A stretch of 42,270 nt of DNA from Ruminococcus sp. Its GTDB lineage: Bacteria > Bacillota > Clostridia > Oscillospirales > Ruminococcaceae. How positions within the stretch are numbered: position 1 is the stretch's first letter; each line of letters starts with the position of its first letter. Below the pieces are notes generated by a model. That model saw only the letters and a list, made by a program, of their open reading frames with translations, was not told the origin of the DNA and made no database searches. Below, piece after piece: positions 1-42,270 of the stretch. Position numbers and translations under genes: made by a program. The stretch covers positions 1-42,270 of the forward strand of contig JAGCHA010000029.1 of assembly GCA_017649325.1 (NCBI GenBank), given 5' to 3'.

Positions 1-824
1 CACCCGCTGAGATGCAGGCTAAGGTTGCTGACTGGGATAAGTTCGTTGAGGCTGCTAAGACAGTTCAGGATAAGTCTTCCGGTAAGACAGCTATCGCTGA
101 TACAGTTGGCGGTATGTGGCAGGCATTCGCTTGCGGTCGTACACAGCCCTGGGTTGTTGATAACAAGCTCGTTATCGATGACTTCTGCCAGAACTTCGCT
201 GATACAGCTAAGACTCTCTGGGATTGCGGCGGCGTAACAAAGAACAGCCAGTGGACAGATGAGTGGACTGCTGCTGGTTCTAACGATGCTTGCATGGGTT
301 ACTTCGTATCTACATGGGGCTTCGGTGGCTTCTTCCTCGACGCAGCAGGCGGCGAAGGCGGCGCTACATACGGTAAGTGGGCAGTTTGCCAGGGCCCGCA
401 GGCATTCTTCTGGGGCGGTACTTGGATCGTTGTTAATCCCGGCACTGACAACGGTGAAGAGGCTCGTGACTTCATCATCTCTGCAACTTCTGACGAGGCT
501 CAGATGTCTGCTTACGCTAAGGCTAAGCCTGAGTACGTAAACAACACAAAGGTTATGGATGACCTCATCGCTGGCAACACTGTATTCAACGAGAAGATCT
601 CCAACAACTTCGCTGACAAGCAGAACTACTTCGCAGAGCTTGCTAACAACGCTAAGACAATCAACTTCAATGGTCTTATCACTCCTTACGATGCAGCTGT
701 TAAGGGCGAGTTCCTCAACGCTGTAACAGACGAGTACCTCAAGGGTGGCAAGTCTTGGGACGATACAGTTGTAACATTCAAGAAGAAGGTTGTAGAGGCT
801 GTTCCTGGTATCACAGTTGAATAA
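1..824 (+). CDS. Carbohydrate ABC transporter substrate-binding protein, C-terminal part (5' end outside window)
   Basis: The reading frame is open to the left edge (first whole codon at 3), so only about the last 273 residues are seen. The piece is rich in aromatic residues, with Trp in short Gly-rich loops (WGFGGFF, FFWGGTW), and ends in a helical stretch with Lys, as in extracellular sugar-binding lipoproteins of the MalE/UgpB type. Two MalF/MalG-type permeases follow directly, which supports an importer for a sugar or oligosaccharide; the substrate cannot be told. The signal peptide and lipobox lie outside the window. No ATPase gene is present after the permeases, so the importer probably uses a shared MsmK-type ATPase encoded elsewhere. 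Codon use is strongly biased to GCT, AAG and AAC, as expected for a highly expressed gene. The family call is firm; the ligand is unknown. Confidence 0.85.
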   Translation, partial: PAEMQAKVADWDKFVEAAKTVQDKSSGKTAIADTVGGMWQAFACGRTQPWVVDNKLVIDDFCQNFADTAKTLWDCGGVTKNSQWTDEWTAAGSNDACMGYFVSTWGFGGFFLDAAGGEGGATYGKWAVCQGPQAFFWGGTWIVVNPGTDNGEEARDFIISATSDEAQMSAYAKAKPEYVNNTKVMDDLIAGNTVFNEKISNNFADKQNYFAELANNAKTINFNGLITPYDAAVKGEFLNAVTDEYLKGGKSWDDTVVTFKKKVVEAVPGITVE

Positions 825-861
825 TCCCTTTAAAACAACATAACATTTAACACAAATTATG

Positions 862-889
862 CCTACGGAATACTTATGTATTCCGTAGG
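862..889 (+). other. Intercistronic hairpin between binding protein and permease
   Basis: A perfect 12-bp inverted repeat (862-873 and 878-889) with a TTAT loop lies in the 106-base gap between the binding-protein stop and the permease start. It is followed by TGTATATTTGTT rather than a clean T-run, so it is a poor full terminator. Hairpins at this place in sugar importer operons are known to protect the upstream mRNA or cause partial termination, giving more binding protein than permease. That role here is inference. Confidence 0.6.
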
Positions 890-930
890 TGTATATTTGT
901 TACTAATCAATTCACGAGAGGGTGTGTGTT

Positions 931-1995
931 ATGGCAACAGCTGCTCAGCGCCGCATTAAATCTATAAGCTACGCTAAGTATGGCTATATTTTTATACTGC
1001 CATTTTTTATTGTTTATCTCTTCTTCCAGTTCTGGCCGTTGATTAATACGTTCATCGTATCTTTCCACGGTAATAGTGACACAGGTCTCGATACTTTTGT
1101 CGGTGTCAAGAACTACACAGACCTTTTATTCGGTTCCAAGAACCAGTTCGCTCTCGCTACACAGGTACATGAGAGCTTTCTGAGAACTCTTGGCAATACA
1201 GTTATCCTTTGGGTGGGTAACTTCATTCCTCAGCTCATTCTTTCTCTTTCTCTTGCGGTTTGGTTTACTGAAGCAAACCTCAAGATCCCGGGCAAGGAAT
1301 TCTTCAAGATAGTTATGTATCTTCCCAATATTATCACTGCCGCTTCTGTTGCCGTACTCTTTGTACAGCTCTGTGGTCAGTCTGAGACAAACCCCGGTGC
1401 GATAAACTCACTTCTTAACAAGATCGGTATCGTTAAGTCTCTCCCCGGTGACAAGGTTGACTGTATCCCCTTCATCGAGGGTATATGGCCTTCACGTGTC
1501 ATCATCATGTTCATCCAGACATGGATGTGGTTCGGTAATACTATGATCATGCTCATGTCAGGTATCCAGGGTATCAACCCTTCACTTTTCGAGGCTGCTG
1601 CTATTGACGGCGCAAGCTCGGGACAAGTTTTCCGCAAGATTACTCTGCCCCTTCTTACTCCCATCATGGCTTATACTCTCGTTACATCTATGATCGGTGG
1701 TCTTCAGATGTTCGATATTCCTTACCTCTATAATAAGGATGGTAAGGTCGGTGAGCACGTCGAGACTATTGCTGCTCTTATTTACAGCTACTTCCATGTT
1801 GCTGACCTGAATCAGAGTAAGCTCGGTTACTCAGGTGCTGCTTCTATTCTTCTGTTCATGATCACTCTTATCCTCGGCTGCATTGCGTTCTATATGACAC
1901 GTGATAAGGACGAGATCGCTAAGAAGAAGCAGAGAAAGAAGATCGCAAAACAGCTCAAGGCAGAAAGTAAACAGTTTGGAGGTTTTTCAATATGA
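931..1995 (+). CDS. Carbohydrate ABC transporter permease, MalF type
   Basis: Inner-membrane subunit of a sugar importer, 354 residues. A first membrane helix near residues 20-40 is followed by a periplasm-facing loop and then about five more helices. The cytoplasmic EAA loop that docks the ATPase is visible as EAAAIDGASSGQVFRKITLP around residues 215-235. The ATG at 931 is chosen over the GTG at 922 because GAGAGG (916-921) is correctly spaced for it. The tail is very basic (KKKQRKK), typical of a cytoplasmic end. The stop overlaps the next permease start by 4 bases, so the two are translationally coupled. It sits between the binding protein and the MalG-type partner. Substrate not determinable. 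Confidence 0.9.
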   Translation: MATAAQRRIKSISYAKYGYIFILPFFIVYLFFQFWPLINTFIVSFHGNSDTGLDTFVGVKNYTDLLFGSKNQFALATQVHESFLRTLGNTVILWVGNFIPQLILSLSLAVWFTEANLKIPGKEFFKIVMYLPNIITAASVAVLFVQLCGQSETNPGAINSLLNKIGIVKSLPGDKVDCIPFIEGIWPSRVIIMFIQTWMWFGNTMIMLMSGIQGINPSLFEAAAIDGASSGQVFRKITLPLLTPIMAYTLVTSMIGGLQMFDIPYLYNKDGKVGEHVETIAALIYSYFHVADLNQSKLGYSGAASILLFMITLILGCIAFYMTRDKDEIAKKKQRKKIAKQLKAESKQFGGFSI

Positions 1996-2885
1996 GTAAA
2001 ATGGACACAGTTTATGGAAAAACCAAGGATAATTACAGAACTAAGATAGTTCTCAAGTCAACTGTTCTTTTCATCTGGTTCGTTATCCTCACAATTATCT
2101 GTTTATTTCCGATATATATCCTTCTCGTAAACGCAACGCGTGACCATACGTCTATTGCAAACGGTATCAGCTTCATTCCAAGCACTCACATCTTTGATAA
2201 CTACAAGGTTGTTACAAGTGCTGATTACAGACTTAATTATCGTGCTCTTTACGGTTACAGAAACAGTTTGATTATCACTTGCAGTGCTTGCTTCCTTACC
2301 GTTTTCTTCTCTGCACTCACAGCTTATGGTATACATGTTTACGATTTCAAGCTCAAGGAAATTTCCTATGCCGTTGTTCTTCTTGTAATGATGGTTCCTA
2401 TGCAGGTTACTTCCGCTGGTTTCTTGAGTTTTATGTCTAAGATACATCTCACAAATACATATTGGCCTCTTATTATTCCTGCTATCGCAGCTCCTGGCGT
2501 TGTATACTTTATGAGATCGTATATGAAATCATCGTTCCCGCTTGATATCGTTGAGGCTGCCCGTATCGATGGCTGCGGCGAGTTCAGGACATTCGTTTCT
2601 ATCGCTATCCCGATGATGAAGCCCGCTATAGCTGTTCAGGCTATCTTCGCTTTCATCGCAAACTGGAACAACTTCTATACACCTAACATGATCCTTATCA
2701 ATGTTAAGGTAAGCAAGAAAACCCTTCCTATGATGATCTCGGCTATTCAGTCGTCTGACCGATTCAATGATTACGGTGCTATCTACCTTGCTATCGCAAT
2801 GGCTATCATACCGATCATTATCGCTTATGTATTCCTCTCGAGATTCATCATCGCTGGTGTTGCTCTTGGTGGTGTAAAGGAATAA
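1992..2885 (+). CDS. Carbohydrate ABC transporter permease, MalG type
   Basis: Second membrane subunit of the importer, 297 residues. The N-terminal helix (about residues 20-45) ends in FPIYILLVNATRD, typical of MalG-family proteins. The EAA loop is seen as VEAARIDGCGEFRTFVSIAIP near residues 185-205, and the protein ends in a hydrophobic helix and GGVKE. GGAGG at 1979-1983 precedes the ATG, which overlaps the upstream stop by 4 bases (ATGA). It would form the heterodimeric pore with the preceding protein. It is the last gene of the operon, since tandem terminators follow 11 bases after the stop. Confidence 0.9.
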   Translation: MSKMDTVYGKTKDNYRTKIVLKSTVLFIWFVILTIICLFPIYILLVNATRDHTSIANGISFIPSTHIFDNYKVVTSADYRLNYRALYGYRNSLIITCSACFLTVFFSALTAYGIHVYDFKLKEISYAVVLLVMMVPMQVTSAGFLSFMSKIHLTNTYWPLIIPAIAAPGVVYFMRSYMKSSFPLDIVEAARIDGCGEFRTFVSIAIPMMKPAIAVQAIFAFIANWNNFYTPNMILINVKVSKKTLPMMISAIQSSDRFNDYGAIYLAIAMAIIPIIIAYVFLSRFIIAGVALGGVKE

Positions 2886-2895
2886 TTTCACACAT

Positions 2896-2925
2896 AAACA
2901 GCGTACTTCGGTACGCTGTTTTTTT
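2896..2925 (+). terminator. Rho-independent terminator of the sugar importer operon
   Basis: An 11-bp inverted repeat (2896-2906 with 2911-2921) closes on a TTCG tetraloop and runs into T residues up to 2925. It starts 11 bases after the permease stop codon. Confidence 0.95.
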
Positions 2926-2930
2926 GTTTG

Positions 2931-2952
2931 GAGCGCTTCGGCGCTCTTTTTT
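2931..2952 (+). terminator. Second terminator in tandem
   Basis: A 6-bp GC-rich stem (2931-2936 with 2941-2946), again closed by TTCG and followed by six T residues. It backs up the terminator just upstream and isolates the spoIIIA operon from the importer operon. Confidence 0.85.
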
Positions 2953-2982
2953 GTTCTATTACCTTTTTGCTCCGCATAAACT
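2953..2982 (+). promoter_or_regulatory. Candidate sigma-E promoter of the spoIIIA operon
   Basis: GTTCTATT (2953-2960) and CATAAACT (2975-2982) are separated by 14 bases. The Bacillus sigma-E consensus is roughly GTCATATT, then about 14 bases, then CATACACT, and spoIIIA is a known sigma-E operon in Bacillus subtilis. The match is 6 of 8 and 7 of 8 positions. The start site would fall about 15 bases before the spoIIIAA ATG. No good sigma-A hexamers are seen in the gap after the terminators. Confidence 0.5.
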
Positions 2983-3002
2983 GTAGTAAAGGAGTGATGA
3001 AA

Positions 3003-3899
3003 ATGAGCGAAAGTACAAGCCTAGAGATAATTGCGGGTTACCTCAGCGAGCGGCTGAGAGTGCTTCTGCTGCACTCGGTCGGAACTATAGGAAGTGATGT
3101 CACGGAGATACGCCTTTATCTCGGACAACCTGTTGCCGTTGTCTTTACCGACAGGATATCCTTCCTTACTTGGAACTCTCTTACTGCAAGCAGCAGCAAT
3201 ACATCCTGCGTGAGATGTACTGCCGAAGATATCCGCAAGACCATTGATTCTGTCTCGCATTTCTCTTTCCATAGCCATATAAGCGAGTTCAGACAGGGGT
3301 ATTTCATCATTGGCAATGGTATTCGTGCAGGTATATCAGGCGTATATAACTCTGGCGGCATCATCACCGAGGTCACGGGTATCTGCTTCCGCATCTCGCG
3401 CTGTGTTATCGGCTGTGCGGACAAGCTCGTCGGTCTCATTGACGGCGGACTGCTTATCTGCGGAGGTGTAAACTCAGGCAAGACCACTCTTCTTCGCGAT
3501 ATCTGCCGTGTTATCGGCAGGCGAAGTAAAGTCGCTCTTATTGATGAGCGAGGTGAGATAGCAGCTGTTTCGGGTGGACATGTGGGCTGCGATGTTGGTG
3601 TGCTTACAAATGTGATGAGTGGCTGTAAGCGTAATATAGGTGTTATCTCTGCTATCCGCTCATTGTCGCCTAAGTGGATAATCTGCGATGAGATAGCAGA
3701 TGATTCCGATACCGATGCTATGCTCGCTGGGGCGGGCTGTGGTATTAGCTTCATCGCAACTGTTCACGCGGACAGCTTCGAGGCTCTGAAACGTCGTCCT
3801 TTTTCTGAAAGACTCCTTTCAGCGGGACTTTTCGCAAGAGCGGCTTTTCTTGCGGGAGCATCATCTCCGGGACAAGTTCTCTCAGTTAAGGAGATCTGA
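3003..3899 (+). CDS. spoIIIAA: Stage III sporulation protein AA, ATPase
   Basis: 298 residues. SpoIIIAA is a secretion-type ATPase thought to power the SpoIIIA-SpoIIQ channel joining mother cell and forespore. The P-loop is GGVNSGKT at residues 154-161, Walker B is IICDE at 226-230, and the conserved block LIDERGEIAAVSGG lies at 179-192. Note the P-loop starts GGVNS rather than the usual GPPGxGKT, but its Lys and Thr are kept. The ATG at 3003 is chosen because GGAG (2991-2994) is 8 bases upstream; in-frame starts further up lie inside the terminators or too close to that site. It is the first gene of an eight-gene operon in the canonical order. Confidence 0.95.
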   Translation: MSESTSLEIIAGYLSERLRVLLLHSVGTIGSDVTEIRLYLGQPVAVVFTDRISFLTWNSLTASSSNTSCVRCTAEDIRKTIDSVSHFSFHSHISEFRQGYFIIGNGIRAGISGVYNSGGIITEVTGICFRISRCVIGCADKLVGLIDGGLLICGGVNSGKTTLLRDICRVIGRRSKVALIDERGEIAAVSGGHVGCDVGVLTNVMSGCKRNIGVISAIRSLSPKWIICDEIADDSDTDAMLAGAGCGISFIATVHADSFEALKRRPFSERLLSAGLFARAAFLAGASSPGQVLSVKEI

Positions 3900-3900
3900 T

Positions 3901-4404
3901 ATGCTGCTGAGGTTTGCTGCTTCTGCAGCATTTGCGGCTGCGGGTGGGATATTCGGCTTTGCGTTCGCGGAAAAGCTTCGCCGTGAGCAGAAGTTATGCG
4001 TGCTGGTAGGACATTTGCTTCGAAGGACTGCTTTTCTTGTCGGCTACAGGTGCGATGATGTATACGCTGTTTGTGCGGAACTCAGACGGGACAGCGAGCT
4101 TTCTGCGCTGACGTTTTTGCAGTCGCTGCCACAGGAGTTCGAAAGCGGTGCTGACTTCCGCATTTGCTGGAAAAATGCTGTCAGGTCTGAGGGATTTGCT
4201 GCTGAAGAGGAAGATATACTGCTCAGGCTCGGCAATATCATAGGTCGCAGTGACGGCGAAAGTCAGCTCGATTCGATTCGCTGGCTCGAGCGAACACTTT
4301 CAGTAACTGAAAAGCAAAGAGGCGAGGCGTACCTCCGCAAAGGGAGACTCTACCGCAGCGTGGGGCTTCTTTTCGGCGTTATGGTCGGTATCCTTGTGAT
4401 ATGA
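3901..4404 (+). CDS. spoIIIAB: Stage III sporulation protein AB
   Basis: 167 residues, close to the usual length of about 170. SpoIIIAB resembles the GspF/PilC-type inner-membrane platform proteins of secretion systems. An N-terminal hydrophobic helix (about residues 5-20, Ala/Phe rich) and a C-terminal one (GLLFGVMVGILVI) flank an alpha-helical cytoplasmic domain. The start ATG lies 1 base after the spoIIIAA stop; a longer in-frame reading from 3850 would overlap spoIIIAA and is not needed. Identity rests on position between AA and AC and on the two-helix layout. Confidence 0.92.
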   Translation: MLLRFAASAAFAAAGGIFGFAFAEKLRREQKLCVLVGHLLRRTAFLVGYRCDDVYAVCAELRRDSELSALTFLQSLPQEFESGADFRICWKNAVRSEGFAAEEEDILLRLGNIIGRSDGESQLDSIRWLERTLSVTEKQRGEAYLRKGRLYRSVGLLFGVMVGILVI

Positions 4405-4417
4405 AAGGACGTTGGCA

Positions 4418-4615
4418 ATGGACATAGACCTTATTTTTAAAATTGCTGGAGTTGGAATAATCGTTGCCGTGCTCAACCTCGTTCTGAAAAGGGCAGAGCG
4501 TGAGGAACAGGCGATGATGACCACCCTTGCGGGACTCATTGTTGTGCTCCTTATCATCGTGCGTGAAATAGGCGGGCTGTTTGACACTGTGAAATCGGTA
4601 TTCGGACTATGGTAG
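4418..4615 (+). CDS. spoIIIAC: Stage III sporulation protein AC
   Basis: 65 residues with two membrane helices (about 5-22 and 36-55). The linking segment VLKRAEREEQAMMTTLAG is characteristic of SpoIIIAC. It belongs to the mother-cell membrane part of the SpoIIIA-SpoIIQ channel. AAAGGA (4404-4409) sits 8 bases before the ATG at 4418, favouring that start over the TTG at 4412. The end overlaps the spoIIIAD start by 7 bases. Confidence 0.95.
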   Translation: MDIDLIFKIAGVGIIVAVLNLVLKRAEREEQAMMTTLAGLIVVLLIIVREIGGLFDTVKSVFGLW

Positions 4616-4998
4616 AGAATGCTTTTGCAACTGCTGTTTTCTGTATAGCTTCAGCAATACTGGCGGTTCTGTTGCGGCAGTATGTACGCGAGCAGTCGCT
4701 GTTTATTTCTCTTGCAGCTTGCGTTATAGTTACGGGGGCACTTTTTGCAATGCTTGCTCCCGTTTTTGGTGATATTCGGGATATTTTTCTCGATTCGGGG
4801 CTTCCTGATAGCTACATAACCCTTTTATTCAAGGCGACTGCTATCTGCCTCATCACACAGATCACCTCCGACCTGTGCAGGGACAGCGGCGAGACTGCTA
4901 TCGCTTCTGCGGCAGAGCTGTGGGGGCGGGGAGCTGTGACTTTCATCAGCCTACCGCTCGTTAGGAACCTTATCACGCGTATCAGCGAGATATTGTGA
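4609..4998 (+). CDS. spoIIIAD: Stage III sporulation protein AD
   Basis: 129 residues, near the usual family length. Three or four hydrophobic helices are seen, and the conserved segment FKATAICLITQITSDLCRDSGETAIASAAELWGR (residues about 69-102) is the family hallmark, including a run of polar residues flanked by helices. It is a membrane component of the mother-cell half of the SpoIIIA-SpoIIQ channel. The ATG at 4609 overlaps the spoIIIAC stop, which implies coupled translation. Confidence 0.95.
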   Translation: MVENAFATAVFCIASAILAVLLRQYVREQSLFISLAACVIVTGALFAMLAPVFGDIRDIFLDSGLPDSYITLLFKATAICLITQITSDLCRDSGETAIASAAELWGRGAVTFISLPLVRNLITRISEIL

Positions 4999-5006
4999 GG
5001 TGCTTC

Positions 5007-6107
5007 ATGAGAAATATTATTATTGCGTTTTTGAGCTTCGTCGTTTTGCTGTCGGCGGTTGTGCCATATACTGCGCTTGCGGACGAGCCTGATGAAGTTT
5101 ATGCAGAGGTGACAGAGCAGCTGGATGAAGCTCTTGCGGAATTTGACCTTGGTATCGGCTATGATGACATCTCCGCGCTCAGCTTCGGTGAGCTGGCAGC
5201 TGCTGTTCGTGACAGGCTTGAAGCTCGTCTTGCTGCACCGATAAAGCTTCTTACCGTTCTTCTGCTCGTTATCGCGGCTGCGGCGGTGCTGAGAACTTCG
5301 GCGGGCAATACTCTTGGCGGCGCATCGGGCAGCACCTATGATATGGTCTGCGTGATGACCGCAGCGGCAGTGACAGCCCCGCAGCTCATAGACGTGTATC
5401 GCTCCACCGTTGAGGAGATTGAGCTCTGCGGCGGATTCATCATCGTTTTTGTTCCCGTGTTTACAGCGGTGTCGGTGATGTGCGGCGGAGCAATCTCCGC
5501 GGGCGTGTACCATATGCTGATACTCGGCGCTTCGGAGCTCATAACCGAGCTTTCAGAGAGCTGGCTCATGCCTATACTCGGGGCGACTACGGCGCTCTCC
5601 GTGACGGGGAGCGTCTTTCCCGATTCTGCGCTTGAAAGCGTGGTCGGACTGCTGAAAAAAGTGTCAACTTGGAGCATCACTCTTGTTATGGGGCTTTTTA
5701 CTGGCTTTGTTTCACTTAAATGCACCATAGCAGGCAAGGCTGACGGAGTTGCCGTGAAGGCTGCAAAATCGCTGATTTCTGGGGCTGTGCCGATTGTCGG
5801 CGGAGCTGTATCCGACGCATATGCCACTGTCAAGGGCAGCTTTGAGGTAATCGGCAGCAACGTCGGAGCGGCAGGTATTATCGGTATCATTTTGCTTCTT
5901 CTCCCGAAGATACTGGAGTTATTCGTCTACCGCGGCGTAATGCTTCTCGGAGCTGCAGCAGCAGATATGTTTGGCGCACCGTCGGTATCGAAGTTGTTGA
6001 AAAGCCTTGACGGAGGGCTTGCGACGGCGCAGTGTGTGCTGGTGTGCTATTCGCTGATGTTCGTGATATCATCGGCGATACTGACACAGTCAATAGGACA
6101 GGGGTGA
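5007..6107 (+). CDS. spoIIIAE: Stage III sporulation protein AE
   Basis: 366 residues, slightly shorter than the roughly 400 of Bacillus. A signal peptide (residues about 1-25, ending ALA before DEPDE) is followed by a polar segment and then many membrane helices, as in SpoIIIAE. GAGG at 4997-5000 supports the ATG at 5007. SpoIIIAE is the multispanning core of the SpoIIIA channel in the outer forespore membrane. It sits between AD and AF with only short gaps, as in all endospore formers. Confidence 0.95.
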   Translation: MRNIIIAFLSFVVLLSAVVPYTALADEPDEVYAEVTEQLDEALAEFDLGIGYDDISALSFGELAAAVRDRLEARLAAPIKLLTVLLLVIAAAAVLRTSAGNTLGGASGSTYDMVCVMTAAAVTAPQLIDVYRSTVEEIELCGGFIIVFVPVFTAVSVMCGGAISAGVYHMLILGASELITELSESWLMPILGATTALSVTGSVFPDSALESVVGLLKKVSTWSITLVMGLFTGFVSLKCTIAGKADGVAVKAAKSLISGAVPIVGGAVSDAYATVKGSFEVIGSNVGAAGIIGIILLLLPKILELFVYRGVMLLGAAAADMFGAPSVSKLLKSLDGGLATAQCVLVCYSLMFVISSAILTQSIGQG

Positions 6108-6111
6108 GTTT

Positions 6112-6573
6112 ATGGATATAAAAGCAGCAGTGCTTGCGGTGTGTGCGGTCACTGCAGCTAAATGCCTCGTCGGTCAGACAGCAGGCAGCGTGAAGATGAA
6201 GGGGCAGCTCAAGCTGATACTGGACATACTCCTCGCACTCGTGATAACTACGCCTTTCGTGAGCGGCTTTTCCGTTTTTACTCTCCCCGATATAGGAGTA
6301 TATGAGTTCTCGGATTCGGAATACCGGCAGGAGCTGTATGACCGTGCTCTTGCGGAGCAGACAGCCATGAACGTGGAGGATATCCTAAGCGAGCAGTTGA
6401 CTGCTGCGGGGATAGACTGCGAAAAAATATCAGCGGAGGTTAATATTATGTCCGACGGTAGCATATCTATTAGTAGAGTGACGGTAAATACAGAGGATAT
6501 CGCCGGCGCAGCGGAGGTCATACGCTGTACGCTCGGAGACGAAACGGAGGTCGTGAATGAAGAATTTTGGTAA
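6112..6573 (+). CDS. spoIIIAF: Stage III sporulation protein AF
   Basis: 153 residues, somewhat short for the family. Two N-terminal hydrophobic helices (about 3-18 and 31-50) are followed by a soluble domain with a beta-rich end (GSISISRVTVNTEDIAGA). SpoIIIAF has a ring-building motif fold related to secretion-system rings. The gene starts 4 bases after spoIIIAE and overlaps the start of spoIIIAG by 17 bases. Call is based on layout and position. Confidence 0.9.
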   Translation: MDIKAAVLAVCAVTAAKCLVGQTAGSVKMKGQLKLILDILLALVITTPFVSGFSVFTLPDIGVYEFSDSEYRQELYDRALAEQTAMNVEDILSEQLTAAGIDCEKISAEVNIMSDGSISISRVTVNTEDIAGAAEVIRCTLGDETEVVNEEFW

Positions 6574-7087
6574 GCTTGGAGAACTGCTCGGGAGCAAGAA
6601 TTCAGCTTTAGCCGTCACAGCCCTCGGGACTGCGGGGCTGCTTCTGATACTTATATCATCTTTTCTGCCGGACAAGAAGCAGACCTCGCCGCAGGCTCTC
6701 GAGTCTGCTGTTTCAGCGGCGTCGCAGTCTGAGAGCTACTGCCGTGAGACCGAGAGCAGACTGCGGGACTTCCTGCGCCGTATAGACGGGGCGGGGGATG
6801 TTGAGGTGTACCTCACAGTCGGTACGGGTGAGCGCTATGTCTACGCTGCCGAGGGCAGGAGGAGCAGTCAGGATAACAGAACGGAGGAGGAGAAAAAGTA
6901 TGTTATGACAGGTGGGAGCGGACAGCGCGAGCCACTCGTGGAGACAGTGGAGGCACCCGCTGTAACGGGAGCTGTGGTCGCGTGTACAGGCTGCGGCGAC
7001 CCTGCGGTCGAGGAGCGGATATACAAGGCTGTATCGGCGGCTCTGGGAATATCCACTGCAAGAATATATGTAACTAAGATGAAATGA
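6557..7087 (+). CDS. spoIIIAG: Stage III sporulation protein AG
   Basis: 176 residues. One membrane helix (about residues 18-38) anchors an intercellular-space domain. In Bacillus SpoIIIAG forms a large ring in the channel between the forespore membranes. The segment GAGDVEVYLTVGTGERYVYA (about residues 76-95) matches the conserved ring-domain strand, and the C-terminal half contains GAVVACTGCGDPAVEERIYKAVSAALGI, typical of the family. It overlaps spoIIIAF by 17 bases. Confidence 0.93.
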   Translation: MKNFGKLGELLGSKNSALAVTALGTAGLLLILISSFLPDKKQTSPQALESAVSAASQSESYCRETESRLRDFLRRIDGAGDVEVYLTVGTGERYVYAAEGRRSSQDNRTEEEKKYVMTGGSGQREPLVETVEAPAVTGAVVACTGCGDPAVEERIYKAVSAALGISTARIYVTKMK

Positions 7088-7097
7088 GGAGCAAGCT

Positions 7098-7661
7098 ATG
7101 AAAAAACCAACGATAATCATTGGGAAAAAGCAGATAATCATGACCTGTCTAACGCTTATGCTGGCGATAGCGGTCTACATAAACTATACGACAACGCCGA
7201 CAAAGTTCAAAAAGGACGGCGAGTCGGTGAAGGTCGCGGAAATGGGAGATACGGTCAATTACGGAGATACCGAGTTCGTGAACGCCTCCCCCGAGGACAG
7301 CGAGGCTAAACAGGTCGACTACTTCGCGCAGGCAAGGCTAGACCGCATGAACGGACGCGACGAGGCTGTCCAGACCCTCCAGACCATAATCGGCGGCGGA
7401 GATCTCACCGAGGACGAAATGGTGGTCAATGCGCTGGATGCTGTGGAGGTCTCGAAGCTGATAGAGAGCGAGGGAACGATAGAATCTCTCGTAAAAGCGC
7501 AGGGATTCGATGATTGTGTAGCCTACCTCGACGGCGAATCCGCGAAGGTCGTGGTCAAGACTGAGGGGCTCGATAAGGCACAGGCAGCAGCAATAAAGGA
7601 CATTATTCTCGGCGAAACAGAAATTTCTTCTGAAAATATAAGAATTTTTGAGGTAAAGTAG
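7098..7661 (+). CDS. spoIIIAH: Stage III sporulation protein AH
   Basis: 187 residues. The N-terminus MKKPTIIIGKKQIIM followed by one membrane helix (about residues 13-30) is typical of SpoIIIAH. The C-terminal half holds the YscJ/FliF-like ring-building domain (IESEGTIESLVKAQGFDDCV, then AVVVKTEG-like strand). SpoIIIAH binds forespore SpoIIQ across the intermembrane space. It is the last gene of the operon: no terminator is obvious, and a strong vegetative promoter begins right after the stop. Confidence 0.95.
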   Translation: MKKPTIIIGKKQIIMTCLTLMLAIAVYINYTTTPTKFKKDGESVKVAEMGDTVNYGDTEFVNASPEDSEAKQVDYFAQARLDRMNGRDEAVQTLQTIIGGGDLTEDEMVVNALDAVEVSKLIESEGTIESLVKAQGFDDCVAYLDGESAKVVVKTEGLDKAQAAAIKDIILGETEISSENIRIFEVK

Positions 7662-7690
7662 TTGAATAATCTGAATTTTTTTGGTATAAT
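7662..7690 (+). promoter_or_regulatory. Sigma-A promoter with extended -10 for the Asp23-nusB operon
   Basis: TTGAAT (7662-7667), a 17-base spacer and TATAAT (7685-7690), with TGG just before the -10 giving an extended -10 element. The inverted repeats TATAATAT (7685-7692)/ATATTATA (7707-7714) and GAGTGTA (7701-7707)/TACACTC (7729-7735) overlap or follow it and could be an operator or leader stem-loop. Confidence 0.88.
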
Positions 7691-7762
7691 ATAGAAGCGA
7701 GAGTGTATATTATACTTTAATTAAAAATTACACTCAAATCTTCGCGCAACGGAGGTACTAAA

Positions 7763-8098
7763 ATGGCTGATGTTAAAAAGAGCGCTCAGAGCAAGCTCAG
7801 CATCTCGGAAGATGTTATCGTCACCGTTGCCAGACTTGCCGCCCTTGAAGTAAAAGGCGTGGCAGGTCTTGACGGTGATATAACCAAGATGAGCAAGCTC
7901 AAGAAGAACGGTCCGATAACCGTTGGGGTCATCGGTGACGTTGCGGCTCTTGATATAAAGATAAAGGTAAAGAACGGCTACAAGTCTATCGCGGTAGCGG
8001 AAGATGTGCAGACCGCAGTCAAAGAGGACGTTCAGAATATGACGGGTGTTGCGGTGGCGAGAGTCAACGTCATCGTTAACGGCGTGGTATTTGAATAA
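7763..8098 (+). CDS. Asp23/Gls24 family protein
   Basis: 111 residues. The family hallmark is the segment ISEDVIVTVARLAALEVKGVAGL (residues about 13-35) and the repeating beta-strands with VAEDVQTAVKEDVQNMTG near the end. These small cytoplasmic proteins are linked to envelope stress; in Staphylococcus Asp23 sits under the membrane. GGAGG at 7751-7755 precedes the ATG. In many Clostridia a member of this family lies directly before nusB, as here. The exact biochemical role is not known. Confidence 0.92.
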   Translation: MADVKKSAQSKLSISEDVIVTVARLAALEVKGVAGLDGDITKMSKLKKNGPITVGVIGDVAALDIKIKVKNGYKSIAVAEDVQTAVKEDVQNMTGVAVARVNVIVNGVVFE

Positions 8099-8118
8099 AA
8101 AAGAAAAGGAGAGATGAA

Positions 8119-8529
8119 ATGTCAAGAAGAGATGTGAGGGACAGCGCGTTCAAGCTTGTTTTTGAACAGCTTCTGCGCGACGATGATATTCAGGAGCTCT
8201 ATGAGATAGCTGAGGAGATAGACGAGATAACCGTGAATGACGAGGTAAAACAGCTCGTCGACGGCACTCTCGTTCATGCGGAGGAGCTCGATGGAATCAT
8301 CGAGAATTACAGTAAGTCAAGAAAGCTTTCGCGTATTTCCAAGCTCAACCATGCTATACTGCGCATTGCTCTGTATGAATGCCTTTACGATGAGAATACT
8401 CCGATGAGCGCAGCTATCAGCGAAGCGGTAAAGCTCGCGATGACCTATACCTACAAGGAGGACGCTTCCTTCATCAACGGTGTGCTCGGAGCTTTCTCCC
8501 GCGACCGCGGAGAGGCAGAAAATGCCTGA
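8119..8529 (+). CDS. nusB: Transcription antitermination factor NusB
   Basis: 136 residues. All-helical RNA-binding protein that pairs with NusE (S10) on boxA to suppress termination in rRNA operons. The N-terminal RRDVRDSAFKLVFEQL and the C-terminal AAISEAVKLAMTY...ASFINGVLGAF (about residues 98-128) are the conserved ends of the family. A clear AAAAGGAG site precedes the ATG. It overlaps the next gene by 8 bases. Confidence 0.96.
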   Translation: MSRRDVRDSAFKLVFEQLLRDDDIQELYEIAEEIDEITVNDEVKQLVDGTLVHAEELDGIIENYSKSRKLSRISKLNHAILRIALYECLYDENTPMSAAISEAVKLAMTYTYKEDASFINGVLGAFSRDRGEAENA

Positions 8530-9481
8530 ACATATCGGTATCGACACCAGTAATTACACGACTTCGGTCGCAGTGTACATCAGCGGTGAGAACCGCGTCA
8601 TCCAGCGAAAAAAGCTGCTCCCTGTAAAGGAGGGCGAGCTCGGGCTCAGACAGAGTGACGCCGTTTTCCACCACACGAAGCAGCTCCCTGAGCTGATAGA
8701 GGAGCTTTGCGGCGAGTATCGTCCCACGCGGGCGGCTACGGTCGCAGCATCGGTAAGACCGCGAAATATCGAGGGCTCATATATGCCGTGCTTTCTTGTC
8801 GGAGAGGGATACGCAAGAGCGTATTCGGCGTCGACAGGCACTGAGCTGCACACGACCTCCCACCAGATAGGACATATCCTCGCGGCGCTCTATTCTGCGG
8901 ACAGGCTCGCACTCGTCAGAGAACGATTCATAGCCTTCCACGTCAGCGGAGGCACGACCGACTGCCTGCTCTGCGAGCCTGACAGCGAAAAAGTCCTCAG
9001 TATAACTGAGGTCGGCACTTCGCTCGATCTGAAGGCGGGACAGGCTGTTGACAGAGCGGGAGTTATGCTCGGTCTGCGATTTCCTTGCGGTGCGGAACTC
9101 GAGAAGCTTGCCGTGAACGCGGATAAGCGGTTCAAGGTCAAGCCTGTCATCAAAGACGGCAGCTGCTGCCTTTCGGGAGTCGAGAACAAGTGTCGGGAGA
9201 TGCTCGGAAATGGCGAAAAGTCTGAGAATATCGCGAGGTACTGCCTTGACTTTGTTGCCGAGACCATTCTCGCGATGACTGACTCTGCCGTGAAGAGGTT
9301 CGGAACTCTGCCGCTTCTGTTTGCGGGAGGTGTAATGTCCGACAAGCTCATACGCGACAGGATAATTTCTTGTTATCCGTCAGCGAGTTTCGCAGCTCCC
9401 GAGTTTTCGTGTGATAATGCGGCGGGAGTCGCGATATACGGCTATCTCAGACAGGCAGGTGATGATATATGCCTGTTGTAA
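8522..9481 (+). CDS. TsaD-like (peptidase M22 / Kae1 family) protein
   Basis: 319 residues. Belongs to the ASKHA-fold M22 family whose best-known member, TsaD, makes threonylcarbamoyladenosine in tRNA. The start GIDTSNYTTSVAV is the phosphate-binding strand, HQIGH (residues 114-118) is the HxxxH metal site, AFHVSGGTTDCLL follows at 138-150, and LFAGGVMSDKLIR lies near the end. It is shorter and more diverged than bona fide TsaD, and is encoded between nusB and xseA, the place where Clostridia often carry a TsaD paralogue of unknown role. It overlaps both neighbours, so it is translationally coupled. Whether it acts on tRNA is unknown. Confidence 0.8.
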   Translation: MPEHIGIDTSNYTTSVAVYISGENRVIQRKKLLPVKEGELGLRQSDAVFHHTKQLPELIEELCGEYRPTRAATVAASVRPRNIEGSYMPCFLVGEGYARAYSASTGTELHTTSHQIGHILAALYSADRLALVRERFIAFHVSGGTTDCLLCEPDSEKVLSITEVGTSLDLKAGQAVDRAGVMLGLRFPCGAELEKLAVNADKRFKVKPVIKDGSCCLSGVENKCREMLGNGEKSENIARYCLDFVAETILAMTDSAVKRFGTLPLLFAGGVMSDKLIRDRIISCYPSASFAAPEFSCDNAAGVAIYGYLRQAGDDICLL

Positions 9482-10659
9482 CGGTAACACAGGTCAACAG
9501 ATACATCGGGTCGAAGCTCAAAGGTGACAGGGTATTGCAGGGCATTATGGTCAAGGGCGAGATATCGAACTTCGTCAGGCACTTCAAGAGCGGTCACTGC
9601 TACTTTTCACTTAAGGACAGTGAGAGCTCGATTAAGGCAGTGATGTTCGCGGGAGCTGCTTCGAGACTGAAATTTCTCCCCGAGGATGGTATGTCCGTCG
9701 TCGTGTCGGGAAGTATATCTGTCTACGAGCGTGACGGGGTCTATCAGCTTTACGCTAATGATATCATCCCCGAGGGTGCGGGCAAGGCGAGCGTTGAGCT
9801 CGAACAGCTTAAGCACAGGCTCGAGAAGGAGGGCATATTCGCGGAGGAGCACAAGCGTCCGCTGCCGTATATGCCTAAGAAGATAGGGACAGTCACATCG
9901 CTGAGCGGCGCGGCTGTGCGCGATATCATCAACGTGCTGACGCGGCGCTATCCGCTCTGCGAGCTGTACGCAGTCAATGCGCTCGTGCAGGGCGAGGGTG
10001 CTCCCGAATCCATTTGCAGAGGCATTTTAAGAGCCGAGCAGGCGGGATGCGACGTGATAATCGTCGGACGCGGAGGCGGCTCGGCGGAAGACCTGAGCGC
10101 CTTCAATTCAGAGCAGGTCGCGAGAGCAGTATATGGCTGCAAAGTTCCTGTAATATCGGCGGTAGGTCATGAGGTAGATTTCACTATCTGTGACCTTGCA
10201 GCGGATATGAGGGCACCGACGCCGTCTGCGGCTGCAGAGCTTTCGGCTCCCGAGATAGGGACGCTCAGGGAGATGGTAGAGCAGTATGTCAACAGAGCTG
10301 AAAAGGCGGCAAAGTCGGTATGTGACAGGTCTGCGGAGAGATTCACGGCAGTCAGTGCAAGGCTGACGGTGCAGTCTCCCGAGAACAGGCTCGTGCTCAC
10401 GGAAAAAAGCCTCGACCGCTGTGAAGAACGGCTCTGGGCGGCGCTTGAAAAGCTCATGGACAGGCGCGGAGCGGAGCTTAGCGAGAAGATAGCGCGGCTT
10501 GAAGCGCTCAGTCCGCTGAAAGTAATGGCTCGCGGTTATTCGCTCGTGTACAGCGGTGATGAGCTCGTGCGGAGTTCGGAAACGCTCAGCGAGGGTGATA
10601 CCGTCACGCTTCGTTTTGACAGCGGCGGAGCTGAGGCGCAGATAACTAAAAAATGGTGA
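9469..10659 (+). CDS. xseA: Exodeoxyribonuclease VII large subunit
   Basis: 396 residues. Exonuclease VII degrades single-stranded DNA in both directions. An N-terminal OB-fold (residues about 5-100; VKGEISNFVRHFKSGHCYFSLKD) is followed by the catalytic domain with IGTVTSLSGAAVRDIINVL (about 138-156), VIIVGRGGGSAEDLSAFN (about 196-213) and VGHEVDFTICDLAADMRAPTPSAAAEL (about 231-257), then a coiled helical region. All family blocks are intact. It overlaps the upstream gene by 13 bases and precedes the small subunit by 4 bases. Confidence 0.97.
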   Translation: MPVVTVTQVNRYIGSKLKGDRVLQGIMVKGEISNFVRHFKSGHCYFSLKDSESSIKAVMFAGAASRLKFLPEDGMSVVVSGSISVYERDGVYQLYANDIIPEGAGKASVELEQLKHRLEKEGIFAEEHKRPLPYMPKKIGTVTSLSGAAVRDIINVLTRRYPLCELYAVNALVQGEGAPESICRGILRAEQAGCDVIIVGRGGGSAEDLSAFNSEQVARAVYGCKVPVISAVGHEVDFTICDLAADMRAPTPSAAAELSAPEIGTLREMVEQYVNRAEKAAKSVCDRSAERFTAVSARLTVQSPENRLVLTEKSLDRCEERLWAALEKLMDRRGAELSEKIARLEALSPLKVMARGYSLVYSGDELVRSSETLSEGDTVTLRFDSGGAEAQITKKW

Positions 10660-10663
10660 GTTT

Positions 10664-10876
10664 ATGAAAAAAAACACAAGCTTTGAAGAAAATCTGAAAT
10701 TGCTCGGCGGCATCGTCGCAGAGCTTGAAAAAGGCGATATACCACTTGAAAAGGCAGTCGAACTGTACGGAGAGGGTGTGAAGCTCTCAGCCGTTTGCAG
10801 GAAGCAGCTCGACGAAGCGAAAATAAAAATAACGGAGGATGACGGAACTGCACCGTCGAAAGAGAAAAATGAGTAA
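10664..10876 (+). CDS. xseB: Exodeoxyribonuclease VII small subunit
   Basis: 70 residues. Short helical-hairpin protein that wraps the large subunit's coiled domain. FEENLKLLGGIVAELEKGDIPLEKAVELYGEGVKL (residues about 6-40) is the conserved family core. It lies 4 bases after xseA and its end overlaps the ispA start by 8 bases. Confidence 0.96.
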   Translation: MKKNTSFEENLKLLGGIVAELEKGDIPLEKAVELYGEGVKLSAVCRKQLDEAKIKITEDDGTAPSKEKNE

Positions 10877-11723
10877 CTTTGAAGAGAAAATGGCGAAATA
10901 CCTCAAGCTGACAGACGAAAAGATACTGAAGTACAACAACTACAGCAACGACAACCGTCCGCAGATGGAGCTCATCGACGCGATGAACTACTCACTCAAG
11001 GGCGGCAAGCGTATCAGACCTATGCTTGTTTACGCATTCTGTGAGGCTCTCGGCGGCAACATTGACAATGCTGTTGCTCCCGCGTGTGCAGTTGAGATGA
11101 TACATACCTCTGCATTTATTCACGACGACCTTCCTTCTCTCGATAACGACGATATCCGCAGAGGCAAGGAGGCAAGCCACAAGAAGTTCGGTGAGGCTCT
11201 TGCTATCCTCTCGGGTGACGCTCTTTCCGTGCTTCCCTTTGAGGTCATCGCTGACGCACCTGAACTCACTGCAGACCAGAAAGTTCTCATTATCTCCGTT
11301 CTCGCTAACTCTGTCGGCAGAGACGGTATGATAGGCGGTCAGGTCATCGACATCGAGAGCCGCAAGCGCGATGATGTCACCGAGGAAGAGATAATGAATA
11401 TGTACCGCTGCAAAAAGGGCCAGCTCATTGCTGTATCCTGCGTTATCGGAGCTATCTGTGCCGAGGGTACCAACGAGAACCTCAGAGCAGCTGCTGAATT
11501 CGGTCTGAGGGTGGGTCTGTCATATCAGATCATTGACGATATACTTGACGCTGAGGAGGGCAAGCCTGCTGATACTGCGTCTATAGTTACACTCCACGGA
11601 ATTGAGAAGGCTCGTGAAATGGCTAACAAGATAACAGCTGAGGCTCTCGAGTGGATAGACAATATTGATGATAACGGTTTCCTCAAGGAGCTCACCGAAT
11701 ATCTGCTCGATCGTACAAAATAA
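10869..11723 (+). CDS. ispA: Polyprenyl (farnesyl diphosphate) synthase
   Basis: 284 residues from the ATG at 10869. Condenses isopentenyl and allylic diphosphates to farnesyl (or geranyl) diphosphate. The first Asp-rich motif DDLPSLDNDD is at residues 86-95 followed by RRGK, and the second is IIDDILD around residue 222. GGKRIRPML (45-53) is the substrate-binding block. The alternative ATG at 10839 touches a GGAGG with no spacing and would add an unrelated basic stretch, so it is rejected; the ribosome site for 10869 is weak and translation is probably coupled to xseB. Chain length is assumed from family and operon (xse-ispA-dxs). Confidence 0.92.
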   Translation: MSNFEEKMAKYLKLTDEKILKYNNYSNDNRPQMELIDAMNYSLKGGKRIRPMLVYAFCEALGGNIDNAVAPACAVEMIHTSAFIHDDLPSLDNDDIRRGKEASHKKFGEALAILSGDALSVLPFEVIADAPELTADQKVLIISVLANSVGRDGMIGGQVIDIESRKRDDVTEEEIMNMYRCKKGQLIAVSCVIGAICAEGTNENLRAAAEFGLRVGLSYQIIDDILDAEEGKPADTASIVTLHGIEKAREMANKITAEALEWIDNIDDNGFLKELTEYLLDRTK

Positions 11724-11725
11724 AC

Positions 11726-11759
11726 AAGGAGCTGCGGAGCTCTGCTCCGCTAAGTTAAA
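11726..11759 (+). promoter_or_regulatory. Ribosome binding site split from the dxs start by a hairpin
   Basis: AAGGAG (11726-11731) lies 28 bases before the dxs ATG, too far for direct use. Between them is a perfect 7-bp hairpin, GCGGAGC (11734-11740) with GCTCCGC (11744-11750). Folding it out would bring the site to an effective spacing of about 11. GGAGC occurs twice (11728-11732 and 11736-11740), and both copies can pair with GCTCC (11744-11748), so two exclusive folds exist, one hiding the site. Confidence 0.5.
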
Positions 11760-13655
11760 ATGAACGAATTTATAAACAACGGAAACAGGGTGAGCCTCTC
11801 GGAGCTCGAGCTTCCGAGTGACCTGAAGGAGCTCTCGCTCCAGCAGTGCAAGTATCTGTGCTCCGATATCCGAAATCTGCTGATCTCGACGGTATCAAAA
11901 ACGGGCGGACACCTTGCTTCCAATCTCGGCGTGGTCGAACTTACTATGGCTATACATCGTAATTTCGACTCGCCCGAAGACAAGATCGTATGGGACGTAG
12001 GACATCAGGCGTATGTTCACAAGATATTGACAGGACGCGCGGACAAGCTTGGCTCGCTGCGTCAGGAAAACGGAATATCGGGATTTCCTAAGCCTGAGGA
12101 GTCGGTACACGACTCGTTCATCGCGGGTCACAGCAGCACCTCTGTATCTGTTGCCTGCGGCATTGCAGAGGCTATGAAGCTTCAGGGACGCGATAACTAT
12201 ACCGTGGCTATCATAGGCGACGGTGCTATGACGGGCGGTATGTTCTATGAGGCGATGAACAACTGCTGCTGTAAGCAGGACAGCAATCTCATCGTTATAC
12301 TCAATGATAACAATATGTCTATTTCCAAGAGCGTCGGCTCGCTCGGACAGTACCTGACATCACTGAGGAATTCTGAAAAATACCTTGATACCAAGCGCTG
12401 GGTCGAGAAGAATCTCAACCAGATACCCGTGGTCGGAAAGACTGTAACAAAGGGTATGAAAGCGGCTAAGGATTCGATAAAGTCGACCATTCTCGAGCGC
12501 ACTATGTTCGAGGATATGGGCTTCATATATCTCGGCCCCGTCAACGGTCACAGCCTCACGGAGCTCGAACAGGTCATGCATATGGCTAAGAGCTACCACA
12601 AGCCTGTGTTCATACATGTCAAGACAACTAAGGGAAAAGGATATCTTCCCGCTGAGAAGAATCCGGGCGAGTACCACGGTATTTCCAAATTTGATATAGA
12701 GACAGGCAACCCCGAAGTCGCGGCAAGCGACAGCTATTCAACAGTTTTCGGCAAGGAGCTCGTCGCTCTCGGCGAGCAGGACGACCGTATCTGCGCGATA
12801 ACTGCGGCGATGAAGTACGGCACGGGCTTGCAGTATTTCTGCAAGCGCTTCCCAGAGCGCTTCTACGACGTCGGTATCGCAGAACAGCACGCTGTCACAT
12901 TTGCAGGCGGACTTGCCTCAATGGGTCAGATACCCGTATTCGCCGTGTATTCGACTTTCCTACAGCGCGCTTATGACCAGCTCGTACACGACGTAGCGAT
13001 AGGAAAGCTCCACGTGGTGCTCGGTGTAGACCGTGCGGGAATAGTCGGCGAGGACGGCGAGACGCATCAGGGACTTTTCGACGTCGCGATGCTGACGTCC
13101 ATACCGAATACGGTGATATATTCGCCTTCATGTTACGAGGAGCTCAGGCTCTGTATGAAGAAGGCTGTCTACGCAAACAAGGGGCTCGTTGCGGTGCGTT
13201 ATCCACGCGGAGCTGAGTCCGTTTCCTTCAACAGGGACTACATCAGCACCGAGCATATCTTTATGCGCGGTGATAACTACGACACCCTTATCATAACCTA
13301 CGGCAGGCTGTATAACGAGGCTTACAAGGCTCAGAGCCTGCTCACGGAGAGAGGTATCAACTGCGATATCCTCAAGCTGACAAAGATATTTCCCGTTCCC
13401 CATGACGTTATCGGCGAGATAAAGCAGTATAAGCGTATCGTCTTCTTCGAGGAGGCTGAGCGTCAGGGAGGTATTTCCGCACTGTTCGGTGACCTTCTTG
13501 TGGAGGAGCGCTACGGCGGTGACTACAGCCGCGTAACTGCCGACGGCTTTATCAAGCAGGCAGCAGTGAAGTCAGCTCTCTCAAAGCTCGGTCTCACAGC
13601 TGAAAAAATGGCAGATTACGTCTGTCGCAGGAGCTTGGAAGATGGCAAGGCTTGA
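11760..13655 (+). CDS. dxs: 1-Deoxy-D-xylulose-5-phosphate synthase
   Basis: 631 residues. First enzyme of the methylerythritol phosphate pathway, joining pyruvate and glyceraldehyde 3-phosphate with thiamine diphosphate. Seen are KIVWDVGHQAYVHKILTGR (about 74-92), the thiamine motif GDGAMTGGMFYEAMNN (about 153-168), and the catalytic Glu block DVGIAEQHAVTFAGGLA (about 368-384), then the transketolase C-terminal domain. The ATG at 11760 is used; a GTG at 11790 with GGAA just upstream is an alternative that would remove ten non-conserved residues. Stop overlaps tlyA by 14 bases. With ispA it supplies isoprenoid precursors, for example for undecaprenyl phosphate. Confidence 0.97.
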   Translation: MNEFINNGNRVSLSELELPSDLKELSLQQCKYLCSDIRNLLISTVSKTGGHLASNLGVVELTMAIHRNFDSPEDKIVWDVGHQAYVHKILTGRADKLGSLRQENGISGFPKPEESVHDSFIAGHSSTSVSVACGIAEAMKLQGRDNYTVAIIGDGAMTGGMFYEAMNNCCCKQDSNLIVILNDNNMSISKSVGSLGQYLTSLRNSEKYLDTKRWVEKNLNQIPVVGKTVTKGMKAAKDSIKSTILERTMFEDMGFIYLGPVNGHSLTELEQVMHMAKSYHKPVFIHVKTTKGKGYLPAEKNPGEYHGISKFDIETGNPEVAASDSYSTVFGKELVALGEQDDRICAITAAMKYGTGLQYFCKRFPERFYDVGIAEQHAVTFAGGLASMGQIPVFAVYSTFLQRAYDQLVHDVAIGKLHVVLGVDRAGIVGEDGETHQGLFDVAMLTSIPNTVIYSPSCYEELRLCMKKAVYANKGLVAVRYPRGAESVSFNRDYISTEHIFMRGDNYDTLIITYGRLYNEAYKAQSLLTERGINCDILKLTKIFPVPHDVIGEIKQYKRIVFFEEAERQGGISALFGDLLVEERYGGDYSRVTADGFIKQAAVKSALSKLGLTAEKMADYVCRRSLEDGKA

Positions 13656-14427
13656 TTCCGAGCTCGTTTCGCGCGGTATCGCAAGGAGCCGTGAACGTGC
13701 AAAGGAAATGATAAAGGCGGGCGCAGTGACCGTCAACGGTCGAACTGCGAAAAAAGCCTCTGATGAAGTGGCTCCCGCAGACGTAATAGAGTCCTCGGAG
13801 CAGGAGGTCTATGTCGGCAGGGGAGCACTCAAGCTCGAGAAGGCGGCTCAGACTTTCGGGCTCGATTTCACGGGGAAGGTCTGCCTCGATATCGGCGCTT
13901 CGACAGGCGGATTCACGGAGTATATGCTCATGCACGGTGCCGCTGAGGTGTACGCTGTCGACGTCGGGCACGGACAGCTTGCGGACTCGCTCAGACAGGA
14001 CAGCCGCGTAGTCAATATGGAGGGAACGGATATCCGAGAGGTATCTCCCGAAGCGATTGGCGGGAGCGCGGACTTCATCAGCGCAGACGTGTCATTCATA
14101 TCTCTGACGAAGATACTGCCGAAGATGTATGAGCTCCTGCGTGAGGACGGCGCAGCTGCTGTGCTCGTGAAGCCGCAGTTTGAGGCGGGAAGGACCGACA
14201 TCGGCAAGCGCGGCGTGGTAAAGGACAGGAAAGTCCACGAACGCATACTCAGCGAGATAGACAGCTTTGCAAGGCTCATGGGATTTGTACCCGTGGGCTG
14301 TACGTTTTCGCCAGTCCGCGGCGGGAGCGGAAATATTGAATATTTGTTGGAACTTAGAAAAATAGCGGAGACTCCGTCGTTCTGCGACTATAAAAAAACG
14401 GTGAACGAGGCGTTCGCCGCCCTTTGA
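13642..14427 (+). CDS. tlyA: TlyA family 23S/16S rRNA 2'-O-methyltransferase
   Basis: 261 residues. An N-terminal S4 RNA-binding domain (residues 1-60; ARLDSELVSRGIARSRERAKEMIKAGAVTVNG) precedes a FtsJ-like methyltransferase fold. The SAM-binding loop is CLDIGASTGGFTEYML at about 79-94, and ISADVSFISLTKILP (about 148-162) and VLVKPQFEAGR (about 174-184) carry further conserved residues. Often annotated as hemolysin A. In Clostridia it commonly sits between dxs and nadK, as here. Confidence 0.95.
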   Translation: MARLDSELVSRGIARSRERAKEMIKAGAVTVNGRTAKKASDEVAPADVIESSEQEVYVGRGALKLEKAAQTFGLDFTGKVCLDIGASTGGFTEYMLMHGAAEVYAVDVGHGQLADSLRQDSRVVNMEGTDIREVSPEAIGGSADFISADVSFISLTKILPKMYELLREDGAAAVLVKPQFEAGRTDIGKRGVVKDRKVHERILSEIDSFARLMGFVPVGCTFSPVRGGSGNIEYLLELRKIAETPSFCDYKKTVNEAFAAL

Positions 14428-14439
14428 TTGGAGGAAAAA

Positions 14440-15288
14440 ATGAAAGCCGTACTGTATCCGAACTTTCAAAAGAAAAACGCGCTGAGCTGTGCGCGTGAGA
14501 CATGTGATGTCCTTGACAGGGCAGGCATTGAGGTCTGCGTGAGCGGAAAATTCCGCGAAGAGTTCAAGGACAAGCGCGTCACCTTTGAGGACATTGGCAC
14601 TTCCGCACAGACTGCCGACATAGTAATAGCTATCGGCGGTGACGGCACCATTCTTCGGTGTGCCAAGCATCTGATGGGCACGGATACGAAAATGCTCGGC
14701 ATAAACACTGGTACTCTCGGCTTCATGGCAGGACTCGAGGCTGACCAGCTCGATAAGCTCGTCCTCCTTACAACGGGAGAGTACACAGTCTCCGAGCGTA
14801 TGACTATTGACGTCGTTACTCACGGCGAGGACGGCGACCATACCTATACGGCTCTCAACGAGGTCTCGGCGCGCTCGGCAGGCTTCAGGATAAGTGATTT
14901 CGACGTTTGCTCGGACGGCTATCTCATCGGCAGATACCGCGCAGACGGGGTGCTCTTCAGTACCCCCTCTGGTTCGACTGCTTATGCGCTTTCGGCGGGC
15001 GGTCCCGTCATCGAGCCAGACCTCGAATGCATAGAGATGACGCTGATATGTCCGCACTCGCTTTTTTCACGTGCGACACTTTTTTCCAAGGACAGGAGGC
15101 TGACGCTCACGGACAGGACGTCCAGTGACAGGCTGGTTGTAAGTGTTGACGGTGAGATAAAAAAGCAGCTCGGTGACGGTGAATCCATAGAGATAATGCG
15201 CGGACGTAATACGCTCAGATTCGTAGACCTCATCGGCAACTCCTTCCACGAATCACTGTGCAGGAAGCTCTGCCGTCCTCTGAAATAG
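14440..15288 (+). CDS. nadK: NAD kinase
   Basis: 282 residues. Phosphorylates NAD to NADP. The ATP-binding GGDGT motif lies in IAIGGDGTILR (about residues 65-75), NTGTLGFMAG at about 87-96, NEVSARS around 136-142, and the Gly-rich TPSGSTAYALSAGGP block at about 173-187. GGAGG (14430-14434) is 5 bases before the ATG at 14440, so the TTG at 14428 is not the start. It follows tlyA by 12 bases and precedes argR, the usual clostridial order. Confidence 0.96.
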   Translation: MKAVLYPNFQKKNALSCARETCDVLDRAGIEVCVSGKFREEFKDKRVTFEDIGTSAQTADIVIAIGGDGTILRCAKHLMGTDTKMLGINTGTLGFMAGLEADQLDKLVLLTTGEYTVSERMTIDVVTHGEDGDHTYTALNEVSARSAGFRISDFDVCSDGYLIGRYRADGVLFSTPSGSTAYALSAGGPVIEPDLECIEMTLICPHSLFSRATLFSKDRRLTLTDRTSSDRLVVSVDGEIKKQLGDGESIEIMRGRNTLRFVDLIGNSFHESLCRKLCRPLK

Positions 15289-15306
15289 ATTATAACGGAG
15301 ATTTTT

Positions 15307-15750
15307 ATGAAGAACCGCAGACATGATATCATACTTGAAATAATAGGCGAAATTCCCGTAACTACGCAGGAGATGCTGATACAGTATCTCGCGGAGAAGG
15401 GGATAAAGACCACTCAGGCGACCCTTTCGCGTGATATCCAGCAGCTCTCGCTCGTTAAACAGCGCGATGAGAACGGAATATACAGATACACGCTCCCCGC
15501 GGCGGCTGTTGCGGAGAAGAGCATTTTCTCTGAGTCGGTCGTGTCGGTCGACTACGCGATGAATACGATAGTGCTCAAGTGCCGCGCGGGAATGGCTCAG
15601 GGTACCTGTGCAGCTATCGACTCCGTCAACCATGAAGGCGTAGTCGGGACAATAGCGGGTGATGATACGATATTTATTCTCGTACGGACAGAGTCCGACG
15701 CAAAGAAGCTGTGCAAGAAATTTAAAAGCGAGGTTTTCCCCGGAAGGTAG
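15307..15750 (+). CDS. argR: Arginine repressor ArgR/AhrC
   Basis: 147 residues. Arginine-responsive hexameric regulator of arginine synthesis and breakdown. The N-terminal winged helix contains TTQATLSRDIQQLSLVK (about residues 35-52), the family's recognition helix, and the C-terminal oligomerisation/arginine-binding domain ends with VVGTIAGDDTIFILVRTE, including the GDDT ligand residues. A ribosome site (AACGGAG) precedes the ATG. It sits between nadK and recN, a gene order conserved across many Firmicutes. Confidence 0.96.
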   Translation: MKNRRHDIILEIIGEIPVTTQEMLIQYLAEKGIKTTQATLSRDIQQLSLVKQRDENGIYRYTLPAAAVAEKSIFSESVVSVDYAMNTIVLKCRAGMAQGTCAAIDSVNHEGVVGTIAGDDTIFILVRTESDAKKLCKKFKSEVFPGR

Positions 15751-15762
15751 TGTAGCACTCAG

Positions 15763-17424
15763 ATGTTGAAGGAATTATATATCAAGAATCTTGCCGTCAT
15801 TAAAGAGGCGGTCATACCGCTCGGCGGCGGGCTGAATATCTTCACGGGCGAGACAGGCGCGGGAAAGTCTATACTCATCAACGGTATAAATGCCGTGCTC
15901 GGTCAGCGCAGCAGCAAGGAGATAGTCCGCACGGGATGCGACAAGGCGATAATCACCGCTTTGTTCACTCACCTCCCCGCAGAGGCAGAGACGAAGCTCG
16001 ACGAGCTGGGATTCGATCACGATGACGACGAGATAATTGTCACACGCGAGATAAGCTCCGACGGCGGAAGCGTAGCGCGTATCAACGACCGTACAGCTTC
16101 CGTGGGGCTGCTGAGGGAGATAGGCTCGCTGTTGATAAATATTCACGGGCAGCACGACAATCAGATACTGCTCGACAGCGAAAAGCACTTGCAGATACTT
16201 GACGACTTCGGCGGGGACGACTCGCTGCTCTCAGCGTACAGAGCGAGCTTCCGTAAGCTCCAGCAGACCGCGCGCACGCTTGGCGAGCTGAAGAAGAAGG
16301 AGCAGTCGCGGCTTGAGCGCAGCCGCACCTTGAATGAGATAATCGACGATATCGGTGAGCTCGGACTCAACGCGGGCGAGGACGATGACCTCGAGCGCGA
16401 GTATCAGGTTGCCAAGGATTCCGAGAAGACGATAATCGCTATAAACAACGCAATATCAGCAATAACCGGCGAGGGAGCCGCCAATGAGCTACTTGCCTCT
16501 GCAGAAGGCGAGCTCTCGGGCTTCACGGAAACAAACAAGAGTCTCGCACTGCTCTATGAGAGACTCTCGGCGGCGGAGATTGAGCTTGCGGACATCGCCT
16601 CTGAGCTCGAACATGCCGCTGGAAAGATAGAGCTCGACGGACAGCGCCTCGACGAGATAGCTGAGCGCCTTGGTGTAATAAACAAGCTCAAGCGCAAGTA
16701 CGCGACCGACTGTGAAGGGCTCGTTAAGCTTTATGACGATGCTTGTACAGAGATGTCCGCGCTTGATGGCTGCGGCGATGAGATAGCCGAGCTTGTCAGG
16801 GAGCGCGAGCAGCTTCTGCACGAAGTCACAGAGCATGCGAAGGCACTGTACAACTACCGCGAGGAGGTTGCGGCGCGCTTCACTGAGCGCGTGACCGAGG
16901 AGCTTTCGTTCCTCAATATGGAGGGCGTCATTATCGCAGTCCGCCACGAAAAGGGCAAACTTACGGTCAACGGCATGGACAGCGTTGAGTTCCTTATTTC
17001 TGCGAACAAGGGCGAGGATCCGAAGCCAATCTCAAAGATAGCTTCGGGCGGCGAGCTCTCGCGTATCATGCTCGCGCTCAAAAGTGTCATTGCCGACAAG
17101 GACAGCATCCCGACTATGATTTTCGACGAGATAGATACGGGAGTCAGCGGCAAGGCGGCTCAGAAAATAGGAATAAAGCTCCGTCAGATAGGCAAGGTCA
17201 GACAGGTCATCTGCGTGACGCACTTGTCGCAGATAGCGGTCATGGCGGACGACCACCTCATGATAGAAAAGAACGTAGTCGGTGACCGAACCGAGACGAG
17301 CGTGACTCACCTCGAACTCAACGGCAGGATAGCCGAGATCGCGCGTATCATGGGCGGTGACCAGCCCAGTGCTCTCATGCTCGAGAATGCTGAGGCTGAG
17401 ATAAGAAGGGCGGCGGAGATATGA
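15763..17424 (+). CDS. recN: DNA repair protein RecN
   Basis: 553 residues. SMC-like ATPase acting early in double-strand-break repair. Walker A GETGAGKS is at residues 29-36. A long central coiled coil (about 155-370, rich in Glu, Leu and Arg) separates the two halves of the head. The signature KIASGGELSRIMLALK (about 425-440) and Walker B TMIFDEIDTGVSGKAAQ (about 451-467) are intact, and the CVTHLSQIA switch follows. Length matches the family. Its stop overlaps the next start by 4 bases. Confidence 0.97.
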   Translation: MLKELYIKNLAVIKEAVIPLGGGLNIFTGETGAGKSILINGINAVLGQRSSKEIVRTGCDKAIITALFTHLPAEAETKLDELGFDHDDDEIIVTREISSDGGSVARINDRTASVGLLREIGSLLINIHGQHDNQILLDSEKHLQILDDFGGDDSLLSAYRASFRKLQQTARTLGELKKKEQSRLERSRTLNEIIDDIGELGLNAGEDDDLEREYQVAKDSEKTIIAINNAISAITGEGAANELLASAEGELSGFTETNKSLALLYERLSAAEIELADIASELEHAAGKIELDGQRLDEIAERLGVINKLKRKYATDCEGLVKLYDDACTEMSALDGCGDEIAELVREREQLLHEVTEHAKALYNYREEVAARFTERVTEELSFLNMEGVIIAVRHEKGKLTVNGMDSVEFLISANKGEDPKPISKIASGGELSRIMLALKSVIADKDSIPTMIFDEIDTGVSGKAAQKIGIKLRQIGKVRQVICVTHLSQIAVMADDHLMIEKNVVGDRTETSVTHLELNGRIAEIARIMGGDQPSALMLENAEAEIRRAAEI

Positions 17425-17957
17425 AGATATACTCCACCCGCCACGGTCAGACGGACTACAACAGGCTTGATATCATCCTTGGTACGACAGACCTACCGCT
17501 TAATGAGGCAGGGCTTGCACAGGCGCAGGCACTTGCGGAGGAGGTTGAAAAGCTCGGAGATGTTGACATAATTATTGCCTCTCCCTTACTGAGAGCGCAG
17601 ACCACCGCACGTGCGGTTGCCGAACGGTGCGGACTTCGGATAGTCACTGACGAGAGGCTTCGCGAGTGGGATTACGGCGAGTTCGAGGGTAAGTCACGCT
17701 ATACCGAGGGCTTTGCCGAGACTAAACTCGATTTCGGCGTAAAAATGGGAAAAACAGGCGAGTCTGTCTTGCAGCTCGCACACAGGGTCTACTCTGCACT
17801 TGACGACATTATCGCCGAGTACAACGGCAGAAATGTGCTGATAGTCAGCCACGGCGGAGTCAGCCGTATAATCGAGACCTATTTCAATGATATGACAGCT
17901 GAGCAGTTCGCAGGCTGGTTCATGGGAAATTGTCAGATAATCAGTTACAATATTTGA
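17421..17957 (+). CDS. Histidine phosphatase family protein (phosphoglycerate mutase-like)
   Basis: 178 residues. The catalytic RHG motif lies in STRHGQTDYN (residues 5-14) with the phospho-accepting His8. The second conserved His is in IVSHGGVSR (about 142-150), and an acidic residue in LREWDYGEFEG (about 80-90) completes the site. These enzymes remove phosphate from small molecules; relatives include CobC and broad-range phosphatases, and the substrate cannot be told. It overlaps recN by 4 bases and precedes a beta-galactosidase gene by 18 bases. Confidence 0.9.
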   Translation: MKIYSTRHGQTDYNRLDIILGTTDLPLNEAGLAQAQALAEEVEKLGDVDIIIASPLLRAQTTARAVAERCGLRIVTDERLREWDYGEFEGKSRYTEGFAETKLDFGVKMGKTGESVLQLAHRVYSALDDIIAEYNGRNVLIVSHGGVSRIIETYFNDMTAEQFAGWFMGNCQIISYNI

Positions 17958-17975
17958 TATAACAGGAGGGACATC

Positions 17976-19946
17976 ATGAAAATTGGTGTTGATTACTATC
18001 CCGAACAGTGGGATAGAGATATGTGGGAAAAGGACGCCGAGACTATGGCGAGAACAGGCGTCAAGCTCATACGCGTTGCTGAATTTGCATGGTCGAAGCT
18101 CGAACCGCGCGACGGCGAGTTCGACTTTTCATGGCTCGACGACGTTATCAGGACTTTCTCGCGTTATGCGATAGGCACGGTGCTCTGTACCCCTACAAAC
18201 TGTCCGCCTCTCTGGCTGTATGAGGCTCATCCTGAGATAGTACGGGTCGGAGCAGACGACAAGCGCATCCAGACGGGCATACGCGGTCACCGCTGTATCA
18301 ACAATCCGACTCTGCGCTTCTACGCAATGCGCATAACCGAGCAGATGATACGCCATTATTCTGGCAATCCCGCTGTTGCTGCGTGGCAGATAGACAATGA
18401 GCTTGAGGCTTATCCGTGCAGCTGCGATACCTGCAAGTCGCTTTTCCGTGATTGGCTCAAGGACAAGTACAACGACCTCGACGGCGTGAACAAGGCGTTC
18501 GGTACGAGCGTATGGAGCGGCGAATACAGCTCCTTCGAGCAGATAATGCCTCCGAACGCTTACCCGAAGGCATGGCAGAATCCCGCGCTATGTCTTGACT
18601 GGTACCGTTTCTGCAACGACAGTGTTGCAGGTTACCTAAAAGACCTCATGATGACGATAAGGCTCGAAGATACGAAGATACCCGTAACTACGAATACGTG
18701 GTTCTGCGAGAACACCCCCGATTTCTACAAGCTCTTCGATCTCATGGACTTTGTCTCCTACGACAACTATCCGCCGATACGCATACCCGTTGACCCGAAC
18801 GAATACTACTCACACGCCTTCCACCTTGACCTCATGCGCGGCGTCAAGGAAAAGCACTTCTGGGTCATGGAGCAGCTCAGCGGACCTACAGGCAGCTGGT
18901 GTCCCATGTCGCCCTCGCCGCGTCCCGGACAGATAAAGGGCTACGCTTTGCAGGCTTTTGCTCACGGAGCTGATACCGTGCTCCACTTCCGCTGGCGCAC
19001 CGCAACTACAGGTGCGGAGATGCACTGGCACGGCATACTTGATCACAGCAATGTCCCCAACCGCAGATTTGTTGAATTCTCGGAGCTCTGCAAGAGCGTT
19101 TCACAGCTTAATATCCTCGACAACACTGAGATAATCTCCGACATCGCGATACTCTATTCGCCCGAAACTGACGAGGCTTTCAAGATACAGCCGCAGGTGG
19201 AAGGCTTCCACTATCTGGAGCAGCTCAAGGCTTTCCACGCCGCATTCACTCACTACGGCGCGAATATTGACGTAGTATCGCCTGATACTGATATCTCGGG
19301 CTATAAGCTCGTCATTGCTCCGTCGCTCTATGTGAACAGGAAGTCTGTCACTGAGAACCTTTACCGCTATGTCATCAACGGCGGTACTCTTGTAATGACG
19401 ACGAGAAGCGGCGTAAAGGATGAGCATAACAACTGCATTATGGACACGCTCCCGACTGTGTTCAAGGAGCTCATCGGTGCGGAGATAACCGAGTATGACC
19501 CGATAGGCAACGATATGCAGGTTATACGCGATTTCGCGGGTAATGAGTTCAGGTGCTCGCAGTGGTGCGACCTCCTCCAGCCAACTACGGCGAAGGCTTA
19601 TGCAGAGTACAACGAGGGCTACTACAGGTGCATACCCGCTGTTACAATGAACAGGTACTGCAACGGTGTAGCGTATTACGTTGGCACGGTATGTAAAGCG
19701 GACTTCTATGAGAGCTTTGCCTCCAACCTGATGATGCAGACGGGTGTGCCGAAGCTAAAGGGGCTCCCACACGGAATTGAGGTTACTACCCGCACGAACG
19801 GCAGGGATGAATACATCTGCTTCTTCAACAACTCGGACAAGCCCAAGAGCATACCGCTCCCGAAACCGATGTACAGCATGATCTCCTCAATGGGCAAGGA
19901 CAAGCTCGAGCTCCAGCCGTTTGAGATGGACATCGTAAGGAAGTAA
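17976..19946 (+). CDS. Beta-galactosidase, glycoside hydrolase family 42
   Basis: 656 residues, the usual GH42 size. Releases terminal beta-galactose from oligosaccharides by a retaining mechanism. GVDYYPEQWDRDMWEKD at the N-terminus is the family start. The acid/base Glu142 lies in AWQIDNELEAY after Asn141, and the nucleophile is Glu299 in FWVMEQLSGPTG. Cys residues at about 148-153 (CSCDTC), with one earlier, resemble the zinc cluster of some GH42 enzymes. After the TIM barrel (about 1-370) come the trimerisation domain and a small beta domain. There is no signal peptide, so it works in the cytoplasm, presumably on imported oligosaccharides. A clear AGGAGG site precedes the ATG. Confidence 0.95.
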   Translation: MKIGVDYYPEQWDRDMWEKDAETMARTGVKLIRVAEFAWSKLEPRDGEFDFSWLDDVIRTFSRYAIGTVLCTPTNCPPLWLYEAHPEIVRVGADDKRIQTGIRGHRCINNPTLRFYAMRITEQMIRHYSGNPAVAAWQIDNELEAYPCSCDTCKSLFRDWLKDKYNDLDGVNKAFGTSVWSGEYSSFEQIMPPNAYPKAWQNPALCLDWYRFCNDSVAGYLKDLMMTIRLEDTKIPVTTNTWFCENTPDFYKLFDLMDFVSYDNYPPIRIPVDPNEYYSHAFHLDLMRGVKEKHFWVMEQLSGPTGSWCPMSPSPRPGQIKGYALQAFAHGADTVLHFRWRTATTGAEMHWHGILDHSNVPNRRFVEFSELCKSVSQLNILDNTEIISDIAILYSPETDEAFKIQPQVEGFHYLEQLKAFHAAFTHYGANIDVVSPDTDISGYKLVIAPSLYVNRKSVTENLYRYVINGGTLVMTTRSGVKDEHNNCIMDTLPTVFKELIGAEITEYDPIGNDMQVIRDFAGNEFRCSQWCDLLQPTTAKAYAEYNEGYYRCIPAVTMNRYCNGVAYYVGTVCKADFYESFASNLMMQTGVPKLKGLPHGIEVTTRTNGRDEYICFFNNSDKPKSIPLPKPMYSMISSMGKDKLELQPFEMDIVRK

Positions 19947-19949
19947 GCT

Positions 19950-20384
19950 ATGCGTATAGTCTTACAGAGAGTTTCATCCGCGAGCGTGACCGTTGACGGT
20001 AAAGTTACGGGGAGCATTGGTACGGGGTATCTCGTACTGCTTGGAGTCGGACAGGGCGACACAGAGGACGACTGCCGCAGACTTGCCGACAAGCTGATTA
20101 ATCTGCGTATTTTCTCCGATGAGAACGGCAAGATAAACCTCTCGCTCTCAGATGTGGGAGGGGAAATCCTTATCGTTTCGCAGTTCACGCTTTATGCCGA
20201 CTGCCGCAAGGGCAACCGTCCTAACTTTATTCAGGCGGGCAAGCCGGACGAGGCGGAGCGGCTGTACAACTACTTCGCGGACTACTGCCGAAGCAAGGGT
20301 AAGAACGTAGAGACAGGCATATTCGGTGCGGATATGAAGGTCGAACTCGTCAACGACGGTCCGTTCACGATAGTTCTGGAATAA
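19950..20384 (+). CDS. dtd: D-aminoacyl-tRNA deacylase
   Basis: 144 residues. Hydrolyses D-amino acids (and glycine) wrongly attached to tRNA. The catalytic-pocket motifs are both present: [15 protein letters not shown] (about residues 76-90) and NDGPFT near the end (usually NSGPVT, here with Asp and Phe). [17 protein letters not shown] is the standard start. It begins 4 bases after the beta-galactosidase stop. A 12-bp hairpin follows its stop and runs into the next gene's start. Confidence 0.96.
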
Positions 20385-20391
20385 GAATATG

Positions 20392-20430
20392 ATCACCTCA
20401 TACGGGCATAATCTGTATGAGGTGATTTTT
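20392..20430 (+). promoter_or_regulatory. Hairpin that contains the ribosome binding site of the following gene; possible terminator
   Basis: A perfect 12-bp inverted repeat (20392-20403 with 20415-20426), 11-base loop, then a run of T residues ending at 20430, directly before the ATG at 20431. The 3' arm includes GAGGTGA (20419-20425), the natural ribosome binding site of the penicillin-binding protein gene. The same element can therefore end dtd transcripts and hide the downstream ribosome site. Confidence 0.7.
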
Positions 20431-22044
20431 ATGCGCAGGCGCTCCGAGCGCGGCATTCTTATTCTTACAGCGGCTTTTTTCCTGATGTTCATGGTGCTTA
20501 TCTGGAATTATATGCGCCTTTCACAGGAGCGTGAGCATGTCCGCACCGCCGAGGACAGCTCATTCATCACGATAAATGCGGGAGACACGCAAGGCACGGT
20601 ATTCGACCGAAATTTTGTCCCGCTCACGAATGCGGAGAGCTATGTAGTTGCCGTAGCTGTACCTTCAGCAGTCACGCTCGATGAGCTGTATGACCTTGCC
20701 GCAGACAAGTCCGCCCTCAGCGAGATGTATGCCTCGGGCAGACCTTTTGCGTTCCGATGTGTGCGGCGCGGTGAGGACTCTGCGGGGCTGACCTTCTTCG
20801 ATGTACCTGTTCACTGCGGCAGCAATCTGGCTGCTCCTCACGTTGTCGGCTATCTTTCGGAGGGCAGGGGAGCGTCGGGCATAGAATATGCTTACGACCG
20901 CATCCTTCGAGGCGGCAATATGGAAAACAGCGTGACCTATTCTACGGACGGCTTCGGCAATATCCTCATTGGAGCAGGCAAGGACGTCATCCGCAGCACA
21001 AAGCAGAAAACGGGTGCTGTAACTACGATAGATTCCCTCATTCAGCAGGTTTGTGAGCGTGCGGGACGCGGTATCGACAAGGGGGCAATAGTTGTCACGG
21101 ATGTGAATACAGGCGAGATATTGGCGCTCGCGAGCTATCCGAGGTTCAGCGTTGACGACATCGACGTGGCTCTCACTGACGAGAGAAGTCCGCTCATCGA
21201 TCGTGCGCTCTGCTCGTACAGCGTGGGCTCGGCTTTCAAACTCGTCACAGCCTGCGAGGGACTCAACGAAGGACTCGGCGGCTACGTCTATGAGTGTACT
21301 GGCAGTATCGACGTCGGCGGACAGGTATTCCGCTGCCACAAGTACGACGGTCACGGCGTGCAGACGATGTCGGAGGCGATGACGAACTCCTGCAATACCT
21401 ACTTCATAGCGCTGAGTCAGCTTCTCGACACGCCGAAGTATCGCTCTCTTGCGGCTGATCTAGGCTTTGGAAAAGAGGTATATCTCTGCGCGGGAATGAC
21501 GGGTTCTGCGGGAGTGCTGCCTACGGATGAGAAACTTCTTGTTCCCGCAGAACACGCGAATTTCTCGTTCGGGCAGGGCGAGCTCACAGCTACGCCCTTG
21601 CAGGTGAATGCTCTTACCTGCGCGATAGCGAACGGCGGTGAGCTGCCTATGCTGACTATAATGCGCGGCATCACTGTCGACGGCGAGAGCGTCGGGAACG
21701 AGAAGCTTCCGCGGCGTTCGCGGGTGATGAGCGCGGAAACAGCTGCTGAACTGCGAAAGATGATGATAGAGGCGGTATACCTCAATGACAGTTCAAAGGC
21801 GCGTCCGCGGTATATCCGCGTGGGAGCAAAGACCTCGACCGCTCAGACGGGACGCTTCGGCGACGACGGTGAGGAACTTTGCCATGCATGGATAACTGGC
21901 TTCTTTCCGTCGAGCTCGCCGACGTATGCGGTTACGGTACTGGTCGAGGACGGCGGCTACGGCAATGACGCGGCAGCTCCCGTATTTGCCGAGATAGCTG
22001 ACGGAATAATGCCGTTGACAAAGGCAAAGCTTCATAATTCATAA
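20431..22044 (+). CDS. Class B penicillin-binding protein (peptidoglycan transpeptidase)
   Basis: 537 residues. Cross-links peptidoglycan on the outer membrane face. One N-terminal anchor helix (about residues 8-28) leads into a dimerisation region (about 45-200) and the transpeptidase domain. SxxK is SAFK at 267-270 in YSVGSAFKLVTA, SxN is SCN at 320-322, and the third motif reads KTS at 467-469 (KTSTAQTG) where KTG is usual. The start at 20431 is preferred: GAGGTGA is 5 bases upstream, whereas the ATG at 20389 would translate the hairpin. It resembles FtsI/SpoVD/PbpA in layout, is compact and has no PASTA domain, so whether it serves division, elongation or sporulation is open. Confidence 0.9.
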   Translation: MRRRSERGILILTAAFFLMFMVLIWNYMRLSQEREHVRTAEDSSFITINAGDTQGTVFDRNFVPLTNAESYVVAVAVPSAVTLDELYDLAADKSALSEMYASGRPFAFRCVRRGEDSAGLTFFDVPVHCGSNLAAPHVVGYLSEGRGASGIEYAYDRILRGGNMENSVTYSTDGFGNILIGAGKDVIRSTKQKTGAVTTIDSLIQQVCERAGRGIDKGAIVVTDVNTGEILALASYPRFSVDDIDVALTDERSPLIDRALCSYSVGSAFKLVTACEGLNEGLGGYVYECTGSIDVGGQVFRCHKYDGHGVQTMSEAMTNSCNTYFIALSQLLDTPKYRSLAADLGFGKEVYLCAGMTGSAGVLPTDEKLLVPAEHANFSFGQGELTATPLQVNALTCAIANGGELPMLTIMRGITVDGESVGNEKLPRRSRVMSAETAAELRKMMIEAVYLNDSSKARPRYIRVGAKTSTAQTGRFGDDGEELCHAWITGFFPSSSPTYAVTVLVEDGGYGNDAAAPVFAEIADGIMPLTKAKLHNS

Positions 22045-22083
22045 CAGTAAGGCGACTGTTCCATGTGGCAGGTGCTTTTTTGA

Positions 22084-22119
22084 CAAAAAAAGAAGCGGCA
22101 CCTTTATGGTGCCGCTTTC
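22084..22119 (-). terminator. Bidirectional terminator between convergent genes
   Basis: A 10-bp GC-rich stem (22093-22102 with 22108-22117) lies between convergent genes. On the minus strand it runs into seven T residues (the A-run at 22084-22090), making a strong terminator for the minus-strand gene. On the plus strand only three T residues follow, so it ends the penicillin-binding protein transcript less efficiently. The 93-base gap holds nothing else. Confidence 0.88.
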
Positions 22120-22137
22120 AAATGCGTCAGTTAATGA

Positions 22138-22803
22138 TTAGTCCTCTTTCTTTCTGAGAACGAATGCTGTAGCGATTGCAGCGCCTATGCCTGCAACAGC
22201 GAGAGCGGGGAATGCAACGCCTGTCTTAGGGGAATTTGCGGAAGTTGTTGTAGCCTTGCCGGTAGTTGTCTTGGAAGTTGTAGTAGAAGATGTAGTAGTT
22301 GTAGTTGTAGTTGTTGTTTCGCCTTCTGTAGTTGTGGAAGTTTCAACAGCTTCGCCGTTGTCGCGAATAAGACGAGAAATACCGCCGTTGCCGATTGAAA
22401 TCTCGTCTGCGCTCCGGTAATAGCCACCGAAACTGAACTCCTCGCCAATGTAGAAGTTTACAATATCTGAGTATGTACCATTGAGCTCTTCAGCTTTGAT
22501 CTCAACAGTGCCTGAGGTGTTTTTTCCATCAGCGTCAGTATAGCTATAAGTACCGTCATCGCTTATCTCGACAACGCCGTTGTCCTTGGCAGCCTTATCA
22601 ACGGAAGTGTCGCCGTCAGCTACCTGATACTTCCACTTGCCGACGATGTCAGCAATCTTGATAGAGGGCTCAGCCTCTGTTGCAGCCTCTGTGGAAGCCT
22701 GAGTTGTAGGCTCCTCGTCAGCAGCGAAAGCGGACATAGTGCCTGCGAGAGTGAGTGAAGCAGCCATAGCAGCAGCTGCGATGATCGAAATTGACTTTTT
22801 CAT
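22138..22803 (-). CDS. Secreted Thr-rich protein with sortase-like C-terminal signal
   Basis: 221 residues, the only minus-strand gene. A signal peptide (MKKSISIIAAAAMAASLTLAG..SAFA, about residues 1-28) is followed by a short acidic Thr/Glu stretch. Next comes a domain of about 95 residues starting KIADIVGKWKYQVADGD, with alternating beta-strand pattern (ISDDGTYSYTDADGK) like small lipocalin-type barrels, though I cannot name a family. A Thr/Ser linker (about 150-188) leads to SPKTG (191-195), a hydrophobic helix and RKKED. This layout matches a sortase-anchored surface protein, with SPKTG in place of LPxTG. AAAGGAG supports the start at 22803 over the ATG at 22821. Ligand and role unknown. 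Confidence 0.85.
   Translation of the reverse strand: MKKSISIIAAAAMAASLTLAGTMSAFAADEEPTTQASTEAATEAEPSIKIADIVGKWKYQVADGDTSVDKAAKDNGVVEISDDGTYSYTDADGKNTSGTVEIKAEELNGTYSDIVNFYIGEEFSFGGYYRSADEISIGNGGISRLIRDNGEAVETSTTTEGETTTTTTTTTSSTTTSKTTTGKATTTSANSPKTGVAFPALAVAGIGAAIATAFVLRKKED
22236..22349 (-). repeat. Triplet-rich tract encoding the Thr/Ser linker
   Basis: Imperfect GTAGTT/GTTGTA hexamers on the plus strand, read on the minus strand as ACA/ACT-type Thr codons with some Ser, Gly, Lys and Ala. Such a tract is prone to length change by slippage, which would alter linker length but not frame if whole triplets change. Confidence 0.75.
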
Positions 22804-22860
22804 AATTATTCTCCTTTTCATTTACCCATGTTTCGGGGGGATTCTCCCTCGTACAAGCAT

Positions 22861-22889
22861 ACTATAGCACAATGCATTTGAAAAATCAA
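22861..22889 (-). promoter_or_regulatory. Sigma-A promoter of the minus-strand surface protein gene
   Basis: On the minus strand, TTGATT (22889-22884), a 17-base spacer and TATAGT (22866-22861). The leader to the ATG at 22803 would be about 50 bases. Confidence 0.75.
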
Positions 22890-23104
22890 GCACTGCAATG
22901 AAAATTTTGCAGAATATTTGCATTTTCCGCGAAATATGACAAATTCCTAACGTACAAGCGGATAGTTTTTGTGTTAAAATAATGTCAAAGTTGGTTATGA
23001 ACTTGTCAGGCTATACAGAGCGGATAATGGGGGGCACGTTTAGTTGTTCCGGCTGTGATGAAGCTTCGTTTTTCCGTTTTTTAGCTTTATTTGTTAAAAA
23101 ACAC
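22890..23104. other. Divergent intergenic stretch without a supported gene
   Basis: AT-rich region between the minus-strand promoter and the alaS promoter. A 95-codon frame at 22982-23269 has no ribosome site and runs through the T-box leader, so it is not taken as a gene. The octamer GTACAAGC occurs twice in the wider gap (22851-22858 and about 22952-22959), possibly by chance. Nothing else is recognised. Confidence 0.6.
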
Positions 23105-23133
23105 TTGACTTTTCCTATGCTCGGTTATATAAT
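23105..23133 (+). promoter_or_regulatory. Sigma-A promoter of alaS
   Basis: TTGACT (23105-23110), 17-base spacer, TATAAT (23128-23133): one mismatch from consensus. Transcription would start near 23140, at the 5' edge of the T-box leader. Confidence 0.93.
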
Positions 23134-23139
23134 ATATGT

Positions 23140-23357
23140 GTATGGCGATGACGGGACTGACTGTCGGAGCGTGCCTTTCAGAGAGAAAGCGGCAGGTGCG
23201 AGCTTTCAGGCGCGGGACAGGTGCTTCCCCCGAGCCCCCGCAGGAAACTGCGGCGTGCGTCCGCGTTAAGGACTAACGAGGAAGGGGCAGTATGCTCCTT
23301 TGAATTTGGGTGGTACCACGAGAGCCTTCGTCCCATTTGGCGGCGGGGCTTTTTTAC
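23140..23357 (+). promoter_or_regulatory. T-box leader, alanine-specific, controlling alaS
   Basis: Uncharged tRNA-Ala sensed by this leader would allow read-through into alaS. Stem I pairs GGGA (23153-23156) with TCCC (23226-23229) and CTGTC (23161-23165) with GACAG (23216-23220). Between them the specifier loop has CTGA on the left and GTGCT on the right, exposing GCT (23223-23225), an alanine codon. AGAGA (23180-23184) and GGTG (23195-23198) are the apical motifs that contact the tRNA elbow. A hairpin with a GAAA loop follows (23238-23253). The T-box sequence TGGGTGGTACCACG is at 23307-23320. Confidence 0.95.
23322..23356 (+). terminator. T-box-controlled terminator
   Basis: An imperfect stem starting AGCC (23322-23325) and closing with GGCT (23347-23350), with several G-U pairs, followed by six T residues. 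Its 5' side lies just after the T-box sequence, so antiterminator and terminator folds exclude each other. Confidence 0.85.
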
Positions 23358-23396
23358 ATTTTGTCCCGTAAAACATTTATAAAAGGAGTAATCATC

Positions 23397-26027
23397 ATGC
23401 AGTGGACAGGTCTTAACGACTTACGTGAAAAGTATCTTTCGTTCTTCGAGAGCAAGAACCATACAAGAATGGCGAGCGCTTCCCTTGTGCCTCAGGGCGA
23501 CAAGAGCCTCCTCCTCATCAACTCGGGTATGGCTCCTCTGAAGAAGTTCTTTCTCGGACAGGCTACACCTCCGAATGTGAGAGTGACTACCTGCCAGAAG
23601 TGTATCAGAACTCCCGATATCGAGAGCGTCGGAAAGACGGCACGTCACGGTACATACTTCGAGATGCTCGGCAACTTCTCCTTCGGCGACTACTTCAAAC
23701 CCGAGGCTATCGCATGGGCGTGGGAGTTCCTTACAAATGTGCTCGAGATACCCGCCGACCGCCTCTGGATTACTATATATGAGAGCGATGACGAGGCAGA
23801 GCAGATTTGGGAGAATAACATCGGTATTCCTCATGAGAGGATAATTCGTCTCGGCAAAAAGGACAATTTCTGGGAGCACGGCTCAGGTCCGTGCGGTCCG
23901 TGCTCGGAGATACACTTCGACCGCGGCGAGGCTTACGGTCCATTCGAGAACTTCGAGCAGGCGAGCGACTGCGACCGTGTCATCGAGATATGGAACCTTG
24001 TGTTCAGCCAGTTCGACAGCGACGGCGAAGGACACTACGCTGAGATGAAGAACAAGAATATCGACACGGGTATGGGCCTTGAGCGCCTTGCGTGTGTTAT
24101 GCAGAATGTTGACAACATCTTCGAGGTCGACACCGTTCAGAACATCATGAAGCACATCTCCAAGATAGCAGGCGTTGAGTACAAGAAGGATCACAAGACC
24201 GACGTTTCTCTCCGCGTTATCACAGATCATATCAGAAGTACAACATTTATGGTAGGCGACGGAATCATGCCGTCCAATGAGGGACGCGGCTACGTTCTCC
24301 GCAGACTGCTGAGAAGAGCAGCTCGTCACGGCAGACTCTTAGGCATTACGAAGCCTTTCCTTTGCGAGGTATGTGATACAGTTATCAACGAGAATGCGAC
24401 AGCTTATCCCGAGCTCGCTGAGAAGCGCGAGTACATCAAGAAGATAATCGGCGTTGAGGAGGAGGCTTTTGCCAAGACCATAGACAAGGGTACGGAAATG
24501 CTCAACGGCTTCACCGACGCGCTCAAGGCAGAGGGCAAGACAGTCCTCTCGGGTGATGACGCTTTCAAACTTTCAGATACATACGGCTTCCCGATAGACC
24601 TTACAGAGGAGATATGCGAGGAGAAGGGACTAACCGTTGACCGCGAGCGCTTCACTGAACTCGCCAAGGAGCAGAGAGCCCGTGCCAAGGCTGACCACGC
24701 CGCAAAGGCAGGCTCATCATGGGCTGACAACAGTATAAAGGTCGATGCTCCCAAGACCGTATTCACTGGCTACACTGACTTCGAGTCAGAGGGCGCGGAG
24801 ATACTCGCCATATACAAGGACGGCGCTGAGGTCGACTTCGCTAACGAGGGCGACGACGTTGTCATCGTGCTAGACGTTACTCCTTTTTATGCTGAGAGCG
24901 GCGGACAGGTCGGCGATACAGGTTCGATAATCAGCGGCGAGAATATAGCTTCCATTGCTGATACGATAAAGTCGGAGGGACATTTCCTACACGTTGCTAC
25001 AGTCGAGCAGGGCACGCTCCGCAAGGGCGACAATGTTACAGCTGCTATCGACAGAGAGCGCAGATGGGCTATCATGCGCAACCACACCACAGCCCATCTC
25101 CTCCAGTACGCACTTCGTCAGGTGCTCGGCGACCACGTACATCAGGCGGGACAGCTTGTAAATGAGAACGCCTGCCGCTTCGACTTCAACCATTTCTCCG
25201 CTATGACGGCAGAGGAGATAGCAAAGGTCGAGGAGCTCGTAAATGCCGAGATAATGAAGGCTGTTCCCGTTACTATGCAGGAAATGCCAATCGAAGAGGC
25301 TAAGAAGCTCGGAGCTATGGCTCTCTTCGGCGAGAAGTACGGCGATACTGTAAGAGTAGTAACAGCCGATAATTCAGTTGAATTCTGCGGCGGTACTCAT
25401 ATATCCAACACAGCACAGATAGGGCTCTTCAAGATAGTGTCCGAGAGCTCCGTAGCTGCGGGCGTAAGACGTATCGAGGCTGTAACGGGCATGGGCGTAA
25501 TGACTTTGCTCAACGAGTTCAAGGAGACTATAGCACGTTCCGCAAAGGCACTCAAGCTTGCAAACGTGAGCGAGCTCCCCGAGAAGTGTGCGGCTGTTGC
25601 GGCTGAGCTCAAGGAGAAGGACAAGAAGCTTGAGAGCCTCAACCAGCAGATAGCAAATGCAAAGACGGCTTCCCTCTTCGACAATGCCAAGGAAGTTGGC
25701 GGTGTGAAGATCGTTTCCGCGAGACTTGACGGTTCAGCTCCCGATGCTCTCCGCAAGCTCGGCGACAGCGTCAAGGACAAGAACGAGGCTATTATCGCGC
25801 TCTTTGCAGGTACAGTCGGCGAGAAGGGCACATTCTACTGCGTATGCACCAAGGAAGCTGTTGCAAAGGGCGGAAACGCAGGCACTATCGTCCGCGAGAT
25901 AGCTGCCGTTACAGGCGGCAAGGGCGGCGGCAAGCCCGACGGCGCTATGGCAGGTGCAGGCGACATCAGCAATATAGACGAGGCTCTTGCACAGTTCGAG
26001 AGCGTTGTTTCCAATATCGTAAAGTAA
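23397..26027 (+). CDS. alaS: Alanine--tRNA ligase
   Basis: 876 residues, normal family length. Charges tRNA-Ala. The class II catalytic core occupies about residues 1-240 (FFESKNHTRMASASLVP, then GNFSFGDYFK and GMGLERLACVMQ). The tRNA-recognition region follows, then the editing domain with NHTTAHLL (HxxxH, about 561-568) and CGGTHI (about 664-669), and a C-terminal C-Ala/DHHA1 domain ending in the Gly-rich TGGKGGGKPDGAMAGAG. AAAAGGAG at 23381-23388 is 8 bases before the ATG at 23397; the longer frame from 23310 would translate the T-box. Regulated by the upstream alanine T-box. Confidence 0.98.
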   Translation: MQWTGLNDLREKYLSFFESKNHTRMASASLVPQGDKSLLLINSGMAPLKKFFLGQATPPNVRVTTCQKCIRTPDIESVGKTARHGTYFEMLGNFSFGDYFKPEAIAWAWEFLTNVLEIPADRLWITIYESDDEAEQIWENNIGIPHERIIRLGKKDNFWEHGSGPCGPCSEIHFDRGEAYGPFENFEQASDCDRVIEIWNLVFSQFDSDGEGHYAEMKNKNIDTGMGLERLACVMQNVDNIFEVDTVQNIMKHISKIAGVEYKKDHKTDVSLRVITDHIRSTTFMVGDGIMPSNEGRGYVLRRLLRRAARHGRLLGITKPFLCEVCDTVINENATAYPELAEKREYIKKIIGVEEEAFAKTIDKGTEMLNGFTDALKAEGKTVLSGDDAFKLSDTYGFPIDLTEEICEEKGLTVDRERFTELAKEQRARAKADHAAKAGSSWADNSIKVDAPKTVFTGYTDFESEGAEILAIYKDGAEVDFANEGDDVVIVLDVTPFYAESGGQVGDTGSIISGENIASIADTIKSEGHFLHVATVEQGTLRKGDNVTAAIDRERRWAIMRNHTTAHLLQYALRQVLGDHVHQAGQLVNENACRFDFNHFSAMTAEEIAKVEELVNAEIMKAVPVTMQEMPIEEAKKLGAMALFGEKYGDTVRVVTADNSVEFCGGTHISNTAQIGLFKIVSESSVAAGVRRIEAVTGMGVMTLLNEFKETIARSAKALKLANVSELPEKCAAVAAELKEKDKKLESLNQQIANAKTASLFDNAKEVGGVKIVSARLDGSAPDALRKLGDSVKDKNEAIIALFAGTVGEKGTFYCVCTKEAVAKGGNAGTIVREIAAVTGGKGGGKPDGAMAGAGDISNIDEALAQFESVVSNIVK

Positions 26028-26039
26028 AGGAGTAAAAAT

Positions 26040-26393
26040 ATGGACTGCTTATTCTGCAAGATAATCGACGGCGAGATACCCAGCACAAAGGTATACGAGG
26101 ACGAGTACGTTTACAGCTTCAAGGACATAGCTCCCATAGCTCCTGTACACTATCTCATAATCCCGAAGGCTCATATTGCGAGCGCTAACGACATCACAGA
26201 GGAGAACTCCTCGCTCATGGCTAAGGTATTCGAGGCGGCGGCTAAGATAGCCAAGGCTGAGGGCATCGAGAGCTACCGCATAATCAACAACTGCGGCGAT
26301 GACGCGGGTCAGACCGTGAAGCATATGCACTTCCATATGCTCGCGGGAGTGAAAATGGGCTGGGGACCTGAGTCTCTCGGCAAGACCGAATAA
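26040..26393 (+). CDS. HIT family nucleotide-binding protein (HinT-like)
   Basis: 117 residues. Histidine-triad hydrolases split nucleoside phosphoramidates and aminoacyl adenylates. CLFCKIIDGEIPSTKVYEDE at the start has the Cys pair typical of the HinT branch, and the triad HMHFHM (about residues 98-103) carries the catalytic His. It follows alaS by 12 bases with a ribosome site AAAGGAG; HinT proteins can hydrolyse aminoacyl-AMP, which suits a place beside an aminoacyl-tRNA synthetase, though that link is inference. Confidence 0.95.
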   Translation: MDCLFCKIIDGEIPSTKVYEDEYVYSFKDIAPIAPVHYLIIPKAHIASANDITEENSSLMAKVFEAAAKIAKAEGIESYRIINNCGDDAGQTVKHMHFHMLAGVKMGWGPESLGKTE

Positions 26394-26403
26394 GGAGGCC
26401 GCT

Positions 26404-26943
26404 ATGACTGCGACCTACAAGATGACTATAGCGGGGCTGGAGCGCGAGCTTCCGCTCTGCCCGCTGAATGATAAGCTCGATATAGCAGCTTTCGTAATGT
26501 TCTCGGACGTGGAGCTTACAGTTGCTTCCGCTGCGGAGCTACTCAGGAAGTGCCCCGATTTCGACGTGATACTCACCGCCGAGTCGAAGGGCATACCGCT
26601 CGGCTACGAAATGGCTCGTCAGAGCGGCAAGACGTATGTGGTAGCGAGAAAGTCAGTGAAGCTCTACATGACCGACCCGATATCGGTAAAAGTGAAGTCG
26701 ATAACTACAGCCGCTGAGCAGACGCTCTATCTCTCGGCTGAAAAAGCAGCCATGCTTCGCGGAAAGCGTGTTCTCATAGTTGATGACGTTATCAGCACGG
26801 GCGAGTCGCTTACGGCGCTCGAGAGGCTGATCGAGGCTGCGGGTGGAGAAATCGCTGCAAAGTCGGCAGTCCTTGCAGAGGGCGACGCCGCAGACAGAGC
26901 GGATATTGTTTTCCTCGAAAAGCTGCCTCTTTTCTTTAAATAA
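26404..26943 (+). CDS. Phosphoribosyltransferase family protein (adenine PRTase-like)
   Basis: 179 residues. The PRPP-binding motif VLIVDDVISTGESL is at about 123-136, and VILTAESKGIPLGYEMARQSGKTYVVARKS (about 55-84) matches the adenine phosphoribosyltransferase fold, including a pyrophosphate loop. The N-terminal 45 residues are unlike standard Apt. This type may act on adenine or xanthine, or be a regulator of the PurR kind without the DNA-binding domain. GGAGG directly before the start. It lies 10 bases after the HIT gene, so it is co-transcribed. Confidence 0.85.
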   Translation: MTATYKMTIAGLERELPLCPLNDKLDIAAFVMFSDVELTVASAAELLRKCPDFDVILTAESKGIPLGYEMARQSGKTYVVARKSVKLYMTDPISVKVKSITTAAEQTLYLSAEKAAMLRGKRVLIVDDVISTGESLTALERLIEAAGGEIAAKSAVLAEGDAADRADIVFLEKLPLFFK

Positions 26944-26948
26944 AACAT

Positions 26949-28988
26949 ATGAAGCGGAAAACTATCGGAGCGGCAGCAGCATATATGTCGGGCTTGTTTT
27001 TCGCTTCATTTTTTATGGACGCGAAGGGCTTGTTGATGTTTGCTGCTGCGGGAGTGCTTGCGGTGCTGTACGGCAGACGAATGAGCTTCAAAAAGATTGA
27101 CTATACCGTTATTGGCGGATTTTTTGCCTTTGGTGTGTTTATGAGTCTTCTCTACAGCTATGCCGTATACCTTCCCGCACAGCTTTACAGCGGACACACC
27201 GACAGCTTTATCGGTGAAGTCGAGGACGCTGACAGATACGACGGCGACCGAGTTTCGTACACACTGTACGGACGTACAGGAGGAGGTAGGTTAACGAGGA
27301 TAAGGCTATTCACGACGGATATAGGAGCAGATCTCGGAGATACTGTCTGTGTCGGGGAGACTACCTTTGCCAAGCCCGAGAGCGACTATCTCTTCGACGC
27401 CGAGACCGTGTATAAGTCCAGACGAATAGCGCTTGATGCCTCAAAGGTGAAGGATATCACCGTTCGCCGCAAGGAAGGCTTTTCGCTCCGCCGATCTCTC
27501 AGGGATTACCGTGAGAGCAAGGCCGCGGAGTTTCGAACCGAAATCGGCGATGACTGCGGAGGCTTCCTCGCAGGAATGATATTCGGAGAGAAGCGCTACC
27601 TCGACAGCAATACACGCTCGGCTCTGTACAGAACGGGTATCGGTCACGTTCTCGCAGTGTCGGGACTTCATGTATCCATCATCGCGGGTCTGATAATGCT
27701 TTTGTTGAACAGGCTGCGTGTGAAAAGATTTGTTTCTTTCGCTGTCGTGAACGTGCTGCTGATGCTGCTCATCGCGCTCGCAAACTATCCGATTTCGGCA
27801 CTGAGAGCGGCGATAATGCTCGATATCATGTACTCGGCACGTCTGTTCCGCAGACAGAGCGACCCTCTTAATTCTATAGCGGTCGCGGTTCTGATACTCG
27901 GCATTGCCGACCCTTACTGCGTGTACAATTCAGGCTTTATGCTCTCGATATCGGGAACGGCGGGGATTGCTGTTCTTGCTCCGTATATGACAAAGGAAAT
28001 GGAGCGCGAGACTATCGTTCAAAGGTTAAAAATAGCCCTTGTTACGTCGATATGCACTACTTTGTGTGTGTTCCCGCTGTGTATGTACTATTTCGACGAG
28101 ACTTCACTCGTCTCGCCTTTTGCAAATATACTGCTCCTGCCTATGTGTACGGCAGCAATGGTGCTCGGACTCCTGCACTTGCTGACATTCGGTCTTCTGC
28201 CTGTACTTCCCATTGCGGCAGGAATAATAAAGCTCATACTGCTGATATCGGACGGCATAGCTTCTGTCCCGATATTCCATACTTCCGACGACACGGGACT
28301 CCTCAGCGGACTGCTTTTGATATCTGCCGGTGTAATCATCGGAGTTTACCTGTTCCGCAGGGAAAGGCACTTGCTCGCGGTAATGACTGCGTGTGCAGTC
28401 GTGCTTTTCTCCGTGACCTCTGCCGTCACGGGCATAGTACGCAGGAGAGCTTTCCGTGCGGCTGTCCTCGGTTCCGGGAGCAGCGCTGCTGTCGTGATAA
28501 CTCACAACGGTCACGCTGACATAGTTGACCTGAGCGGTCACTATCGCTCTGCTGAGTACGTCCGCAGGTATATGACGGTCAATGGTATATCCTCAGCGGA
28601 TACGGTACTGTTGACGAAGAATGTGCAGTCAGGCTACTCGGCGTATGAGCAGGAGCTCGGTCTGTTTCCCGAGTATACAAGCATCGTCACAGGCGATACG
28701 AAGGTTTACTGCGGTGATGCACAGACAGCGGGCGATTCACTGACCGTTGAAAGCGGTGGCTGTGAGCTGACGTACTCTGACGGGGAGCTGACCGTCTCAT
28801 ACAAAGGCATGGAGATGTCGTTCGTTCCGACCTCGGGTAACGGCGGCGTGACCGTTTACTATGGCAGACACGCGTCAGGAGTCCCCGAGCGTGGCATTTC
28901 CGATGATAATGATGATGAATTGCTGACGGGAAACAGCTTTGAGATATCCTGTTCCCGCAGCGGAGACTATAAGATAAGGAGGCTGTAA
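26949..28988 (+). CDS. ComEC/Rec2-family membrane protein with degenerate C-terminal domain
   Basis: 679 residues. ComEC forms the inner-membrane DNA uptake channel in natural transformation. Two N-terminal helices (about 6-65), an OB-like domain (about 85-175) and the competence domain with FLAGMIFGEKRYLDSNTRSAL and IGHVLAVSGLHVSIIAGL (about 231-248) are clear, followed by about eight helices to residue 495. The C-terminal part (505-679) has the shape of the beta-lactamase-like domain, but the place where HxHxDH should stand reads VLLTKNVQSGY (553-563). The putative nuclease site is therefore missing. It ends 1 base into holA. No other competence genes are in the window. Confidence 0.88.
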   Translation: MKRKTIGAAAAYMSGLFFASFFMDAKGLLMFAAAGVLAVLYGRRMSFKKIDYTVIGGFFAFGVFMSLLYSYAVYLPAQLYSGHTDSFIGEVEDADRYDGDRVSYTLYGRTGGGRLTRIRLFTTDIGADLGDTVCVGETTFAKPESDYLFDAETVYKSRRIALDASKVKDITVRRKEGFSLRRSLRDYRESKAAEFRTEIGDDCGGFLAGMIFGEKRYLDSNTRSALYRTGIGHVLAVSGLHVSIIAGLIMLLLNRLRVKRFVSFAVVNVLLMLLIALANYPISALRAAIMLDIMYSARLFRRQSDPLNSIAVAVLILGIADPYCVYNSGFMLSISGTAGIAVLAPYMTKEMERETIVQRLKIALVTSICTTLCVFPLCMYYFDETSLVSPFANILLLPMCTAAMVLGLLHLLTFGLLPVLPIAAGIIKLILLISDGIASVPIFHTSDDTGLLSGLLLISAGVIIGVYLFRRERHLLAVMTACAVVLFSVTSAVTGIVRRRAFRAAVLGSGSSAAVVITHNGHADIVDLSGHYRSAEYVRRYMTVNGISSADTVLLTKNVQSGYSAYEQELGLFPEYTSIVTGDTKVYCGDAQTAGDSLTVESGGCELTYSDGELTVSYKGMEMSFVPTSGNGGVTVYYGRHASGVPERGISDDNDDELLTGNSFEISCSRSGDYKIRRL

Positions 28989-30088
28989 TGCCGAAGACAG
29001 ACGTAAAAGGGCTTACAGCAGCTCTTAAAAAGGACGGGCTCAGCAGAGTCTACTATATATTCGGTGCTGACGTTACAGGCGTCGAAAAGGCTACGAGCCT
29101 CGTAATAAAGGAGGCTCTCGGAGAGAACGCCGATATCGCGCTCACCAAGCTGAAGGGCAGTGAGCTCGATATGTCCGAGCTGTATGATATGGTGCAGATG
29201 GCGCCGATGATGTCGGACTATAACTGTATACTCATCAATGATTACAACTGCGAGAAGCCTGTGGACGATATGCGCGGCAGGACTGCCGACGACTATACCA
29301 AGCCGCTTCTTGAGGCGATAAAGGATATCCCCGACTACACCGTCGTGATATTCAACGTTACAGGCTTCGAGGTCGGAACGCGCCGCGATTTCCGCTCGGG
29401 AGAGAATATCATCACCGACAAGAACAAGAAACTCGCTGACTTTGCGCAGAAGAATGGCACGGTAGTGGAATCGGCGCTGAAAACCTCTGTTGAGCTTTCG
29501 CGGCTCATAGTCGATAAGGTCGCGGCAAGAGGCGGCGTGATATCCGTGGACAACGCCAAAGAGCTCGCGGAGATGTGCCTCTGCGACGAGCTGACGATAG
29601 CTGGCGAGGTCGAGAAGCTCTGCGCCTATGCGGACGGGAAAGAGATAACGCGGGATATGCTCGCTGACCTCGTCCACGAGCAAAACGATACCACGGTATA
29701 TACCCTTGCAAACGCTGTTGCGGCAAAGAATGCAAAAGCTGCCTTTGAAGCTGTTCAGCAGCTAAATCTGGACAATGACAACAGGGGAGCGGTGCTCTAC
29801 GCGATTACGAGCGTGTTTCTCGATATGTACCGTGCAGAATGTGCAAAGCGGGCGGGTATCCCCATGGATACAGCTGCGGACGATTTTAAGTACGGAAGCC
29901 GCCGTTTTGCAATGAAGAACGCTTATCGGGATTCGGGAAAGTTCGGACTTGAAAGACTGCGTGCCTGCCTTTGGATACTGCGTGACACGAACGTAAAGCT
30001 CAATTCATCGCCTGTTGACCCGCGCGTAGCGATAGAGCAGGCGATAGTGCGTATGCTCACTCTGCAAATGCAGGGGAGGAAGCGATGA
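28988..30088 (+). CDS. holA: DNA polymerase III subunit delta
   Basis: 366 residues. Clamp-loader subunit that opens the sliding clamp. LSRVYYIFGADVTGVEKATSLVIKEAL (about residues 18-44) is the N-terminal nucleotide-binding-like fold without a working P-loop, as usual for delta. LCDELTIAGEVEKLCAYADGKEITRDMLADLV (about 198-229) is the conserved middle block, and the C-terminal helical collar domain ends with DPRVAIEQAIVRML. The gene overlaps the preceding stop by 1 base and the following start by 4. Confidence 0.93.
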   Translation: MPKTDVKGLTAALKKDGLSRVYYIFGADVTGVEKATSLVIKEALGENADIALTKLKGSELDMSELYDMVQMAPMMSDYNCILINDYNCEKPVDDMRGRTADDYTKPLLEAIKDIPDYTVVIFNVTGFEVGTRRDFRSGENIITDKNKKLADFAQKNGTVVESALKTSVELSRLIVDKVAARGGVISVDNAKELAEMCLCDELTIAGEVEKLCAYADGKEITRDMLADLVHEQNDTTVYTLANAVAAKNAKAAFEAVQQLNLDNDNRGAVLYAITSVFLDMYRAECAKRAGIPMDTAADDFKYGSRRFAMKNAYRDSGKFGLERLRACLWILRDTNVKLNSSPVDPRVAIEQAIVRMLTLQMQGRKR

Positions 30089-30684
30089 TAAAGATAAATG
30101 AAGCAATTATCGTCGAGGGCAAGTACGACAAGATAAAGCTGTGCTCGATTGTTGACGCGGTTATAATCGTAACGGGCGGTTTCAGCATTTTCAAGGACGA
30201 AGAAAAGCTCGGACTTATTCGCTATTATGCCGAAAAGACGGGCGTTATAATCCTCACTGATTCTGACAGTGCGGGACGTCGTATACGCGGCTATATCAAG
30301 GGTGCTATAAAGAACGGCAGCGTTAAGAACGTCTATATCCCGGATGTGTTCGGCAAGGAAAAGCGCAAGGTCAAGCCCTCGGCAGAGGGAAAGCTCGGAG
30401 TTGAGGGGATAGACACTGCGCTTTTGCTTGCCGCATTCGAGAAGGCGGGTATCACAGCAGGGGAGCGTACAGCTCCGCCGGATATCACGAAGCTGACGCT
30501 GTATGAGCTCGGGCTGAGCGGCGGGAGTAACAGCAGCGAGCTCCGCAAGCGGCTTCAGAAGAAGCTCGGCTTGCCTTCGCTCATGTCGGCTACAGCTCTT
30601 ACCGAGGTGCTCAATACGATGATGACAGCGTCAGAGCTCGCTGAAAAGGTAGATGAGTTAAAGGAGGAAGACAATGGAATATAG
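30085..30684 (+). CDS. RNase M5-like Toprim domain protein
   Basis: 199 residues. RNase M5 trims 5S rRNA precursors. The Toprim acidic residues are present: Glu in AIIVEGKYDKIKL (about residues 7-19) and the DxD pair in IILTDSDSAGRRIRGYI (about 56-72). The C-terminal half with VEGIDTALLLAAFEKAG and the helical end fits the RNase M5 C-terminal domain (DUF4093). rnmV is usually next to ksgA; here it lies between holA and an MBOAT gene, so it could be the only copy or a paralogue. It overlaps holA by 4 bases and the next start by 11. Confidence 0.82.
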   Translation: MIKINEAIIVEGKYDKIKLCSIVDAVIIVTGGFSIFKDEEKLGLIRYYAEKTGVIILTDSDSAGRRIRGYIKGAIKNGSVKNVYIPDVFGKEKRKVKPSAEGKLGVEGIDTALLLAAFEKAGITAGERTAPPDITKLTLYELGLSGGSNSSELRKRLQKKLGLPSLMSATALTEVLNTMMTASELAEKVDELKEEDNGI

Positions 30685-32056
30685 CAGCCTCCTTTTCATC
30701 TATGGATTCTTTCCCGTTTCGCTCATACTGTATCATATAACGCCGAAAAAGCTCAAGGAAGCCGCAATGCTTGTACTGAGCATGATATTCTGCTCTTTTT
30801 TTGGATTGGAGTACGTTCTCTTTATTGCAGCATATATCATCGTCAACTACACGGTCTCCCGACTGACTGACGTACTGCGCAAAAAGAACGCGATAGCTTG
30901 CTTTATCCCATTCGCATTCGGTATGGTGTTCGATATCTTCGCTCTGTTTGCATTCCGTACGGAGCGTTTCTCTGCAGTATACACCACATTGAGGCTGCAT
31001 GAGGCCTTTTTTCCGGTAGGCATATCACTGTTCACGCTTTCAGCACTCGGCTATCTCATAGATATATACAACGGACGGGTGAGCTCAGAAAAGAACATCG
31101 TCCGCTATTCGCTGTATATAATGATGTTCCCGAGGCTCCTAATGGGACCTGTTCTCCGCTATGATGCGTTCACTCGTATCATGAACAGTCGCAGAACAGG
31201 CATAAACGAGCTCGGAAAGGGACTGACCCTTTTTATCAAGGGACTGACAAAGAAGGTGCTCGCCGCAGACACCCTTTACGCACTGTACATCGCAGTAGCC
31301 GCTTATGATACAGGTGAGCTGTCAGCGGTGACTGCCTGGCTGGGAATAACAGCTTATATCCTTTGCCTTTACTTCACGCTTTCAGGCGTGGCTGATATGG
31401 GTGTAGGCATCGGCTACTGCTTCGGATACAGGTTTCCTCAGAGCTTCAATTATCCGATGTTCAGCAGCAGGATAAGGTATTTTGCGGCGAAGTGGCACGT
31501 TCAGGTCATACACTGGTTCCGAAACTATATTACGAAGCCCTTTGCCTCGCAGATGAAAAGTCGTTACATCAGCAAGCTCATCTTCATAGGAGCGTGGACA
31601 GCAGCGGGCTATTGGTATGCCTTCACTGTCAGCGGTGCGCTGTGGGGAGCTCTCATGGGCACGTCAATAGTAGTCGAGAACAAGCTCAGGAACTCACGTA
31701 TGCTGAAAGCTACGGGTATAATCTACACTTTCCTGCTCGTGACCGTATTCTCTGTGTTCCTCGCAAGCGATACTGTTTCGGACGCTTTTGGATATCTCCT
31801 TGCGATGATAGGCGGGAATCGTCTGCTGACGGACACGCTGACGCTGTACCTGCTCAAGTCATACCTCGTTGTATTGCTCGTTACGATGTATGCCTCGACC
31901 GACCTGTTCAGGAATATGCTGCTCCGCTCACGCAGGATGCTGCTGAGGAAGGTATTCTCCTCGCTGACTCCTGTAGTAATGGCAGCGCTTTTGGCGGTAT
32001 GTACGGCTCTCATCTCGTCGTCGGGCAGTTCTGAGATGCTGCTCATGAAGCTATAG
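30674..32056 (+). CDS. MBOAT family protein with altered catalytic motif
   Basis: 460 residues, multispanning. MBOAT proteins such as AlgI, PatA and DltB move acyl groups across the membrane onto surface polymers. The family core FTLSGVADMGVGIGYCFGYRFPQSFNYPMF (about 235-263) is clear, and the first conserved His is kept in KWHVQVIHWFRNYI (His275). The catalytic motif GLWHG is replaced by GYWYA (312-316), so Tyr315 (codon 31616-31618) stands for the catalytic His. AAAGGAGG (30660-30667) precedes the ATG. The next gene encodes a DHHW/AlgX-like partner, the usual pairing. Either the activity differs or the protein is a non-catalytic homologue. Confidence 0.85.
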   Translation: MEYSSLLFIYGFFPVSLILYHITPKKLKEAAMLVLSMIFCSFFGLEYVLFIAAYIIVNYTVSRLTDVLRKKNAIACFIPFAFGMVFDIFALFAFRTERFSAVYTTLRLHEAFFPVGISLFTLSALGYLIDIYNGRVSSEKNIVRYSLYIMMFPRLLMGPVLRYDAFTRIMNSRRTGINELGKGLTLFIKGLTKKVLAADTLYALYIAVAAYDTGELSAVTAWLGITAYILCLYFTLSGVADMGVGIGYCFGYRFPQSFNYPMFSSRIRYFAAKWHVQVIHWFRNYITKPFASQMKSRYISKLIFIGAWTAAGYWYAFTVSGALWGALMGTSIVVENKLRNSRMLKATGIIYTFLLVTVFSVFLASDTVSDAFGYLLAMIGGNRLLTDTLTLYLLKSYLVVLLVTMYASTDLFRNMLLRSRRMLLRKVFSSLTPVVMAALLAVCTALISSSGSSEMLLMKL

Positions 32057-32066
32057 GAGGCGGAAA

Positions 32067-33167
32067 ATGAATAACATAACAAGCAAGCTCACAGCTGTTG
32101 CAGTGAGCGTATTCATAGCATTCTTCGGAGCCGCTTCCTTTGCACCGAACGATAAAGCGGTTATTCCCGCACTAACGTGGGATAATACAACAGGAGGCAG
32201 CTTCGGCAAGGAATTCAGTTCTTTTGCTGCTCAGCACTTCGCATTCAGTGATACTTGGCGGGCTGTCGGTTCACGTATCGACTCGAAGATAAGCGGTGAT
32301 ATCGTGAACGGCGTGTATATCGCCGATGAGCGTCTTATTGCTGCCGATATCTCCGAGCGCGAGGATGCAGGGAAGAGCGCGGCTGTCATCAATTCGTTTG
32401 CTGAGAGCTACGACGGGGCCGTTTATTTTGTTGCCGTTCCGACATCTGCGGGGGTGTACGGCGATGTGCTTCCCGCGCATCTCTCCCGCGTGACCGAGAA
32501 ACAGCAGACCGAGCGCCTGTACGAACAGCTCAGCAGTGATATCAGACGTGTCGACGCTTACAATCTTATGAAAATGTTGAGCGATGACCGCATATACCTC
32601 CGCAGCGACAGCAAGTGGACGATGTACGGCGCATACTGCCTGTACAGAACAGTTATACAGAAGCTCGGCTCGCAGCCCGTATCGTATGACAAGTATACGA
32701 TACGTCATGTCACGGACGAGTACTGCGGCGACCTCTACAGGCGGACGCTCTATATGAAAAACGAGCACGATATTCTTGACATTTACGAGTACACAGACGG
32801 TGCGCAGGTCACAGAGTGCATAAGTGTCGGGAACGACGGTTCGGAGCACGAGTGCTCGCTCTATGACGCCTCTGCACTTAATTCCGACGATATGTACAAA
32901 CTCTACCTCGGAGAGAGAGAGCCGCTTGTGCGGATACACACCGACGTCAATAACGAGCGGAAGCTTCTGTTGATAGGCAGTGAGTGTGCGGCATGCTTCG
33001 TGCCGTTCTTGACGCAGCATTACAGTGAGATAACGGTGTTTTTCCCAGAGTATGCCGACAGACCGCTCTGTGAGTTCACAGACCCGAACTACTGCGAGCA
33101 GACCCTGTTCATGCTCGGTATAGATTCAATAAACAGCGAAAAGCTAAGTATGATAGAAATGAGGTAA
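32067..33167 (+). CDS. DHHW-family (AlgX/SGNH-like) protein with lost catalytic motifs
   Basis: 366 residues with an N-terminal membrane anchor (about 7-25). The DHHW family is an SGNH-hydrolase-like group that works with MBOAT proteins in O-acylation of surface glycans. Family landmarks are AVPTSAGVYGDVLPAHL (about 123-139) and the block FVPFLTQHYSEI (311-322). The name-giving motif reads DSKWTMYGAY (181-190), so both His residues are gone. Just before FVPFL, where KDSYAN is usual, it reads GSECAAC (304-310), shifting Glu to the expected Ser place. The fold seems kept and the active site lost. It follows the MBOAT gene by 10 bases. Confidence 0.8.
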   Translation: MNNITSKLTAVAVSVFIAFFGAASFAPNDKAVIPALTWDNTTGGSFGKEFSSFAAQHFAFSDTWRAVGSRIDSKISGDIVNGVYIADERLIAADISEREDAGKSAAVINSFAESYDGAVYFVAVPTSAGVYGDVLPAHLSRVTEKQQTERLYEQLSSDIRRVDAYNLMKMLSDDRIYLRSDSKWTMYGAYCLYRTVIQKLGSQPVSYDKYTIRHVTDEYCGDLYRRTLYMKNEHDILDIYEYTDGAQVTECISVGNDGSEHECSLYDASALNSDDMYKLYLGEREPLVRIHTDVNNERKLLLIGSECAACFVPFLTQHYSEITVFFPEYADRPLCEFTDPNYCEQTLFMLGIDSINSEKLSMIEMR

Positions 33168-33172
33168 CAAAA

Positions 33173-33958
33173 ATGAAGGCATTGATAACAGGCGCAACAT
33201 CGGGAATAGGTATGAGTATGGCACGCAAGCTCGGCAGACGCGGCTGGGAGCTCATACTCACGGGCAGAAATGAGGCGGCACTCGAGCAGCTCAAGTCCGA
33301 GATTGGTGGCGCAGAGACGATAGTTGCCGACCTTTCCAAGCGTGAAGATGTATTCAAGGTGTATGAATTTGCCAAGGACAAAGACGTTGATATGCTTGTG
33401 AACAACGCAGGATACGGTATATTCGGAAGATTCGATAAAACCGACCTTGACGACGAACTTGATATGATAGGCGTGAACATCATTGCAGTACACATACTGA
33501 CCAAGCTCTTTCTGCGCGATTTCAAGGAGCGCGACCGGGGCATCATACTCAATGTTGCCTCGTCTGCGGGTTTTATGACGGGTCCGCTGCTTTCGTCGTA
33601 CTATGCCTCGAAGAACTACGTGGTAAGGCTCAGTCTTGCGATAGCGGAGGAGCTACGCCGCGACAAGTCCAATGTCAGCATTACGGTGCTCTGTCCCGGA
33701 CCTGTGGATACCAACTTCAATAACCGTGCGGGCGTGAGCTTCAGCGTAAAGCCGATAACTCCCGATTACGCTGCTGAGTATGCGCTGAGGAAGGCTTTCG
33801 ACCGCCAGCTCATCGCTATCCCTGGCTTTGGTGTTAGGGCGGGAGTGTTTGCCTCACGGTTTGCTCCGCACAAGCTGCTCTCCGCAGTGGTATATGGCAT
33901 ACAGCACAGCAAGAAGACTGCTGACGGGACAGAAAAGGCTTTGACAAATGAAGGATAA
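33173..33958 (+). CDS. Short-chain dehydrogenase/reductase
   Basis: 261 residues. Classical NAD(P)-dependent SDR: cofactor motif TGATSGIG (residues 6-13), NNAG at about 79-82, catalytic Ser in VASSAGFM (about 127-134) and YYASKNYV (YxxxK, about 143-150). PGPVDTNF follows at about 178-185. The Arg-rich segment after the first strand (GRNEAAL) suggests preference for NADP. Closest in layout to the DltE/YqjQ-type SDRs; the substrate is unknown. The end overlaps the next gene by 11 bases, and it is 5 bases after the DHHW-family gene. Confidence 0.92.
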   Translation: MKALITGATSGIGMSMARKLGRRGWELILTGRNEAALEQLKSEIGGAETIVADLSKREDVFKVYEFAKDKDVDMLVNNAGYGIFGRFDKTDLDDELDMIGVNIIAVHILTKLFLRDFKERDRGIILNVASSAGFMTGPLLSSYYASKNYVVRLSLAIAEELRRDKSNVSITVLCPGPVDTNFNNRAGVSFSVKPITPDYAAEYALRKAFDRQLIAIPGFGVRAGVFASRFAPHKLLSAVVYGIQHSKKTADGTEKALTNEG

Positions 33959-34487
33959 GAGCTACAGAGTAGCCCTCGGCGGGATAGTATCGGCGCTGTG
34001 TCTCGTGACTATGTTCCTCGCGGGTATAGTGACGCCGCTGTACATTGTGCTTCCGCTCATTGCAGGAGTTATGCTGCTCATCATCGTGGAGGAGGTCAGC
34101 ATAAGCTGGGCTATGCTGACATATGTCGCAGTTAGCCTGCTGTCGCTGTTCATCACCGCGGATAAGGAAGCGGCTCTTCTGTTTATAATGCTGTTCGGAC
34201 ATTATCCGATGCTTCGTTTCTTTCTGCAAAAGATACGTATTGGCATAATACGGCTTTTATTGAAGCAGACGGTGTTCAATTCGTGTGCGCTGAGTTTCTT
34301 TTACGTGACGGTTTACATCTTCGGGATCAAGCAGATGATAGAGGATATGAACGACTTCGGCAAATACGGCGCGATAGCGCTTCTGGTGTTATGCAACGTT
34401 ATATTCCTGCTCTATGACTTCAACCTTGACGTCGTGTACAAGGTCTACATCAAGAGGATAATGCCCCGATTCAAGAAAAAACGGTGA
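33948..34487 (+). CDS. Integral membrane protein, unknown function
   Basis: 179 residues with about five hydrophobic helices (roughly 8-25, 29-47, 52-68, 75-92, 107-125 and 136-155). The N-terminal ALGGIVSALCLVTMFLAGI and the Gly/Ala-rich second helix resemble the S components of ECF transporters, but no vitamin-specific motif is seen and no ECF genes are nearby. It ends in a basic tail (KRIMPRFKKKR). Translationally coupled to the dehydrogenase by an 11-base overlap; last gene before a terminator. Confidence 0.8.
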   Translation: MKDKSYRVALGGIVSALCLVTMFLAGIVTPLYIVLPLIAGVMLLIIVEEVSISWAMLTYVAVSLLSLFITADKEAALLFIMLFGHYPMLRFFLQKIRIGIIRLLLKQTVFNSCALSFFYVTVYIFGIKQMIEDMNDFGKYGAIALLVLCNVIFLLYDFNLDVVYKVYIKRIMPRFKKKR

Positions 34488-34520
34488 AAAAGCTGTCCGC
34501 GGAATGACAGCTTTTCTTCT
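34488..34520 (+). terminator. Rho-independent terminator
   Basis: A 10-bp stem (34488-34497 with 34506-34515) followed by a T-rich tail TTTTCTTCT, directly after the membrane protein stop. It ends the long alaS-to-membrane-protein transcription unit. Confidence 0.9.
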
Positions 34521-34579
34521 GCTATATGAAAAAAATATCGCAAAAGAAATAAAATAAATAAAAAAACTTGAAAAAACAC

Positions 34580-34608
34580 TGGAAAAATGATTTCATATAT
34601 GTTATAAT
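34580..34608 (+). promoter_or_regulatory. Promoter of the oxaloacetate decarboxylase operon
   Basis: TGGAAA (34580-34585), 17-base spacer, TATAAT (34603-34608) preceded by TGT, giving an extended -10. The weak -35 fits an extended -10 promoter. Confidence 0.8.
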
Positions 34609-34615
34609 TGATTTT

Positions 34616-34708
34616 GATTGGGTCATTTGCAAGGACGCACAGACCCTTTACTCCTTCGGGAGTGAAAAGTACAGTATCTCTGCAATGCAGAGTTTAGAAT
34701 TTAGGAGG
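34616..34708 (+). promoter_or_regulatory. Structured 5' leader of the decarboxylase operon
   Basis: About 100 bases of leader with three successive hairpins: GGGTC/GACCC (34620-34624 with 34642-34646), ACTCC-TTCG-GGAGT (34650-34663) and CTCTGC-AAT-GCAGAG (34678-34692). The ribosome site AGGAGG is at 34703-34708. No terminator is present. It does not match a riboswitch class I recognise. Confidence 0.55.
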
Positions 34709-34715
34709 CTTGTAC

Positions 34716-36113
34716 ATGAAAAAAGTGCAACTGACAGAAACCGTTCTGCGCGACGCTAATCAGTCGCTGATGGCAACCCGTCTGCCCTATTCGGACTACG
34801 AGGGTATCCTCTCGGAAATGGACAAGGCAGGCTACTACTCGGTAGAGTGCTGGGGCGGAGCAACATTTGACTCTTGTCTCAGATACCTCGGTGAGGACCC
34901 GTGGGAGAGACTCCGCGGACTGAGAAAGAACCTTCCCAACACCCGTCTTCAGATGCTTCTGAGAGGTCAGAACCTTCTCGGCTATAAGCACTATCACGAC
35001 GACGTAGTCGAGAAGTTCATTGAGCTGTCTATCAAGAACGGTATCGACGTTATCCGTATCTTTGACGCTCTCAACGACTTCCGCAACATCGCTACAGCTC
35101 TCGAATGTACCAAGAAGTACGCAAACGAGAGAACTGTTGCATCAGGTTGTATCTCATACACACAGAGCCCCGTACATACCGTTGACAAGTACATCGAGAT
35201 GTGCAAGGAGCTTAAGACAATGGGCTTTGACACTATCTGCCTCAAGGATATGGCAGGTACGATGTCTCCCTACGAGGCAGAGCACCTTATCAAAGGCATC
35301 AAGGACGCTATCGGCGACATGACCCTCATCCTCCATACCCACTGCACAACGGGTATGGCTTACATGACTATCACTAAGGCTATCGAGTCGGGCATCGATG
35401 TCATCGACACCGCAACATCGTGCTTCTCTGGCGGTACTTCACAGCCTGCGACAGAGACGATGTACTATGCTCTCAAGCAGTACGGCATCGACTGCGGACT
35501 CGACGAGGACGTTATCAACAAGGTAAATGACTACTTCAAGCCAATAAAGCAGAAGTACGTTGACAGCGGTCAGCTCAACCCCAAGAGCCTTGCTACCGAT
35601 GCTCAGGCGCTCGTATACAAGGTCCCCGGCGGTATGCTCTCGAACATGATAGCCAACCTCACAGATATGCACGCAATGGATAAGTTTGACGATGCACTTG
35701 CCGAGATACCGAAGGTAAGAGCAGATCTCGGCTATCCTCCGCTCGTAACCCCTCTTTCGCAGATGGTAGGTAATCAGGCTGTAACGAACGTACTAATCGG
35801 TGAGCGCTACAAAAACATCTCCAAGGAAGTAAAGAACTACATCAAGGGCGAGTACGGCATCGCACCCGCTCCCATCAGTCAGGAACTCCTTGATAAGGTG
35901 CTTGAGGGCGCAGAGCCTGTTGACTGCCGTATCGAGGACGCAAAGCGCACAGGTGACGATTTCAAGGCAGCAAAGGAAGCTCTTGGTGACCTCGCACGCT
36001 CTGAGGAAGATGTAATGAGCTACATCTGCTACCCCGACCAGACTATGAAGTTCCTCAATGACCGCAAGGCTAAGGAGGAAAATGAAGCAGTTTACACCAT
36101 TGAGGAAATGTAA
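34716..36113 (+). CDS. oadA: Oxaloacetate decarboxylase alpha subunit (carboxyltransferase)
   Basis: 465 residues. Transfers the carboxyl of oxaloacetate to biotin in the Na+-pumping decarboxylase. The DRE-TIM barrel starts with LTETVLRDANQSLMATRL (about 6-23; the catalytic Asp in RDAN), has GGATFDSCLRYLGEDPWERLR (about 50-70) and CLKDMAGTMSP (about 173-183), and the metal-binding HTHCTTGMAYMT near 209-220. The C-terminal conserved domain runs to about 455. It lacks the biotinyl domain found at the end of many OadA proteins; that is a separate gene here. AGGAGG is 7 bases before the ATG at 34716, which beats the TTG at 34710. Confidence 0.95.
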   Translation: MKKVQLTETVLRDANQSLMATRLPYSDYEGILSEMDKAGYYSVECWGGATFDSCLRYLGEDPWERLRGLRKNLPNTRLQMLLRGQNLLGYKHYHDDVVEKFIELSIKNGIDVIRIFDALNDFRNIATALECTKKYANERTVASGCISYTQSPVHTVDKYIEMCKELKTMGFDTICLKDMAGTMSPYEAEHLIKGIKDAIGDMTLILHTHCTTGMAYMTITKAIESGIDVIDTATSCFSGGTSQPATETMYYALKQYGIDCGLDEDVINKVNDYFKPIKQKYVDSGQLNPKSLATDAQALVYKVPGGMLSNMIANLTDMHAMDKFDDALAEIPKVRADLGYPPLVTPLSQMVGNQAVTNVLIGERYKNISKEVKNYIKGEYGIAPAPISQELLDKVLEGAEPVDCRIEDAKRTGDDFKAAKEALGDLARSEEDVMSYICYPDQTMKFLNDRKAKEENEAVYTIEEM

Positions 36114-36127
36114 GGAGGCTTCACACG

Positions 36128-36532
36128 ATGAATATCAATTTCACACTTCTTGCCGCTCAGACAGCTGACAGCGGCACGAAAATGGAGATAGGCGACGCCG
36201 CTATCACGGCATTATTCGGCTATGGTGTTGTATTCGCGGGACTTGTTATGCTGATGATAGTGCTCTATATCACAGGCGCTGTTTTCAAGAGTAAAGATGC
36301 CAAGGTCAAAGCACAGGAGAAGGCAGTACTTGAGAACGTGAAAAAGGAAGTAGAGGCTAATCCTCTGACTGTAACACCTCTTGCGCTCCCGTGCGCGCCC
36401 GGTTCAGCGGGACACGTAAAGCTCCACGGCGTACCCGACAAGGAAGCTGCGATGATAATGGCTATTGTTGCCGACAAGATGCAGACTCCGCTCAATGAGC
36501 TTCGCTTTATTTCCATCAAGGAGGTCAAATAA
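36128..36532 (+). CDS. oadG: OadG-family gamma subunit of membrane decarboxylase
   Basis: 134 residues. One N-terminal membrane helix (about 24-48, GYGVVFAGLVMLMIVLYITGAVF) is typical of OadG, which holds the alpha and beta subunits together. The C-terminal soluble part (about 75-134) is longer than in minimal OadG and carries a segment VADKMQTPLNELRFISIKEV, a small domain found in clostridial OadG-like proteins. AAGGAGG precedes the ATG. Located between alpha and biotin carrier genes. Confidence 0.85.
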   Translation: MNINFTLLAAQTADSGTKMEIGDAAITALFGYGVVFAGLVMLMIVLYITGAVFKSKDAKVKAQEKAVLENVKKEVEANPLTVTPLALPCAPGSAGHVKLHGVPDKEAAMIMAIVADKMQTPLNELRFISIKEVK

Positions 36533-36534
36533 CA

Positions 36535-36936
36535 ATGAAGTATAAGGTAACACTTAACGGCAAGACATATGAAGTAGAGGTCGAGAAGGGCAAGGCGATG
36601 CTCCTTGACGAGTACGAAGCTCTCGCACCTGCACCCGCCGCAGTACCCGCTGCTCCCGCAGCCGCTGTAACTCCGGCCGCTGCTCCCGCTCCCGCTCCGG
36701 CAGCTCCCGTGAACCTTGCAGCAGGTGAGACGGTAACTGCACCTATGCCCGGCAATATCCTGCGTGTTGACGTTGCACAGGGCGACACGGTCAAGGCAGG
36801 ACAGATACTCGTAATACTTGAAGCTATGAAAATGGAGAATGAGATAGTTTCTCCCAAGGACGGCACCGTTGCGCAGGTAGTTACAAGCAAGGGCGCAGTA
36901 GTAGACACAGGCGCTCCGCTTGTTATCATAGCGTAA
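36535..36936 (+). CDS. Biotin carboxyl carrier protein of the decarboxylase
   Basis: 133 residues. A short N-terminal part (KYKVTLNGKTYEVEVEKG) is followed by an Ala/Pro linker (about residues 39-62) and a biotinyl domain. The biotin-accepting Lys is in EAMKMENEI (about residues 98-106). It ferries carboxybiotin from the alpha subunit to the membrane beta subunit. The gene begins 2 bases after oadG. Confidence 0.95.
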   Translation: MKYKVTLNGKTYEVEVEKGKAMLLDEYEALAPAPAAVPAAPAAAVTPAAAPAPAPAAPVNLAAGETVTAPMPGNILRVDVAQGDTVKAGQILVILEAMKMENEIVSPKDGTVAQVVTSKGAVVDTGAPLVIIA

Positions 36937-36948
36937 GGAGGTCGCGTA

Positions 36949-38169
36949 ATGAATATTCTTGAGACCCTTGAAAACCTTTGGAACGGTTCGGGTTTTCAGA
37001 GCTTCTTTGTGGGCGAGGGCTGGAAGAATCTCGTTATGATAGCGATATCATGCGTTCTTCTCTACCTCGGCATAAGGAAGAAATTCGAGCCGCTTCTGCT
37101 CGTCGGAATCGCGTTCGGATGTCTGCTCGTAAACCTTTCCTATTTCGGACCCGAATCCACCGACGCACTCTATCACCCCGAGCTTTGGAGCGCATTCCTC
37201 GATGAGGAGAGCGAATTCTACCACAGCTACGGACACGTCCTCTCGCACGGCGGTCTGCTTGATATTCTCTACATAGGCGTCAAGGCAGGCGTTTACCCGT
37301 CACTCATCTTTATGGGTGTCGGCGCGATGACCGACTTCGGTCCTCTCATAGCAAACCCCAAGAGCCTTCTCCTCGGAGCGGCTGCACAGATGGGTGTATT
37401 CCTCGCATTCTTCGGAGCTGTATGCCTCGGCTTCACAGGCAATCAGGCAGCTTCTATCGGTATCATCGGCGGTGCGGACGGTCCTACAGCTATCTTCCTC
37501 ACTACGAGACTTGCTCCCGAGCTCCTCGGACCTATCGCTATCGCAGCGTACTCCTATATGGCACTCATTCCTATGATACAGCCTCCGCTCATGAAGCTCC
37601 TCACGACCAAGAAGGAGCGCGAGGTCAAGATGGAGCAGAACAGAAACGTAACAAAGACAGAGAAGATAATCTTCCCGATAATCGTTGCAATGTTCGTAAT
37701 CCTTCTTCTTCCCTCGACAGCACCGCTCGTAGGCTGCCTCATGCTCGGCAACCTCTGGAGAGAGTGCGGTGTTACTGAGCGTCTTTCCGACACTGTACAG
37801 AACGCACTCATGAACATCGTAACTGTATTCCTCGGAATTTCTGTTGGTGCAACAACAGCAGCAAGCAGCTTCCTCAACATTAAGACGCTGATGATAATCG
37901 CGCTCGGACTTACAGCGTTCGCATTCTCGACAGTCGGCGGACTTCTTGTCGGCAAGCTGATGTACCTGCTCACAGGCGGCAAGGTAAACCCGCTCATTGG
38001 TTCTGCGGGAGTATCGGCGGTACCTATGGCAGCACGTGTTTCTCAGATGGAGGGACAGAAGGCAAATCCCTCGAACTTCCTACTTATGCACGCTATGGGA
38101 CCGAACGTTGCAGGCGTTATCGGTTCTGCTATCGCGGCAGGATTCCTGCTTGCGGTATTCGGTAAGTAA
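36949..38169 (+). CDS. oadB: Na+-pumping decarboxylase beta subunit
   Basis: 406 residues, about ten membrane helices. Decarboxylates carboxybiotin and drives Na+ export. The conserved segments GVGAMTDFGPLIANPKSLLLGAAAQMGVF (about 124-152) and SIGIIGGADGPTAIFLT (about 168-184, with the key Asp) are intact, as is SAGVSAVPMAARVSQ near 352-366. AAGGAGG precedes the ATG. The alpha subunit resembles oxaloacetate decarboxylase rather than methylmalonyl-CoA decarboxylase, which sets the substrate assignment for the complex. Last gene of the operon. Confidence 0.95.
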   Translation: MNILETLENLWNGSGFQSFFVGEGWKNLVMIAISCVLLYLGIRKKFEPLLLVGIAFGCLLVNLSYFGPESTDALYHPELWSAFLDEESEFYHSYGHVLSHGGLLDILYIGVKAGVYPSLIFMGVGAMTDFGPLIANPKSLLLGAAAQMGVFLAFFGAVCLGFTGNQAASIGIIGGADGPTAIFLTTRLAPELLGPIAIAAYSYMALIPMIQPPLMKLLTTKKEREVKMEQNRNVTKTEKIIFPIIVAMFVILLLPSTAPLVGCLMLGNLWRECGVTERLSDTVQNALMNIVTVFLGISVGATTAASSFLNIKTLMIIALGLTAFAFSTVGGLLVGKLMYLLTGGKVNPLIGSAGVSAVPMAARVSQMEGQKANPSNFLLMHAMGPNVAGVIGSAIAAGFLLAVFGK

Positions 38170-38188
38170 GCTTAAACACAAAGTTTTC

Positions 38189-38228
38189 AACAGACCGTTC
38201 GGAGTACGTCACCGAGCGGTCTGTTTCT
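38189..38228 (+). terminator. Possible terminator after oadB
   Basis: A 9-bp stem (38189-38197 with 38217-38225), extended by an inner TCGG/CCGA pairing, followed by TTTCTCC. The T-run is short, so termination may be partial. Confidence 0.6.
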
Positions 38229-38405
38229 CCCTGAAAAGGCACGTTTCGTCGTAATGCACAACCCCATTTTGGAGATATACACAAAACATATTTTCCGTTT
38301 TGAGGCTCGCGAAGCCTTTTCAACCCCTATAAACAGCAAATTAACACTGATTCAACAGATTTAGCCCGAGTTATCAACGGTGAAAAGTTGAATGGTTGAA
38401 AACTC
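38229..38405. other. Intergenic stretch without a gene
   Basis: AT-rich region between oadB and the next terminator. A small AGGCT/AGCCT hairpin with four T residues (38303-38320) could be a weak terminator. No frame with a ribosome site is seen. Confidence 0.5.
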
Positions 38406-38444
38406 AAAGTCTCCGTTTGTGCAAATCGGAGACTTTTGTTTTTT
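38406..38444 (+). terminator. Strong terminator upstream of the leader RNA
   Basis: A stem of 10 bp (38406-38415 with 38427-38436), extended by TTTG/CAAA at the top, then TGTTTTTT. It ends just before the next promoter and separates the decarboxylase operon from the VanY/DacF region. Confidence 0.92.
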
Positions 38445-38447
38445 CGG

Positions 38448-38476
38448 TTGACAATGGCGATATTTTGTAATATAAT
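38448..38476 (+). promoter_or_regulatory. Consensus sigma-A promoter
   Basis: TTGACA (38448-38453), exactly 17 bases, TATAAT (38471-38476): a perfect consensus match, the strongest promoter in the window. The transcript would start near 38483. Confidence 0.95.
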
Positions 38477-38482
38477 GTAAAT

Positions 38483-38666
38483 TACAGATATAAAGAAAGT
38501 TTTGACGGATAAAAAAGAAAAACAAATAGTCAGAACGTTGCAAGGTGTAGAACGAACAAGAGAAAGGAACGCATTACCTGAATTATCCGATGTTAGGGTA
38601 GGCATAACTTTTTCCATTCGTTTCGGTAAGCGGAACAGCGGAAAATGTTATGCCGTTTTTATTTTT
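38483..38666 (+). ncRNA. Candidate small RNA or regulatory leader
   Basis: The segment from the predicted start site to the T-run of the terminator at 38601-38666, about 180 bases, contains no convincing gene. A frame opening at TTG 38502 runs to 38822 but has no ribosome site and reads through the terminator. Small pairings such as TACC/GGTA (38575-38578 with 38597-38600) precede the terminator. The RNA could be a free small RNA or an attenuated leader for the VanY-like gene 157 bases downstream. It does not match a class I know. Confidence 0.5.
38601..38666 (+). terminator. Terminator inside the leader
   Basis: GGCATAAC (38601-38608) pairs with GTTATGCC (38647-38654), continued after one T-T mismatch by TTTTCC (38610-38615) with GGAAAA (38640-38645). 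GTTTTTATTTTT follows. A strong intrinsic terminator 157 bases before the next gene. Confidence 0.88.
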
Positions 38667-38750
38667 GGTGCATTCAGTCGCAGCAAGTTTGAACGGATAG
38701 GTCAGTGCGTAAATGAAACGGAAAAGTCCTTGCAGACGAAAAAAGAAAAA

Positions 38751-38785
38751 GGAAGATGTGACTTCCATGCCTGTGGCGGCACAGG
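38751..38785 (+). other. Two short hairpins before the VanY-like gene
   Basis: GGAAG/CTTCC (38751-38755 with 38762-38766) and CCTGTG-GCGG-CACAGG (38770-38785) lie just upstream of the ribosome site GGAGG (38809-38813). They may affect translation or mRNA stability of the next gene. Confidence 0.45.
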
Positions 38786-38823
38786 TAAAGTGTATGAACG
38801 AAAGATACGGAGGATGAAATAAA

Positions 38824-39789
38824 ATGGGAAAGGTACACGTAAATAAGGGCAGAGTTGCTATCGCTCTTATTGGAGTCGTAGTATCAATGACAGTGGTTGA
38901 CAGCGTGAGAAGAGAGTTCTTCAGGGTCAACACGAGCAGCAAGGTGACGGTTCACGGCGACTTCATTTCGAAGTCTGCTTCTGCTATGTCGGACGATAAT
39001 ACTGTTCCGTTCACACTTGACGAGAACGGACAGCCTACGACCGAATTCAACGGCATAAGATTTGTTGGCAAGACAGAGCAGCAGCTTACATCTGATAAGA
39101 TTTCACAGGGGCTTCTTGTTTTAGCTGACGCGGAGCACCCTGTTGCCGAGGGCAGCAAGAGTGAGATGATAGATCTGCTCGGCTGCAAGAACGACAGCTA
39201 TACTCTCATCGAAGAAGGTGTAATGCTCAACACAGACGCCGCAGAGGCACTCAACAGCCTGATGGTGGGCTACGAGAACGCAACGGGACTGAATGACTTT
39301 GTAGTATACGGTACTACCGAGACCTACACTGGTCAGGGTTCATACTGCCCTAAGGCTTTTGCCGAAAGTGCAACAGGCAATACAGTTGACCTTGCGTTGA
39401 ACGGCTGCGGTTCTGTCATAGCTTTTGACGGCTACGACGAGGAGGGCTGGATTGTCGAGAATTGCGCTAAATATGGCTTTATCGTGAGATATCCGCAGGG
39501 CAAGCAGGAAAAGACGGGACAGGCTTTCTGCCCGTGGCATCTCCGCTACGTAGGCAAGCTCCACGCAGCAGTAATGCAGCGCAATGACCTTTGTCTTGAA
39601 GAATATCTCGAATTCCTCAAGAGCTACACTGTAGACGCTCCATTTGAGTTCTCTTACGAGGGGGCGGGATACGAGATATACTACATTCCCTCAGAAGGCG
39701 ACACGACGACGGCGATAGTGCCTATTTCGGGCAACTACAGCATCTCGGGAAACAACATTGACGGATTCATCGTTACATACAAGAAATAA
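38824..39789 (+). CDS. VanY-like (peptidase M15B) protein lacking key catalytic residues
   Basis: 321 residues with an N-terminal membrane helix (about 10-26), so the domain faces outside. M15B enzymes are zinc D,D-carboxypeptidases that trim the terminal D-Ala of peptidoglycan stems. The C-terminal core CAKYGFIVRYPQGKQEKTG and PWHLRYVG (214-244) matches VanY closely. Where family members have SxHxTGxAVD it reads AESATGNTVD (180-189), so the first zinc-ligand His is Ser182 while Asp189 is kept. Where EPWH is expected it reads CPWH (236-239), so the catalytic Glu is Cys while His239 is kept. GGAGG lies 10 bases before the ATG. Likely a non-hydrolytic homologue that may still bind peptidoglycan. 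Confidence 0.85.
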   Translation: MGKVHVNKGRVAIALIGVVVSMTVVDSVRREFFRVNTSSKVTVHGDFISKSASAMSDDNTVPFTLDENGQPTTEFNGIRFVGKTEQQLTSDKISQGLLVLADAEHPVAEGSKSEMIDLLGCKNDSYTLIEEGVMLNTDAAEALNSLMVGYENATGLNDFVVYGTTETYTGQGSYCPKAFAESATGNTVDLALNGCGSVIAFDGYDEEGWIVENCAKYGFIVRYPQGKQEKTGQAFCPWHLRYVGKLHAAVMQRNDLCLEEYLEFLKSYTVDAPFEFSYEGAGYEIYYIPSEGDTTTAIVPISGNYSISGNNIDGFIVTYKK

Positions 39790-39793
39790 CGCG

Positions 39794-39820
39794 AAGCGGC
39801 TCAACTGAGCCGCTTTTTTA
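39794..39820 (+). terminator. Rho-independent terminator
   Basis: A 9-bp GC-rich stem (39794-39802 with 39807-39815) followed by T residues to 39819, right after the VanY-like gene. The DacF-like gene 49 bases on would need its own promoter or read-through. Confidence 0.92.
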
Positions 39821-39868
39821 TTTCATAAAGCAGTCTTTTCGGACATATCATTACAGTGAGGTGATGAA

Positions 39869-41005
39869 ATGAAGCGATTATTCAGGTTATTTGCGGCAAT
39901 ACTTCTGATCGGGACGCTTATCCCGCAAGGAGCAATTGCCGCCGACGAATCTGCCGAGGCTGCACAGGCGTACTTACTTGTTGAGCAAGCGACCGGTACG
40001 GTCCTCGCGTGCAAAAATGCTGATATGCCGCTGAACTGCGGATATCTGAGCAAGCTAATGTCTCTGCTGCTTATAGCCGAGGACATTGAAACAGGGAAGT
40101 TTCGTCTTGATACGGAACTGACAGCTTCAGAGTCTGTTCGCGGCATTAAAGGAGCTGTGATATGGCTTGAACCGAGCGACAGACTGACTGTTGAGGAACT
40201 GCTGAAATCGGTTATAATCGGCAATGCCAATGACGCGATGACGGTGCTTGCGGAGGCATCAGAGAGGAGTGTTGACGGTTTTGTCTCGCGTATGAATAGC
40301 GAAGCTTTTGACATGGGGCTACGAAATACTGCCTTTTACTCGCCATACGGCTTCTATAATGAGCGGGAGCATTCCTCCGCTCGTGATATTGCTGAGATAT
40401 GCCGTGCCTTGTCACGTTACGAATTCCTTCGACTGTTTTTTAGGACATGGCGTGATTTCGTCAAGGGCGGCGCGACAGAACTTGTCAGTGAGAACACGCT
40501 TTCTCGTACCTACGAGCGGCATATCGGCTTCAAGGCTTGTCACTCTGACGAAGCGGGCTATTGTGCGGCGGAGGGCGGTATAAACGATGCAGGCATGTGC
40601 TTTATCTCTGTCGTGCTCGGAGCTCCTGATGTCGAAACTTCGCTCAATGCTGCAAAAAAACTGATAAACCGCGGCTTCACGGACTACAAGGTCACAGCGA
40701 CTATGTTTCCCGACGAGATGCTTATGCCGCTGAAAGTGCGCGGTGGAGAGGGCTCCGCCGTAGAGATACGTATTCGCGAGCAGATGGGGATAGTCATGCC
40801 GCGCGGAGTGACTGAGCTGGGGACGGTGACTGTCCTGCCTGAGTACATCACTGCTCCCGTAAAAAAGGGGCAGAGAATAGGTTTGGCGGGGTTTTACAGC
40901 GGCAAGGAGCTTGTCTGTGAGGCAGATATAGTGGCGGCAGACGACGTTGCCTCTTTGAGCTACGGCTTTGTCTTTGTGAAAACTTTGGCAAAACTGCTGA
41001 AATAG
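39869..41005 (+). CDS. DacF-like (peptidase S11) protein with all three active-site motifs lost
   Basis: 378 residues with a signal peptide (about 1-24, ending AIAA). S11 D,D-carboxypeptidases of the PBP5 type remove terminal D-Ala. The fold is clear: AYLLVEQATGTVLACKNAD (34-52), IIGNANDAMTVLAE (116-129), the PBP5-like C-terminal domain (about 270-350) and an amphipathic tail. The catalytic motifs are changed: SxxK reads YLSK (Tyr59 for the nucleophile Ser, Lys62 kept), SxN reads NAN (119-121), and KTG reads KAC (222-224). GAGGTGATGAA precedes the ATG. It cannot act by the serine mechanism; a structural or binding role is likely. Confidence 0.9.
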   Translation: MKRLFRLFAAILLIGTLIPQGAIAADESAEAAQAYLLVEQATGTVLACKNADMPLNCGYLSKLMSLLLIAEDIETGKFRLDTELTASESVRGIKGAVIWLEPSDRLTVEELLKSVIIGNANDAMTVLAEASERSVDGFVSRMNSEAFDMGLRNTAFYSPYGFYNEREHSSARDIAEICRALSRYEFLRLFFRTWRDFVKGGATELVSENTLSRTYERHIGFKACHSDEAGYCAAEGGINDAGMCFISVVLGAPDVETSLNAAKKLINRGFTDYKVTATMFPDEMLMPLKVRGGEGSAVEIRIREQMGIVMPRGVTELGTVTVLPEYITAPVKKGQRIGLAGFYSGKELVCEADIVAADDVASLSYGFVFVKTLAKLLK

Positions 41006-41059
41006 GATTGTTGAAATTGGCTACAAAGTACAAAAGTATAATTACTTTTATAAAGGTAC

Positions 41060-41088
41060 TTGAAAAATTCTTTAAAATATAGTATCAT
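41060..41088 (+). promoter_or_regulatory. Promoter of pgi
   Basis: TTGAAA (41060-41065), 17-base spacer, TATCAT (41083-41088). A leader of about 55 bases follows. Confidence 0.65.
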
Positions 41089-41111
41089 AAGATTGGTAAT
41101 TTATAATGTGC

Positions 41112-41135
41112 TGCATACTATATGTAGTGCATACT
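41112..41135 (+). repeat. Direct repeat in the pgi leader
   Basis: TGCATACT occurs at 41112-41119 and 41128-41135, a 16-base period, just before the ribosome site GGAGG (41136-41140). It might be an operator or RNA-binding site, or chance in AT-rich DNA. Confidence 0.35.
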
Positions 41136-41149
41136 GGAGGTAAATCAAA

Positions 41150-42270
41150 TGTCATTAAAGCTTAACACAAAATATCTGGCTGACTTTGTCAATGCTGATG
41201 AGCTCACAGGTATCAAGGCTCAGGTCGAGGCTGCGGCTCAGACTCTCCACAGCAAGACAGGTCTCGGAAACGATTTTCTGGGCTGGGTAAGTCTCCCTAC
41301 CGACTACGATAAGGAGGAATTCGCTCGTATCAAGGCTGCTGCCGAGAAGATAAAGAGCAATTCCGATATTCTCATCGTTATCGGTATCGGCGGTTCTTAC
41401 CTTGGCGCGAGAGCAGCTATCGAGCTTCTCAAGTCGCCCCTTTACAATAACATGAAGAAGGACACCCCCGACATCTACTATGTAGGCAACAGCATCAATC
41501 CTACATATCTCAGCGAGATAATCTCTCTCTGCGAGGGTAAGGACTTCTCCGTAAACGTAATTTCCAAGTCGGGCACAACTACCGAGCCCGCACTTGCATT
41601 CCGTATCTTCAAGAAGATGGTAGAGGACAAGTACGGTAAGGAAGAGGCTAAGAACCGTATCTTTGCTACAACAGACAAGGCAAGAGGAACTCTCAAGAAC
41701 CTCTCCGACGCCGAGGGTTACGAGACATTCGTTATCCCCGACGACGTAGGCGGACGCTTCTCTGTACTCACAGCCGTTGGCCTTCTGCCCATTGCAGTTG
41801 CAGGCTGCGACATTGATGCCCTCATGAAGGGCGCTGCAAAGGCTCAGGCTGACTTCTGCGCAGACTTCGACAACAATGACTGCTACAAGTATGCAGCTCT
41901 CAGAAACATCCTTTATCGCAAGGGCAAGGCTGTTGAGATGCTCGTTTCCTATGACCCCAGCTTCGTGATGATGAGCGAGTGGTACAAGCAGCTCTTCGGC
42001 GAGAGCGAGGGCAAGGACAACAAGGGTATCTTCCCTGCATCTGTAACATTCTCGACAGACCTCCACTCCATGGGTCAGTATATACAGGACGGCGCTCGTA
42101 TCATGTTCGAGACAGTCGTTGACATCAAGAATCCCAAGCAGGATCTTTTCCTCGAGCCCGATGCAGAGAACCTCGACGGACTCAACTTCCTCACGAACCA
42201 GAATATGTCTGTAGTCAATAGGAAGGCATTCGAGGGAACAGTTCTCGCTCATACTGAGGGCGGAGTTCCC
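41150..42270 (+). CDS. pgi: Glucose-6-phosphate isomerase, N-terminal part (3' end outside window)
   Basis: The frame from ATG 41150 stays open to the window end (373 full codons). Interconverts glucose 6-phosphate and fructose 6-phosphate. The sugar-phosphate site [14 protein letters not shown] (about residues 79-92) and [13 protein letters not shown] (about 139-151) are clear, [11 protein letters not shown] (about 195-205) matches the PGI signature, and the catalytic Glu region lies near [14 protein letters not shown] at 41136-41140 precedes the start. Family length is about 450 residues, so roughly 75 are missing. Codon bias suggests high expression. Confidence 0.97.

Follow-up and report, generated by a model that had tools for sequence, protein, structure and literature searches.

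A pgi-linked DacF-type carboxypeptidase has probably become a conserved non-catalytic wall protein in Ruminococcus and related genera

Results

Pseudo-DacF has kept the PBP5 fold and lost its three catalytic motifs

The window analysed here (the whole stretch of 42,270 nucleotides of Ruminococcus sp. DNA) contains a gene coding for a homologue of the penicillin-binding D,D-carboxypeptidases whose catalytic residues are replaced. With a probability of roughly 0.58, we consider that a DacF-type D,D-carboxypeptidase encoded next to pgi evolved by vertical descent to become a conserved pseudoenzyme serving as a non-catalytic scaffold or regulator of the wall. The open reading frame (pseudo-DacF, P0001) covers exactly 39869-41005 of the + strand, starts with ATG and comprises 378 codons and a stop, with 0 internal stops. 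Its features are the following:

39869..41005, + strand: pseudo-DacF (P0001), S11/PBP5-fold protein of 378 aa, catalytic residues gone
39869..39943, + strand: N-terminal signal peptide region, approximately residues 1-25 (hydrophobic run after KRLFR, from hydropathy only; AF2 confidence low at 18-26)
40043..40054, + strand: SxxK position, Tyr59-Leu-Ser-Lys62 (residue-level alignment to PBP5/PBP6 structures)
40223..40231, + strand: SxN position, Asn119-Ala-Asn121 (NAN, invariant across the clade; alignment to PBP5/PBP6 structures)
40532..40540, + strand: KTG position, Lys222-Ala-Cys224 (alignment to PBP5/PBP6 structures)
40640..40642, + strand: Ser258 in place of the carboxylate binder Arg248 of PBP5 (alignment)
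40955..41002, + strand: C-terminal amphipathic helix, residues 363-378 (helical moment and hydropathy; AF2 helix 365-377)

The closest kin of the protein is the PBP5/DacA-DacF family (MEROPS S11, PF00768 + PF07943; P. aeruginosa PBP5 4k91, E. coli PBP6 3itb). In Pfam, Peptidase_S11 was matched by residues 26-253 (E 6.5e-37, 127.7 bits for a cut-off of 27.6) and PBP5_C by residues 286-361 (E 1.1e-6). Solved relatives including PBP5 and PBP6 were recovered with 4k91 (1.3e-34), 3it9 (8.1e-32) and 1hd8 (5e-28), and the AF2 model, computed from an alignment of only 29 close orthologues, adopts together with these structure matches the two-domain fold of PBP5. Hydropathy and helical moment suggest that the signal peptide and the C-terminal amphipathic helix have been kept, the latter being presumably a membrane tether as in PBP5-type enzymes.

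Compared with PBP5 and PBP6, the Ser of SxxK is replaced by Tyr, the Ser of SxN by Asn, the Thr-Gly of KTG by Ala-Cys and Arg248 by Ser258, the number of this arginine being one that we counted from the KTG Lys213 of PBP5. The structure-based alignments thus upheld the reading of an earlier note, made by eye, that the motif positions are YLSK, NAN at 119-121 and KAC at 222-224 in an undamaged frame with conserved fold and C-terminal domain; the loss of the arginine goes beyond that note. When the whole protein was scanned, neither S..K nor K[TS]G was found anywhere, indicating that the true motif is not located elsewhere. The roles of SxxK, SxN and KTG are given in a passage of PMC9953012, and according to a passage of PMC4979060, PBP5 Arg248 forms a bidentate contact with carboxylates, both that of a cyclic boronate and the one at C-3 of penicillins. 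Given these replacements, neither enzyme activity nor penicillin binding is expected of pseudo-DacF.

The replacements are fixed in Ruminococcus and the gene is under purifying selection

Orthologues were searched in contigs with six peptide patterns avoiding all motif positions. The scan revealed 39 loci, all but three named Ruminococcus, whose products are 54-85% identical to pseudo-DacF; the 42 loci of the Ruminococcus clade correspond, after removal of the duplicates L004 and L005, to 40 distinct sequences, window included. Loci L034 and L050, titled Anaerotruncus sp. MC2020 and Alistipes senegalensis, are of Ruminococcus type and may be misnamed.

Residue 59 is Tyr in 38 of the 40 sequences, Trp in one and Phe in one, and never Ser (0/40). 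K62, N119, N121 and K222 were each found in 40/40, residue 223 is Ala in 39 and Glu in one, and residue 224 is Ser (16), Cys (14), Ala (8) or Thr (2), so that KTG occurs in 0/40. The loss is therefore a selective one, in which the three hydroxyl residues (Ser, Ser, Thr) and the Gly of KTG have disappeared while Lys62, Asn121 and Lys222 are retained in all 40. As this pattern is common to all the sequences and the search patterns excluded the motifs, it is not due to chance. It was seen in apparent isolates (L033, L034) as well as in MAGs, and the frame is open in 40/40, L070 being cut by the contig end.

The dN/dS ratios (NG86) of the window gene were 0.075-0.109 in six of ten pairs, the other four being saturated, and 0.088-0.140 in four other pairs; these values are rough since dS exceeded 1 or was saturated in many pairs. 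For comparison, pgi gave 0.004-0.05. Pseudo-DacF thus changes faster than pgi, yet is clearly constrained: it is a kept protein and not debris. An assembly error or the decay of a gene in a single genome was rejected on the basis of the 40 shared sequences and of purifying selection.

Intact and dead versions occupy the same pgi locus

Directly downstream, on the same strand, lies the following marker, its start being separated by 143 bp from the stop at 41005:

41149..42270, + strand: pgi, glucose-6-phosphate isomerase, syntenic marker running off the window (named by reading the translation)

This gene is present in 35 of the 40 Ruminococcus-clade loci, the remaining five lying at contig ends. 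In the family, 22 of the 148 sampled genomes gave only a weak best match; the best match of the remaining 126 (127 ORFs) was read. A pgi link was observed for 107/127 ORFs. Intact SxxK, SxN and KTG were carried by 86 of the 127 (70 pgi-linked) and NAN by 36 (32 pgi-linked, the four others, L010, L012, L014 and L018, not being directly upstream of pgi); the last five were three partly altered ORFs and two fragments. By hand count, 34 genomes reliably carry NAN, in 26 of 123 sampled genera, leaving out the broken L165, a distant relative split into two ORFs, and L164, whose 'R' at residue 59 comes from a misaligned N-terminus.

Judged by its motifs, the pgi-linked orthologue is thus an ordinary enzyme in the majority of family genomes sampled, a point absent from the earlier note. 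Intact forms of the host's family (L027, L029, L032, L022) carry ASITK, SxN and KTG; like pseudo-DacF they lie upstream of pgi and fall in the same tree, with 34-36% identity, the pseudoenzyme clade of the window standing beside them. In an order-wide search of 197 genomes, the 25 loci fetched from outside the family among the best-scoring matches were all intact (25/25), 11 of them showing pgi. As the out-group loci are intact, the intact pgi-linked enzyme is ancestral and the change occurred in place. The birth of pseudo-DacF as a paralogue beside an active copy was rejected, since the pgi locus is occupied by the intact version in some genomes and by the dead one in others. An extension of the dead clade beyond the family was also rejected: among the best-scoring 27 order-wide loci, both dead ones belong to the family and the 25 outside it are intact.

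The NAN sequences form one clade

Trees were computed without L122, L142, L159, L164 and L165 (fragments, broken or misaligned), with another S11 gene (L171), taken from one of the 22 family genomes with a weak best match, as outgroup. Ruminococcus was thinned to 12 rows in a tree of 139 rows, and further in a tree of 72 rows and in the entropy tables. In the quick 139-row tree, from which the motif columns had been removed, a single branch separates the 43 NAN rows from all the others (SH-aLRT 94). The mixture-model tree of 72 rows, including 20 intact rows drawn at random, gave 89/94 for the same clade, and one change was kept in 90% of 200 bootstrap trees. A single origin of the NAN clade is well, if not overwhelmingly, supported. 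Pseudo-DacF groups with the pgi-linked S11 proteins, separately from the other S11 paralogues.

Partial changes were also observed outside the clade, in L023 (KYG, sister group), L115 (KTA) and L111 (SxxQ, KAC). The latter (1963-3147, - strand) is a pgi-linked DacF which has kept SAN and lies within the intact part of the tree; it is a separate loss, probably independent of that in the NAN clade.

NAN genomes keep other carboxypeptidases

An intact S11 protein of the ASTTKIM type was kept in 9/9 NAN genomes inventoried. The genome of the window holds four S11 genes: besides pseudo-DacF, L002 and L232 are intact and L003 is also degenerate. Of its six VanY-type genes, four are intact by eye; since this genome is 84% complete, these counts are minima. 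A loss of all carboxypeptidase activity was rejected on account of the intact S11 kept in all nine genomes and of the four motif-intact VanY-type proteins of the window's genome.

L003 (G000:C16, 1477-2889, + strand), together with L188, L233 and L235, represents a second group of S11 proteins whose motifs are degenerate (GPLVN / SIEAS / KTA and similar), found in other genomes of the pseudo-DacF clade as well; by eye, the C-terminal tail of L003 is long and contains a membrane stretch. A third S11 gene, exemplified by L055 (3805-4902), adjoins the pseudo-VanY gene described below at this locus and 14 alike (L050, L052-L054, L056-L059, L061-L063, L066, L070, L071). It has intact SxxK and KTG and SGA for SxN (Asn lost), and is absent at the window locus; SGA, SGG and SGC forms of S11 occur in NAN and intact genomes alike. 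In the window's genome, the S11 protein L232 (1776-2939, + strand) and the VanY-type protein L285 (1355-2746, - strand) have intact motifs and, by eye, dockerin-like repeats. Table 2 of PMC2930009 already lists, for R. flavefaciens FD-1, one carboxypeptidase and one VanY protease with dockerins.

Two possible drivers of the loss were rejected. SpoIVA was matched in all 34 NAN genomes (hand count; G027 shows two pieces, both under the cut-off) and likewise in the majority of intact genomes, which means that sporulation does not discriminate. MreB gave no match over the cut-off in 8/34 NAN genomes and also in some intact ones, and rod shape has therefore no clean link. Seven of these eight belong to a subclade with mostly His59, in which the MreB match is missing in seven of nine genomes (G063, G071, G074, G103, G113, G035, G143), hinting at non-rod relatives. 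An ORF run at 2928-7661 of the window resembles the spoIIIA sporulation operon (translations by eye), and SpoIVA was matched in the window's genome.

The upstream neighbour has lost a zinc ligand and the catalytic residue

38824..39789, + strand: pseudo-VanY (P0002), M15B-type carboxypeptidase homologue of 321 aa, with an N-terminal membrane anchor by eye

The match of P0002 to the VanY profile is limited to the second, C-terminal half of that profile (positions 68-132; 8.2e-11, 42.2 bits for a cut-off of 25), and VanXYG (4f78) was recovered with 1.5e-27. Like the VanY/VanXY-type M15B enzymes (PF02557; 4f78 VanXYG, 4ox3 YodJ), P0002 possesses the zinc Asp and the second His, whereas the first zinc His is replaced by Ser182 and the catalytic Glu by Cys236, which leaves no intact site. 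Among 36 P0002-like ORFs of the Ruminococcus-clade loci (30 of them held in the alignment, the residues being counted on all 36), residue 182 is Ser in 28, Arg in five, Cys in two and Asn in one (His 0/36), residue 236 is Cys in 34, Tyr in one and Ala in one (Glu 0/36), and Asp189 and His239 are kept in 36/36. According to a passage of PMC4087270, zinc is bound in the relative LdcB by His153, Asp160 and His207, and the E204A mutant is much poorer with residual activity remaining; the loss of the zinc His is therefore more telling than that of Glu. Of seven pairs, the five that gave a value showed dN/dS of 0.034-0.095 against the window copy.

The P0002-like gene lies directly upstream of pseudo-DacF on the same strand in 32/42 loci; in the others it is 2.5-3.8 kb away (two), divergent (two) or unseen (six, four of which hold less than 2.7 kb upstream). 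None was found at the family loci of other genera, within flanks of roughly 1.5-2 kb. By its residues, P0002 is a second pseudo-carboxypeptidase, of unrelated fold, beside pseudo-DacF in Ruminococcus, and it had been missed by the earlier note. A VanY homologue was detected in 120/120 genomes of the genus scanned, motifs being read in a minority of them. Both residues are likewise lost, with other replacements, in VanY-like proteins of the genus that are more distantly related (L275, L280, L281-L284). A further VanY-like protein of the window's genome (L276/L289, G000:C114, about 3939-4697) keeps the first zinc His and Asp, but its EPWH is replaced by RTYT, so that this protein is probably inactive as well.

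Some residues of the former cleft are fixed and others drift

Columns were compared between 35 thinned NAN rows and 81 intact rows. Positions 59, 223, 224, 225, 226 and 258, invariant or nearly so in intact rows, become variable in NAN rows: residue 59 is Thr (14), His (8), Ser (7), Tyr (5) or Val (1), residue 223 is mostly Ala (27/35), and His225 occurs in 15/35. Arg258 is found in 15/35 thinned NAN rows, 0/12 Ruminococcus rows and 79/88 intact rows. Zero entropy was obtained in the NAN rows for Lys62, Met64, Asn119, Ala120, Asn121, Asp122 and Lys222, Asn119 (35/35) standing in place of a Ser present in 81/81 intact rows. Gly58 occupies 31/35 NAN rows where all 81 intact rows have Ala, and Gly118, variable among intact rows, is found in 33/35. 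The best clue to the present job of the cleft is the fixed Lys-Asn-Asn-Lys set; the cleft could be a structural lock or an altered binding site.

Ser59 is retained in 7/43 NAN rows, suggesting that SxN and KTG were lost first and the nucleophile later. The survival of Ser59 and of Arg258 in some relatives indicates that the loss is graded across the clade, and such relatives might still be acylated.

Discussion

Proposed role and alternatives

The fixed replacements among orthologues, the dN/dS of 0.075-0.14, the single clade and the retained PBP5 fold support the proposal of the earlier note that selection maintains a non-catalytic role. Two outcomes that would have refuted this proposal according to the note, an SxxK at another site of the protein and random changes at the motif positions of orthologues, were looked for and not found. 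In the mechanism that we favour, the ancestral pgi-linked DacF would have become a pseudoenzyme in place. Judging only by its hydropathy and helical moment, the protein would be exported and held by a tether on the outer side of the membrane, where it would work without catalysis. Most likely it would scaffold or regulate proteins that build or trim the wall, by means of surfaces that it has from DacF. The cleft of the former active site would be held by the fixed Lys62/Asn119/Asn121/Lys222 network instead of the Ser-Lys-Ser catalytic network, with an aromatic residue, nearly always Tyr59, at the nucleophile position in Ruminococcus. In that genus, pseudo-DacF probably acts with the second dead carboxypeptidase usually encoded just upstream. 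One structure match, 9a4z, is by its title an integrative model of YXKC-DACA obtained by crosslinking MS; this points to a protein partner for an intact DacA and lends plausibility to a role exerted through partners.

The invariant cleft residues may mean that a ligand is still bound and that the protein is not a pure scaffold. Pseudo-DacF could then be a sensor or tether of peptidoglycan state and not a protein-protein scaffold, its cleft being rebuilt to bind, without cutting, a wall component such as a tri- or tetrapeptide or a crosslinked stem. The four residues without variation in 35/35 rows, the clade-specific Asn119 and a Gly118 more constrained than in intact enzymes argue for this possibility, which we regard as a serious but less probable one: the readers of the terminal carboxylate of the stem (Thr223, Gly224, Arg258) are lost or variable, and the invariant core may be structural only. 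The loss and variability of these carboxylate-reading residues is why the scaffold or regulator is ranked, by a narrow margin, above a stem-binding reader. An enzyme with changed chemistry, acting via Lys62, His225 or another group, could explain the invariance of both motif lysines; it is improbable, since the variability of position 59 (Thr, His, Tyr, Ser, Val or Phe in NAN rows, Trp in one more Ruminococcus sequence) speaks against a new nucleophile there and His225 is confined to fewer than half of the rows.

The part of the earlier interpretation that found no support is the β-lactam decoy. A decoy or sensor of these antibiotics would be consistent with the overall fold of a penicillin-binding protein, but in Ruminococcus the acylation site has no serine, and the Thr/Gly of KTG and the arginine binding the penicillin carboxylate (passage of PMC4979060) are gone in 12/12 tabulated rows. 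Moreover, the genes named close by in the window have metabolic functions except for the VanY-like gene, itself devoid of catalytic residues, and we hold this role to be very unlikely. Least credible of all is a decaying relic or an artefact of assembly or annotation: the motif loss in itself and the breakage of L165 would fit it, against which stand the open frame in 40/40, a dN/dS of about 0.1, the same replacements in apparent isolates and MAGs, and one clade spread across at least 26 sampled genera. Pseudo-DacF, annotated as a penicillin-binding enzyme, is thus probably a structural or regulatory wall protein instead.

Significance

Inactive serine peptidase homologues (SPHs) are already known as a phenomenon; what appears to be new here is the NAN lineage of S11. 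A passage of PMC2605481 counts 42 SPHs among 966 in the five families S1, S8, S12, S14 and S16, S11 not being among them, and considers that such retained inactive homologues gain new functions, a likeness to pseudo-DacF. Unlike them, a whole orthologous lineage has changed here, mostly at one locus. In the portions of open-licence PMC papers searched, no description of this S11 clade was found. Lacking three defining catalytic features at the sequence level, the NAN lineage should presumably not be called a carboxypeptidase, and the usual label of D-alanyl-D-alanine carboxypeptidase or penicillin target is very probably wrong for it.

Whether a low-molecular-mass PBP serves a purpose other than catalysis is put to a natural test at this locus: since related genera carry intact and dead orthologues at one position, comparing and deleting them would allow a non-catalytic role to be examined. 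Tentatively, the whole lineage may have swapped a D,D-carboxypeptidase for its non-catalytic version which, with the dead VanY-like neighbour in Ruminococcus, might form a wall 'reader' or scaffold module that would recognise peptidoglycan stems or wall proteins without cutting them. Two adjacent, conserved and dead carboxypeptidases of different folds suggest a non-enzymatic handling of wall peptide stems in rumen and gut Ruminococcus.
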